Shown piece after piece: positions 1 to 64,000 of a stretch of 64,000 nt of DNA. Each line of letters begins with the position of its first letter. Positions within the stretch are counted from its first letter, which is position 1. This DNA is from Saururus chinensis (taxonomy: Eukaryota > Streptophyta > Magnoliopsida > Piperales > Saururaceae), in assembly GCA_035235625.1 (NCBI GenBank), contig CP141140.1, forward strand, positions 45,379,351-45,443,350. The letters run 5' to 3'. Under the pieces are notes generated by a model. That model was not told where the DNA came from. It did not search any database and saw nothing but the letters and a program-made list of their open reading frames with translations. The translations under genes were made by a program, and so were the position numbers.

Positions 1-295
1 AGTTGACTTGGACATTGATGGGTATTTGATAAGTGTGAAATATATCTATTATATATATATTTTTTACTTTATTTGCTAGTATAGTACTAAGTTAATTTAG
101 GGTTAATTATGACTTATTTATATTAATATATATATATATATTAATATTAATATTTAGTTTAATTATTAATTAATTCGAGGGCTATAAGTAGTTTAGGCAT
201 GTATTTGAATCAAGTTGGGATTTTATTTATGTATTACACATCTAAAATGTGATTTCTTATGTTTTGTAGGTAAGGTGTGTTTATTGAGGTCCTTG

Positions 296-529
296 GATGA
301 TGTGTAAAATATTTTAAAATACTCTTTAAACGTTTTAAAATGATTTGGACAACTTTTTGGAGTTACAAATTTGTTGAAAATTAATATGGACGTAAACAAA
401 AGAGCCTAATGAGATGATGTGTAAAATATTTTAAAATACTCTTTAAACGTTTTAAAATGATTTGGGCAACTTTTTGGAGTTACAAATTTGTTGAAAATTA
501 ATAAGGACGTAAACAAAAGAGCCTAATGA
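296..529 (+). repeat. 117-bp tandem duplication inside the LTR
   Basis: Two adjacent units, 296-412 and 413-529, start GATGATGTGTAAAAT and differ at only about two positions. The related LTR at 56702-58121 has a single unit, so the duplication happened in this copy and is much younger than the LTR itself. Confidence 0.85.
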
Positions 530-740
530 GCATAGTAAAAAAAAAGAAAGGAATATGGACTATCTAGTGAATAGACTTAGCTTCCTAAATAAAAACTAAA
601 CATAACTATCCATATTGCAGAAATAGTGTAGCCGTTTAAAAGGGCATGCAAGGTGTTCGAATGGGATAACTTGCAGTTTCCTATTTTAAGCTGGTTTTGA
701 GTCAATTTCATATTAGACTTCCTCTTATGACCCTCATGCC

Positions 741-748
741 TATATAAA
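741..748 (+). promoter_or_regulatory. TATA box of Athila-type LTR
   Basis: TATATAAA sits in a GCC-TATATAAAG context. The corresponding place in the 56.7-kb relative is also a TATA motif (57528-57535 on the minus strand), so this is the likely core promoter of the LTR family. Confidence 0.6.
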
Positions 749-1529
749 GCCATATGGGCTAAAAAATGACGAATTCTGGTAGATTTTTTGAAGAGAAAAA
801 AGGAGAAGAAGATGGAGGAGCAATCAAAGCTTTAAATGGAGATTCAACAACATTCTTCTACCATGCAAGGTTATATTTTTCTATTACTTAGGAGTTGGGG
901 AAGCTATAGATAAGTTTTAGTATTTTTTTTATTTAGATCTTAGTTTTGATTAATGACAATTGTATGACAAAAATTTCTTTTTTAATAGAAGAGATTTTCA
1001 AGTTTATTCAATTTTATGTTGATTTATCGTCTTCTAGATGATACATTGATGTAGTTTTGAGATTTACATCGATTCTAATTTTTGTGACTTAGATGAGATG
1101 GTCATGCAATAGTTTTAATTTTTATATAATTAATAAATTGGATGAGTTATACTAAGATTAGACAAGTTATGCCTATAGTTTAGTTTAGTGTAGATGATTT
1201 GTGCTATTGTCAAAGGCAGTTCCATGTTATAGATTTGATTAATGATTATTTTTAAAGTAATTTTAGCTTGTAGCCGAGAATATTTATTCATATTCACACT
1301 AGATTTAGATTAGAGATTAAAGAATTATTATGGTTCTATAATAGATTCCATTTCCTAAGTAATTATCATTATATTGATCTCTTCCTTTTAGTTTAGTTTG
1401 ATTACTTTTTTTGTTTGATTTAAGTTTAAGTTCGTTTAATTATCAATCAAAGAATTCTTCTTTTAGATTTAATAATTAATTTATCCATTCATGAGGTTTG
1501 ACAACCCTTAAATACTTATCTAAGTACCG

Positions 1530-1751
1530 ATCAGTTTTCATAGAGGTTCAGGGATGGATGTATCATTACTCGAACATTCCATGACTCTTAATTTATGCTT
1601 ATTGCGTATCATAGAACAATATGACATATGGAGTACATGTAAGGAGAGGGTTGATTGCTTGATGACTACAATTCTTTACCTCCTTGCACAGCCTAAGCTT
1701 CGGCTTGATCTTAGGTTTTTTAAGTTCTTATTTGATAGTGCATTGATTTAG
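1530..1751 (+). pseudogene. Unidentified coding-like fragment, related to the one at 63760-63990
   Basis: An open frame from ATG 1554 to 1751 (65 codons) has the pattern LLEHSMTLNLCLL...IEQYDIWS...ILYLLAQPKLRLDL. The same pattern recurs at the far end of the window (63760-63990: LLAHSMTINFC, IAQYAIWSAQEER, ILYLLAHLELQLDL). Conservation at the protein level across two distant copies suggests both derive from one coding sequence, probably of a transposable element. I do not recognise the family. It is sandwiched between an Athila-type LTR and a SIRE-type LTR tail, so it is a fragment and not a free-standing gene. Confidence 0.45.
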
Positions 1752-1764
1752 CCTTTGATTGAGG

Positions 1765-2003
1765 CTGCCATAATTTTTTACCTTAGTTGAGGTTTTCTAC
1801 GTTAAATGCTTGTGTGATCTTGCATACTTTATGGTTTGATTGCTTGATCTTGAATATGCTTAGTCATTAGTTTTTTATTATTTTTGCTATATAAAAAATT
1901 CAGTGCATAGAGACTAGAATTCTTAATTTTTACTTGTTGAAGAAATAATTTTGGGAGAAATCTAGTGATCAGCTAGGTCAATTAGATGAATATTAAACTC
2001 TCA
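1765..2003 (+). repeat. SIRE-type LTR, 3' tail fragment
   Basis: The stretch resembles the end of the SIRE-type LTRs elsewhere in the window (59680-59908, 48960-49006). Shared blocks include a GTTAAATGCTTGTGTGAT motif, the phrase around TGCATAGAGACTAGAA, and the terminal ATATTAAACTCTCA at 1990-2003. The 5' part of the LTR is absent, so this is a truncated relic. Confidence 0.6.
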
Positions 2004-2299
2004 CTACATAGTTGCGTTCAACCATTTCATACTTTTTTTTACCATCATTTATTATTGCATGTGTATGGGAGATTATGCTCATTGTCACAGGTTGCGTAGG
2101 AACAATGGAGCTTGTGTTACACATGTGGTTATGGTTTAATTTACATGATATGTAGGATGATGTGTATGGCTAATGCACTTGATGTTGCAGGGTTAATGTT
2201 TTCATTTGATAAATGGATATGCATGATATGTTTATGTTGAGATTATGATGATGAATTTTGCATATTTACACATGAGGGCATGTGTGTTATTAGCTATAT

Positions 2300-2630
<331 letters not shown>

Positions 2631-3257
2631 ATGTTTATGGATTATAAATTATGATATAAATACACAGGTTTATGTGGTAATCCCATGATGAATGGGCATT
2701 GTTATTGATTATGTGAATATGCCTGCGTTGCCATTTTGGATTTACTTTCTGTATTTAAAACCTTGTTGAGCTTGTGGCTCACCCCTATTTGTTTGTGTTT
2801 TATTTTGGGGCTGCATGTTGTGTCATGCAGGTTGTTCTGATAGGCTCTATGTGGAGCGTATGTTTCGCGATGATCCTTATGAGTGGTTGCATGGAGATTA
2901 TGGGTTTTATGATAGCTTTAATAACATGTTGTGTTAAGACATTTATATACTTGACTATACTTCACATTTCTTTTTAGCCGATATTGGCTTTGACTCTTAT
3001 TAGCCATTGTGGATTTAGACTCATACTTTAGCTATGTGTAGGCTGCTTATGACTAAGTATGCGGGTGGACTAATGTTTAAATAGTAGTTATTTATTGCTC
3101 ATTTTGCTTTTGTACAAAGGGTACATGAGCAACTCCGTAGTATTTAACCCAAGGATGGGTTAAATCTTCCGCAATCCAATGATACTTCGTCGCACCATGT
3201 GTTGCTTCCTCCTTAGACTGGTTCGGTTCGAGGCATAGCTAGTGCCGTGGTGTGACA

Positions 3258-3796
3258 AGTTATCTTGATATGATCTTAGGGTTTTCGTCTGATCTCATTC
3301 GTTAATTAAATCAAGATACTGCACATCCATGCTATGATGACCATAATGCAGTTAAAGATTTATTAATGATACCTTTTAATTCCCAAGTTCCAAGTGAGTA
3401 AATTAACTTTATTTTTTAGATTAAGAACTTAAGTGTACCTTTCACTAGTTACTTAGAGAAGTCAGTATTCCTTTAACATAATCAAGAAAAATTTTAGATA
3501 TGAAAATCCAATCTCAAAAACAGTAGCTAGGACTTAGACACTTGAGTTGTCAATGCAGCAATAAAATTTTGGTCCGAATTGGTTTAGCTAATAATTAAAG
3601 ATAAAGCTATTATCGAAACTTGAAGAACCATTATTTAAAAATGGGTTACTAGGCCAATAACTTTAAATATGGAAATTGAATCCCAAAATCTGCAGCTGGA
3701 CTTCGCAGTGGAGTTGTGAACGATATGGCATGGATTTGGCCATACCCACCACAGTGCATGCATCATTAGAATTTTGGTCCAAAATAGTTTAGCTAA
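3258..3796. repeat. Unassigned DNA with an imperfect duplication (3498-3593 and 3667-3797)
   Basis: Both copies run from ATATG(A/G)AAAT-CCAATCTC-like sequence through a CAGCT-type block to ATTTTGGTCC...GTTTAGCTAAT. The second copy is longer in the middle. Nothing else is recognisable in 3258-3497. Confidence 0.55.
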
Positions 3797-3798
3797 TA

Positions 3799-3996
3799 CT
3801 CCCACCCTCCTTTATTAATAGCTAAATTTAATTTTTTTATTTAAGTGGTGAAACCCACGTCTAAAAGAATTAGATAAAATAAGCTTATAATACTCTTTTT
3901 TAAATACCCAAATACTTAAATTTCACAAAATAGAGTTATTAATATGGAACAATTTTTTTTTCTTCAAATGGAGTTATTAGTTTACGTCAGAGAGAG
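3799..3996. mobile_element. Possible Stowaway-like MITE
   Basis: A 198-bp AT-rich stretch sits between TA dinucleotides (3797-3798 and 3997-3998). The left end reads CTCCCACCCTCC and the reverse complement of the right end reads CTCTCTCTGACG. Both then continue into a TTAATAR block. About 15 of the first 25 positions agree between the ends, and the left end resembles the CTCCCTCCGT terminus of plant Stowaway elements. It has no coding capacity, as expected for a MITE. The terminal repeats are quite diverged, so this is tentative. Confidence 0.45.
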
Positions 3997-4002
3997 TATG
4001 CT

Positions 4003-5282
4003 TTAATAACGCTTTAAATATTATACTAATGTCCTTTTTCTAGACAATGAGATTAGTGAAGTGCATTCACAAGAGTACGTTGGACTCGCATAAGAAGATC
4101 GTTCACAGCTGTTTCATTTCCCATAGATGGCCTTAAAGCTATACCTAATATATGAAGGTGGAATGCTGAAGTAATGAAAAGACAAATGATGTTTTGTTAA
4201 CCTAAATGAACGTCTTTTCATTGGTATCTCTTGTAAGCAGTGGATATTAATGTCAGGAAGCTTTAATGGAAGTCTTAATCAAAGCCTAGTTTTCATGGAC
4301 AAAGAATAAAAAATTAGATTAATATTGGCCAGACTACCATAAGAAGCATATTTTATAAAATGCATCTGATGACTTCAGCCTCCAGCTTTAGTACTAAGTG
4401 ACTGGACTCCAGTAGCTGCACCAAAAGGATGAGAAAGCATTCTAGACGATTGGCGGGAACTTCTTGAACTTCTTTTCTGAAAAGTACACATGCATATAGT
4501 CATTGACTAGGGAAAATTGAACTGGAAAGCAACTGACTGATGTTGGATCAGTTTTCCTGAAAGGTTGACATGCGAGACAATCAATCTTCAGCATTGATAA
4601 GGTTGTATTCCCCTACGAATATGATATAATTATAATTTTTTTTTATCAAAATAGACTCGAACTCCTAATAAATAGTGCACATGTTTTTTGTAATTCCCAA
4701 AGTAGACTTGCACACATACAAGGCTGGCAGCTCATGTAGAAAAATAACCCTATCTATCCGAGTGCTTTTCCTTCTCTTGCAAGGTTGTATGTCTAGTCCG
4801 GCAGAAATACTAAGATCCATTGTCTGTTTCACCCTCACTAGCCTCCAAAGCTTCGACGAAAGAAACATTTCACCCTCTCCCCAATGCTAACCTCTCTACC
4901 ACTCCAAATAGCCTCCTCACTCCACTCGACATCATCACCCTCACATCTTCTTAGCTGTCTGTGCCCTGCCGGCGCTCCTTGCTTGACATGACATATCCCT
5001 ATTGCTATTTGTCATTGCAGGAGACAAATGCCCCTGGGACCCTTCACATACAATGAAGCTAAAAAAATAAGCCTTAGTTTGAAATACCAGATGTCTCTCT
5101 TATCATTTAGAAGTGTTGCTATAGCCTGGAAGTTTGGTTGTACAACTATTTTCAAGTGGCCAAGGTGGGCCTCTGGTGAAGTGTTTATGTGGCATGAGAG
5201 AAGTGTAGAATAGAAGGATACAAAGTAAAACCAAGTACCAAATGGTAGACAAGTAGAATACAAAATAAAAGATAACCAAACA
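4003..5282. other. Unassigned intergenic DNA
   Basis: I recognise no element or gene. A short open frame at 5028-5213 (61 codons, containing KFGCTTIFKWPRWASGEVFMW) follows a pyrimidine-rich TTGTCATTGCAG that looks like a 3' splice site. It could be a captured exon fragment, but nothing else supports that. The segment ends at the target site of the 5288-11163 element. Confidence 0.4.
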
Positions 5283-5287
5283 TAAAC

Positions 5288-5818
5288 TGATGCAACAGAG
5301 TTACTGAGAGCAACAAAGTTGATGCAACAGATTTACAGAGAAAAGTAAATTTTTAGTAAACCAAATAGCACACATAATTCCAAACAAGAAAACATAGGAT
5401 ATGGAGGTGGAAGAGTATGATATCTATTGAAAATTTTGTAAATTAGGGATCTACAAGCTTGAATCCACAAGCTAAAATCTTATAGAAGCAAAAGAAAATT
5501 ACACAAGGTTGAATCCACAATCCTAACTCAAATCCATGAGCCAAGAAGAAGAAATTTATGAAAGAAGCAATTCATTCAACTTTCGAATTCCTTTTTTTCT
5601 CTTTCCCCCCACCTCTTATCTCCTTTGGAATAACCACCTTTGACATCCTAACAAACTATGATACAAAATACTATTTTACCCCTCCCATTTACACCACCAG
5701 GGAGTTAACTAAAGACTTAGACAATTCTGCCCCTTTTGACCTCAGCTGGAGTATCAATTGTACACAGCTGTAGAAGGACTGAATTACCTGCTCTACATTA
5801 ATTAACCCCTCTACATTA
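5288..5818 (-). repeat. 3' LTR of the 5288-11163 chromovirus
   Basis: This is the downstream LTR in minus orientation, 531 bp. It aligns with 10642-11163 from TGATGCAACAGAG to the CCCCTCTACAT block. Small open frames on the plus strand (for example 5558-5773) have a counterpart in the other LTR and are non-coding shadows. Confidence 0.9.
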
Positions 5819-5819
5819 G

Positions 5820-5835
5820 TCCCTCCCTCCTAAAA
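5820..5835 (-). other. Polypurine tract of the 5288-11163 chromovirus
   Basis: On the minus strand this reads TTTTAGGAGGGAGGGA, directly upstream of the 3' LTR, where plus-strand DNA synthesis would be primed in this class of element. Confidence 0.65.
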
Positions 5836-5879
5836 GAAGCTCGTCCTCGAGCAAAGAAGTTTGTGTAGTAGCACTAACC

Positions 5880-8800
5880 GGAGGTAGACCATAATAAGTG
5901 GATAGATCTGTGGCATTAAATGTTTTGGAGATGTTGTAGTGAGCAGGGAGATCAACCACATATGCATCATAAAATCTAAAATGGTCCTATCTTTCTAGGT
6001 GTGAGCTTGTTGTGATGGCTAGTAGGGAGTCGTTCCTTTCATAGGAAAACCATAACATAGTCCCCCACTTGAAACAATTTTTGCCTTCTCTTTTTATCAA
6101 CTAAAGCCTTGTATTGAGCTGTGACAACAATCAAATGCTGCTAGACTGTTTGGGGGACTGAAATTAGGTCTTGAACAGTCATGGAAGTTGTGCTTGCTCC
6201 CACTTGTTTAGGCAGTTGAATCAAATCCAATGTGTGGCAGGGTAGGAACCTATGTAGGATTTCAAGTGGTGCCCTGCCAGTGGACCTATTTGGGATAGAG
6301 TTATAGGAAAATTTAGCTTGTGAAAGAACCAAGTCTCATTGCTTAGGGACATCACCCATGAGGCTTCTCAGCAGATTTCCTAAAGTCTGGTTTACCACTT
6401 CAGTTTGGCTATCACTTTGGGGATGACAAGTGTTGCTGAATTATAAGGAAGTACCTAATCTCTTCCATATTGACTGCCAAAAATAACTTAGAAACTTGCT
6501 TTCCCTAGCTGATGTAATCGACTTTGGCATCCCATGAATTCTCACTATTTTCTTGAAGAATAAAGCAACCACATGTGAGGTGCATAAGATGCCTTTTTAC
6601 ATGGTACAACTTGAGCCATCTTCGAAAATCTATTCATCACCACAAATATGGAATTCACCCTCCTTTGAGTTCTAGGAAGCCCTAGGACAAAATCCATAGA
6701 GATATCATCCCAAGGCCGATATTTTGTGAGGTTCCTTTTGCTTGTTAGCATGTATAACATTGCCGAATAAACTGGTGAACATCTCTTGAAAGAGTTGGCC
6801 AATGATACATTTCTTTGAGTAGTGCAATAGTTTTGTCTTTGCCAAAGTATCCAGCTAGTCCACCACTATACATTTCTTTTATAAGTTGTTGACAGATACA
6901 GGAAGAGGGAATACACAGTTGATTACCTTTGTACAAATATCCTTCCACTAGATGATAGTCTTGGACCGCTTGGTATTTTTGAGAACACAACTGCCAAATA
7001 TCACTCTACTCTTTGTCATCTGGGTAGAGCTCTTTTAGGGAGTCAAAACCTAAATTTTTAGTCCTAATCAAAATAGTGAGAAGGGCCACCCTTCGGCTCA
7101 AGGCATCAACTAACTTGTTTGTTGTGTCGGACCTATGCTTGATAACAAAAGTATAATCTGTAGCTCACATATCCACCTTGCAAAAAATCTGTCCACGTTT
7201 ATTTGGCTTTGCAAATGCCTCAAGGAATCATGATCCGTGTGCAAGACAAACTCTTTAATCCAAGGTAATGCTTCCAATATTTCAAGGCTTGGATCAAAGC
7301 AAATAATTTAAGCTCATAGGCTGACCATTTCCTTCTTGCATCATTTAACTTTGCATTAAAATAAGAAATTGGTCTACCCTCTTGAGTTAAAACAACCCCT
7401 ATGCCCACTCCAGATGCATCACATTCAACCTCAAAGGTCTTGTTAAAATTAGGAAGGGCAAGTAGTGGAGCTTGAGTGAGTCTTTCTTTCAGCTATTCAA
7501 AGCTATTTTGAGCTACGTGGGACCACACAAAGCGGTCCTTTTTTATACACTTAGTCAATGGGCATGCTATGGTGCTTAAATGCTTGATAAATTGGTGGTA
7601 AAAGGTGTCCAAACCATAAAAACTACGCACCTCACTTGCTAATTTTGGTGTGGGCCAGTTTTGTGTGGCTTCTATCTTGCTTTGGTCAACTTGAATGCCT
7701 TTGGAATTGACCACATATCCCAAGAATACCAGTTGGTTGGTGAATAAATAACACTTTTTCATATTTATTTACAAAGAATGATGTTGAAGCACCTCAAAAA
7801 CTTCAACCAGCTGTTGTGCATGTTGCTCCTCTCCCTTACTATATACCAATATGTCATCAAAATAGACTACAATTGAATTGCCCAAAAATGGTTTCAAAAC
7901 TTGAGTTATGAGTTTCATGAAGGTACTTGAAGCATTATCTAACCCAAATGACATCACTAACTATTCATAAAGACCTTCCCTTGTCTTGAAGGCTGTTTTC
8001 CACTCATCCTTAGGTCTCAACCTGATTTGATGATAGTCACTTATAAATCAATCTTGGAGAAAATGGTGGCATCGGTCAACATGTCCAACATATCATCAAG
8101 TCTAGGTATTGGAAACCTATACTTGATAGTATTTTTTTTAATAGCTCGGTGATCCATGCACATCCTCAAACTCCCATCCTTCTTGGGCACTAACAAGGCT
8201 GGAAGCGTGCATGGACTAAGGCTCTCCTTAACCGATCCTCTTGCCAAGAGGTCTTCCACTTGCCTTTGCAATTCAACCTGATCAGCTGAGCTCATACGAT
8301 AGTGTGGCAAGTGTGGGAGGCTAGAACCCGGTATTAGGTCTATTTGGTGCTGAATTTCCCTTATAAGAGGTAGCTCCAAAGGGAGTTCTTCGGTGACCAG
8401 TTTCTTATACTTCTCTAAGAGGGGCTGAACCTGATGTGGGTGACTTTGAATCTCAAATTTCTACTCATTTTCTTCAGCCTTGTTGTCCAAGAGGCACAAA
8501 ACTTCTGTGTTACTTAGGTCTTTATAGTTTTTAATCATCAATAGAGTTTCGCTAGATTCTTGCTGATTGGCTGCAATTCTTTGGATGTTAAGCTGAGTTG
8601 GACTTCTCTTAATAGGGGTTGGCTTGCTAGGCATGAGAATAACCTTGACCCCTTGTTCCTTGAATGAATAAGTGTTCTCCCTTCCATCATGTGTAGTTAG
8701 GACATCAAATTACCATGGGCTTCCCAATAGAATATGACATGCATATATCTCTATAAACTCACAAACAATCTTAGTTGAATAGTACCTTACATTGCTCCTC

Positions 8801-10560
8801 CACTTTGACTCCCCCTATCTCCTTGATCCACCCTAGGGACTATGGCTTAGGATACCTCTCAGTATGGAGATTAAGCTGCTGAATTACTGAGTTGGCTATG
8901 AAGTACTCAATACTTCCTCCATCGATAATCACCATACATATCTTGTCTTGTATAGTCCTGGTTTTGGTGAACTACTTGTGCCTTTGTGAATCTTCAACTT
9001 TTTTAATGGAAATCAAAATCCTTCTCAGCACTAGTAGCTCAGCTTGCTCTCTCGTGTGCTTATCTTCACCTCATATACCCTTTCCATAAGTTCCTCCTCT
9101 GGCTCTTCAATTTCAGCATCCATAGCCACTTGATTGTTGACCACAACAGTGGTAGGGCCAAATATTCTGAGTGTGTAGCCACTTGAGGTGTGTCCCGGCT
9201 ATCTACACTTGTAGCAAATAATGGGGTTGGGCTTGTGGCTTGAGCTGGTCCAGATTTTGAAGTTTGGGTAGCAGCTCTATATGGGTTTTGGGTAGCTTCA
9301 TTCTTGCAAAATTTCTAATAGGAGTCTTCATTTTCTACTTGTTTTTGCTTGGAGTTAGACCCTCCTTCATTTGTATTTCTTGAAATAAACCCCCCTCTCC
9401 CTATGCTCCTCTAAGCAAGACTCTCATGCATAAGGGCAATTCGAGTAACTTCTGAAAGAGAGTTAAGGGAGTGACTTGCCAATTTTTCCTACAAAGTAAA
9501 CTTCAACCCACTTGTGAATCGAGTTATCTTTTGGGCCTTTCAATCAATGATATTATTCCTCGCTGACAACCTTTGGATGTTCTCCAAATACTCTGAAACA
9601 GTCCCATTTCCTTGCCGACATTTTGGTACTACTTGAACAACATTTGTTCATAGTTGATGGGCATGAATTGGTTCCTCAAGAGCTACTTCATGCATGGCTA
9701 GGATCTAAGAGGGTTCCTTCCAAGCTACAACCGGTTGGTGTGCAGTTGCAGCTGATTCCACCAAGCTGCAGCTCCCTTCTTCAACTTACAGGAAACCAGT
9801 TTCACCTTTACCTCGTTGGGCACTTCCATCACTTCAAAGTAATTCTCTACTTCAAACAACTAGTGAAAGCTCTTCAATGCTCATTTGTCCATTATAATTG
9901 GGTAGTTCCAACTTGGGTTTGATGTGAAAATAGGCTCTGTCATTACCTCTATTCTGTGGATAAGGTTCTTCTTCATCCTCACTGGAGTCATCTTGATGAA
10001 AACACATTTCAACCTACTGGAACCCTTTGATTTAAAGGCATTCCCACTGGATGCAGATGAAGGAAGACGGGCCTCTCCCATGGTGGTCTTCCGCTAGCGT
10101 ATAGACCCCCATTGGTGGCCCTTCGCCTAGTGGAAACTCTAGCGATCTTCCACTAGTGTATAGTCCTCCCATCTATGGTCTCTCTCCCGGTGGAAATCTA
10201 ACCATCTCCACCCTACGCTGGACGTCCTGGAGGGTGGTCCATCCAATACTCTTGTGCCTACAAGGGGTTTCACCAGTGATACACTTGAAAGCCCAACCCT
10301 TGGGGTAGTGCATCTGGTCGCAACGGCAGAGCACCTCTTTCTTCCGGTGAGTGGGGTTCTGGGCTTGGTGGAAATCTCATGTCCATTTTTGCCATTGGTC
10401 ACATGTTTGGACCAACTAATGTTTCTGGACTAGAGGACGTCCCTGCGACTAGAGGTGGTAGCGGGAGAAGTAACTTGAGGTGTTGCATTTGTTGAAGGAG
10501 TTGTTGGAGTTGGGTCTGTGCCTGTTGTTGCGTTTGGGCTTGTTGCTGTATTAACTCCAT
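5880..10560 (-). pseudogene. Gag-pol remnant of the CRM/Galadriel-type chromovirus
   Basis: The gag begins near 10560 with a Gln-rich, coiled-coil-like N-terminus (MELIQQQAQTQQQ). A zinc-knuckle-like CYKC...GH stretch lies near 9180-9215. RT motifs occur between about 8380 and 7770, including RMCMDHRAIKKN, FPIPRLDDML, FSKIDL and [12 protein letters not shown]. The RT-connection block, with WPTPK...EVRSF, lies near 7700-7620. RNase H-like sequence is near 7400-7220, and integrase segments are at about 6990-6140. These motifs place the element in Ty3/gypsy, closest to CRM/Galadriel by memory of family consensus. It is a fossil with many interruptions. Confidence 0.8.
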
Positions 10561-10620
10561 GATTGAGTGAAGTGAAGATGTTTCTGTGGGAGGTGGAGCC
10601 GCAATAGGAGACCCTCACTA

Positions 10621-10640
10621 TTTCCCACAGACGACGCCAA
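10621..10640 (-). other. Primer-binding-site-like sequence
   Basis: Immediately inside the 5' LTR the minus strand reads TTTGGCGTCGTCTGTGGGAA. It resembles the TGGCGCCGTCTGTGGGAA class of primer sites seen in many plant gypsy elements. I cannot name the tRNA with certainty. Confidence 0.55.
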
Positions 10641-10641
10641 A

Positions 10642-11163
10642 TGATGCAACAGAGCTACGAAGAGCAGCAAAGTTGATGCAATAGATTTACAGATAAAAGT
10701 AAAGTTTCAACAAACCAAACAGCACATACAATTCCAAACAAGAAAACACAGGAAATGGAGGAGGAAGAGTATGATTTCTATTGAAATTTATGGAAAACAG
10801 GGATGTACAAGCTTGAATACACAAGCTAAAATCTTACAGATGCAAAAGAAAATTACACAGGGTTGAATCCACAATCCTAACTCAAATCCATGAGCCAAGA
10901 AGAAGAAATTTATGGAAATTCATTCAACTTTTGAATTCCCTTTTTTCTCATTTCCCCAACCTATCTCCTATGGAATAACTGCCTCTGATATCCTAACAAA
11001 TAGTGACACAAAAGACTATTTTACCCCTCCCATTTACATAAGCAAGGAGTTAACTAAAGACATGGACAATTTTGCCCCTTTTGACCTCAGCTGGAGTATG
11101 AATTGTACACAACTGTAGAAGGACTAAATTACCCTCTCTACATCAATTACCCCCTCTACATCA
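10642..11163 (-). repeat. 5' LTR of the 5288-11163 chromovirus
   Basis: This is the upstream LTR in minus orientation, 522 bp, paired with 5288-5818. Its outer end abuts the TAAAC target duplication at 11164-11168. Confidence 0.9.
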
Positions 11164-12346
11164 TAAACCAACCAAAATAGGGACAAAGAACAACAAAATA
11201 CCAAATTTAATACCTATTATCCAAAGTACCAAACTTAAACACACAAATCTAAAATGTGAACACCATAAAACTTAACTTCAACAACATAATACCCATAAAT
11301 GGAAATTGAACACAAAAACAAACTTATATACCATATGCAATTATTAAAAGTACCACATGTTAAAACATATGAGAGAATATGTATCCTATTTGGTTAATTT
11401 CGATAATCAAAACTATGTCGAAACTTCATGTGTGATGTTAGTCGTAAAGTACGATTAGATTATTGTGAAAGTTGAGTTAGATTTAGAATTGAAAGAGTTG
11501 AAAAATAGGGGTGCATGCATTTTAAAAGTTTAAGGTTGAAGACTACATTGTGTGTCAAAGACTTGAAGGTACAGATACACTAATCACTTAGAATTAAGTA
11601 GACACAATTGGATAAATTATTTTTGGAAGTTTTGGGACAATTAAGGTCGAAATATAAAAAGTTCTTCATAAGTGATCAATCACCTTTGAACATAGGACCT
11701 GTAGAGATCAATCTTTTAAATGACTAGTGTTTAGATTTTAAACTGAGAGCACAACAAATTGATCATTTTGTCAAAACATAGGTCAATTGGGTATTTTGTT
11801 TTGGTAGAAATAGTGAATGATCAATCGCCTGTATGGAATGATCGATTGTTTGCAAGTAAATGATTCCTTTAACCCTAACCAACTTAAAACTCAATGAAAT
11901 GACTTTGCCTATATTTTCTTTGCATTTCCATAGCATTGAGATAAAATCTTATGGGTGAGAGATAAGGAAAAAAGTGTTTACACAATCATTTTTCACTCAT
12001 AAAAGAGACCTTGAGGAGGAGTAGCTGATTCTTAATCAAGAGGATTTAAGAATACTCAAAGGCTAATCGACAATTAAAAGGAGTGTTAATTGAGGGACTA
12101 GAACAAGATGAATATGGAACATAAGGAGAAAAGCTTCAACGGTTTGTGGGAAACATGAAGGCCGTCAGCGAAAAGGAAGAGAGAAGAACAAAGAAAGGAG
12201 TTTCGATGATATAGGAATCTCTAGAGGTTGGTAGTTTGTTTTACGTCTTGCTAGCTAGTGTAGTGATTTGGGCTTAGAGAAAGGATATACATGGTTTTTT
12301 ACACTAATTTGGGTTTTACACGTAAATATCCTTTTTGATACTTGCA

Positions 12347-14380
12347 TGTAAGATCTGTAAGCTTTATTGTTTTCTAATTTTTGTAAAGTTTTGCCTTTTT
12401 GGTTTGCTTTGATTTTGTGTGATGGTTTGATTTAATTATGATTTTTGCTTGGGTTTAGTTTGATTTTTAGCTGAAAACATTAGTGCCTATCTTAATCCAC
12501 TAAGAGCCATACTAATTGGTGTCATTTTTGCCATTTTGGCCATTTTGTTCCTTAACTAAAGAAGTGAACCCCACCCTACGATCTTCTTCTATCTCGGGCG
12601 ACATACCAAATTCTTGGACTGCCAAACTCCACTTAATATTTTCAATTGGCTTGGGCCTTATCAAATTTGTTTTTGAGTCCATGTCATTTAAGTGGGTTCA
12701 GATTAGAAGGCTTTAGAGAGCTCGACCCCCATCTCAAAGAGGAAAATCTTAATCAAATGTAAAATCTCTCTAATCCTTATATGTTTCTTTTGATTTTAAC
12801 CCTAAAATCCCATGTTCTTCTCCACTTGAATGGGATTCTAGGTTTTCTTTTTGTTAAGTTAATACTTTTACCAATGATTTGAAATCCGAGATTCGGATTT
12901 ATTACTTCTACTCTTGTGATTTTTATTTTCTGCACAAGAGGGTTCTAGATCTATCATCTATTAGTGGTTTTGAGTCTTCTTTTGGTGGAAAGGTTCAATT
13001 TTTGCTTAGGGTTAATGTAACCTAATTTGTTGGGTAGGGTTTCCTTGATTTTTGGAGAAGAGTAAAGGGTCTACAATCTAGTTTGAGGTAAGAGGTTTTT
13101 ATTTGATGATGTTTTACTTACATTAACACCATATTTGTGGGTAGATTAATGTTCTTGAAGCTTATGGACAAATTAGGTTAAAGCTTTTTCAATATATAAT
13201 TTAATGTTAATTTTACATGGATATGCATTAGAAATGTTAGATTTATCATATTTTAGGCTTAGGTAATGATTATATGAAGTTTCATGAAGTTTTATGAATT
13301 ATTATGGATTTTTGGAATAATTTCGATTTTGTTCCAGGCCAAGAAAAATGAATGTTCTAGGGCTTTCTATGCTTGATCATTCGATCGCCCTATTGGGCCG
13401 ATCGATTGGCAGGAAAGGGAATTTGAAAGGCAATTCAGCGGATCAAATGCCCCTTGAGGCTGATTGAATGACCATGAATAAAAATGATGCTAAGATTATT
13501 TTTAAGCGTAATTTTGATTGTATCCTCATGTCTATTGTATGTTACATGTAGAATATGATGATGATGAAGTATGAATGCTTATACCCATGCTAAATTAATT
13601 ATGTGTGAACCATGCTCCATAAGTGTTAGCATATTTATGAACAAACCATGAATTTTTATGCTTACTTATGCTTACAAGATCACATTTGCCACATATGGAC
13701 TATGTCTCATGCATGATAGGACTGATTAGGGTATAATTACTTATGCTTGTATACATTTAGTATTATTCATGTATGTATCATATTACATGCATCATAAGAA
13801 TGACTTGTTAAGACTTGATTAACCATCTTTAACCGTGATTGCTGTTGGAAGTCATAGTCTTATGGATTTGTCATATCAGAGGTTTATTGATTCAGTTTGA
13901 TGTTCGAAAGAACTGGGTTTTATGTCAAATGGAAGGTTTTACATCCCTTGAGGACGGGTTTCCACCCCGGTAAGAAGAGCAGAATGCTATGAGGTAAACT
14001 ATTGAGACACTTTTGGATTGAGAATCCAAACTGGTTTGTCCGTGTGCACTAGCTTACCGGGGGCACTACTAGTTAGGATTTTCCAAACTACTTTGGTCTT
14101 CATTTTTAAGGATATCTAGGGTGAGCAGGTTGATTTCTTTATCGAGAGACATTCATTTTGAAATTTCCACATGTTGTGTATGGACTATAATGCTCAATTT
14201 TTGTGGAGGAATAATGATGCTTATGTTTACACAGGTTGTGTATGGAATTGTGATACTTGAACAATTAGGATATGTATGGATTGTAATACTTGAACAATTA
14301 GGATATGCATGGATTGTAATACTTGTTCGTGTAGGATGTAAATGAATTATGAGATGTTAATGAATACATGGGTAGTGACA
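12347..14380 (+). repeat. Solo LTR, gypsy-like, 2034 bp, TSD TTGCA
   Basis: It starts TGTAAGATCTG, ends GGTAGTGACA, and is flanked by TTGCA at 12342-12346 and 14381-14385. Removing it restores the continuity of the SIRE-type LTR around a TTGCAT...GGTTTGATTG block seen in relatives. It contains an AT-rich upstream half, a GATCATTCGATCGCCC...CCGATCGATTGG palindrome cluster at 13375-13412, and an R-U5-like part with a CTTGAGGACGGGTTTCCACCC block. Orientation is inferred from that order. No coding sequence is present, as expected for a solo LTR left by LTR-LTR recombination. Confidence 0.8.
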
Positions 14381-14525
14381 TTGCATACTTATGGTTTGAT
14401 TGCTTGGTGTATTGATCTTATATATTAAGGATTAAGTTTTTATTTCTACTACATGGAAAAATTCCTTCACAAAGGAGGCCATAACTCATAGTTTTTATCT
14501 CTGTTAGATAATCAAACTAGGCAAT

Positions 14526-15805
14526 TGTTGGTTTGTGATCAATTGTGTGCCATACACAAACTGAGAAAAATAAAGCCCCTTCAACTTGCAATCGATTGAT
14601 AAGATTTATCTTCCCATTTTAAACAAAATAAATATATATTTTGTCTAATTCAACATGCCTAGTTCGTATGTGTTTTAACAAAAAATTACAATCAAATCAC
14701 CAAGTAAAATACACAAATTTTTTTACGTGGGAACCCAACTAGGGAAAATTCATGATCAACTATGGACTATATAGATTTCATATTACAATATTACCTATTA
14801 CATAGAACAAAGACTCAATCTTTTGCTTAGCATGGTGGGTTCTTAACACCATTCTAATCATAAATTAATCACTCTTTGGTTGTTTAAAAAGAATAGTTCG
14901 ATATTCTCCTCCTCTTTATGTTTAATGACCAATGTAAATCTTTCATCTCCTTTTTTGGAATAAATATTCTTTCTTCTTAATCTTCTCAACAACAATTTTC
15001 AACAAACATAATGCTTCAGATGCATTTTTGTGCACTCATGTCACCTTTAATCACTCTTTTGATAAAAGTAGATAAATACCACAACCTAGAAGTCTAATTC
15101 TTTCTAAAAACTATTAGATCGATTCCATACAAGTTCTCTAAATTTTTTAAGCCTTTTTTTCTTTTCTCATGTTCTTAGCCTTTTTTATAGACTCCCTAAG
15201 TCTAAAAAGGAATGTCTTCAATACAAATCTAAATCACACCGGAAAGGTCTAATTTATGACATTTTGCATCCCATCAGTTGATCATTTCCTAGGGTCATTG
15301 ATCGATCATTGTTAACTTCTATCAATTTCTCACGTCGATTGATTATTTCATAGAGCGATAGAATGATCATTGTTTTAATTAGGGTATGACTCATCAATCG
15401 AACAATCTATCGACTCTGTGAACAATCGATAAACTCTCGGCTTTATTTTACACTGTGAATTTAAGTGTTGATCGATCATTTAATGAAGTGATTGATTGAT
15501 CAATGATTTTCTGGGAGAGCCTTGTTACAGTTAAGGCTGATTGATTGCTCTAAACAAAGGATCAAAATGTTTTATTCAAAAAGCCTCCAACTCTCACCAT
15601 TCTTTCACGTAAAGTCTCTTTTACCCTATAATGTGTGAATGCGATGTGTCCATATTTCTACCTAACGAAACACAGATTTGACTCTTCCTTTCACTCCATT
15701 TTCAGAATTTAATGTTCAGACTTGACTAAAAAATTACACATTCAAGACATTGTTTGATCAGTGAAATAAGCAAACACATAACATAAGGACACTTACTTTC
15801 TTACA
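14526..15805 (-). repeat. Solo LTR, SIRE-related, 1280 bp, TSD GCAAT
   Basis: The outer bases are TG (14526) and CA (15805), flanked by GCAAT at 14521-14525 and 15806-15810. In minus orientation it begins TGTAAGAAAGTAAG and shares blocks with the SIRE-type solo LTR at 21814-31694, notably the ACGTGGGAACCC / ATGTGGAAAACCC region. It is dense in GATCGATC-like motifs (15280-15550). It lies in the same LTR as the 12347-14380 insertion but is an independent event. Confidence 0.8.
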
Positions 15806-16625
15806 GCAATGTGGTGATTCACTAGGTTTATTAGACGGATATTAAGCTCTCAATTGTTAGTTGAGTATTAAGATCCACTGCTTGTGAGTTTTGATTAAAT
15901 CTACATTTATTTGCATGCTTGCCTCAGCACGGTTTTGAATTTTTTGGTTAAAGTCTTCCTAGACTTTATTTATGGTGTTTTAATTGCTTGTGTTAGGAAT
16001 TTTCTTCTTGATTCTTGCTGAAATTACCCGTTTCTTGTTAAAATTACTTGTGATTCTTGCATGAAGTGCCCTAATTTGTGCTTGCCATTATTGTCTTGTT
16101 TTCAAATAGAAAATATCTCTTTTTCTCTTGAGTTAGAGTAGATGTTTGATTGTTTTTCTTAATTTGAGTATCAATGGGTGATTCAAAAAAATAATATGGC
16201 AAAACTTGGAAACTTATGGAATCTCATAAATCGACCTCCTTTATTAGATGACTAGAAATTTTCCTATTGGAAAAATCAGTTGAGAGACTTTAGTCAAGCG
16301 CTTGACGACAATTCTTAAAAAGAGGTGATTAAAACTGGACTCTATCCTTGACTAAGGATAAAGAGGGGAAAATGATTCCAAAGGATGAATATGCTTAGGA
16401 TGAGAGTTAGGAGAAACTAGCAAACTATAATATCTCCAAAGGGTATATAGGGAGCCTAATAGCATTTGATGCCCTTCCTTGACACGTGACTTGTTAAAGA
16501 TGTGACAACACACTCCAACATCTTTATTCAAGTTGTTCCACTAAAACCATCATGTAAATCTTAGGTCTACAATCTACAATTTCCTCAAAGAGTCTCCACT
16601 CATGATCCATCATATGGGCTGCCAA

Positions 16626-19140
16626 TGTCATGCCCTAAGTTTTTGGAACTTTTTATTATAAATAAAACAAAAGAAGTAAAAATTTTAAAACTTTTTGTCA
16701 AATATTCAACAAGTTATCTCAGCTTAAGAGCCAACTACTTTTTGAACATGTGAGTACTAAATCAGAGTACAATAGTAATTCAAGTCAAATCACATGTTAA
16801 ATTGAATAGGGTTATGCCCGACTACATCTTAATATATTGATATGCACAAATACTAATAGATTGACACTCACATGCCTAAAGTTATCCACCTAAAATTAAG
16901 AAAACAATAAACATGTCAAGTGGCCTAGCAACATTGTCCTTATCACACATCTAAAGTTCTAAAGTACCATTAACTCTGCAAGGAACCTACATCACACGGA
17001 GGCTAAATATATGAATATACCCAGTGGGATGGCTAAACATGCACTATGAAATGATAATGCACATGAAGGCACAAGGTCAACAACTATTATATTTAATAGT
17101 AAATATCACCATACTCAAACATAAGTAGAATAAGCATAAAATTCATAAATACTTTCTCCTGATTTCAAATCCATGACATGAACTCGCTCCAGAATCTCTT
17201 GCTCCATAAGTGTAAGTAATAAAGGTTTCTTATGACATGGTAGCCATATCTAGCAGTACAACTATGTGTCACTAGACAATGAACTATTAACAATCAGACC
17301 TCAAGTACGCTGAAGCATGCCCGCTCAATCTACACCTGAAGCTAAAATCCACAAGGGTTCATGCATCCAAGTAGTTGAGATGACTCATATGTTAATGCTC
17401 TAGTCCATTCGAACTCATCTCCCTGGCCAAGAAGTAGTTCTACATAACTCATATTTTTAGAGAGGCGGAAGTCCTTAGTCCTATTTCCTACCATACCCTT
17501 TCTATCTGTGTGGCTAAATACTTGCTTGAGGAGGCATTTAGGCACAAGGATATGCTATCCTTAAGTGCTTTTATCCCATAGTATTGTGGTGTGAACCATT
17601 ACAAGGATCTCCACACACATAAGGGCACATATACCCATACATAATCAATTCAAACATCACATATAATTGCATTTTATAAATTCAATATCATGCTATTATG
17701 TCTCATAATAACAACTTAACTCATATAACATTCATTGCTACAAATTACCCAAATCAAACTTGTTGTCGTAGACTTATTGACGTGTCGGCTAGGTCATCAA
17801 TGGCCATCAGTAACCCATCGATGAGTTGAACCTTGTCGACAGTTGAATGACAAGGAAAGACTTCCTCATCGATGCCTCATTGATAGGTCAACCTCATTGC
17901 CAGTGATGTACCAGTGGCACATTGACGTGTCAAGGCTCATCAGTGTAATTATGATAATCTTCTCCATTACATCGACAACATTATTGATGTGTGGATGGAG
18001 TGCTGATGGTCGGGAAATATAACAAAAACTATCATAATTATCCAAAATTAGTCGATATTATGACATATCATAATCCTTCCCACACATAACGTTCCATAAT
18101 GACAAATGATGATTCCTACTATTAGTTAATCATTCAACATTGGTAAAACATGATATCACAACATAATCATGACAAAATCTTAAAAAATATCTTTTATATG
18201 TTGTCATAATCATATAGAACCATATTTTCTTGCTTTTATATCAAAAAATATCATAATCCAAATCATGCAAGCATTTTCAAGTGAAATCTAAGTAATGAGG
18301 TTAATAATCTGACCTATTTTACAAAATAAAAATCCTTTTGCACACTCAATGCCAACCAATGCCCCTAGAAAGTTTCTCCCTCCCTTAATTTCTCTTGATT
18401 GGGAGAGCCTTTTTATTCACGTTTTTTTTTTATTTTGAGCAGTTTTTTCAAGCAAAATGGAGTCTAATGGCCTCAAAAGTCATTTATAAAGGGAAGTGGA
18501 CACATTTCTAGTTAAAAACAGTCAAACTGGGTTTTATTAGCAAAACCACAAAACTGCTTGTAACCATTGGAAGCCCATCGACATGTCTATGGCCATATTG
18601 ATAGTAATTATTGACAGTACTAGGTCCTACCTTTGGACAACCATAACTTTGTCATACAAACCTCTAATTAACACGTTCTTGGTGGTGTTACAAAGATACA
18701 AAAGTCTAGTTTCCAAAATACCAGGGAAAAAATATCCTATAGGAAATGTCATATCATTTTGAATTACTAAGGGCAAATTGGCAGGCATTTGTAAGTCACA
18801 AACAGCCCCTCAGGTCCGACTTTGAATGATCATAACTCTTTCATTCAAACTCCGATTTGTGCATTCTTAGAGGAGCTATAAAGCTATATTTGTCTATTTT
18901 TCTATCCTTAAAGTTTCATACTTAAATTTAAACTACATGATAAGTTATCATACAGAGAATGGTTAGAGTCAAATTCATTGTTTTCCATATGTACTCTGAA
19001 ACTTCCTTGATGTTAAATTTATCATTAATTCTTTATTCAAGCTTCTATTTGTACACTCTTGGAAGATCTACAAAGATCTTCATATCTACTTTTAATAATA
19101 AAGTTTCATGTCCAAACTTCATATGTATAGGAAATTATTA
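16626..19140 (-). repeat. Gypsy-type LTR remnant, minus orientation (edges approximate)
   Basis: The left edge TGTCATGCCCTAAG at 16626 looks like the complement of an LTR terminus. Read on the minus strand, there is a TATA-like TTTATAAATGAC near 18490. Downstream is an ACTGGGTATATTCATATATTTAGCC block near 17040-16995 that resembles the corresponding step of the Tekay LTRs. ATCGATG-type palindromes occur at 17810-17950. No second copy or target duplication was found. Confidence 0.4.
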
Positions 19141-20079
19141 TATCAAGAAGACATAATAGTGAAACACACTTATTTCCTCATTGCCAAGTATAGGCAACGA
19201 GCTGCATTCTAAAAATTCAAAATGGTCAATCTTAGACAAGCTTGAATCTCCAATCCTGAAACCCAACTCAGTCTTTTGCATGATTTGTGCTCTAATCCCA
19301 CTCGAACACAAACTTCTGCTATGTGACTCCACTTAAATGAATTACAATTAAGTGATGTATCTTAGGATGTCCTAGTAAGGATACCTTTGGGTCAAAAGTA
19401 GTATTCATGTCCAATACATGAGTATTTCGAGAAGTCACAAAAGAAATCTCTACCATGTACTAGCTCAACCAACCACAAAGCTATCCACTGACACATTGCA
19501 TCCTATGCCACAGGTGTCGAATAGTTTCCCAGTTTACAACCCTTCATGACATGTTTGCCTAAGAGTGTTTTGACACTTAAAATCCATTGAAAATCGTCAA
19601 ATCTATCTATCGGTTTGAATAACTTAATAGAGCATTGACTCAAGTTGTCTTTTCCTTCCAATCTTAATCATAAATATATAAAATTACTTTTCTCAACAAT
19701 TTTGAATTATGGGATTTTCTCCTTGATCTTACTAATCTTCTCTAGGCAAAGAAACATCAATTCCTCTTTCATTAGCCCTCATTGCTCCAACACATGGTTG
19801 TTCCTTGATGCTCTAGAGTTCTTTTTCCAATTTTCGTGATGTAAATCGCTGGTTTCTAATTGATACTAAAGTCAAAATATCTCATGCAAACTATATTTCT
19901 ATATCCTTGTTAAGCTTCTATCATCTCTAAAAACTAACCAAATTGGTTAGAAGGGGTTTCTCTTCAGCGATAAGTCTTTAGGATGTACTTTGACCAATCT
20001 TTTACCATCAAATATACCACCACAATTTCTATCTTTCTACTTACAGCATCTAACACAACTTTTACTTTGCTTTGAATGC
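19141..20079. other. No recognisable feature
   Basis: This AT-rich sequence lies between the LTR remnant and the Athila-like pol. Parts may be decayed 3' regions of the Athila-like element, since that element's downstream side points this way, but I see no motif to confirm it. Confidence 0.4.
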
Positions 20080-20301
20080 TTAAAATTTGTAAAGGTTGAG
20101 AAAGGCTATTCCACACATGTAGTTTTTCCAAGTCTCCAAAGTATGTACATCCATTGACAATTCTTGGTCATGTTCTACACTGCATTAACACTAGGGATAG
20201 GTGGTGCAAACACTTGTCAAATGTAGAGCCAAAGATGAAAAGATTATCTATAAACACCTATAGGAAATGCTTTACAATGTCTGAGAAATGCTAATCATGC
20301 A

Positions 20302-20799
20302 CTATTGGAAAGTTGCGGGTGGATTGGATAACCTAAAAGGCATACGACGGTAGGCAAACATCCCAAAAGGACAAGTGAAGGTAGTCTTTTCTTGAACCTT
20401 AGTTGCTATGGGAATCTTGTTATAACCAGAATATCCATTAAAAAAGCAATAATAAGCATGGTCGGCTAACCTCTCTAACATTTGATCTATGAAAGGATGA
20501 TGAAAGTGATCTTTCCTTGTCATATCATTCAACTTCATGTAGACAATGCAAATATACCAACCAATTTGAACACGGATTGGGACTAACTCATCAGAATTAT
20601 TCTTAACAATTGTTATGATAGACTTCTTTGGGACAACTTGAATGATACTCACCCATATACTATCAGAAATTGGGTAAATGACTCTTACATCTAGAAGCTT
20701 CAAAACTTCCACTCTAGCCACATCTTCCTTGAGCAGGTTTAAGTGCCTTTGAGATTCATGTGAAGGTTTAACATTTTCATCTAAGTAAATTTTGTGCAT
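20302..20799 (-). pseudogene. Athila-like reverse transcriptase fragment
   Basis: This fossil fragment covers the N-terminal two-thirds of an Athila RT. The order is VVPKKS, the KDHFHHPFIDQMLERL block, the GYSGYNKIPIA block and the TFTCPFGMFAYRRMPF...NPPATFQ block. The family assignment is strong because these blocks are diagnostic for Athila against chromovirus RT. The neighbouring 20821-21787 region encodes the upstream linker and protease region of the same element. Confidence 0.85.
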
Positions 20800-22856
20800 A
20801 ACTATAGAAGAACTAATACCCTAAATACTAGAAATTATCCACTCTATAGCCTCCTTATGATTTTTATGGTCATCAATTAATTTTTTCTCTTGATTATCTT
20901 CTGAACTAGAAGTAATGATGACTAAAGTTTCAAAAAAACCTAAAAACACATACTTGAGGGTATTAGGTAATGGTTTTAGATCCATCTCTTGTGGTTCCAT
21001 AGTGGATGGAAGGGATGGTGATGATGATAATGAAAGAGGAGCCACTTTAGTTTGCCATTTTTCAGTATTCATTGGAGGAACAAAATCTAGCAATGATTTA
21101 ACCTCTTCAACTGATTTGTCAATGTCAAACCCAAAACCAAAGTGTGCTAGACAAACCTCTAAGGGATCCTCAAAATGTGATTGGAAGAAGTTATCATGAA
21201 CAAAACTATCAATCATGTTAAGTCCATTCACATCCTCCATGTCCGGTGGCTGTTTGCTTATGTCAAAAATGTTGAACTCGACCGTCATGATACCAAAGAA
21301 TATTTTCATCACCCCATTTCTACAATTTATTAGAGCATTGGATATGACCAAGAAAGGACAACCGAAAGTGACAGGTATTTGCCTATGGATATTCTAAATA
21401 GGCTGAGTATCAAGGACTACGAAGTCTATTGGAAAGTAAAATGTGTCAACCTTAATCATAACATCTTCAATAACACCTCAAGGAAATTTTATAGATCTTT
21501 CAGCTAATTGAAGTGTCATTGATGTCGGTTTCAACTCTCCTAATCCCAATTGCACATACACAGAATGCCAATAAATTCACACTAACCCCTAAATCTAACA
21601 AAGCCCGCTCAATATGATGATCCCCTATCTTATATGAACTTGTGGGGCAACTAGGGTTCTTATATTTGACAAGGAATTTGCATAAAATGATAGAGCTGAC
21701 TTGCTCTATTAGGAATATATTTTTAAGAACATTTATTTTCCTCTTGACTATGACTAAGTCTTTTAAAAATATAGCATAAGAGGACACTTGCTGGATAGCC
21801 TAAAGGAATGGGATGAGAGTTTAATATATGTCAAATCGACCTAGCGGATCACTAGAGTGCTATTAAAACTATCCTTCCAACAAGTAAGAATTAAAAGCTC
21901 TAGCCTCTTTGTGCCAAATTTTTTATTAAGAAAAAATGATTAAAACCTAATATTCACTCAATTTTCTCTCTGATATTAACTAATCAGCCATCATCAATCT
22001 ACACATTAACACAATAATTTATGTGGAAAACCCGAGCTAGAGTAAAAGCTACAGTAGTTCGAAAAGAACCAGATCAATGCCCTAGAAACTAGAATTTTAC
22101 ATAGACACAAGAAAACCACCTACCTTGTTTAGACTTTAACACAAGTTAATCTTATTTTGATCGTTCTTGTTGGCCTACAAGTCTTCTCTAAGCACTTAAA
22201 ATTTTTACCTCCTTGCCTTGTCTATACTCCTTCAAATCTTCAACAAACACCATTTCTTGTCTTAACTTTGGCCTTAAGGAAATATTTAATCTTCCATTGA
22301 AGACATGCTACAACTCTTCTTTGAATACTTTGTGTATTAACTGTAATAACCCTAAATTCTAACATAATTTTCTTATATATTTTATTTCCTGAGTGTTGGT
22401 TAGAGCTCGTGGAGACGACCGTAACAAGTCTTAAAATGTAAAAATCGGAGGTCGGGAACAAAAGTTACAACCTCGGGAAACGTGTTCAACCGGCAGGAAC
22501 CACTTTTGAAATTTTGGTAAAACAATTCTTAAGTGGTCTAGTCTCGTAGGGCTCATCAATACGAGCTCAATGGTACCTAGAACGCGCAAATCCGAGTTCG
22601 GGATATGAAGTTACGATTTTTGGAATTTTTAGAAATAAAAATAAATAATAAATATATTTTTTTTGGCGGCTCGGCTCAGCGCGGCGTGGTGCAGCGCAGC
22701 GCACAGCATATGCCATGTGGTGCACACCGAACATGCATGTCGTACGCGTCGAATGCGCGCCGGGTGAGTGTTTGCTGTGACGAACGCGCATTCATCACGC
22801 GTGCACTCAGTTTCGCCGGCGTTAGTGGGCGCCGGTCGGTTTTTTGTGGCGGCGCC

Positions 22857-22870
22857 GGTGGGCGCCCACC
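22857..22870. promoter_or_regulatory. 14-bp perfect palindrome in the 5' LTR
   Basis: GGTGGGCGCCCACC lies 43 bp upstream of the TATA box inside a CpG-rich island. The same palindrome is retained in the 3' LTR at 29770-29783, although surrounding GC-rich sequence differs strongly between the two LTRs. It is a candidate protein-binding site. Confidence 0.5.
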
Positions 22871-22913
22871 TATTCCACCAGCAGCACCCACCAGAATATT
22901 CCTCCTCCTCCCC

Positions 22914-22921
22914 TATATATA
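22914..22921 (+). promoter_or_regulatory. TATA box of Tekay 5' LTR
   Basis: TATATATA sits in the context CCCC-TATATATA-CCC. It is identical in the 3' LTR at 29827-29834. Transcription would start about 30 bp downstream, defining the U3/R border. Confidence 0.75.
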
Positions 22922-24029
22922 CCCATTCTGGCCAGAATTTCACCCACATCCGATTTTCATCCCCTTACACTGTTTTCACCATTCCCAACCCGTTTTAAGT
23001 CCGATTTTCACGTTCCAAGACCCGTTTCCTACTAATTCAAGGGTGCTCTACGCACCGGAAGTGTTATTTTCTCAAGGCGACCCCTCTAAGACCTAAAAAA
23101 ATGTGCCCCTTCCCTAATCTTCCCTTTTCATCAATTTACTGTTTCTGGACCATTCCCAACCCTTTTTAACCCGTTCCAAAGCCCTTCCTTACTAAATCAA
23201 GGGCATTCTACGCGTTGGAGTGGTTATTCTACCAAAATTCTCACTCGAAGGCTGATATCTTAAGGAAGGTCTTTCTTTACTCTACGAGGAGATCTCGTTA
23301 TATTTTGCATGTATTATAGGTAGGTAGCTTTAAATTCTAATCGTATGCTGAGATTTTTACTCATTTAAGTTTTACTAAAAGTTTTCTGTTACTTTATGAA
23401 AACAAAAGCTCTGACTTTAAAATCATCTCCTCTTTTCAAAAATTTCTCCTAGTTTTGGGCAATTGTGCCGTCTAGATAGTTCTCGGTTCTTCGGAGCTAA
23501 GAATTATTATGATTTTGGATGCCGCCAAATTTGGCATCTGGCACGCACAGGATTGGGATGTCATATATAAATCCCTTCCTTTCTGTCTCGCGTCGCCCCA
23601 TGGGCGCGGGTGTAAGTTATCTGGTATCGCGACATTCTGTGATTGTGTTTTAAGATTTTCTGGATGATTTCAAAAGAAAAATGGCATGATATGTGCATGA
23701 AGCATATTCTTAGAAATTAATTCGACCTACTGAGTATGAATTTATTCACCTACCCTCAGACTCTGCAGGTGTTTCACTCGAATCTGAAGGAGTCGATGAA
23801 GGGTTTCCTTAAATTACAATTTTGTACTACTGTTTTTGTACTTATGTAAAATATTGTATTGACCAATGTACAAAGGCATGTGATGCCCAATTTTGGAAAT
23901 CTTTGTATAATACAAAGTGTGTTGTAATTACTGTTTTAGTACACGGTGATCCTTGGCAATTGTAATTAAATTTTGTTACATTTTTAAAAATTATTTTCTT
24001 TTATTCAAAAATATGAGGGACGTTACAGT

Positions 24030-24041
24030 TGGTATCAGAGC
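24030..24041 (+). other. Primer binding site (initiator Met tRNA)
   Basis: TGGTATCAGAGC starts two bases after the 5' LTR and is the standard complement of the plant initiator-methionine tRNA 3' end. It fixes the orientation and the LTR boundary. Confidence 0.92.
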
Positions 24042-24157
24042 GAAGGTTCTACTATCTACTAAAAAGTAATTAAATTAGTCAATAAAATTATTTTTATTTT
24101 ATCGTATGGTTTCCTATTTGAAATTTCTTAATAAATTTTTATGTGAAGCTAAAACAA

Positions 24158-24646
24158 ATGTCGATGCTCAAGCATAAGACATATCTGTCAAGCAATCTTT
24201 ATCATTCTACTGCTCGTAAATTGCCGCTTCCAATGAAAGGAAGTTGTAGCAAGAGTATGTACAATGAGGGTAAGACACCCATTGAAATTTCGGACTCAGA
24301 AGATTCTGAAATCTTTTACACCCCTGGTTCACCCACAAATAGTGACGTGAATGAAATAATAGTTATCTCGGACTCGCCTACTCCAAAAGAAGAGTCTGAA
24401 GAAGATCCCTCCTTGGAAGTGGAAGAAAGTGAAAATTCTAACGAGGATAACCCTGAATATGAAATGGATTTTGACCTAAACGAACTGCCCCCACCTGAGG
24501 TCGAATGGGTGGAAGAGCCAGGCGTCCAGCGTCTCCTCAAAGGGAAGGAAACCGGAAGGCATGGCATGCCCGAGCGGTGCACCTTTTGTGGACTTTTAAC
24601 CCACTTTTTCTTTGAATGTCCTAAAGCTAGAACCTTTCCTCTCTAA
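24158..24646 (+). CDS. Accessory ORF of the Tekay element, upstream of gag (function unknown)
   Basis: An uninterrupted frame of 162 codons from ATG 24158 lies between the primer site and gag, where Tekay elements usually have only leader. An in-frame non-ATG extension begins at 24143. The N-terminus is basic. Two hydrophobic-acidic patches follow: IEISDSEDSE and EIIVISDS with a long Glu/Ser tail, both resembling SUMO-interaction motifs. Next comes FDLNELPPPE, which fits the DLNxxP form of the plant EAR repression motif. The C-terminus has C-x2-C-x4-H-x4-C (CTFC...H...C), a retroviral-type zinc knuckle. About a fifth of the residues are acidic. It may be a nucleic-acid-binding accessory protein that contacts host SUMO or corepressor machinery, but that is inference from short motifs. 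It is not the main gag, which follows separately. Confidence 0.6.
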   Translation: MSMLKHKTYLSSNLYHSTARKLPLPMKGSCSKSMYNEGKTPIEISDSEDSEIFYTPGSPTNSDVNEIIVISDSPTPKEESEEDPSLEVEESENSNEDNPEYEMDFDLNELPPPEVEWVEEPGVQRLLKGKETGRHGMPERCTFCGLLTHFFFECPKARTFPL

Positions 24647-24842
24647 AGTCTTGACTACTTAGAGAAGAAGGTCTGTAAAAATCTCGAGTAAATAGTTCCG
24701 TGGGAATAATTTTGATGTGTACTAAGAGTAGTTTTATTATGTAAATAGCTAACGTAACTTTTGAGTGATGTAATGACCCTTCAAGGTTGTTATGAAGTAA
24801 GCTTGTTTTCTAAAGATCTTGATGTTACTAATCCATGTTTAG

Positions 24843-27800
24843 ATGACGAACGTTAGTGGTAGCGATGCTCAACCGGCAAGTTGCTCAACTTCACCAGATG
24901 TTACTACGCCGGTCACTTTGACAACGGGAGATCCTATGATGCACTTCGTGGACTTATTAATCCAAAGAATGACTCAAGGATTCCAATTGAATCATTTCAA
25001 TCATTCAACTAATTTGGGAGATAATACCCATGGTGAAAAGGATAATTTGTTGGAGCGCTTTAAAAAGCTTGCACCAACATTTACGGGAGAAGACGGCCCT
25101 GAGGCCACTGAAAGGTGGACCTTTGAAGTTGAACGGATTTTTAAAGCAATGAAGATCCCCAATGATTGTAAGGTGCCACTAGCCACTTTCTCTATGACTG
25201 GCGAAGCTGCTTTCTGGTGGCCTACAGCAAAAAGAAATTTCTTCACAGATGGTGATCATATTAAGTGGGAGGAATTTAAAGAAGTACTATACGATAAATA
25301 TTTTCCTCCTCACGTCCAAGAAAGAAAGGAAAAGGAGTTTCTAGATCTACAACAAGGAGGGTTAACGGTGACTCAATACGAGAATAAATTCGTACAATTA
25401 CAATGTTTCACTCCAGATTATTGTACGATAGAATTAAAGAAAGCTTGGAAGTTCGTGAGGGGCCTAAATAATGGATTAAGAGGAAGAATTATTGGCCATT
25501 AACCCATGACTTTTGCCAAAGCGGTTGAACTAGCTTCTATCCTAGAACAAGATTATATGAAATTTGTGGTTGGATGTAAGGACCAAGGACAAAATAATAG
25601 TTTCCGACCCAATGAGAGGAAAAGGAGGCTTACGTTTAACAATCAGAATAATCGTAAGTTTCAAAAGCCCTCAGAATCACCTTCACAACCAAGGGGAGAA
25701 AGGAAGCTAGAAAAATGTCCGCAATGCAGTAAAATCCATCCTCCTGGATCGTGTTATCGTACCGAAAGAAAATGCTTTTTCTGTGGTGAACAAGGCGATC
25801 AGATTAGAGACTGCCCAAAGAGGAAAATGCAAGAAGAATCAAAATCAGAGCAGAAACCAAAAGCTCAAGTGCGGGTCTTCGCAATTACCACTGAGGAAGC
25901 TCAAGCGTCGACCGCAGTCATTCAAGGTACACTTCTGGTCTTGGATAAATTAGCAAAAGTCTTGATAGATCCAGGGTCGACACATTCTTTCATATCGTTC
26001 GATTTTGCTTCAGGTCTTGGCTATCCTATTTTAAATTTAGGATATGTCTTAGAAGTGTCCACCCTGATGGGAAAAATGTTTCTAGCTCGTAAATTTCTTC
26101 AGGGGATACCTGTCTCCTTAGAGAAATGCCAGTGGGAGGCCGACCTTATTCTCCTAAATATGACCGACTTCGATGTCATATTAGGTATGGATTGGTTAGC
26201 CAATAACGGGGCATTAGTAGACTGTAAACAGAAGAAGGTGATCTTTGAACGAGGCAAAAGGAGTTTTACTTTTTATGGGCTTAAGGATCATTCCAAGCCA
26301 TGTATCATCTCGGCAGTCAAAGCTCGTCGGCTTTTAAGTAAAGGATGTCAGGCTTATCTTGCTAGTATGGAAACTAGTGAGACTACTACGTTTAACTTGA
26401 AGAGTATTGATGTAGTACAAGATTTCTCTGACGTTTTTCCTGATGATCTCTCTGGTCTGCTACCAAAAAGAGAGATAGATTTTTCTATTGAGTTGATGCC
26501 AGGAACAAGCCCTATCTCTAAAGCACCTTATCGCATGGCTCCTATGGAGTTAAAAGGTCAATTGCAGGAATTACTTGAGAAAGGATTCATACGACCCAGT
26601 GTCTCTCCTTGGGGAGCACCGGTCTTATTTGTGAGAAAGAAAGACAGGTTGTTAAGGTTGTGCATTGACTACCGACTTCTCAATGCCATCACTGTAAAGA
26701 ACAAGTACCCCTTGCCTCGTATAGATGACTTGTTCGATCAATTGCAGATGGTTAAAGTTTTCTCCAAAATAGATCTGCGGTCAGGTTATCATCAGCTAAG
26801 GATACGAGATGGGGATATCTCTAAAACAGCTTTCCGTACCCGATATGGCCACTATGAGTTTTTAGTGATGCCATTTGGTTTAACAAATGCCCCGGCCGCC
26901 TTCATGGATCTCATGAATAGAGTTTTTAGGCCCTTTTTAGACAAGTTTGTAATCGTGTTCGTCGATGACATCCTCATCTACTCTAGTAGCTTAGAAGATC
27001 TCCGAGTGCATTTACAAGTAGTTCTGCAAACATTAAGGGATCATAAGCTATACGCCAAGTTTAGCAAGTGCGAATTTTGGATGGAACAAGTGGTGTTCTT
27101 AGGACACGTCATTTCAAAGAACGGAGTATCGGTGGACCCAACCAAGATAGAAGCTGTCATCAAATGGGAAAGGCCAAAAACAGTAACGGAAATTCGGAGC
27201 TTCTTAGGCCTTGTGGATTATTACCGAAGATTCATCCATAGATTTTCAAGTATTGCCCTGCCCCTGACAAAATTGACAAGGAAAGGAGTTAAATTTGTTT
27301 GGGATGAAACTTGTGAACAAAGTTTCCAAGAACTAAAGGAAAAATTAACAACTGCACCTGTTCTGGCATTGCCGACTGTAGTGGGGGTTTTGTCGTGTAT
27401 AGCGATGCTTCTAAAAGAGGATTAGGATGCATATTAATGCAAGACGAAAAAGTGATAGCATACGCTTCACGATAATTAAAGAAACATGAAGGTAACTACC
27501 CTGCACACGATTTGGAATTAGCAGGATTAGTTTTTGCTTTAAAAATTTAGAGGCACTATCTTTATGGGGAAATGTTTGAAGTTTTCACCGATCACCAAAG
27601 TTTAAAGAACATCTTTTCCCAAAGTGATCTTAACATGAGGCAAAGATGGTGGATCGAATATCTTAAGGATTATGACTTTTCTATCAAGTATCATCCTGGA
27701 AAAGCCAACGTAGTAGCTGATGCTTTAAGTCGCAAATCTGGGGGATTGGCTTTCATGCTTATTAAGGAGTGGAAACTGTTGGAAGAAACAATAGGTTGTC

Positions 27801-29270
27801 AACCTGAATTACAGCTTGGAAATAAGAAATCGTTCATTGCCAACCTAGAAATAAAATCAATACTAGTTGAGCGTATTCTAAAGGTCAGAAAGGTAATGAA
27901 GAAATGCAAACTCTACTCGAAAGCTCTGACTTCACCCAGGGCTCTGATGGAAGTGTACGATTTTGAGGACGGTTGGTAATACCCGAAATTCCTGAGCTAA
28001 GGGAAGACCTATTACATGAAGCACATCGTTCTCGATATACTATCCACCCAGGAGGAATGAAGATGTATCAAGATTTAAAAAGAAGTTTTTGGTGGAATGG
28101 AATGAAGAAGGATATAGGAGAATATATTTCGAGATGCTTAACTTGTCAGCAAGTTAAAGCCAAACACCAAAAACCTTCAGGGTACCTGCAAACGATTGAA
28201 ATCCCCGAGTGGAAGTGGGAACACATTACTATGGATTTCGTCTCAGCACTACCCAGAACTTCACAAGGCCATGAATCCATTTGGGTGATCGTGGATCAAC
28301 TCACAAAGAGTACACACTTTCTTCCATTAAGAAAGAAGCAATCCTTAAGTTCATTGGCAAAATTATACGTGAAGGAAATTGTGAGCCGACATGGGATACT
28401 GCTATCGATCATCTCATATCGGGATAGTCGATTTACCTCCAAGTTTTGGCAAGGATTTCAAGAAGAATTGGGTACAAATCTTAAGTTCAGCACTGCTTTC
28501 CACCCACAGATGGATGGTCAATCAGAAAGAACTATCCAAACTTTGGAAGATATGTTGCGCGCTTGCACAATGGATTGGAAAGGTAACTGGGACGAACATT
28601 TGCCGTTGGTCGAGTTCGCCTACAACAACAACTTTCATAGTAGTATAGGTATGGCACCTTATGAGGCATTGTACGGATGACCTTGTCGATCACCGACGTG
28701 TTAGAATGAAGTGGGAGAACGAAGATTGATTAAGTCTGAACTTCTGCAACAGTGTGCAGATAAGGTGAAACTTGTCAAGCGTCATCTAATGGCATCCCAG
28801 AGTCGTCAAAAGAGTTATGTTGACCAAAGATGGAAAGATATCGACTTTATCGTAGGAGATCAAGTATTACTAAAAGTTTCACCAACCCGAGGAGTCATGG
28901 GATTTGGAATTAAAGGCAAACTAAGTCCTCGCTTCGTAGGACCATTTGAAATTTTGGACAAAGTAGGAGCTATGGCTTACAGATTAGCCTTGCCTCCACA
29001 ACTCAGCAATGTCCACGATGTATTTCACGTATCCATGCTTAGAAAATACGTCTGAGACTCCTCTCATGTTCTTGATCATAGTTTAATTACTGTCAAGCCC
29101 GACCTATCATTTGAAGAAAAGCCACTTAAAATTCTGGATCACAAGGAACAGATCTTGAGGACTAAAAGGATCCCCTTAGTCAAAGTGCTATGGTAGTACC
29201 ATTCCTCGGAAGAAGCCACTTGGGAGCTGGAGAGCGAAATGCAAAAGAAGTACCCTAAGTTATTCATTTA
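24843..29270 (+). pseudogene. Gag-pol region of the Tekay element
   Basis: Gag starts at ATG 24843 with the retrotransposon-gag block (ERWTFEVERIFKAMK, FSMTGEAAFWW, YFPPHVQERKEKEFLDL). A Cys-rich knuckle region lies near 25720-25815. The protease has [10 protein letters not shown] near 25970. RT spans roughly 26520-27130 with [29 protein letters not shown] and [11 protein letters not shown]. RNase H is near 27570-27740 ([26 protein letters not shown]). The integrase zinc finger is near 28020-28190 and its catalytic core near 28230-28680. A chromodomain-like segment with EEATWELE lies near 29200-29265. This order is standard for chromoviruses. The copy is fossil, with roughly half a dozen interruptions. 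Confidence 0.9.
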
Positions 29271-29305
29271 GTGAATAATTCAAATTTCGAGGACAAAATT
29301 TCTCT

Positions 29306-29317
29306 AAGGGGGGTAGA
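29306..29317 (+). other. Polypurine tract of the Tekay element
   Basis: AAGGGGGGTAGA lies directly upstream of the 3' LTR, the usual plus-strand primer for reverse transcription. Confidence 0.8.
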
Positions 29318-29318
29318 T

Positions 29319-30939
29319 TGTAATAACCCTAAATTTTAACATGATTTTTTTATATATTTTATTTCCTGAGTGTTGGTTAGAGCTCGTGGAGACAAGCGTA
29401 ACAAGTCTTAAAGTGCAAAAATCGGAGGTCGGGAACAAAAGTTACGACCTCGGGAAACATGTTCAACCGGCGGGAACCACTTTTGAAATTTTGGTAAAAC
29501 GATTCTTAAGTGGTCTAGTCTCATAGGGCTTATCAATACGAGCTCAACGGTACCTAGAATGCGCAAATCCAAGTTTGGGATAGTAAGTTACGATTTTTGG
29601 AAATTTTGGAAATTAAAATAAATAATAAATATATTTTTTTGGCTGCTCGGTGAGGCGTATGCCGCGCGCCGAACTCGCGCGTTGAATGTGCACTGGGCAC
29701 GCGTTCGTCACGCGCGCACTCAGTTTCTCCAGCGCCAGTGGGCGCCGGCCGGATTTTTGCGGCAGTGCCGGTGGGCGCCCACCTGTTCCGGCAGCGGCGC
29801 CTACTGGAATATTCCTCCTCCTCCCCTATATATACCCATTCCGGCCAGAATTTCACCCACATCCGATTTTCATCCCCTTTCATTGTTTTCACCATTCCCA
29901 ACCCGTTTTAAGTCCGATTTTCACGTTCCAAGACCTGTTTCCTACTAATTCAAGGGTGCTCTACGCACCGGAAGTGTTATTTTCTCAAGGCAACCCCTCT
30001 AAGACCTAAAAAAATGTGCCCCTTCCCTAATCTTCCCTTTTCATCTTTTTACTGTTTCTGGACCATTCCCAACCCTTTTTAACCCGTTCCAAAGCCCTAC
30101 CCTACTAAATCAAGGGCATTCTACGTGTTGGAGTGGTTATTTTGCCAAAATTCTTGCTCGAAGGCTGATATCTTAAGGAGGGTCTTTCTTTACTCTACGA
30201 GGAGATCTTGTTATATTTTGCACGTATTATAGGTAGGTAGCTTTAAATTCTAATCGTATGCTGAGATTTTTACTCGTTTAAGTTTTACTAAAAGTTTTCT
30301 GTTACTTTATGAAAACAAAAGCTCTGACTTTAAAATCATCTCCTCTTTTCAAAAATTTCTTCGAGTTTTGGGCAATCGTGCCGTCTGGATAGTTCTCGGT
30401 TTTTCGGAGCTAAGAATTATTATGATTTTGGATACCGCCAAATTTGGCATCTGGTGCGCACATGATTGGGATGTCATGGATAAATCCCTTCCTTTCTGTC
30501 TCGCATCGCACCATGGGCGCGGGTGTAAGTCGTCTGGTATCGCGACATTCTGTGATTGTGCTTTCAAATTTTCTGGATGATTTCAAAAGAAAAATGGCAT
30601 GATATGTGCATGAAGCATATTCTTAGAAATTAATTCGATCTACTGAGTATGAATTTACTCACCTACCCTCAGACTCTGCAGGTGTTTCACTGGAATCTGA
30701 AGGAGTCGACGAAGGGTTTCCTTAAATTACAGTTTTGTACTACTGTTTTGTACTTATGTAAAATATTGTGTTGACCAATGTACAAAGGCATGTGATGCCC
30801 AATTTTGGAAATCTTTGTATAATACAAAGCATGTTGTAATTACTGTTTTAGTATGTGGTGATCCTTGGCAATTGTAATTTAATTTTGTTACGTTTTCAAA
30901 AATTGTTTTCTTTTATTCAAGAATACGAGGGACGTTACA
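29319..30939 (+). repeat. 3' LTR of the Tekay element
   Basis: TGTAATAACCC to GACGTTACA, 1621 bp. It is close to the 5' LTR except in the GC-rich block (29640-29720), which is about 65 bp shorter and poorly alignable. The TATA box (29827-29834) and the 14-bp palindrome (29770-29783) are conserved. Confidence 0.95.
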
Positions 30940-32167
30940 TTAACTCCTTTAGTTTTGAGACTTTTTTTAATTTACTATGGATCTTTAATACAAAGCTCAA
31001 GTGAAATCTCCTTTGGAAAACAATAGACAAAGGAGTAAACCCTCTTTCTACTTTTTCCTCTAGGTTATCCTCTCTAAAATTTTGTGATTTCATAACCCTT
31101 ATATAGCTCATTAAGTCAGTTTAAGAGTTATACTTGAATAAGGAATGAAAAAGAAATCGGAATGTCTTAATTTAGGTAAATTGTTCTTGAAATGATCAAT
31201 CATTTTAAACAGCAATCAACCGGTCACTGTTTTTAATGTGCACAATTATTTCATTAATTGATTGACGGCGAGAGCGATCGATCAACAACTCTTAGCTTCA
31301 TTTTTCATAGGGACGAAGCAACAAGTGATTGATTGTTCTCTCCTTCATAATTTGCAGCGATTGACTATTCTTCCTTTATTTTGATATTTTTGCCTTTTCA
31401 TCGAAAAACCTTCTAAAACCACTGTAATCACTTTTTAACCTTTTCTAAGTGATTTATGCATGCTAACGTGATCTAAATAAGCTTCAAAACTCTTCACATT
31501 CTTTAGTCTTTTACCTTGATCAATAAGAACACGTCTCCTCCTATTTTTTAAGTATGTCAATTTCAAATCTGACTTGACCACAACAACCTCAAATTAGACT
31601 CTAAGACTCATTACATACATATGGTTTTTTTTGGACATAATTTTGACACAAAAATCAACCAAGAAACTAGACATATGACTTATATGCTCTTACATGGGAA
31701 GTTTATATGCACTTGCTTAACACTTGTAAAATATCTCCAAGCCGCACATTTTTTGTAGGATTGACTAGTCTTTGAGGAAATGGGCTTTAGGCACAAAACT
31801 CCTAAATGAGGGGTCAACTAAAACAGGTGGGGAGACATCAGATTCCTGTTTCTCACTCTCTGACTAAATATTCTCAGTTCCTTCTTATTTTGGCATTTCA
31901 GCATGATTGTCAACTATCTCCTAGATCAATGACTGAAGATTGACTAGACATGCCCCTAGTCATGTAATGAACATGAAACTTTAGCATTAGGTATAGACTG
32001 ACCGGAAAACTTGCCTTTCTCTCTCACCCCCACATGAGTTGCTAACTAGTCAATTTGCATTTCTATTTTAGCTATAGTTTTAGTGTTCATTTGACTAGAA
32101 TTTTTAAATTCTAATATGACCTGGTTAGTAGATTGCATTAATGTTTTGAGAGACTCTTCACGCATAG

Positions 32168-32362
32168 TTTATAAAGAAAATCCCATCTTAATTTGAATAC
32201 ACATCTAAATGACCGATATCACCCGAATTAATTGATAAATAAATCAAACTACTAGTATCTATCTTAACATAAAAAAACCCTAATTAACACTAAATTAACC
32301 TAATTCTACACTAGCAAATAAGGCAAAAACATGTATAAAATATATAAAAACCATGTGTATCA
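32168..32362 (-). repeat. Athila-type LTR fragment (5' LTR start)
   Basis: On the minus strand it starts TGATACACATGG and matches the first 190 or so bases of the LTRs at 27 and 58121, including the TTATTTGCTAGTRTAG block and the AATTAAGATGGG / AATCAAGTTGGG block. It lies directly beside the Athila-like gag remnant in the matching orientation. That is the main reason for calling this LTR family Athila-type. Confidence 0.7.
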
Positions 32363-32481
32363 GACAACTTGAACTTTTGTAAACATTTGAGCCTTGAACT
32401 TACTTGTGGCAATTTTAGGGACATCCTCCTACCCTTCAAAGAATAGTACAAATCCTATTATGAGAATGACGTCAACTAGCC

Positions 32482-32703
32482 TTAGGACTTACCATAGAAC
32501 AAGAATGTTAGGCCAGACTGTTTGATCGACAGCTTTCTAGCAATCAATCGGTGGTACATCATAGTTTCTGGCAGTTCTATCAAGTGCTCAAAAATTTTCC
32601 TTTTAAACTTCTCCCTCATATCCTTGGTTAAGAATGTATCCAAGTCTTTTAACTTCGATGTAGAGCATCCGTAGTCTACCTTTCTAATTTGTCTAAAAAG
32701 CAC
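32482..32703 (-). pseudogene. Possible DUF1985-like fragment
   Basis: A 73-codon frame contains FLTKDMREKFKRKIFEHLIEL followed by RLIARKLSIKQSG. This recalls the DUF1985 pattern (xLSxxQxxxFKxxxFGHFLDLxxxxxxxxLxHxLLxRxV), found in plant transposon-associated proteins, often with Ulp1-type protease domains in MULE or CACTA elements. Only this short block is present and no protease domain is seen nearby. Recognition is from memory and weak. Confidence 0.3.
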
Positions 32704-33345
32704 AAATTTAGCCTTATCATTTCATTTCATTAAAAATTACATAATTACATATGTTGCTATGTATTTCTGATTAGGTTGTGATGCACATTACGATGACAGT
32801 TGTGACGCAATTGTGATGCCCGCAATAGTATAATGGCATTGGCCATTGCAATTGCAATCACCCTTGAAATTATGTTGGCCATTGTAATTGCGATGGCCCC
32901 TACCATGATATTATGATGCCCAACACTATCAATGTGATGACATTGCAATGCCTGCCTATTCGTACATCGCAATCCCATTGCCAACCTGATAATACACATA
33001 TTATTCACTTTGCAATCCCATCGCCACTACACATCCCTCATCACAGGCACATTGTACACTTCTATTACAACATACATAACTACAAATATATTGCTTTCCA
33101 CACACCCCCTAACAAAATAATTAACATACAAAACTATAAATACATTTGAAAGGGTTTAATGGACTTACTTTACTCACTCCTAACATTTTTCTGATGCAAG
33201 TGAAGCTATTCCCAATTGTCCTGCTGCACTTTTAAATGTCTCCCCTACTCCGTCACACAACTGTGTTGGCAGATGTGGTGGCTTAAAGTTTGGGCATCCT
33301 TAAGACTAACTGCTTACGAAGAGATTGAAGAAGAAATAGAGTAGA
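32704..33345. other. Low-complexity CAATTGC-rich stretch, no gene
   Basis: Variants of GGCCATTGCAATTGC and ATTGCGATGGCC recur. The block at 32877-32898 is a near-perfect 22-bp palindrome centred on AATT. I see no element boundary or coding motif. Confidence 0.4.
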
Positions 33346-36039
33346 ATGGGTACGTCGGTAGGAGCCTGGCAAAGGTGCGTCTCTTTGGAGGAAGGGAGCT
33401 ACGATGAGTTGCATCTCTTCAACCATGATGTCCCTCTCTTCTATTGTATGGGGTGCATCTCTTCAACTGTGATGGTCATCTGGTCACTTTTGTTGGAGCC
33501 GGTTCGTCTCTTCCTCTTTCAACTGGGGGAGAAGGGAGTTGCATCGTTCATATGTAATGGTTATCTTCCTCTTGCGATGGAACATAGCAGATCATTTTGC
33601 GCAAAATCCACTTTGCTGGTGAAATTGGAAGACAATGTTCAAGTTTCTCATGCATGGTCTAAAGAGAATGGGTGCCAAAGAAAACTAATTTTTCCCAGTG
33701 TCACCCATGGCCTAATTTGAGATTATTTCACACATGGTGGCCTATTTTGGCAATATTTTCTCCTCTCTTACTAAAACAAATTCTCCTATATTCTAATGCC
33801 ATGGTGTATGTAAATCTTGAGCAAGCTAGTCTATGTTCTCTTCCACCAAAGTGACGAAGATCATGAACCACTAGCATGAATGATTATAGTGATTGTAGTA
33901 AGGCTGACAGAAAGATACATGGAAGGAGAAGGATGGGTAGAGAGCAAGAAAAAGTAGTGGCCACGAAGGGTTTCTGCCTATTTCTATCTTGCTGTTTCCC
34001 TCATTGCCGCGGAAAGTTCCCCAACCTATGCAAGTAGTTGTTTGTACTACTCTAGGGATGTGGCAATGAATGGATCAAGTGGGGGGCAGAGAAGATACAT
34101 AGGTACCTATTCTTATACTACATATTATCCATGGACAATGTAGGAAGAAGGGAAGAGTAATTCATGTTTTAGATGCACTGTTGATGTAATGGTTAAAATT
34201 AGATAAAAGATGCATTTTATCCGCTAAGTAAATAGAAAATGAATCTACTGAGTCAAAGCTTAGTAAGAGGGAGTCAGTGCCAACTAGAATGATTCACCCA
34301 AATTGACTTGCGTAGATGGATCACGACTGAGGTACAAGAGGCCAACAAAGCCCTAATGAAACAAAAGACATAGATGGATTCCAGCTACAGTGGACACAGC
34401 GATCTGCAATGCTGCATACACTTGAGATTTAATTGAAACATATTTTCTGTTATTCATAATATTTATATTGAGAGGCTATTTACTACCTTAGGACCGTTGC
34501 ACATTGCCATCATTTCCAAATATATCTTTCACCTGCCCACTAGGTTATGCATGCCCTTGCTACGTAGCTTAAATTTATAAGAATGGTCCAGTAATTGGAT
34601 TTATAGATGATAGATTGATTAAGCAGGGAACGTAGGGTTTAGAGTCATCATTTGTTCTCATTGATGGACTAGCGAAAGATCTTGTTTTAGCAAGGATTTT
34701 CACGTCTTTCATAATCTTTGTAGCAATTCAACATTGGAAGAGCTCTATAATTAAATTTATTGGACCATTGGTTGTGATGTGGGTCAAAAGTCTGCATAAG
34801 TTAGAAGTTTAATTACAAGTTGAACTTATTCTGCATAAGTTCGAAGTTTATTTACAAGTTGATTTGATTGTTAAACTTTCAGTCCCTCTAGCAGACCATC
34901 ATCCTCCACTCTTGACGGATTCTCCTCTGTGACTAGTAAGAAATCCCGGAAAGCAGAGAAAAAAGCTATGAAGCTAAAAGAAGTAGACGTTCAGTCTGAA
35001 CGAAATTGAGCAGGGACTGCCCTTCTCCTCAATAATGTCTCTTATTTCCTAGAATACCCAAGGTTTCAATCATAAATTAATAAGAATAGTGGTTCTAATT
35101 GTATAGTTTCGAGATTGGATAGAGCTTCCTGTAATCCCTTATGGATTTATAGATTGCCCAGATCTTGTGTTTGTTGCCTTCTTCTAGAAGTGTTGGATCA
35201 CTTTCCTCTCTTGTTGGATCTCCAACTGTCATCTATTAAAGGTAATAAAACATTTTGTTTTTTAAATTGTTAGCTTAATGTCGAGGGCTTTAGAGATCTT
35301 GTTGTTGAACTCGGATTAAAAATTTTCAAGGGTCCCCTCTATTTATATTATCTATGAAATTGAAGTACTTAAAATCATTGATAAAATAATCGAATGTTAC
35401 AAAATTTAGAGCTATTAGGGATGCCAATGGAATGATATGGTTATGGTATAGTTTAGTCCTCTACCATAACTATTTATCAAATTTATATCCATAATTGCTA
35501 TGATAAGTAAATGATATGCATTCATCCTATATACTAATAATAAGTTGGTTAATCGGTTATCCATTATCTATTATCCTTTTCATTCTAACAATTAATAGCC
35601 CATTTTACAAAATATTTACTCCTCAAACTTTCTTAATCATAGGAAACAGTCCACACCATATATGTTTGGTGAATGTTGAGTAGATAGACATGTCTAGTCA
35701 ATTAGATAGCCTACATGCAACTTAAATATAAAAAAGAATTTGTAGAAGTTGGATAAATATTATATGGAGCTTAAAAGTTTTTAAATATAATATTCACATG
35801 TTCGACCAGCATATTCTTAAATGTGGCCAATCATTTGAATTAATTCACCTTCTTACAATTTATCAACCTCTATCAATCTAGTTTAAGATTATAAATATCA
35901 TAACCCATATTTTTCTATAGTATTTACTTTTGTTTTTGAGGCGAAAATCAAGTTTTCCCTCGTAATATCTTGTATTTTGTTCCATATATATGTATACTTG
36001 GTGCCATGTGTGGAGCTTAATAGTAGGCGGGGAGGATCC
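33346..36039. other. No recognisable gene; unassigned DNA
   Basis: The longest frame (33346-33720, 124 codons) has no recognisable domain. It includes an internal GCATCTCTTCAAC duplication (33402 and 33450 areas), so I do not call it a gene. The 34860-35330 stretch has a coding-like flavour reminiscent of LINE 5' regions, but no endonuclease or RT motif follows. Confidence 0.35.
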
Positions 36040-36465
36040 CCTTCTCTTTTCTCCTCTCCCCTCTCTCTCTTTTCTCTCCACCTCTCTCCTCCCCTTCTCT
36101 CTTTTTTTCTCTACTCCCTCTCTATTTTATTATATATTATATTTTTAAATTAATAAAAAAAGTTAAAAAAATATATTAGCAACGTATAGAAAAATGCATC
36201 GCAACTACATTGGTAATGGTGACACATATACATATGTGTCGCTATTACCTTTTGTAATGCGTCGTTAATATATATTTTTTTATTTTTATATTAATTTTAA
36301 ATATAATATATAATAAAAAATTCCCAAAAAATCAAAATTAAATTCTCCCCCTCTCCTCTCCTCTCTTCTCTCTCTTCTCCTCTCACCCTCCCTATCTCTT
36401 CTCTCACTCCTCCCTCTCACTCCTCTCTAGTCCTCTCTCTCCTCTCTCTCACTCTATCTCTGAGG
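36040..36465. repeat. Pyrimidine tracts flanking a large imperfect inverted repeat
   Basis: CT-rich runs at about 36040-36125 and 36345-36465 bracket an inverted repeat at 36127-36316. Its left arm (36127-36229) and right arm (36232-36316) are separated by two bases. The central 9+9 bases (36221-36240) are perfectly complementary, and outer parts align with gaps. Motifs such as TGTCGCTATTA and GCGTCGTTAATA within the arms resemble the subterminal repeats of the neighbouring CACTA-type end. The structure could be a foldback MITE or a displaced part of that element. Confidence 0.6.
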
Positions 36466-36589
36466 AGGAGTTGGGACAAAATATGGAAATTTTATTTATT
36501 TATTATATATGATAATAATAAATATTAAACAAAATATGTTATATTTGCAAAGTTTTTTAAATTTTTTAAAATAAAATAAACAAACAATT

Positions 36590-36958
36590 AGGTACAATTT
36601 TGACAAAGCGTCTCAAATAGTAATATTATTAGCGATATTTTTAAAAAAGTGTCTCTAATAGTCTTAAATATTTTTTAATAAATGATTTTATTTTATTTGT
36701 GATGGATTTTTTAAGCATCCCTAATAGTATAAATATTAACAACCCTTTAATAAAATCATTGCTATTAGTAATAATATTTGCGTAGCTTTTTTAAAAGCAA
36801 CAAATAATTCTAATTTTTTTATTTTTTAAAAAATTTATAACTATTAGTGATGCTTTTTAAAAAGCATCACAAATAGGGGTATAATGAGCGTCACTAATAG
36901 TTGTACTATTTTCAATGCTTAGTAAAAAGTGTCGCTAATAGTCCTTTTTGTTGTAGTG
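36590..36958 (-). mobile_element. CACTA-type transposon end with subterminal repeats
   Basis: On the minus strand the sequence starts CACTACAACAAAAAGGAC at 36958, typical of plant CACTA (En/Spm) terminal repeats. About eight degenerate copies of a GCGWYNCTAATAG-like motif follow in both orientations. They include a perfect 24-bp palindrome at 36848-36871 (GTGATGCTTTTT and its complement) and paired AAAGCATCAC-type arms. Such dense subterminal arrays bind the transposase in this superfamily. No opposite terminus or transposase was found, so this is one end of a fragment or of a deletion derivative. Confidence 0.6.
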
Positions 36959-36979
36959 TTTTGTGTGTAAAATAAAGCT

Positions 36980-39790
36980 CCGACTAGTGAATGGAGGCTT
37001 CAGTGCAAAAAAGGCCGGTCCTGAAGTGTTTAATAGAATTTAGATACATTTAGGAGTGGCTTGGCGCGTGTGGTGGAGTTGTGATGCGTGGAAAAGATGG
37101 TTGGCACGTGATGGAAAATAAAAAGTATATAAAGTAAATTGAATTGTGGCAGAAAGCCACACCCACTTTTGTTGCTTCCAATGACGTCCAGAATCACCCA
37201 ACGCATAGGAGAAAACCAAAAGAGTTTTCAAACCCTTCCTCATGCCTTCTCCGTCACCGAACTCAGCCACTTCATGCCGGATTCAGCTCTGTCGGCTGCC
37301 ACAAGTCTAGTGCTACAAATTAGAGTTGTTGTTGGCTCCTCCTTGCTCCTCTCGCAACCTAAATTCTCCTCATTTTCCATTGTTTTGGCCATTTGGAGTG
37401 GGAGAGAACTATTTTGTGTCCACCATGAACCATTTCAAGCCAGCAACAACCTCTCCACCCCACCTCTGGTCAGAGACTTTTTCCCCACACCATCCTTTCC
37501 CCTCTCTGATGATTCCACAGTTCCCCTTTTACACCCAAAAACTATTGTTTGGATAGCAAAAACATGTTGTCCACCAATCATGTGGCCTCGATGGAGGCTA
37601 AGGCTAGCCACCATCACCTTGTTTCTCCTCGTCACCTCCCTACCTTTACCCACACCCCTCTAGCTCTTCTACATGGGTTTTGGCCTCCAGAACGGCCACT
37701 GTCGACCTATGTCCTGGATGCTTGCTTTTGATAGTCCGCCATGACCTTCTGGTGATCGGTTGTGGTTGTAGACATCATACTAGATTTAGGTTTACATAAC
37801 AGTCGTTTTAGGTATAGTGTCCACCCTGACCACCTCTTGTGTGCATCGACAGGAGGCATGGAGATTGACGGGCATTGAATCAATACCAGATCTATCATGG
37901 CATAAACTCTTGGCAAGCCTCTGACAGGGCATCTCTATTTTATAGAAAGCAACACTTTGGTTTGCCGAATTTGTTACCAACACTGCCATAGTTGTGCACC
38001 CCGACATCAGTCATGTGCTTTGAAAGCGAGGTAGGGGGCTTTAAACTTGTATTCCATCATTGCATCTCTTGTATGTTAGAATGCATGCTAGGCCCAAAGT
38101 AAGTACATGCTTAATGACACGTAAGGCTTTGGATATTACATGTAATGGTATGATATAAGCTTATGTGATTGCTAATTAAATGGCATGTTTATCGGCTTGA
38201 CAAATGATGAATTGTACATGTTTTAGGAAGATTTCATTGCATGCTGTCAAGATAATATATATGCATGCCTATTGATCGGTTTATGCATATGTTAGATGTT
38301 CTATAATTGTAAGTTATGTTGGGTTGGATGTGTGTGGATTGACATGCAGAATGGTCGAGGTTTATATTAATACCATTGATATGTGTACGCTTGATGGGTT
38401 AGAGTTAGTTTGGACTAGATCAAGCTTTGATGCAATGAGTAGAAAGCTTGATGGTTCAGTTGGTAGACAGACTTTGTTTTGAGCTTACTAGAAGACTCTA
38501 TGATAATATGTTTTTAGAGGAAATTACACTAGCAATAAGTATTTAATTCAAGCTTGACTGTTAATTAAAACTAAAATGCTAACCTTGCGAGTTTGTGACT
38601 TTAGAGGTTCAATGGATTATGTATCGTGGTTGAGCTAGTCGGTGATTAATTGGCTGAGCATTTCTCATGTCTAACCATGGTGTTTATCTTATGGGATATT
38701 GTCTTGGTGTTGATTTAAACCCAAATTTGTGATGCTCTATTGAGAACTCTGTACACTTTTTTTGCCTAGTGATGACACTATATGATTCTGCCCCTACATG
38801 GCACTGGATGATTCAGCCTGAAGTGGCAATGTATGTTTTCCGACCTTAGTAGACACTGTATGACCCCCTAAGTGTGGGAATTTGCACACTCAAGTAGTAC
38901 CATAGGATTTCTCTTACCTATTTGATCCTATGCCCCAAGAGCATAGGTGTGCCTTGCCTTCAGAAAAGTTCATGGCTCTAGTTACTCCCTAGTGGTTAAG
39001 GTGACTCCCTAGCGGCATTCTATTGATGTTGGAGTTAATTATCTTGATAAAGGCTCTAGCCGTCTATCATAAGTGTAAGTGGTTGAGCAAGACTACAAGT
39101 GTATGTGTTGAGTAAGATTGTAAGTGCATGACTATAAATGTAAGAGTTTGAGTAAGATAGTATGAGTAAGAATATAAGTGTAAGTATATGAGTAGGATTG
39201 TGCGGTAAGATGGGACGTACATGAGTTTGTGAAATGTGTATGAATATGAGCATCATATTTTGTGAGACTATTATTTGTTAATGTTTTACTGCTTCAAGTC
39301 ATGTTTAATGAATGTAGCTACTTATGGACTTATAGAGTTCACTATTTAAAACTCTCTTACTGGGTATTTTATAATGAATATGAAAATACTCATTTTCCCT
39401 CTCTTGAATTTTGAATTTTTGATACTCTACTGACTTCTACGGGCCCCAATATGAGAGCTTCGTAGGTAGGACTAGTGATTTGAGGAGAGGACGTACTTAT
39501 TGATTACAAGTCAAGTTTTGATTATTCATTTTCTTTCATTTAGTTATGACACGACCTAAGGTATTGTTTTGAAAGAGTTGAGAGTTTTTGCATGCATTAT
39601 ATTGGGCGAGTTGAGAGTTTTTGCATGCATTATTTTGGACTTGTATATAGACTATTTACTTTTGTATTGTTATTGAACCTGTACTCAGCTATGTCTGGGA
39701 GATGTATATTTAAGCCCATGGCCATAGTACTCATGATTTTATATGTGTTTATTTGATCTCATGTCTATTAGTTGATGTCATGTGATGATT
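36980..39790 (+). repeat. Gypsy-type LTR remnant, plus orientation (edges approximate)
   Basis: It has a TATA box at 37126-37133 (GTATATAAAG) and a downstream GC-richer leader with many chance open frames. A stepped region at 38760-39010 repeats GACACTRTATGA / CACTGGATGA motifs. An ACTGGGTATTTTATAATGAATATG block near 39358 parallels the Tekay LTR and the minus-strand remnant at 16626-19140. No paired LTR or target duplication was seen. Confidence 0.4.
39065..39215 (+). repeat. Degenerate short tandem repeat
   Basis: Around eight variants of GAGTAAGATTRTAAGTGTAAGT, about 20-24 bp each, follow one another inside the LTR remnant. Confidence 0.6.
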
Positions 39791-40260
39791 TGTAAAAAAA
39801 TTCAGGTTGTGTAGTTTTAAATTGGAGTGAAAAATGTAAAATGTTTTCACCTATTTCTATTTTCATCAATTTTCATAAATTACAATTGTTATATTGCAAA
39901 AACATTTCATGAAATTTATGGAAAATGCTTGGAAAAACCCACACATGACACTAAACAATTTACAACATCACTAAATCAGTCAAAGTGGCTAAAATATGCC
40001 AGAATAATTACTTCCACAAATTGATTCACTAAATTAGAATTTTTTGGTAATTAAAAAAATTCATTAAAAACCAAAGGCAAGGGAATAACAAGTAAAAGAA
40101 AATACAATCATCCTTCCCCACTGTATACAATCCACAAAGGCAAACTCCAAGAGAAACAAAGTTGATAAAACATTCCAAGAATAGGGAGACACAAAGATAA
40201 TCACTCTCCCCAAAAATGAATAAGGAGTAGCTATTCAGAATAACTTGTTTCAAATCGAAC
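39791..40260. other. No recognisable feature
   Basis: Plain AT-rich DNA up to the left LTR of SIRE-type copy A. Small frames on both strands show no domain. Confidence 0.4.
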
Positions 40261-41168
40261 TGTAAAACATACATGTCATATGTAATGTTAATAGGCTAAT
40301 TTTGTTTGTCAAAATTATTTTAGAAACTTTAAGTACATAGTTAATCATAAAAATCTAATTAGATGTAGTTGGAACTGATAGACTTGAAAAATAGGAGCAA
40401 GCATGTTTTTATGTATCAAGATTGAAGACTAATGATTGTTGGTAGCTTAAGAAGTTTATTTAGTACACATTCTCATACAAAAGTTACTTGGAGAAGTTTT
40501 AGAAATGATTTTGGAGGTTTTAAATGGATTTATGATGAAAAGAGTAAAATTATAATTATACAATATTATCGATTAATTGTTGGAGAACATACAAAGAGAA
40601 ATGATTGATTGGTACTTGAATCCACCATTTGTTAAATGATGCCAAGAGTATATCAATCAATGAAGGAGTCATGCCTTAAGAAAACAGTGAGCGATTGATC
40701 ACTATTTGAAATAATCTATCACAAACAGTTTTAGTAGCCCTAAATATGTTTTTCCAAAATAGTTTTCTTTCCTAGTTAAAGTCAAGGAGTTAGTCTGATT
40801 GAGATACCTATATAGAGGCTAAGTTGTGACAAAATTAAAGAGAGAAAAACTTAGAAATATTGGAGAAGAAATGAGAGTCCTTCGCATATTATTTTTCACA
40901 AGAATTCACAAAAGAGCTTCAAGAAATTATTCATGGTGAATTTATGTTGATACAAAGCCCAATTGAGATGATTTCACACATAAATTTTAGAGAAGAGTCA
41001 ACAAAGTTATTTAAGAGTTGAATAATTTCCAGAGGTAAATAAATAAAGAAGGAAGTAGTCTTTGTTTGAGTTGTTAGAAGAAGGCAGCAATGAGCAAAAC
41101 ACAAAGTACAAGGGTTAGAAGCAATATAGTGATCCACTATTGCCATCTTGTTGGATATTAAACTCTCA
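40261..41168 (+). repeat. LTR of SIRE-type copy A
   Basis: It starts TGTAAAACATACATGTC and ends AACTCTCA, with a TATA-like CCTATATAGAGG near 40807 and a GATCAAT-rich upstream half (40560-40730). At 908 bp it is shorter than its relatives. Confidence 0.75.
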
Positions 41169-43394
41169 AGGGGTAGCTGAGGACTTTTATTGAAAATTTG
41201 AGTTTGATTTATGCTATCAATCTATATTTGCATGCTAGTGCATCATAGTTTGCTTAATCTTCCTAGATTTTGATTTCTAGTGTTAGATATCTTGTGCCAT
41301 GGTTTGATCTCTTAATTATGCTTAGTTTACTTGTTTTCTATCATAATTACTTAAAAATTTACTGATTTGTGTTCCCTAGTTTGTTAGTTTGCTTACTCAT
41401 ATATTTCTCCTTACCTTGCATACCTCAATTTTGTTGCTTAGGTGATTTAAGTTTGTTTAATTTTAATGGCCATGTCAAATAATTCAATAAATGAACATGG
41501 TCATTTGGGTAATCCTATGAATCATCCACTATTTTTAATGGTCAAATGGTTTCTTATTCGATGAATAGGATGAGAGCATTTATTCAAGTGCTTGATAGAA
41601 ATTTAATCTTAAAAGATGAGAGTAAATAAGATGCAAATGAAACAAAACTTGCAAATTAAAACAAGAAGGCCCCTCAGTGCTTTGTTTAATGTCGTAGGAA
41701 AGTCACAACATAAGTTAATCTCAAATTGTACATTTGCTAAGATTGCATAAGAAAAACTTGTGAAGTATAATGAGGGTATTGAGGTTTTCCAAAGGGTCAA
41801 AGTTAAAAATGTTTACCCTTGAATTTGAAAACATGATATGATTAAAGATGAAACTACTTTTTAATATTATGCTAAAATATCAGACAATGTTATCACTTGT
41901 GATAAATTAGGGGAGCCCATTCTTGATTCCCAAGTTGTGAGAAAATTGTTAAGGTCCTTCTTCTCTAAATTTAAAATTAAGGTGAGAACAATTAATTAAT
42001 CTAAAAATATAGATACCTTAGACATTAAGGAGCTAGTTGGGAACCTTCAAACATTTTAGATGTAAGAAGAATCTTATGAAAATAAGAAGCAATTGAAAAG
42101 GCAAAGGGAAAATAAACTGCCCTTAAAGCATCTAAGAAAACTTCCAAACAAAATAAAACTTCGAACAACTTCGGAGAATCTGAAGAATATAAGGATGATG
42201 ATTAATTAATGCTTTTAGTTGCTAGTAGTAAGTTAGGTCATTTTGCTATTGATTGTCCTAAAAATAATTATGAAAATTCTTCTAATGATTAGCCTAAGAA
42301 ATGAAAGGGATTTTATAACAGGAGAAAGGGCAAGGTGCTTCAAGCAACTTATTCAGATTAGAGTTCTTTTGATAAAGATGAAATGTGTAACTATACTGCC
42401 TTCCATACAAGTGTGAAGGAAGATAGTTTTGGAAGAAGAGTCTCATGAATACACTTTGCTAGAGGAGAACTCAGAGTTTGACTTTGATTCTGATGAGTAC
42501 AAAGGGTTCCTCTATTAATTTCATAGTTTTTACTAGGAAAACCAAAAACTATGAGAGAGAGTTGAAAAAGAAAGATGATGAATTAGTGTTGTCTTCTCAA
42601 GAGACAAAACAGGTGAGTGGAGTTGAACATGAAACTTGAGAGATAAGCGAGTAACTTTAAGAAAGTCCTTGAGAATGACAAAGAGAAGTCTAGTTCTCTC
42701 AATATATACCTTATATCTACTAAAGAAAAATTAGATGGATTTGAGAGTGGGAAAAAGAAGTTGGAAATCATGTTGAGCATTGGTCAAACCAACAAGATGA
42801 ATTTAGGTTTTAATAATTCCTTGACTACTCCCTTAGCAAAACCTATTATCTTTGTAAATGCTAAAGATAGTGCTAAAAACCGAAAGATAGTGCCCAACCC
42901 ACCTTGGTTAAAAAGGAAAGGAGTGAGGATAGGTTCTAGTATTGTGGGTGTGTGTGGCATATATCATAGTCATTCCTATACTAGAAGAGAGCGGCCAAAG
43001 AATCATCCTTTGAAACTTAGGTCAAAGAAAAAAGAGAAGAATGACAGTATGAGAAGAAGATAAACACAGTATGGGTGAGGAAAAGCATTGAAGGATAAAT
43101 TAGAAAAAACAAGGAATCTCTAAGTAAGGAGATTTAGATTTTTGTCCATGAGTTAATTCTTTCGATCTTTTTAACACACATGTTTTAGTTTTTATCGTAT
43201 TTTGCTTTGTTTTCATGACTTTAATTCATCAGTTTGAATTGAAAATATGATAACAAATAAAAAACATAGTGTAGCTTTAGTAATTGGCCTTGATTTTGTT
43301 TCTAGTTAATTCAGCTCTCAAGACAAAATAAAATTAATTTTTTTTACGCTGAAAAATAACATGATTAGTAGTCAAACATACTTTAATGAGAAGG
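40261..43394 (+). mobile_element. SIRE-type Ty1/copia element, copy A, gag without recognisable pol
   Basis: An LTR (40261-41168) ending ATATTAAACTCTCA is followed by a leader of about 300 bp, a gag region (41466-43063) and a non-coding tail (43064-43394) that aligns with the tail of copy B (62002-62340). Gag features match copy B: a coiled-coil segment with TMLSIGQTN-like ending and a Cys-His knuckle (GVCGIYHSHSYTRRE). The expected protease and integrase never appear. A Tekay-type gag fragment follows directly. The copy is broken in many places. Confidence 0.7.
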
Positions 43395-44350
43395 ATAAAA
43401 CACTTTACATTACTTCAATTTATTTTGTTTTCATACCATGTTAGTTTGATTCTATTTTTTTATAGTGGTATATAACAAATAACATTTGCTAGATAATACA
43501 ATCTCCTTTAGATAGGACGAAAAACAATGTAGGGGTTGAATATGTGCTGAGCATTGAAATGTTTCTAAAAACTTCTTTTGTTAATCTTTGTCTAGATGTC
43601 GCCCTACTAGAGGGGAGGGCAACAATCCAATAGCTTCACCCCCAGATGATAATGCAACCAATGACTCTATGTCATAATGTTTAGATTTAGTGATGCTAAA
43701 GATGATTCAACATCTTAAAGCTCATGGTTATTAGAGAAATAATTCCAATAATTTGGGAGAATGTAGTTATGAACAAAAGAAGAATATGATAGGGTTATTA
43801 AAAAAACTCATTCTAACTTTTACAGGAGAGAATGGCCCAGAAGATGTTGAAAAGTGAACTTTTAAAGTGGAAAGGATCTTCAAGAGATGAAGATCCTGAA
43901 GAATGCAAAAATTTCATTGGCTACTTTCGCCATGACAGGGGAGGCTGCATTCTAGTGGCCAACTGCATAGAGAAATTTCTTTCCAAATAGTAATAAAATT
44001 AATTGGGAAGAATTGGTGAAGTGTTGGACGACAAGTATTTTCCTCCACATGTTCAAGAGTAAGAATGAAAATGAGTTTCTTGATTTCTAGCAAGTTATCA
44101 TGACTAATTAAGCTTCTAAATAATTATCCTGATTGGTGGAAAGTATTTATGCACCTTAATTATAATATTTTTGTAAAGCTTGTTTATAGAACTTAATTCA
44201 ACCGACTAACTATAAATATACTCATCCACACCTTGATATTGCAGGTGTAGCACCAAAGTTGGTAGAGAATGAAGAAAAGCTTATGTAGTTTTCATTATTT
44301 TGGTTTTGGTTAACTTTGTTTATATATGTTGTGACTAATATGGAAAAGAA
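43395..44350 (+). mobile_element. Tekay-type gag and LTR fragment adjoining copy A
   Basis: After an AAACACTTTAC junction, the sequence encodes blocks parallel to the intact-order Tekay gag at 24843: LATFAMTGEAAF, NKINWEELVK and FLHMFK (compare FSMTGEAAFWW and FPPHVQ). It continues into 44180-44350, which matches the TACTGAGTATGAATTTATTCACC...GCAGGTGT step of the Tekay LTR. The fragment is a broken relic. It shares its left edge and order with 49007-50035. Confidence 0.65.
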
Positions 44351-45033
44351 TGATATGTTCTCCTTTTAAATTTTGTATAGAGTTTTTTTCTATATTATTT
44401 AGCCTAGGAAGCCACAATATTACCTGCTTTAGGATGAAACAGCCCTTAGGTTTTAAATAAACCAAATCCCTATATAAATTTTCATAAATGAACGCTGGAT
44501 TAGTACAATGTTGTTCTAGTGGAGAGAATAAGCCAATGTTTTCCACAACGAAAACTATTCAGGGTAAAAAAGGCTTCATTTCAGCGGATCCGATCACCAT
44601 TTAACCACCATAATGAAGAAGATTAGCATTTGCATCTATTACAATGGAGAGGTAGGCAAAGATGGCATGCATGTAGGTTGAAAGGTGCAATTGATGAACA
44701 ATGATCCATTGGTGAGGTTTAGCCAGTTGTAGGTTTGAGTCAAAGAAATACTTGTCGTTAATAGTAATATGACTTTGAAGTATTTGATACCATCTTTGCA
44801 ATCATCCATTCTATATGAATTAGAAGACAATGAAGACTTTCAATCTGTGTTTTCCATTCACTAGAAGGTAAATAAAGAGGTGTTATCATTGGCAATGGTG
44901 ATAATTAATCATCAGTGGAAAGGAACCAGATTATTAATAGAGATAAATCACCGGTGGTATTAGCTCACCACAACTTGAATGACAGATTGCAAATTGTAGT
45001 CAATGATACACAATTCACTTGTGAAATAGTTAG

Positions 45034-45296
45034 GTAATAATGAATTTTACATTACACAATAGTATACTATATCATGTACTCGAACACATGATATTTATAA
45101 TATCACGTAATTAATGATGGAAAATACAAAAGTGAAATACCACAAATTCCTATTAGTGTAGATTCAACAACACAACTTGTATAAATATTGTGTCATTCAT
45201 AACACCATAAAATTTGTAAGTGTGTAAACGAATACTCCATGTTGAGTTATATCGTATATTGATTAACACGTTGATAACCATTGCAGATTGGGAGAA
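45034..45296 (+). other. Intron-like gap 1 in the MULE transposase
   Basis: This AT-rich 263-bp stretch separates two coding-like parts, with a TAG|GTAATA donor-like start and a CCATTGCAG acceptor-like end. It contains no MULE protein similarity. Confidence 0.45.
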
Positions 45297-46077
45297 CCAA
45301 AATATTTTATCTCAACAAATCCATGTCACACATCGTACAACATTCCAATGCCTATAGAACCTGTTATAGAAGTCATTCATGCTGGATTTAAAGAAATGTA
45401 ACCAACAATGGGTTCGATAAGGACTTCATTTGATAACTATGATCCCCATATAGCCCAGGAAATTATGAAGGCCAAGAATTTGAAAAAGTATGGGGTGATG
45501 ACCAATGGAACAAGAATGACATAACTGACATGGAAAGTATGTCTGACTATGAAGAATTAGGACATTGGGAGGTACCCAGTAATATTGATGTTGAGACCGA
45601 GGAATAGTAGGAGACAATCGATGATCTAAACTTGTTGGTAAGGGTGAGGCAAGGCAATGACTTGTAGTTTGCAAGCAAAGGAATTCCAAAATCTACTCCA
45701 ATTGTGTGCACATTTCCTAAGCCTGGTACATTTCAAGAGCTTTTTGATTAACCTTGCAATAAAGGTGAATTTCACATATCGGGTTGTAAATGAGAACAAG
45801 AATACATATGCTACAAAGTGCTCTGACCAGTCTTGCAAGTGGTACAGAAGGGCTTTAAACATATGAGATCATGTGATGGTGATAGGGTTAGTGTCCGACC
45901 ATTCATGTGGAATGCAGAGGAAGTCAATTGGCCATCATTTAGCAATGCACATTTGGATTGCGAGAAAATGTTATGGATTGTTTAAAGATTCAATAGACAT
46001 TACACCAAACAACATAGCAAGATATATTTTGAAGCACTGGGGTATAACTATCTACTGGAAGAAATGTTGGCGTGCAG

Positions 46078-46338
46078 GTAAAGAAAAATTATGATGTTTA
46101 CATAGTAAAAAATGTGACTTTTGAAGATGTCCTGCTATCTGCTACACGAGGCATAAATAGTCGCATTTTTTTAAAACATGATTTATTTACCTATCATGTT
46201 ACCATGAACCCATTGATTATGAATTCCAGCTTTATGAAAAACATGGCAAGTAAGCTTTTCGTGTTCTTAGGAACACGACTTTTTAACTTGTCGTATAATG
46301 TTTTTAAATATTAACTACTTATAATCCGGTTGGGCAAG
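46078..46338 (+). other. Intron-like gap 2 (or small insertion) in the MULE transposase
   Basis: A strong donor-like CAG|GTAAAG at 46078 and an acceptor-like GGGCAAG at 46338 bound 261 bp with no MULE similarity. The protein pattern resumes at once (ASKALCDLINGD) but one base out of frame. The flanks GCAGGTAAAG and GCAAGTAAAG (46074-46083, 46334-46343) match at 9 of 10 bases, so a small inserted element with a target duplication is the alternative. A perfect 8-bp-arm hairpin, TCGTGTTC-TTAG-GAACACGA, lies at 46259-46278. Confidence 0.4.
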
Positions 46339-46690
46339 TAAAGCACTATGTGATTTAATCAATGGAGACCTAGGCGAATCCTATCGCATACTTCCTGCAT
46401 ATGAAATTATGATAGAAAGGATTAATCTTAAGAGTGTAGTAGTTCCAATCAGATCATGTGATATTCTTATACCTATATGGGGATATGATTTTAAAAGAGT
46501 ATTTTGGATATTTGGACTAGTTGCAAGAGCTTTTAGAATAACATTGAGGTCATTGCTAACCATAGATGTGACTTTCTTGAAGGGAAATTATTCCAGATAG
46601 ATATTGAAAGGAACTGCATTAGACAAGAATAATAATATGCTATACATTGCATTTGCAGTTGTCAAGTTTAGTGGCCTGCTCCATGTTTGT

Positions 46691-47790
46691 TAGCAGTTGG
46701 GTAAACCCGAGTTAACTCCTAAACCTTAGACTACATGGAGGAGAACTTGGAGACCATATAGAAGTGTGCTAAAAACACCATACCTACGTTAGTAAAACAA
46801 TCCCATTAATAGTGATACTATATCATGTATGTCGAGTCAGGGATAACACACTTATTAAACTAATCATGTCATTGCTTACACGAAATACTCACATCATGTA
46901 ATTGAAGATACTCAATACATTAATTTATTGTTTTATACACAACATGCTAATATAACTAGCCTGTGATCAATAACATGAAAATCAAATTAGTGTTTTATCT
47001 AAACTATGCTAATTACATTAGCGTGTTATTGATACGACAATATACCTAAAATGCTAACATGTTGTTGTGTTATTTATTCTATGCTAATATAAGTAATCAT
47101 GTTAACAATACTAAATTTACTTGTAGCAAGAATGAAGCCCAGATGAGAGTATTGGCTATAGTAGAGCTCTCATCCTCTTTGCTCTTGATGTTGTGGTGGG
47201 CAGATGATATGTTGTGACAAAACATATCATGAATTACTATGTCATTGAGGATGTTACACAAAGATGGGGAGACAAATTCGTTGGTTTGTGTGAATAATAC
47301 AAGGGACCCATGTTCACAATGGCCAAGCTAACAATGGGTCATGACCAAAAACAAAGAGTCGCATTGATTCGCATTATGTAACTAATGTTCAAATACAAGC
47401 TAAGTTCATATATTGTGTTATCATTAGCATGATAGGATGCCTTCTCATACACGATAGCACAACATTTCCATATCATTTATCGCATATCGCACTATTGATA
47501 ACACGATATATATGCCTCCCATACATGATAGCACGACTTCTCAATGTCGTATATCATATATTATATTATCGATAACATGATATCATTTGTATCATATTTC
47601 CATGTCATTTATGAGTTACTCTATTGCACACAAGCTCCTTGGCACCTAGCTTATAAATTGATGAGTTTTAAATATATATATATATTTATTTATTTTTAAA
47701 TTAGACAAGATATCACAATTAGTATCGAGGCCAAGGTTTTACTCTCTACAAATGAGAAAAATAATAATATTGTAGCTATGTTATAAAAAC
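46691..47790. other. AT-rich DNA with recurrent CATGATAT/ATCGATAACA motifs
   Basis: Short motifs such as GATAACATGATAT, GATAACACGATATAT and GTGTTATTGATACG recur at 46790-47100 and 47420-47620. They resemble decayed palindromic repeats. A short coding-like patch at 47130-47380 (KHIMNYYVIEDVTQRWG) is unidentified and may belong to the MULE. Confidence 0.35.
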
Positions 47791-49006
47791 TACAAGAATG
47801 TATGAGTCATATGATTAGTTTATTGGTTAATTTTTTTATCAAAATTATGTCATTAAACAATATGTATGTTAGAAGTCTTAGAGTTTTATTTGAGGTTTTT
47901 GTGGTCAAGTTAGATTTGGAATTGATAGTTTTGAAAAATAAAAACATACATGCTCTTATTGATCCAGGTGAGAGACTGAAGAATTTGAAGGGTTTTGAAG
48001 CATATCCAAATCACATTGGCATGCATAAATTACTTGGAAAAGGTTAAGAAGTGATTACAAAGGTTTTAAAAGATTTTTAGGTAAAAAATGCAAAATTGTA
48101 AATTGTTAGGCAAAATAGACAATCACTATATAGAACTATTGAACACAACAATCTATCTCTAGAACATGGTTTTTGAAGACTGATGAATTGATCAATCGCC
48201 CTGATAAATAATCACCACATGCTATAGCTCTGTGCAAAATGAAGGCTAGAGTTATTGATCAATCACTAGAAGGATCGTGCACATTGAAATTAGTGACCGG
48301 TCGATTGTTGTGTCAAATGACCGATTGTTTCAGGGACTGTTTACCTAATTTAAAACATTCTAATTTCAATTTCATTCCTTATTCAAGTAAAAGTCTTAAA
48401 CAGAGGGTTTACACTTTTGATCATTGTTTTCCAAGGGAGAATTCACTTGAGCTTTGTATTGAAGATCTATGGTGAATTGAAGAACACAATCCACAAATGA
48501 AGAAGTTAATACACACAATTTTCAAAGGGGAGTTGCAGTATATCTTCAATGGGAAATTGAAGATTTTCACAAGACCAAATTCAAGGCAATAATAGGAGAT
48601 TGTTGATGACTAGAGGCATATATAGACAAAGTAAGGAGAAGAAAGTTTCAAGTGCTTGGAGAAGACATCAAGACCAGCAACAACAATCTAAATAAGAGGA
48701 GCTTGTACTACATTCTAAACAAGGTTGGTGGTTTACTTGTGTCCATGTAAAATTTGAGTTTTAGTGCATTGATTTGGTTCCTTTGGAATTGTTGAGGTTT
48801 TTTACCCTGCTTTTGGGATTTTCCACGTAAATTTCTTTGTCTATGTGGATTAATTGATAGATAATTCAAGAGTGAAACTGAGTAAACAATTAAATTTTAA
48901 TTATTTATAAAAAATTATGCATAAAGAGGCTAGAACTTTGAAAAAGGATTAGTTTTAAGAGCAATTAGTGATATACTAGGTTTATTAGATAGATATTCAA
49001 CTCTCA
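47791..49006 (+). repeat. SIRE-type LTR, copy C
   Basis: About 1216 bp. It aligns with the reverse complement of the solo LTR 21814-31694 from GTATGAGTCATATGATTAG through GTCAAAATTATGTC, GACCGGTCGATTG and CCTTATTCAAGTAAAAG, and ends ATTCAACTCTCA at 49006. It is rich in TGATCAATC motifs at 48180-48330. It is followed without any SIRE-type leader by a Tekay-type gag fragment. Confidence 0.75.
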
Positions 49007-50035
49007 AAACACTTTACGTTACCTAAATTTATTTTGTTTTCAAACTTCGTTAGTTTTACTCTTCTGTGTTTTATAGTGGTATATAAAAAATAACTTTTGC
49101 TAGATAATACAATATCCTTTAGATAGGAAAAAAAATGTGTGGGCCGAATATGTGCTAAGCTTTGAAATGTTTATTAAAACTTCTTTTGTTAATATGTGTC
49201 TAAATGTTGCCTACTAGTGACGAGGAAATGCAACAATTCAATAGCTTCACCTTAGTTGATGCTGTAACTCAGAGTATGTTAACAATGGGCTATGTCAAAA
49301 AGTTTAGATTTAATGATGTAGAAGATGACTCGACATCTTCAAGCTCAAGGTTATCAACCAAATCATTCCAATAATGTTGGAGAATGCAGTTATGGAGAAA
49401 AAGAATAATCTGCTCAAGTGGTTCAAAAAGTTCATGCTAGATTTTTCAGGAGAGGACGACCTAGAAGATGCCAAAATGTGAACTTTTAAAGTGAAAAGGA
49501 TCTTCAAAGTGATGAAGATCTCGGAGCATCAAAAAGTATAATTGGTTACATTAGCCATAATGAGGGAGGCAAAATTCTAGTGGCCAACTAGAGAGTGAAA
49601 TTTCTCCTTGAATAGTTAAAATTAAGTGCAAAGAATTTAGGGAAGTGTTGGACGACAACTGTTTTCCTCCCATGTTCAAGAGAAGAAGGAAAATGAGTTT
49701 TTAGATCTCTAGCAAGTTAGCATGATGTTTGAACAAAATGAAAACAAGTTTATGCAATTACAACTTTTTGCCCCAGGCACATGTCCCATAGAGTTGAAAA
49801 AGGCTTGGAAGTTCAGGAGAGGCATAAATCACAATCATTGAACTTATAGGCCTCAAACAAGCTACCTATGCTAAAGTTGTAGAGTTGGCATCCATTTGGA
49901 CCAAGAACACCAGGAGTTTTTAGTAGAGTGCAAAAACCTTGGACAAAAAAATGACCGAAAACCTGATGAGGGTAAGCGGAAATTTCCATTCAATAAATCG
50001 TTACGGTAAACAAAAAAATTGTTAAACTTCATAGT
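49007..50035 (+). mobile_element. Tekay-type gag fragment adjoining LTR copy C
   Basis: It starts AAACACTTTAC like 43395 and encodes gag-like blocks (EFREVLDDNCFPP, then YAKVVELASIW, compare [11 protein letters not shown] in the Tekay gag). It ends near 50035 after a KRKFPFN block. It is broken in many places and older than the full Tekay copy. No LTR of its own was recognised. Confidence 0.65.
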
Positions 50036-51536
50036 TCTCACATATGTTATATTGTTTTGATCACGAAAATAAGTAAGTACATGACAAATATGGAGATATA
50101 CGTTCTTACTATCTCCCCCATTTGCTATTTTGTGACATAACACTACAACCCATCATCTAAAGATTAAAAATTACAACTCTATAGTTTATAATCTAATTTA
50201 AAGATATTATCCAATAATGACAATGACTCTCCCTCTTAATCAATAACTCAAAAATCATAATATGGTGTGATCTTCAACCTGCACATTACATATAATAACA
50301 TACCTGCATAATACTATTCCAAGAAACATTTCAATATATAATTTAGATGTTCAAGTAAGCTTAAGATTAATCAAGTTTTAACTAAAATAAGAATTTTCTC
50401 TTTTTAACAATTATCTCATATCTTCTTTTCAAGCTCTCTGTAGCTATCCTCCCTCAAGTTTATTAAGGTTTTTCCTAAGTCATACCCTAAATTTATTTCT
50501 TTTTGCCAAAAATAAAGCAAAGTAAAATAAGGTAAAAGAGACAAGAGTTATTAGAAAAACTTGAAAAAAAAAATTAAAAACCATAATAAAAATCAAATGT
50601 AAGGAAAATCAATCTTTTAAAAACTCTAATTGAAATCAAAGTGTGTTTAGCATCTTATATAGTATCATTAATGACCATGCTATCGAAGTTGTATAATAAC
50701 ACACCATGTGTTTCCCACAGTATAATATAATCTCATTAGCCACTTTACTATAGAATTAAAATTTTAGGTTCCACGCCTCTTAATAGTAAGAAATGCTAAA
50801 GAGTGTACATGAAGCAAGTCCAAGGCTATACCATGAACAATCAAAACAACATCATAATATCAATGGATGAATAGTTAAAAAATAACTTTCCTTATCCATT
50901 ACTTTGGTAAATGAGTCCAAGAAACTCACCCCATGATTGCATTTTATTTTATCATTAATTTACATAAATTAATAAAGATTTATAAACAACAATACAAAAA
51001 TTATATTCCTTATGTTGCCTTTCCATATGCCCATTGCCTTTTTCAATAATATGGTTTTTCCATCTTTTTCATATTTCAGGATTTCATTTGCTTATTCATA
51101 GTTTTCGTGACCTTGTACTATTCATTTTTTAATTCTATGTCTCTTCTAGTGGCAAGGCAATGGTAGTTTTCATACTAACACAAGATATCTCATGTAAGCA
51201 GTCCTCTCCATTATCTTTATGAGAACTATTTTTGACAATATTTATATAAAAATACTTAATGAAACCACAAATATATCAAATCTTATTCAATTGACAAAGA
51301 AATCCAACCCACTCAACTACATTATAACATCAAAATCTAGAAGTAAATAAACCATATTATACATTTAGCCCGGTACATGATCTTGAATTCCCATAATGAG
51401 TACTAAGTCTTTTAGTAAATCAACAGTGCAGAAAGTATTATTATGAATCTTAGAATTCTACTCAAATGATGTTCAAATAGTCCTCTTGACTTAAGATTCT
51501 ACTCATACATTCAATGTGTGACGCACTATGTGCAAT
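50036..51536. other. No recognisable feature
   Basis: About 1.5 kb of AT-rich DNA without motif, long frame or repeat that I can name. Its right edge is the target site of the Reina-like element. Confidence 0.4.
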
Positions 51537-51541
51537 ACTTC

Positions 51542-51911
51542 TAATGTGTCCCAATGCGGAACACAACTGTACCTTGGCCCAGTGAAGGAGAAAGGAAGGG
51601 AAGAAGAGGAAAAGAGGAAAAGAGGAGGAGATAATTCAACTTTTTAGATGAAGTAGAAGGCCTTCATGCCTCTTAAAAATAAAGGCTCTAAGAGCCGGGT
51701 GTGCACCCCTAAGTGGGCTAGCCCGCTATCAATGGGCCAGTAATCCCGCTCCATACACATTCAATCTCCGATTATAATCAATCCAATCCCCCAATTACAT
51801 CCGGAATCAACTCCAAATATTAATCATAACCTACAACTATAATAATGAGAGACCTACATGCCTTCAAGGCCCATTGATATGGAATTGTAAGGATAGTGGT
51901 AGGACACAACA
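51542..51911 (-). repeat. 3' LTR of the Reina-like element
   Basis: 370 bp, paired with 55398-55762. Shared blocks include CAATGCGRAACACAA, GGAGAAGGCCTT and CATACACATTCAATCTCC. Confidence 0.85.
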
Positions 51912-52639
51912 CTCCGCCGTGTTCCGCTATCACCTTGTCCTCAAGGAGACTAGGAAGGAAAGCGGAAAAGTAAATTATCCTCAGACTCCCATGTCGCCTC
52001 CTTGAGTGGATGATCATGCCAAGTCACCAAAACCTCCATAATAATGTGACTAGCATAGTGATCACACTGCTTATCAACAATGGCTGCAGGAACTAAAGTG
52101 GCCAAGGTATGCTAGCTGATGGTAGGTGGCCAAGACAGCCTGTCCACCATGACCATGACAACTATCATGCCCTGAATGGCTGGTAAGGCCTCTATGAAGT
52201 TCATCAATACATCCTTCCACACTTTGTCAGGAATGGGTAAGGGCTGAAGGAGACCAATAGAGATGTGGTAGCTGCCTTAGTGCGCAGACATGTGTCACAT
52301 ACAGCCACATCCTATTGGACTGTATGCTTTAGTCCCTGCCATAAAAAGCTAGATCTCACTCATTTGTAGGCCTTCAAGGACCCCTCATGGCCAGAAAAGG
52401 GTGTGTCATGGAAGTGATTGATAATCTTTAGCTACATTATTGGGCACCCTTAATCACCCCTTCTAGATAATCAAGTCATCCTACAAAAAGAATAGTGGTA
52501 TGTCCGAATGGCCTATCCAGAGACGAAGCAACAATTCTTGGGCCATGGAATCACACACATAGGCTTGGCACCTTGTCTAGGAAATGACAAGTCAGCAATG
52601 ATAAAGAAAGGCACGAGCTTTCCTCGAACTGGTGAGAAC

Positions 52640-53570
52640 AGGTAGAACTATAATTGGGGTCACTGCCATGGAATGTTTGAGCTGCTCAAAGGCTCTGTTG
52701 GCCTCTTCTGACCACCTAAATGCCCCCTTTTCAATAAGGCAATCAGGAAGGTGACAATCATGTTGTATTGTGAGATGAACCTACAGTAGTAGCTAGTCAG
52801 CCCCAAGAAACCCCTTAGCACCTTAGGGGTAGTGAGCTGAGACCATGACATCATTGCCTCCACCTTGACTAGTCAGTAACAACCCTTCGCCGAAAATTAT
52901 GTGGCCCAAGTACTCCACATGTTAGCTACCAAAGCAACATTTGGAACGCTTTAGAAATAAGGAATGAGTATGTAGTATGGTGAAAACGGATTTAAGGTAT
53001 GCCAAATGTTCCTCCCATGTGGAACTGTAGACCAAGATGTCATCAAATAAGACTAAGACTGATCGACTAAGGAGAGGCCAAAATAAATCATTCACCAAAC
53101 TCTGGAAGGTGGAGGGGGCATTAGTTAGCCCGAAGGGCATCACGAGAAACTCATCATGCCTATCATTAGTATAGAAGGAAGTCTTATGGATGTCCTTTGG
53201 GTGCATCCAAACTGATTGTTGTTGGAGCAGAGGTCTAGCTAACTAAAGACACAAACACGAGTCAACTCATCAAAGAGCTCCTCTATTATTGGAATGGAGT
53301 ACTTGTCTTTCATCGTGATGGCATTGAGGACACGGTAATTGACAAAATTGCCAAGAGTTGTCCTTCTTCTAGGCCAAGAGGGTACCGATAGGGCTGCACA
53401 TTGGCTGATGCAACACCTTGGATGATTGACATGCAATGGTCATGCTGATGGACCGATGGTAGTGTATGGCGCTCCTAAAAGATATTTTCCACCTTATAGA
53501 GCCTCTCCACCAAATCTTCATCCCCATTAAAGTGGGTGTTCTTACATCCAAACCATGACTATGAAGTAGT
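52640..53570 (-). pseudogene. Reina-type reverse transcriptase region
   Basis: Read on the minus strand, the order is an LP...HDHCMSI...YRYP block near 53430, the NYRVLNAITMKDKYSIPIIEEL block near 53330, the [25 protein letters not shown] block, [11 protein letters not shown] near 53040, and the VLRGFLGLTSYY block near 52800. It is a fossil. Confidence 0.8.
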
Positions 53571-53589
53571 CCACTTTGAATTTATTTAT

Positions 53590-54895
53590 TACTTGTCAAC
53601 TATCATAAACAAGGTTGATTTACAAGGAAAGCCTTGTGTGACGAAGAAAACTATTACGAAGAGAATAAGAGACAATCAAAGAGAAAGTGCTAAGGCATCA
53701 GAAATCCACTTGTAATAAATCTTTGATCTATATTTGATTCAAATAATACCTCAATTAAGATCAAATAAAAATTCATCTCAATTAGAAAATTTATCTCTTA
53801 AAGAATTTTAAAATAGAACAACAGTAATTGACTGTTTATTATGTGAAATCATTAAATATATAATCACATGGAATTATAAGCATTCGGTGTGCCTTTCATC
53901 AATGCAGAATCAAATAATTATATAGATTATAAACTCCTTAAATATGAAACAACAATTTAAAATGATAAAGAACTTACTTGAATCAAAGTAGTCATTAAAC
54001 ATCAAGTACAAGCTTCATCCCTAGCCTTAGGTTAAGAGCTTAGAAATTCATTACAATAAACTAAAAATAAAAATACAATAGAAGAGAAGAAAAATAGTAC
54101 AAGAGAGCACCATAGAGGAGGGGATGATCCTTCTATCTTGTCCACTCTTTTTATAGAAGTAGAAGGGGTGGCTTCAAAGGGGAAAGTTCAATCATATCCC
54201 TTGATTGCATCTTGATTGATGCTTAATTGGTTGCTTCTTTGGAAATAATTAAATTCTAAATCAATCAAATAAATCAATAATTTATTTCGCAAATAAGTAT
54301 ATTTAAGTCTTCCTTTAGTTATCCAATCAACCTCATTGTCTCTTCTTATGTATATCAATCACAACCAATGAAAAGATTTTCCATATGCTGGCCTCGGGTT
54401 AGTTAACTCGCTATCCCTTTGCATGCCGAATTTGACACATAAATCTTTAGAATTATGAATTTCTTTCTGAATTAATGATTGTAGCTGCATAAGTCTTCTT
54501 TCTAATTCCACTAGAATCGTATCAATCAGAAGAATACATAAAAAGATATGGTCGAAATACTAAGGTTGTATCAATTTATCCAAATTAGCTTCTTCCTGAA
54601 TTTAGTTCTCTTGATGTAAATCTAAAATCCAATGGGTCCAAAAGGCTATGTTCGACCATTTCATGCATGTTTAGATAATTAGGAGCTCATTCTTGACTTT
54701 TAAATTGTTGTAGGTAGTTGGTATTCACTTCTTCTTCTACTTGGATCCTGTTGAAGCCCATTTAAACATGTAAACACAACTAAGGTCCAACTAACCTATT
54801 TAAAACATAAATAGCCCAAATAAGAATTGAATTAACATAAAATAGGATTGCAATTCAAAATTTGAAAATATTTAATTGAACATTATTTCAATGCA
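53590..54895 (-). repeat. Probable inserted LTR within the Reina-like element
   Basis: About 1.3 kb of non-coding DNA separates the RT region from gag-like sequence. On the minus strand a CTATAAAAAG TATA-like box (near 54155) is followed by a purine-rich leader, as in a typical LTR. I could not fix its ends or a target duplication. Confidence 0.4.
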
Positions 54896-55383
54896 TAAAT
54901 GGGGGAACTAAAGCCGAGCTAAATGGGGATGAGCACCACCCATTTGCCCTCCATGCGAATCAGTGAAGTCCTCCCAGTCCTCCTCAAATGCTCTAGCCAA
55001 GATTCTAAAGTTTGGGTTCATTCTGGAATTTTCCCAAACACCTGGGGGGGGGCTCATTCACCAAGACATAAACGAAGTCCTTCCTCATTCACCATGTTCG
55101 GGCTCATACGCAGTCTTATAGCCTAAATCACGAGAACCTTGAGGATGTGATGGCTCACCCACCTCAGCATTGGCCTGCTAGGGCATGAACAAGAGAGGGG
55201 CCATAGAGGCCAACTAAAGTTGGGCAAATGTTCTACATTATGGCATTCATCTTCTCAAACATAGAAACAAACATTGTTGTTTCAAGGTTTAGACTTGGAT
55301 TAGGGGCGATTTCTTCTCTGGCATCAGGCTTAGGCTCTGGGGGTTTGGCCACTTTCTTGCCTCTCACCATCTTCGAGAGTCGA

Positions 55384-55397
55384 GGCTTTGATACCAA
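55384..55397 (-). other. Primer binding site of the Reina-like element
   Basis: The minus strand reads TTGGTATCAAAGCC immediately inside the 5' LTR, close to the initiator-Met complement TGGTATCAGAGC. Confidence 0.7.
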
Positions 55398-55762
55398 TGA
55401 TGTTGTCCAATGCGAAACACAATGGTACCTTGTCCAAGTAAAGGCGAAAGGAAGGGAAGAAGAATAGGAAAAGAGGAGTTGATAGTTCAACTTTTCATAT
55501 GAAGGAGAAGGCCTTTACGCTTCTTACGAATAAAGGCTCCAAGAACCTACCACACACTTATGGGTGGGTTGGCACACCATTAGTAGTCGCCTAATCCCAC
55601 CCCATACACATTCAATCTCCAATTACAATCAATCCAATCTCCCGATTAATCTGGAATTAACTCCAAACATCAACCAAAACCTGTAGATTGAATAGTGAGA
55701 GACCTACATGCCTTCAAGGCCTACTGATATGGAATAATAAAAGACAATGACAAGATAGAACA
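55398..55762 (-). repeat. 5' LTR of the Reina-like element
   Basis: 365 bp. On the plus strand it runs from TGATGTTGTCC to GATAGAACA. Its inner edge is fixed by the primer site and its outer edge by the ACTTC duplication. Confidence 0.87.
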
Positions 55763-57527
55763 ACTTCACTTATCAAGTGTGTTTCTCACTATATTCATGC
55801 TATATGTTTGAAAACACAAAAATACTTATTTTTTTCTTTTTCATAAACTAAGTGAAAGTCAAACCAAACAACAATAAACCTACTAAAATAAATTGTAAAG
55901 AAGTTTTTATTTATTTAATGTCCCAAAAGATTTTCAAATATAACAAGGACAAAAATCTCCTATGGAACAATTATGGGCAAGCAAGTCCAATGGCTTTTTT
56001 ATTGTTAATGAATCTATTGAAATCCAAAAGTTTTTTTAAAAAGGTTGGCCAAATGAAACTATGTGGACATGTTCTAAACTAACAATTTGATGATCAATCA
56101 AATCTTGAATAAAGTGACGTCTAATATCCATGTGCTTTGTGCAAGAGTGTAGGATAGGTTGCAATCAAAACTCCTTCACAAGATCTTTTCCTAATTTTGA
56201 TTGAGAGATGAATATTCCTGAATTAGTTAGTTTTACTTCCAAACCAAGAATATAAGTTAGTAAACCTTCCATACTCATTTCAAATTCCATATTTATCTCC
56301 TTTGAAAAAGTTTTGGTAAGCTTATCATTTGCGGATCCAAAAATAATGTCAACAACATAAATTTGTGTCATCACCACATGCTTCTCAAACTTTATTATAA
56401 ATAATGTCTTTTCAACCATACTTCTTACATTGCCTTCCCTTGTTAGATATTCTGTAAACCTATCATACCATGCTCTTCGAGCTTGTTTCAATTTATATAA
56501 AGTTTTCTTTGACTTATACTCATAATCAGGTTTCTGAGGGTCTACAAAACCTTTAGGTTATTCAACATAAACTTCTTCATTCAATTTCTAATTCAGAAGA
56601 GTAATCTTAACATCTATTTGATATACTTTGAATTTTAAAGGACAAGCCGAAGCAAGAGGTAAACTAATATATTCAAGCTAGCAATAGGAGCAAATGTCTC
56701 ATGATCATTTATAATTAAACCCTTTGCAAGTGTATAAGGTAATTGTACTAGGATAAGTATTTAAGGGTTGTCGAACCTCAGGGATGGATGAGTTATTACT
56801 AAATCTAAAGAGGAATTTGCTGATTAAAAACTAAAATAAACTTAAACTTAAATTAAGCAAAAGAAAGGAATCAACTAGTTTAAAATAAGAGATTAATTTG
56901 ATGGAAATTACTTAGAAAATTGAATCCACTATAGAACCATAACAATTCCTTAACTCTTAATCTAAATCTAGTGTGAACATGAACAAGTATTCTCAGCTAC
57001 AAGCTAGAATTACTTCAAAAAGAATCATTAATTAACTTCCATGACATGAACTATCTTCGACAATAGCACGGATCATCTACATTAAACTAGCTATAGACAT
57101 GACCCGTCTAATCTTAGTATAACTCATCCAAGTCATTAATTATCTGAACATTAAAACTATTATATGACCATCTCATCTAAATCACAGAAATTAGAATCGA
57201 TGCAAATATCAAAACCATATCAATTTATCATCTACAAGACAATAAATAAATATAGACTTGAATAAACATTAAAAGCTCTTCCATTAAAAAGGAAATCCAT
57301 ATCATACAATTGTCATCATTCACAACTGAGATCTAAATTAAAAAGAAAAGAAACTGAAACTTATTTATAGCTTCATCAACTCCTAAGTAAAAGAATAGTC
57401 TAGCCTTCCATTGTAGAAGAAAGCACTTGAATCTCCATTGAAAGCTTTGAGTTCTCTTCCATCTTCTTCTTCCTTTTTCTCCTCTTAAGATCTACTGGAA
57501 TCCCCCCAATTTTAAGCCAAATATGTC

Positions 57528-57535
57528 TTTTTATA
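57528..57535 (-). promoter_or_regulatory. TATA box of Athila-type solo LTR
   Basis: Minus-strand TATAAAAA within ATGCCTATAAAAAG, downstream (in LTR sense) of the four GATCGATC palindromes. Confidence 0.6.
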
Positions 57536-57612
57536 GGCATAAGTTCCGTAGGAAGAAGTCCAATATGAAAAGGATTGGAATTTGGGTCAAACAAGGAAAC
57601 TGCACGTTATGC

Positions 57613-57708
57613 CGATCGATCGCCCTGCATGCCCGATCGATCGGCTACACTATATTTTCATCTGAATTCACGTTATCCCGATCGATCGGTAAGTGACCCC
57701 GATCGATC
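57613..57708. promoter_or_regulatory. Cluster of four CGATCGATCG-type palindromes
   Basis: CGATCGATCG (57613-57622), CCGATCGATCGG (57633-57644 and 57678-57689) and CCGATCGATC (57699-57708) occur within 96 bp of the LTR upstream region. The regular palindromic form suggests binding by a dimeric factor. Related but decayed sites appear in the copy at 27-1525. Confidence 0.6.
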
Positions 57709-58600
57709 TGCTACAGTGTTTCTATTTTCCTGGACTATTCATATTCTGTTCATTAAGCTTTCCTTCGTATCCATATTAATTTCTAACTTGTTTATAACTC
57801 CGAAAAGTTGTCCAAATCACTTTAAAGCATGTAAAGACTATTTTTAAGCATTTCAAACATCGTCCAAGTACTTCGATAAGCGCACTTTACCTACAAAACA
57901 TAAAATACCATATTTTAGACATGTATAATGTAATTAAAATTCCAACTTGATTTAAATACATGTCTAAACAACTAATAACTACAAAATTATTAATAATTAA
58001 ACTAAAATACTAATATCTATCTTAATCTAAATAAACCATAACTAACTCTAAATTAACCTAATCTATACTAGCAAATAAGGTAAAAAGGCGTATAAAATAG
58101 ATATAGATTTCATACTTATCATCTCATCAAAATAAATGTCCTCTACTCATGTGTACCATTTAGTTACAAAAAGGGCTTTGTTCTCATAGATCCACCTCGT
58201 ACCTATCACATTGCACTGTTTAGGTATTCTTTTTTTTAGAAGACATTGTTTAGGTTTTCAGACAATATACCACACATCATTCTTCGTGAATTGACCTAAT
58301 TCTTCTTGCATTCTATTTATCCAATTTTAATCCTAAAGAGCTTCATCAATCTCTTCGATTTTAAGAGAAATACATAATAAGAAAATTTTACTTGTTTATC
58401 TAATTGACGTCTGGAACCCACTCCTTCAATGATGTCTCTAATCACATTGGTTACAAGAAAGTACTTTTGAACCCAATTAGTACTTGTCTATGTTGAACTT
58501 CTAGTTCCTAATCAGCCTCATGAGCTTCAAATTCATGTATATGATCAACATCATGAACTACCGCCTGTACATGTTCTTTACAAGTTGCATCACTAAAAAA

Positions 58601-59908
58601 TGTTAGAACATATATGCAAGTTGTTAGGTTATTTTGCTAAGTTCCTTGTCAAAATTATGTAAGAAATCTTGAGTATGTAATTAGTCTTAAAATCTAATTA
58701 GTTGTAGTTGTAGTTGTAGTCGAGTCAGGTTTAAAATTGATAGACTCAAAAAATAGAAGCAGACATGTTCTTGTTGATCAAGACTAAAGGATGTTGATAG
58801 GTTATAAAGCTTATTCAGTTTACATTCTCATACCAAAATACTTAGAGATATTTTTGAAGTGATTTAAGAGGTTTTAGTGTAAAAATAATAAAACTATCAT
58901 TAAATCGTGTCATTGATCGATCATTTATGAACAATGGCAAGGAATCGATGAATAGATCAATCACCCCTATAAATGATCAATCAACAACTAAATTAGTCAT
59001 TTGTAAAATAAAACCAAGAGTTTATTGATAGATCACTTTGTAGGCTGATTGATCACTTAAGGAGTTGTGTGTTTACAAAACAGTGAATGCTCAATTGCTA
59101 TTTGAAATGATTGATTTCTAATAGTTTTCGTTGCCCTAAAAAAGCCTTTCCATATTAGATTTCTTTCCTTGTTATAGTCAAACTGCCAAATCATTTTGGA
59201 GACCCATATAAAGGATAAGACGTAACGAGATCGAATAGAGAAAAACCAAGAATAATTTGGAGAAGAAAGGAGAGTCTTTTTCATATTATTTTCCTTGAGA
59301 ATTCACAAAGGAGTTTGAAGAGAATATCAATGGTAAATTCATGCTAATATACAACTTAAAAGAGAAGATTTCACACAAAAATTTTAGAGAGAGTAGTCAG
59401 AAAGCTCTTCAAAGATGTTGATGAATTTCAAAAGGTAGATCAACAAGCAAGGAAGGAGCTCTTGTTTGAGTTGCTAGAAGAAGACAGAGATTAGAACACA
59501 AAGAGGGAAATCGTCAAGGCTTCAGTGGATGGAGTAACTTGAACTCTAATAATAAGAGAAGATTGAAAAAAAAGAGGTTATGTCAAGTCTTAAGGTTCAT
59601 TGGTTGTTTTAAATCTAGTAAAATATATATCATTTGAATGCATTGATTTGGCCTTGTAAGGCTACCAAGTTATTTTTACCTAAGTTTGAGATTTCCATGT
59701 TAAATGCTTGTGTGATTGTGTAGTTTGCATGTGGTTTGTTGATTGATTGATCATGGATAAATTTTAATACTTATATTTGCTTATTCCACTTTAAAAATAA
59801 TTTTTTGTGCATCAAGGCTAGAACTCATAGTCATTATCTTTGTTAAATAATCAAACTAGAGGCAACTAGTGATATACTAACCTCATCAATATGGATATTA
59901 AACTCTCA
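58601..59908 (+). repeat. LTR of SIRE-type copy B
   Basis: 1308 bp, starting TGTTAGAACATATATGC and ending ATATTAAACTCTCA. A CATATAAAGG TATA-like site lies at 59217-59222. GATCGATC/GATCAAT motifs cluster at 58910-59110, upstream of it. Confidence 0.8.
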
Positions 59909-60189
59909 AGTGGTAACTAAGGATTTTCGTTAAAAATTTGAGTTTGTTTCTTGATATCAATCTATTTTTTTATGTTAGTGCATCACTAACTTGCTTAATC
60001 TTCCCATATTTTGATTTTGAGTGCTACATAGCTTGTTTGAAGGTTTGATTTCTATGCCTAGTGAACTTGTTTTCTTTAAGAATTACTTGATAAATTTGCT
60101 GATTTGTGTACCCTAGTTTGCTTCTATTATAATTCTCCTTACTTTAATTGCTTAAAGTGTGTAGCTTCGGTGATTTTGGTTTGATTAAT

Positions 60190-62001
60190 TTCTACGACTG
60201 GGTCATTTAACTCAATTAATGAACATGAAAATCTTGGTAATCCTATTAATCATTCACCATTGTTTGATGGTCAAAACTTTTAATATTAGAAGAATCGGAT
60301 GAGAGCTTTTATTCAAGAACTTGATGGGAATGTTTGGAAAGCAGTGATTAAAGGTTGGAATCCTCCAATGACCAAAGACAAAAGTGGAAATTTAATCTTA
60401 AAAGATGAGAGTGAATGGTATAAAAATGAAATAAAACTTATAGATCAAATTATTAAAGCCCATAGTTCATTGTTGAATGTTGTAGGAAAATCACAACAAA
60501 GGTAAATTTCTAATGGCACATTTACCAAGGTTGTATGCGAAAAACTTGTAAAATATAATGAGGGAAGTGAAGCTATTAAAGTGTCTAGGCTATAGATGCT
60601 TACCCTCTAATTTGAATACATGATAATGAGGAAGATGAGACTATTTCTAAATTTATGCAAAGATATCAGGCATAGTAAATACATGTGATCAATTAGGGGA
60701 GCCCATACCTGATTACCTAGTTATGAGGAAATATTTAAGGTCCTTGTTCTCTAAAAATAAAATTAAGGTGTCAGTTATTACTAAATCTAAAACAATAAAT
60801 ACCTTAGACATTGAGGAGTTGGTTGAGAACCTTAGAACTTTTGAGATGTAAGAAGAATCTTATGAAAATAAGAAAGAGTTGTTTGAAAAATCAAAGGGAA
60901 ACCAAAATGATCTAAAAGCATCTAAGAGAACTTTCAAAAAGAATGAAGCTTTGAACACCTTAGAAGAATTTGAAGAATCTGAAGAAGGTGAGGAACTAAT
61001 GCTTTTGTTAGCTAAAAACTTGGAGAAATTCATGAAGTCTTAGAACTTTAAGTTTAAGAATAACGGTCAAAATTTAGGGAAGAGATGAGGGGATAAGAGG
61101 GATGAGAGGCAAAATAAACAAAACAAGAAGAATATGAAGTATTTTGAAAGTGGAAAGATATGTCACTTTGCTACTGATCAACTTAACAATAATTTTTGTT
61201 ATCCACAAGAGAAATGGCAAGGAGCTTCAAACAACTACTTTGATGAGAGTTCTTATTATGAAGATGAGATATGTAACTGTACAGCCTTCCTTGCAAGTAT
61301 GAAGGAAGATAGTTCTGAAGAAGAGGCCCATGAGTCCACTTCTCTTAAAGTGAACACAAGAGTCTGAGTTTTATTTTGATGAATACAAAGGTGTCCTCAA
61401 ATACTTCTTAGTTTTGACTAGGACAACCAAAGGCCTTGAGAGAGAGTTGAAAAATAAAGAGGATGATTTAGTTTTGTCTTCTCAAGAGACAAATAGGTTA
61501 GTGGAGTTAAATATCAAACTTGAGAGAGAAGTGAGTAAACTTAAGAAAGACCTACAAAATAATAAAGAAAAGTCTAGTGCTCTAAATAGAGAACTTATGT
61601 CTTTTAAAGAGATAATAGAAGGATTTAAGAGTGGGAAGAAGTTGGAGACCATGTTGAGCATTGGTCAAACTAACAAGATTTGTTTAGGTTTTAAGAATTG
61701 TTTGACTAACCTTAGTAAAACTACTATCTTCATGAAGGAAAAGGAGATTGACAAAAACCCTAAGATAATGTCCAACCCACCTAGGTCAAAAGCGAAATAA
61801 GTGAGGATATGTTCTAATATTGTGGGTGTGTATGATATATGTCATAGTGATTCCCATACTAAAAGAGAGTGTCTCAAGAATCATCGTTTCAATCTTATGT
61901 CAAAGAAGGAGAAGCACACAATACACGTTACCCCTAAGTTGCCCCACCAAGTTTATGAAAAGAAGATGAAATGTGTGTGGGTGAAGAAGAATGATCTTTA
62001 A
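60190..62001 (+). pseudogene. SIRE-type gag region of copy B
   Basis: N-terminal blocks RMRAFIQELDGNVWKAV and MTKDKSGNLILKDE belong to the UBN2/DUF4219-type copia gag. A middle part with EELVENLRTFEM-like sequence near 60810-60850 is typical of SIRE. An acidic stretch follows near 61240-61340, then a clear heptad coiled coil (61420-61640: ERELKNKEDDLV, LNIKLEREVSKLKKDL). A Cys-His knuckle near 61830-61880 and a KCVWVKK C-terminal motif come last. It is a fossil with several interruptions. Its role in a working element would be to form the capsid-like particle. Confidence 0.75.
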
Positions 62002-62400
62002 GCATTGAATGATCAATTAGGAAGAGCAAAGAACAACACTTTATGTTTTTAGGCAACGCTAAGGAGCATGTCATCTCTATGTAAATAGATTCTGATTTAC
62101 GTCAATGATTTAATTCTTTCGATATTTTGGACACTCCTTTTTTTATTTTTATCATATTTTAATTTATTTTTTCATATTTTTAATCCATTGGTTTGAATTA
62201 GTAAAAAAAAAGATGATAAGAACCACAAAAAAATTAGTGTAGCTTTTGCTCATTTTTGCAATTGGCTTTGATTTTATTTTTGATTAGTTCAACTCTTAAG
62301 AAGAGAAGAATACACTATGAGAGTGAGGATTAGTGATCAAACATAACTTAAAGAAGAGAATGATACACAATGAGAGTGAAGATCAATTTGATTTTCTTTA

Positions 62401-63640
62401 GCTTAATGTTGAAATTCTTTGTTTTTAAAACATTCCACACATCATGTTGAGTCTTACATCACTTTAATGTATAAACATCATGAGATAATTCTTAAACATA
62501 AGTTGACTTAGCTATTTGGATTCTAGTAGAGTCTTAGTGATCAAATTAGAAGATATTTTGTTAGATTCATATTTATATTTCAAAAGAAAAAAATAAAATT
62601 TCATGCAATATACATAATTGCTTATGAGTCTTTTGTACTTCAATACATCTTGGTAATAGAATTGTTCTTTTAAAAGATGATGGGAAAGGGTTTCCTACTT
62701 ATGTCGGTCTAGGCTAGTGTGAAGCTCTCATCTGCTTGATATCAAGAAAAATGAGAGAAAAGAAAAGAAAAAGGCCAAGCCCTAACAAATGATTTTAGGA
62801 AAATATCATAACTCAGAAAAAGTCTTGAGCACTTTCTTATTGAGTTTTTATTATATTATCTTTTTAGGAGAACAATGTACATAGATTCTAGCTAAAGTGA
62901 GTTGAAATGTAAATTTAGTCGATATAAGGGACAAAACAAATTTATCTTTGTTTTAAAAGTGATCTTGTGAGATTCAAGATTAAAATAAATAAGTGTTGAA
63001 AACATTGGTGCTTTCTTCAAAGATTAATAAAAGAAAATTGATGTGTCAAAAAAAATAGAAAAAATTCACAATTACATACCAATGGAGTTGAATAATCTAA
63101 GGCAAGGGTTAATGAACATAATATGTGGATGTACTTAACTTAAAGGAAAATTAATTACAAAATCAACAAAACTAGCTTTTGTTTTAATCATTGATTTCTT
63201 CATTGTACCAAATTTTGAAGTCAATCAAACACAACATTATTAGGGTTTTGTTTAATTTCAGAAATATAATTTTTAACACGTATTTCAATGATTTTTGAAG
63301 ATTTATGACTATTACTGTATAGTTTTTATTTCCTAGTTAATGTGTAGCCTTAGAAATATTCTTTGTAATGAATTTAGATGGGGAGAGCAAAGGAGCAATA
63401 GGTCACCATTGAGTACGGGTTAGGGGATCCAAGGGCTTTGACGAGTGGAGCAAATAGGGTTACACTTATTAGGTGTGAATGTAGTTTTTTGCACATTCCC
63501 CTAGTCTTCTATGGACTGGATTGAGGCACGACCATGGTGGATTATTTCAAGCCCATTTCTACCTCTGGTCAGTCTCTTTAGCCACATATAGTTAGAGAGT
63601 GGTACTCATCACTCCAATTGGAAGATGATAATTCATTAGT
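62401..63640. other. No recognisable feature
   Basis: AT-rich DNA after the shared SIRE-type tail. No LTR start, gene or repeat could be identified. A GAGAAAAGAAAAGAAAAAGG purine run lies at 62755-62774. Confidence 0.4.
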
Positions 63641-63649
63641 TTGAGTAGT

Positions 63650-64000
63650 AGGTGGCTTGCATGTGAGAGTTTCACCTCAGGTCATTCCCGAGGTGATTGG
63701 ATGTAAGAGGATACCACTCACCTATCCACATTTTGATTATTAGGAGTTTCCAATGGATAGTGAGTTAACTCGAACATTGATGGGACTTCCTAGAGGTCTA
63801 GAGCTAGATGAGTATTTGCTTGCACATTCGATGACAATTAATTTTTGTTAGCTTTATGTCATAGCACAATATGCCATTTGGAGTGCTCAAGAGGAGAGGA
63901 ATGATCACATGATAGCTAGGATTCTTTACCTCCTTGCACATCTGGAGCTTCAACTTGATCTTACATCTATCATATTTGGTCAGATGATGATATTTTTGCA
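63650..64000 (+). pseudogene. Unidentified coding-like fragment, related to 1530-1751
   Basis: Coding-like sequence runs through PQVIPEVIGCKRIPLTYPHF, SELTRTLMGLPRGLELDEYL, LAHSMTINFC, IAQYAIWSAQEER, ARILYLLAHLELQLDL and IIFGQ, and continues beyond the window. It is longer than the relative at 1554-1751 and shows the likely upstream part of the same protein. The family is unknown to me. A transposon-encoded protein is most likely, given the repetition. Confidence 0.45.

Follow-up and report, generated by a model that had tools for sequence, protein, structure and literature searches.

Introduction

The question raised by this locus is whether an open reading frame lying between the primer binding site and gag of a plant retrotransposon encodes a protein of the element and, if so, what such a protein could do. 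The frame was pointed out in a preliminary description of a 64,000-nucleotide stretch of the Saururus chinensis genome (hereafter the window; contig CP141140.1, positions 45,379,351 to 45,443,350 of the forward strand). That description noted SUMO-interaction-like, EAR-like and zinc-knuckle motifs in the frame and suggested a retroelement protein that links nucleic acid to the host SUMO or corepressor machinery. It also held that Tekay/Del elements go from the leader straight to gag, a generalization contradicted by published work: extra open reading frames (ORFs) on the 5′ side are reported in Retrosat2-type elements of rice, maize and sorghum (PMC3485330), Retrosat-2 being placed in Tekay/Del (PMC6317226), and in the sunflower Tekay group 2, where a 5′aORF occurs in 500 of 523 elements (PMC11728184). 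According to a review, extra ORFs are more often situated between pol and the 3′ LTR (PMC7264820). Such ORFs are numerous in plant LTR retrotransposons, and a survey describes their proteins as highly heterogeneous, with only about one-fifth resembling a known domain; its minimum of 250 codons means that short ORFs such as the present one, of 162 codons, would be passed over (PMC6317226). Thus, 5′ extra ORFs of Tekay/Del elements are known already. In the titles, abstract openings and passages covered, no plant retrotransposon extra ORF with SUMO- or EAR-like motifs is described, and we found no description of the present frame, which we call ORF0, with these motifs.

Results

Layout of the element

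The element is delimited by two direct repeats on the plus strand, the 5′ LTR (22342–24027) and the 3′ LTR (29319–30939), which are 90.0% identical over 1686 aligned positions with 104 mismatches. The aligned end of the 5′ LTR at 24027 is followed by a PBS-like site, TGGTATCAGAGC (24030–24041, plus strand, read by eye), which we take to be a primer binding site of the initiator-tRNA-Met type, and then by ORF0 (24158–24646, plus strand). As stated in the preliminary description, ORF0 translates without a break through 162 codons to its stop, and 196 nt separate its end from the gag ATG (24843). The gag frame (24843–25502, plus strand; Retrotrans_gag, PF03732, E = 7e-16) closes with a stop at 25502 in the window copy. 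The remaining gag-pol region (25506–29271, plus strand, end set by eye) comprises the gag knuckle, protease, RT, RNase H, integrase and a chromodomain region, the pol of the window copy being interrupted by stops. The succession of gag, protease, RT, RNase H and integrase is that of Ty3/gypsy elements, and the Chromo model (PF00385) matches the 81-residue tail of one copy (L031) with E = 2e-5 and 24.9 bits, against a gathering score of 25.1. Domain order and C-terminal chromodomain together indicate a chromodomain Ty3/gypsy element, with which the clade name Tekay, taken over from the preliminary description, is consistent. ARAGORN found no tRNA in the window.

Other repeated sequences occupy the window. 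Two decayed Ty3-type gag regions (43397–44103 and 49006–49835) have 39–46% amino-acid identity to the gag of the ORF0 element and apparently leave no room for an ORF0, with about 130 nt from a possible PBS-like site to the likely gag start (by eye); TTAATCTTTGTCTAG stands directly before the likely gag ATG of the first region, and an altered form of it before that of the second. Direct repeats at 5285–5816 and 10639–11161, 87% identical, flank Ty3-type pol fragments on the minus strand and probably represent another old LTR element. Diverged copies (73–78%) of a segment of about 2.2 kb, aligned in several pieces, lie at 41116–43323 and 59857–62301, an inverted repeat with two adjoining 84-nt arms (88% complementary, no spacer) at 2361–2528, and a tandem pair of 117-nt units (98% identical) at 296–529.

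ORF0 in the home genome

The home genome (516 Mb in 11 contigs) was searched with the window ORF, which gave 644 candidates, the best 150 being scored, and with a far copy (L059), which gave 151 matches from 548 candidates; the frame is thus present in other members of the family within this genome. We read 59 copies: the 50 best-scoring ones, plus nine divergent copies chosen from the matches that lacked stops. Their first residue is Met in every case, and 51 of them contain no stop. Where the flanks were read as well (50 copies), the aligned gag start has an ATG in all except L033 and L034. Among the matches listed, 117 of the 150 best gag matches have an ORF0 relative 183–342 nt upstream on the same strand, and 117 of the 163 listed ORF0 places have a gag downstream; for the other 33 of the 150 gag places, an upstream ORF0 is not among the matches listed, which does not equal absence. 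ORF0 is therefore a conserved frame located between the primer binding site and gag on the same strand, as is characteristic of the 5′ extra ORFs of plant LTR retrotransposons. The gag and protease-region queries gave 3011 and 3287 candidates (best 150 scored), against 644, 548, 884 and 704 for the various ORF queries; this several-fold excess means that many related elements may lack ORF0 or carry one too diverged to detect.

Of 20 copies, 16 allowed alignment of their LTR pair, with 0.008 to 0.074 substitutions per site between the two repeats, some of these values coming from partial LTRs. At the commonly used plant rate of 1.3e-8 per site and year, this corresponds to about 0.3 to 2.8 million years, and the family has therefore been active recently. 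The subfamilies, judged by their mean dS of 0.33, are several times older.

Anatomy of the protein

The protein is rich in Glu, Ser and Pro, and its single-sequence AlphaFold model (mean pLDDT 51.7, low confidence) is mostly unstructured. The motifs quoted in the preliminary description, IEISDSEDSE, IIVISDS, DLNELP and C-x2-C-x4-H-x4-C, are all present in the window ORF. SUMO-interaction motifs (SIMs) and EAR motifs are short, the former following the rule of a hydrophobic core beside acidic or Ser residues and the latter including a DLNxxP form. The first SIM-like stretch, IEISDSEDSE (residues 42–51; 24281–24310, plus strand), conforms to [IVL]x[IVL]xDSED in 53 of the 59 copies. The second (residues 67–76; 24356–24385, plus strand) reads IIVISDSPTP in the window copy, and its core pattern is found in 55 of 59 copies; the spelling IIVISDS is correct for the window copy but not representative, since residue 71 is Ser in one copy and Pro in 56, with [IV]IVIPDS found in 38. 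DLNxxP, contained in DFDLNELPPPEVEWVE (residues 104–119; 24467–24514, plus strand), is intact in 54 copies and broken in five, while DLNxL is intact in 57. Finally, the C-terminal CCHC pattern (residues 141–156; 24578–24625, plus strand) is kept in 55 copies and broken in four. ORF0 thus carries a putative EAR motif of the DLNxxP form and a predicted CCHC zinc knuckle of C-x2-C-x4-H-x4-C spacing, both conserved.

How far these spellings could arise by chance was estimated from 20,000 shuffles of ORF0's own composition. The CCHC pattern never appeared, DLNxxP appeared in 0.3% and [IVL]x[IVL]xDSED in 0.01% of them; but 16% contained a loose SIM pattern and 7% some EAR form, so that the mere presence of SIM- or EAR-like motifs is weak evidence and their conservation is the real evidence.

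Pfam contains no family for the window ORF, which its knuckle models do not reach, and on the ten copies used to build a profile it returned only the Lin-28 knuckle, in two of the ten and with a best E of 0.07; PHROGs gave one hit, at E = 0.05. The ten-copy profile had 12 hits among PDB sequences at E up to 10, and 10 of these are CCHC knuckle proteins aligned in register with the knuckle of ORF0: LIN28 entries (E = 0.015 to 2.3), a zinc-knuckle protein (0.43) and two retroviral nucleocapsids (1.8 and 4.4), each match being weak and individually not significant. The two other hits have E values of 0.83 and 7.4. This profile search agrees with the knuckle call of the preliminary description through the kind of protein retrieved, at sub-significant scores throughout. 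The knuckle of ORF0 probably binds nucleic acid.

Selection on ORF0

By counting, dN/dS among the window copy and the nine divergent copies is 0.41 in the true frame (bootstrap 0.31–0.53) and 0.54–1.00 in the other five frames. A codon model fitted to the ten divergent copies gives omega = 0.64 (kappa = 4.0), nearer to 1 than the counting estimate, with lnL = −2299.6 versus −2306.4 for the best run at omega = 1; the omega = 1 runs were made at fixed kappa values only, six in all, which makes the doubled difference of about 13.6 approximate. Both methods place Ka/Ks below 1 for the home-genome copies, as the preliminary description had asked of elements of related plant genomes, and indicate purifying selection across subfamilies. 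For the 17 copies whose gag has a long open frame, dN/dS is 0.27 (0.18–0.44) for ORF0 and 0.21 (0.17–0.27) for gag. Length differences of whole codons in the nine divergent copies are not independent evidence, these copies having been picked for open frames.

Some of the non-synonymous change is expected to reflect decay following insertion. Among the 50 close copies, variants found in more than four copies number 12 non-synonymous to 17 synonymous, and single ones 64 to 32. Among the ten divergent copies, shared changes (63:36) and single-copy changes (78:35) have similar ratios, which does not favour the decay reading.

A frame open by chance, for which only the modest length of ORF0 speaks, is ruled out by the frame-specific purifying selection and the conserved start, and we regard it as extremely improbable. 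ORF0 is almost certainly a selected protein of the element.

Constraint is distributed unevenly along this protein. Regional dN/dS is lowest in the DLNxLP block, DLNELPPPEVEWVE (0.15), followed by the knuckle (0.23), the first SIM-like stretch (0.31), the N-terminal residues 1–37 (0.33) and the second SIM-like stretch, the weakest of the motif blocks (0.52); the linkers reach 0.63–0.86, the acidic one changing freely at 0.86. Ranked by amino-acid difference among 162 sliding windows, residues 9–33 (24182–24256, plus strand) come out lowest of all windows of their 25-residue length. The other four blocks are unremarkable when taken one by one, with DLN at rank 12, the knuckle at 17, the first SIM-like stretch at 19 and the second at 41. 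Taken together, the five blocks, which were picked after viewing the alignment, have a mean amino-acid difference of 0.16, compared with 0.35 for the rest, and each of the 161 other circular shifts of the mask gives a higher value. The blocks show no such reduction in synonymous differences (0.18 inside, 0.14 outside), so the constraint acts on the protein. Residues 9–33, which the preliminary description missed, contain to our knowledge no recognised motif, and the SUMO/corepressor model does not account for them.

A far relative and the reach of the module

Matches to the gag query (best 150 of 3011 candidates) tail off at gags of 62–69% identity. Upstream of a 67% identical gag, situated in an open frame of 1531 residues, 901 bases were read (locus L060) and found to encode 195 residues of a diverged ORF0 whose 5′ end falls outside the locus; its stop stands 239 nt before the gag ATG. 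Two segments of the L060 protein can be aligned with the window ORF, one reaching from DLN to the C-terminus (26 of 61 residues identical, E = 1e-11) and one surrounding the second SIM-like core (17 of 38, E = 5e-5). The protein keeps the same order of second SIM-like core, acidic linker, DLN-x-LPP and C-x-F-C-G-x3-H-x-FFECP, with EVIDVPESP, NFDLNKLPP and CVFCGVRGHYFFECPTRKIFP as the respective counterparts of EIIVISDSP, DFDLNELPP and CTFCGLLTHFFFECPKARTFP in the window. The acidic linker of L060 is built of PFEEE/PYEEE-like repeats (minus strand, about 740–520). Motif conservation thus extends to this distance for the knuckle, DLNxLP and the second SIM-like core, which are the deep parts of ORF0. 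In the portion of L060 covered, which lacks the 5′ end of its ORF0, neither the first SIM-like stretch nor the N-terminal block nor EVEWVE could be recognised.

With all 195 residues of L060 as query, 221 matches were obtained from 884 candidates, some of which its acidic repeats may have matched by composition. A query restricted to the 63-residue DLNxLP-knuckle module gave 704 candidates, the best 150 reaching down to 47% identity. These 150 include a third class at about 47–60% identity, often in open frames of 200–376 residues without stops, and eight of its members share one score, 59.2 bits, as expected of a recently multiplied element. A collection of virus contigs yielded no relatives with the window ORF, the ten-copy profile, gag or L060 as query, and a collection of prokaryote contigs yielded none with the profile, a result that says little about other plants.

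Candidate splice signals

The interval from the ORF0 stop to the gag ATG contains five to eight other ATGs in the 47 copies counted, and six in L060, which makes simple re-initiation at gag hard. A candidate splice donor, GTAAGT, is located in the LTR (23612–23617, plus strand) of 49 of 50 copies; no other GTRAGT was found in the 1.3 kb that precede ORF0. An acceptor-like stretch, consisting of a branch-like TACTAAT and then TTTAG, ends at the gag ATG (24826–24842, plus strand); across 50 copies its columns are common to 48–50, with one column at 43, in a leader that is also well conserved as a whole (0.88 to 0.98 per 50-base bin). In L060, too, AG stands immediately before the gag ATG; the other element, at 43.6 kb, has AG before its likely gag ATG, and its copy at 49.2 kb does not. 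Over all ATGs of the window, the rate is 90 of 1536. The ORF0 ATG likewise comes directly after AG in 55 of the 59 copies, the window copy not being one of them, as if both ATGs followed splice acceptors.

The candidate donor and the acceptor-like sequence may mean that gag is made from spliced RNA, a tentative suggestion that we hold to be rather doubtful. ORF0, being the first long ORF on the RNA, would then be made from the unspliced transcript, and gag, placed behind the further ATGs and directly after the acceptor-like sequence, from the spliced one. Among plant LTR elements, introns are described for Ogre and EVADE, and splicing is also reported for BARE1 (PMC12786077).

Discussion

A proposed role for ORF0

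We propose that ORF0 is a small, mostly disordered accessory adaptor of the Tekay-type lineage that binds nucleic acid, a reading to which we give an even chance. Conservation is concentrated in an N-terminal block, short hydrophobic/acidic stretches, DLNxLP and the C-terminal CCHC knuckle, with freely changing acidic linkers between them. The knuckle would hold nucleic acid, the likeliest ligand being the RNA (or cDNA) of the element itself, and the linear motifs would dock host nuclear proteins; such docking could help to export, protect or place the RNA or the integration complex of the element. That ORF0 serves as an adaptor for host nuclear factors is suggested by its motifs at somewhat less than an even chance. 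The natural candidates for these factors would be SUMO-modified proteins for the second SIM-like core and TOPLESS-type corepressors for DLNxLP; from the motif spellings, we consider it unlikely that SUMO, a corepressor or both is the actual partner. Quite unlikely in our estimation is the full version of the scheme, in which an entire superfamily of plant chromoviruses would have a dedicated adaptor to tie the nucleic acid of the element, via a detached nucleocapsid-like knuckle, to SUMO-modified proteins and a TOPLESS-type corepressor, with ORF0 unspliced and gag spliced.

Alternatively, ORF0 could be a second knuckle protein whose sole task is to package, chaperone or export the RNA of the element, much like a detached nucleocapsid, the acidic part being a spacer and the SIM- and EAR-like spellings incidental. 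The knuckle is indeed the clearest domain of ORF0, the knuckle of the element's own gag is spelled alike (C-x-F-C-G ... C-P-K, by eye), the acidic linker is free to change, and the export factor reported in the Cer1 element offers a precedent (PMC12786077). However, a mere spacer leaves unexplained why DLNxLP has the lowest dN/dS of all regions and persists in L060 alongside the second SIM-like core, and we judge this helper role somewhat unlikely. The same motif set could instead belong to an effector directed against the host, in which DLNxLP and the SIM-like cores would act on corepressors and SUMO pathways, titrating or redirecting them and so weakening the silencing of the element; Vandal DNA transposons are described as having an extra protein that protects them against silencing (PMC11728184). 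Since recruitment of a corepressor could equally silence the element, and the motifs are short, an effector of this kind seems a distant prospect.

The frame could also be a fragment of a host gene carried along by the element, since capture of host pieces is documented in plant LTR elements (PMC7264820) and knuckles are common in host proteins. Against such an origin stand the two diverged ORF0 classes in front of gag (the window type and L060), the selection acting on ORF0 and the lack of a Pfam host family, although a host homologue could have escaped genome searches that score about 150 best candidates each. We consider a captured fragment very unlikely.

Relation to known extra ORFs

The adaptor proposed here can be set beside several known systems. 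Like the sunflower 5′aORF, ORF0 belongs to an element of the same clade name, lies upstream of gag, is conserved in most copies, and is mostly disordered with a biased composition; as compared by description only, the sunflower protein differs in being 402 residues long and proline-rich, with three predicted helices and a basic nuclear signal, and the passages describing it mention no knuckle (PMC11728184). ORF0 likewise resembles its namesake in Retrosat2, RIRE3, RIRE8 and their grass relatives, which is an extra ORF upstream of gag-pol in the Retrosat2/Del group and has a higher Ka than gag-pol. The grass frame differs, again by description only, in being found in grasses and not in the dicot and Selaginella relatives of that paper, and in that its passages propose enzyme-like functions and describe no knuckle module (PMC3485330). 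A further extra protein of a plant Ty3/gypsy lineage, the orchid AlkB-type m6A demethylase, is said to act on the element's own RNA, as is proposed here for ORF0; unlike ORF0, it is an enzyme domain with a known host homologue (PMC9289625, PMC12786077).

With retroviral nucleocapsid and LIN28-type knuckles, which supplied its best PDB profile matches, each weak, ORF0 shares the C-x2-C-x4-H-x4-C spacing. In contrast to these proteins, it has a single knuckle that ends an acidic disordered protein and lies outside gag.

ORF0 is thus an extra ORF with a readable anatomy, selected, present in hundreds of candidate places and built around a few conserved short motifs. These motifs offer concrete mutants and partners, and hence a route to how plant chromoviruses handle the nuclear machinery of their hosts. 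If the superfamily adaptor and the spliced gag were both true, they would amount to a retrovirus-like accessory-gene system in a plant retrotransposon.
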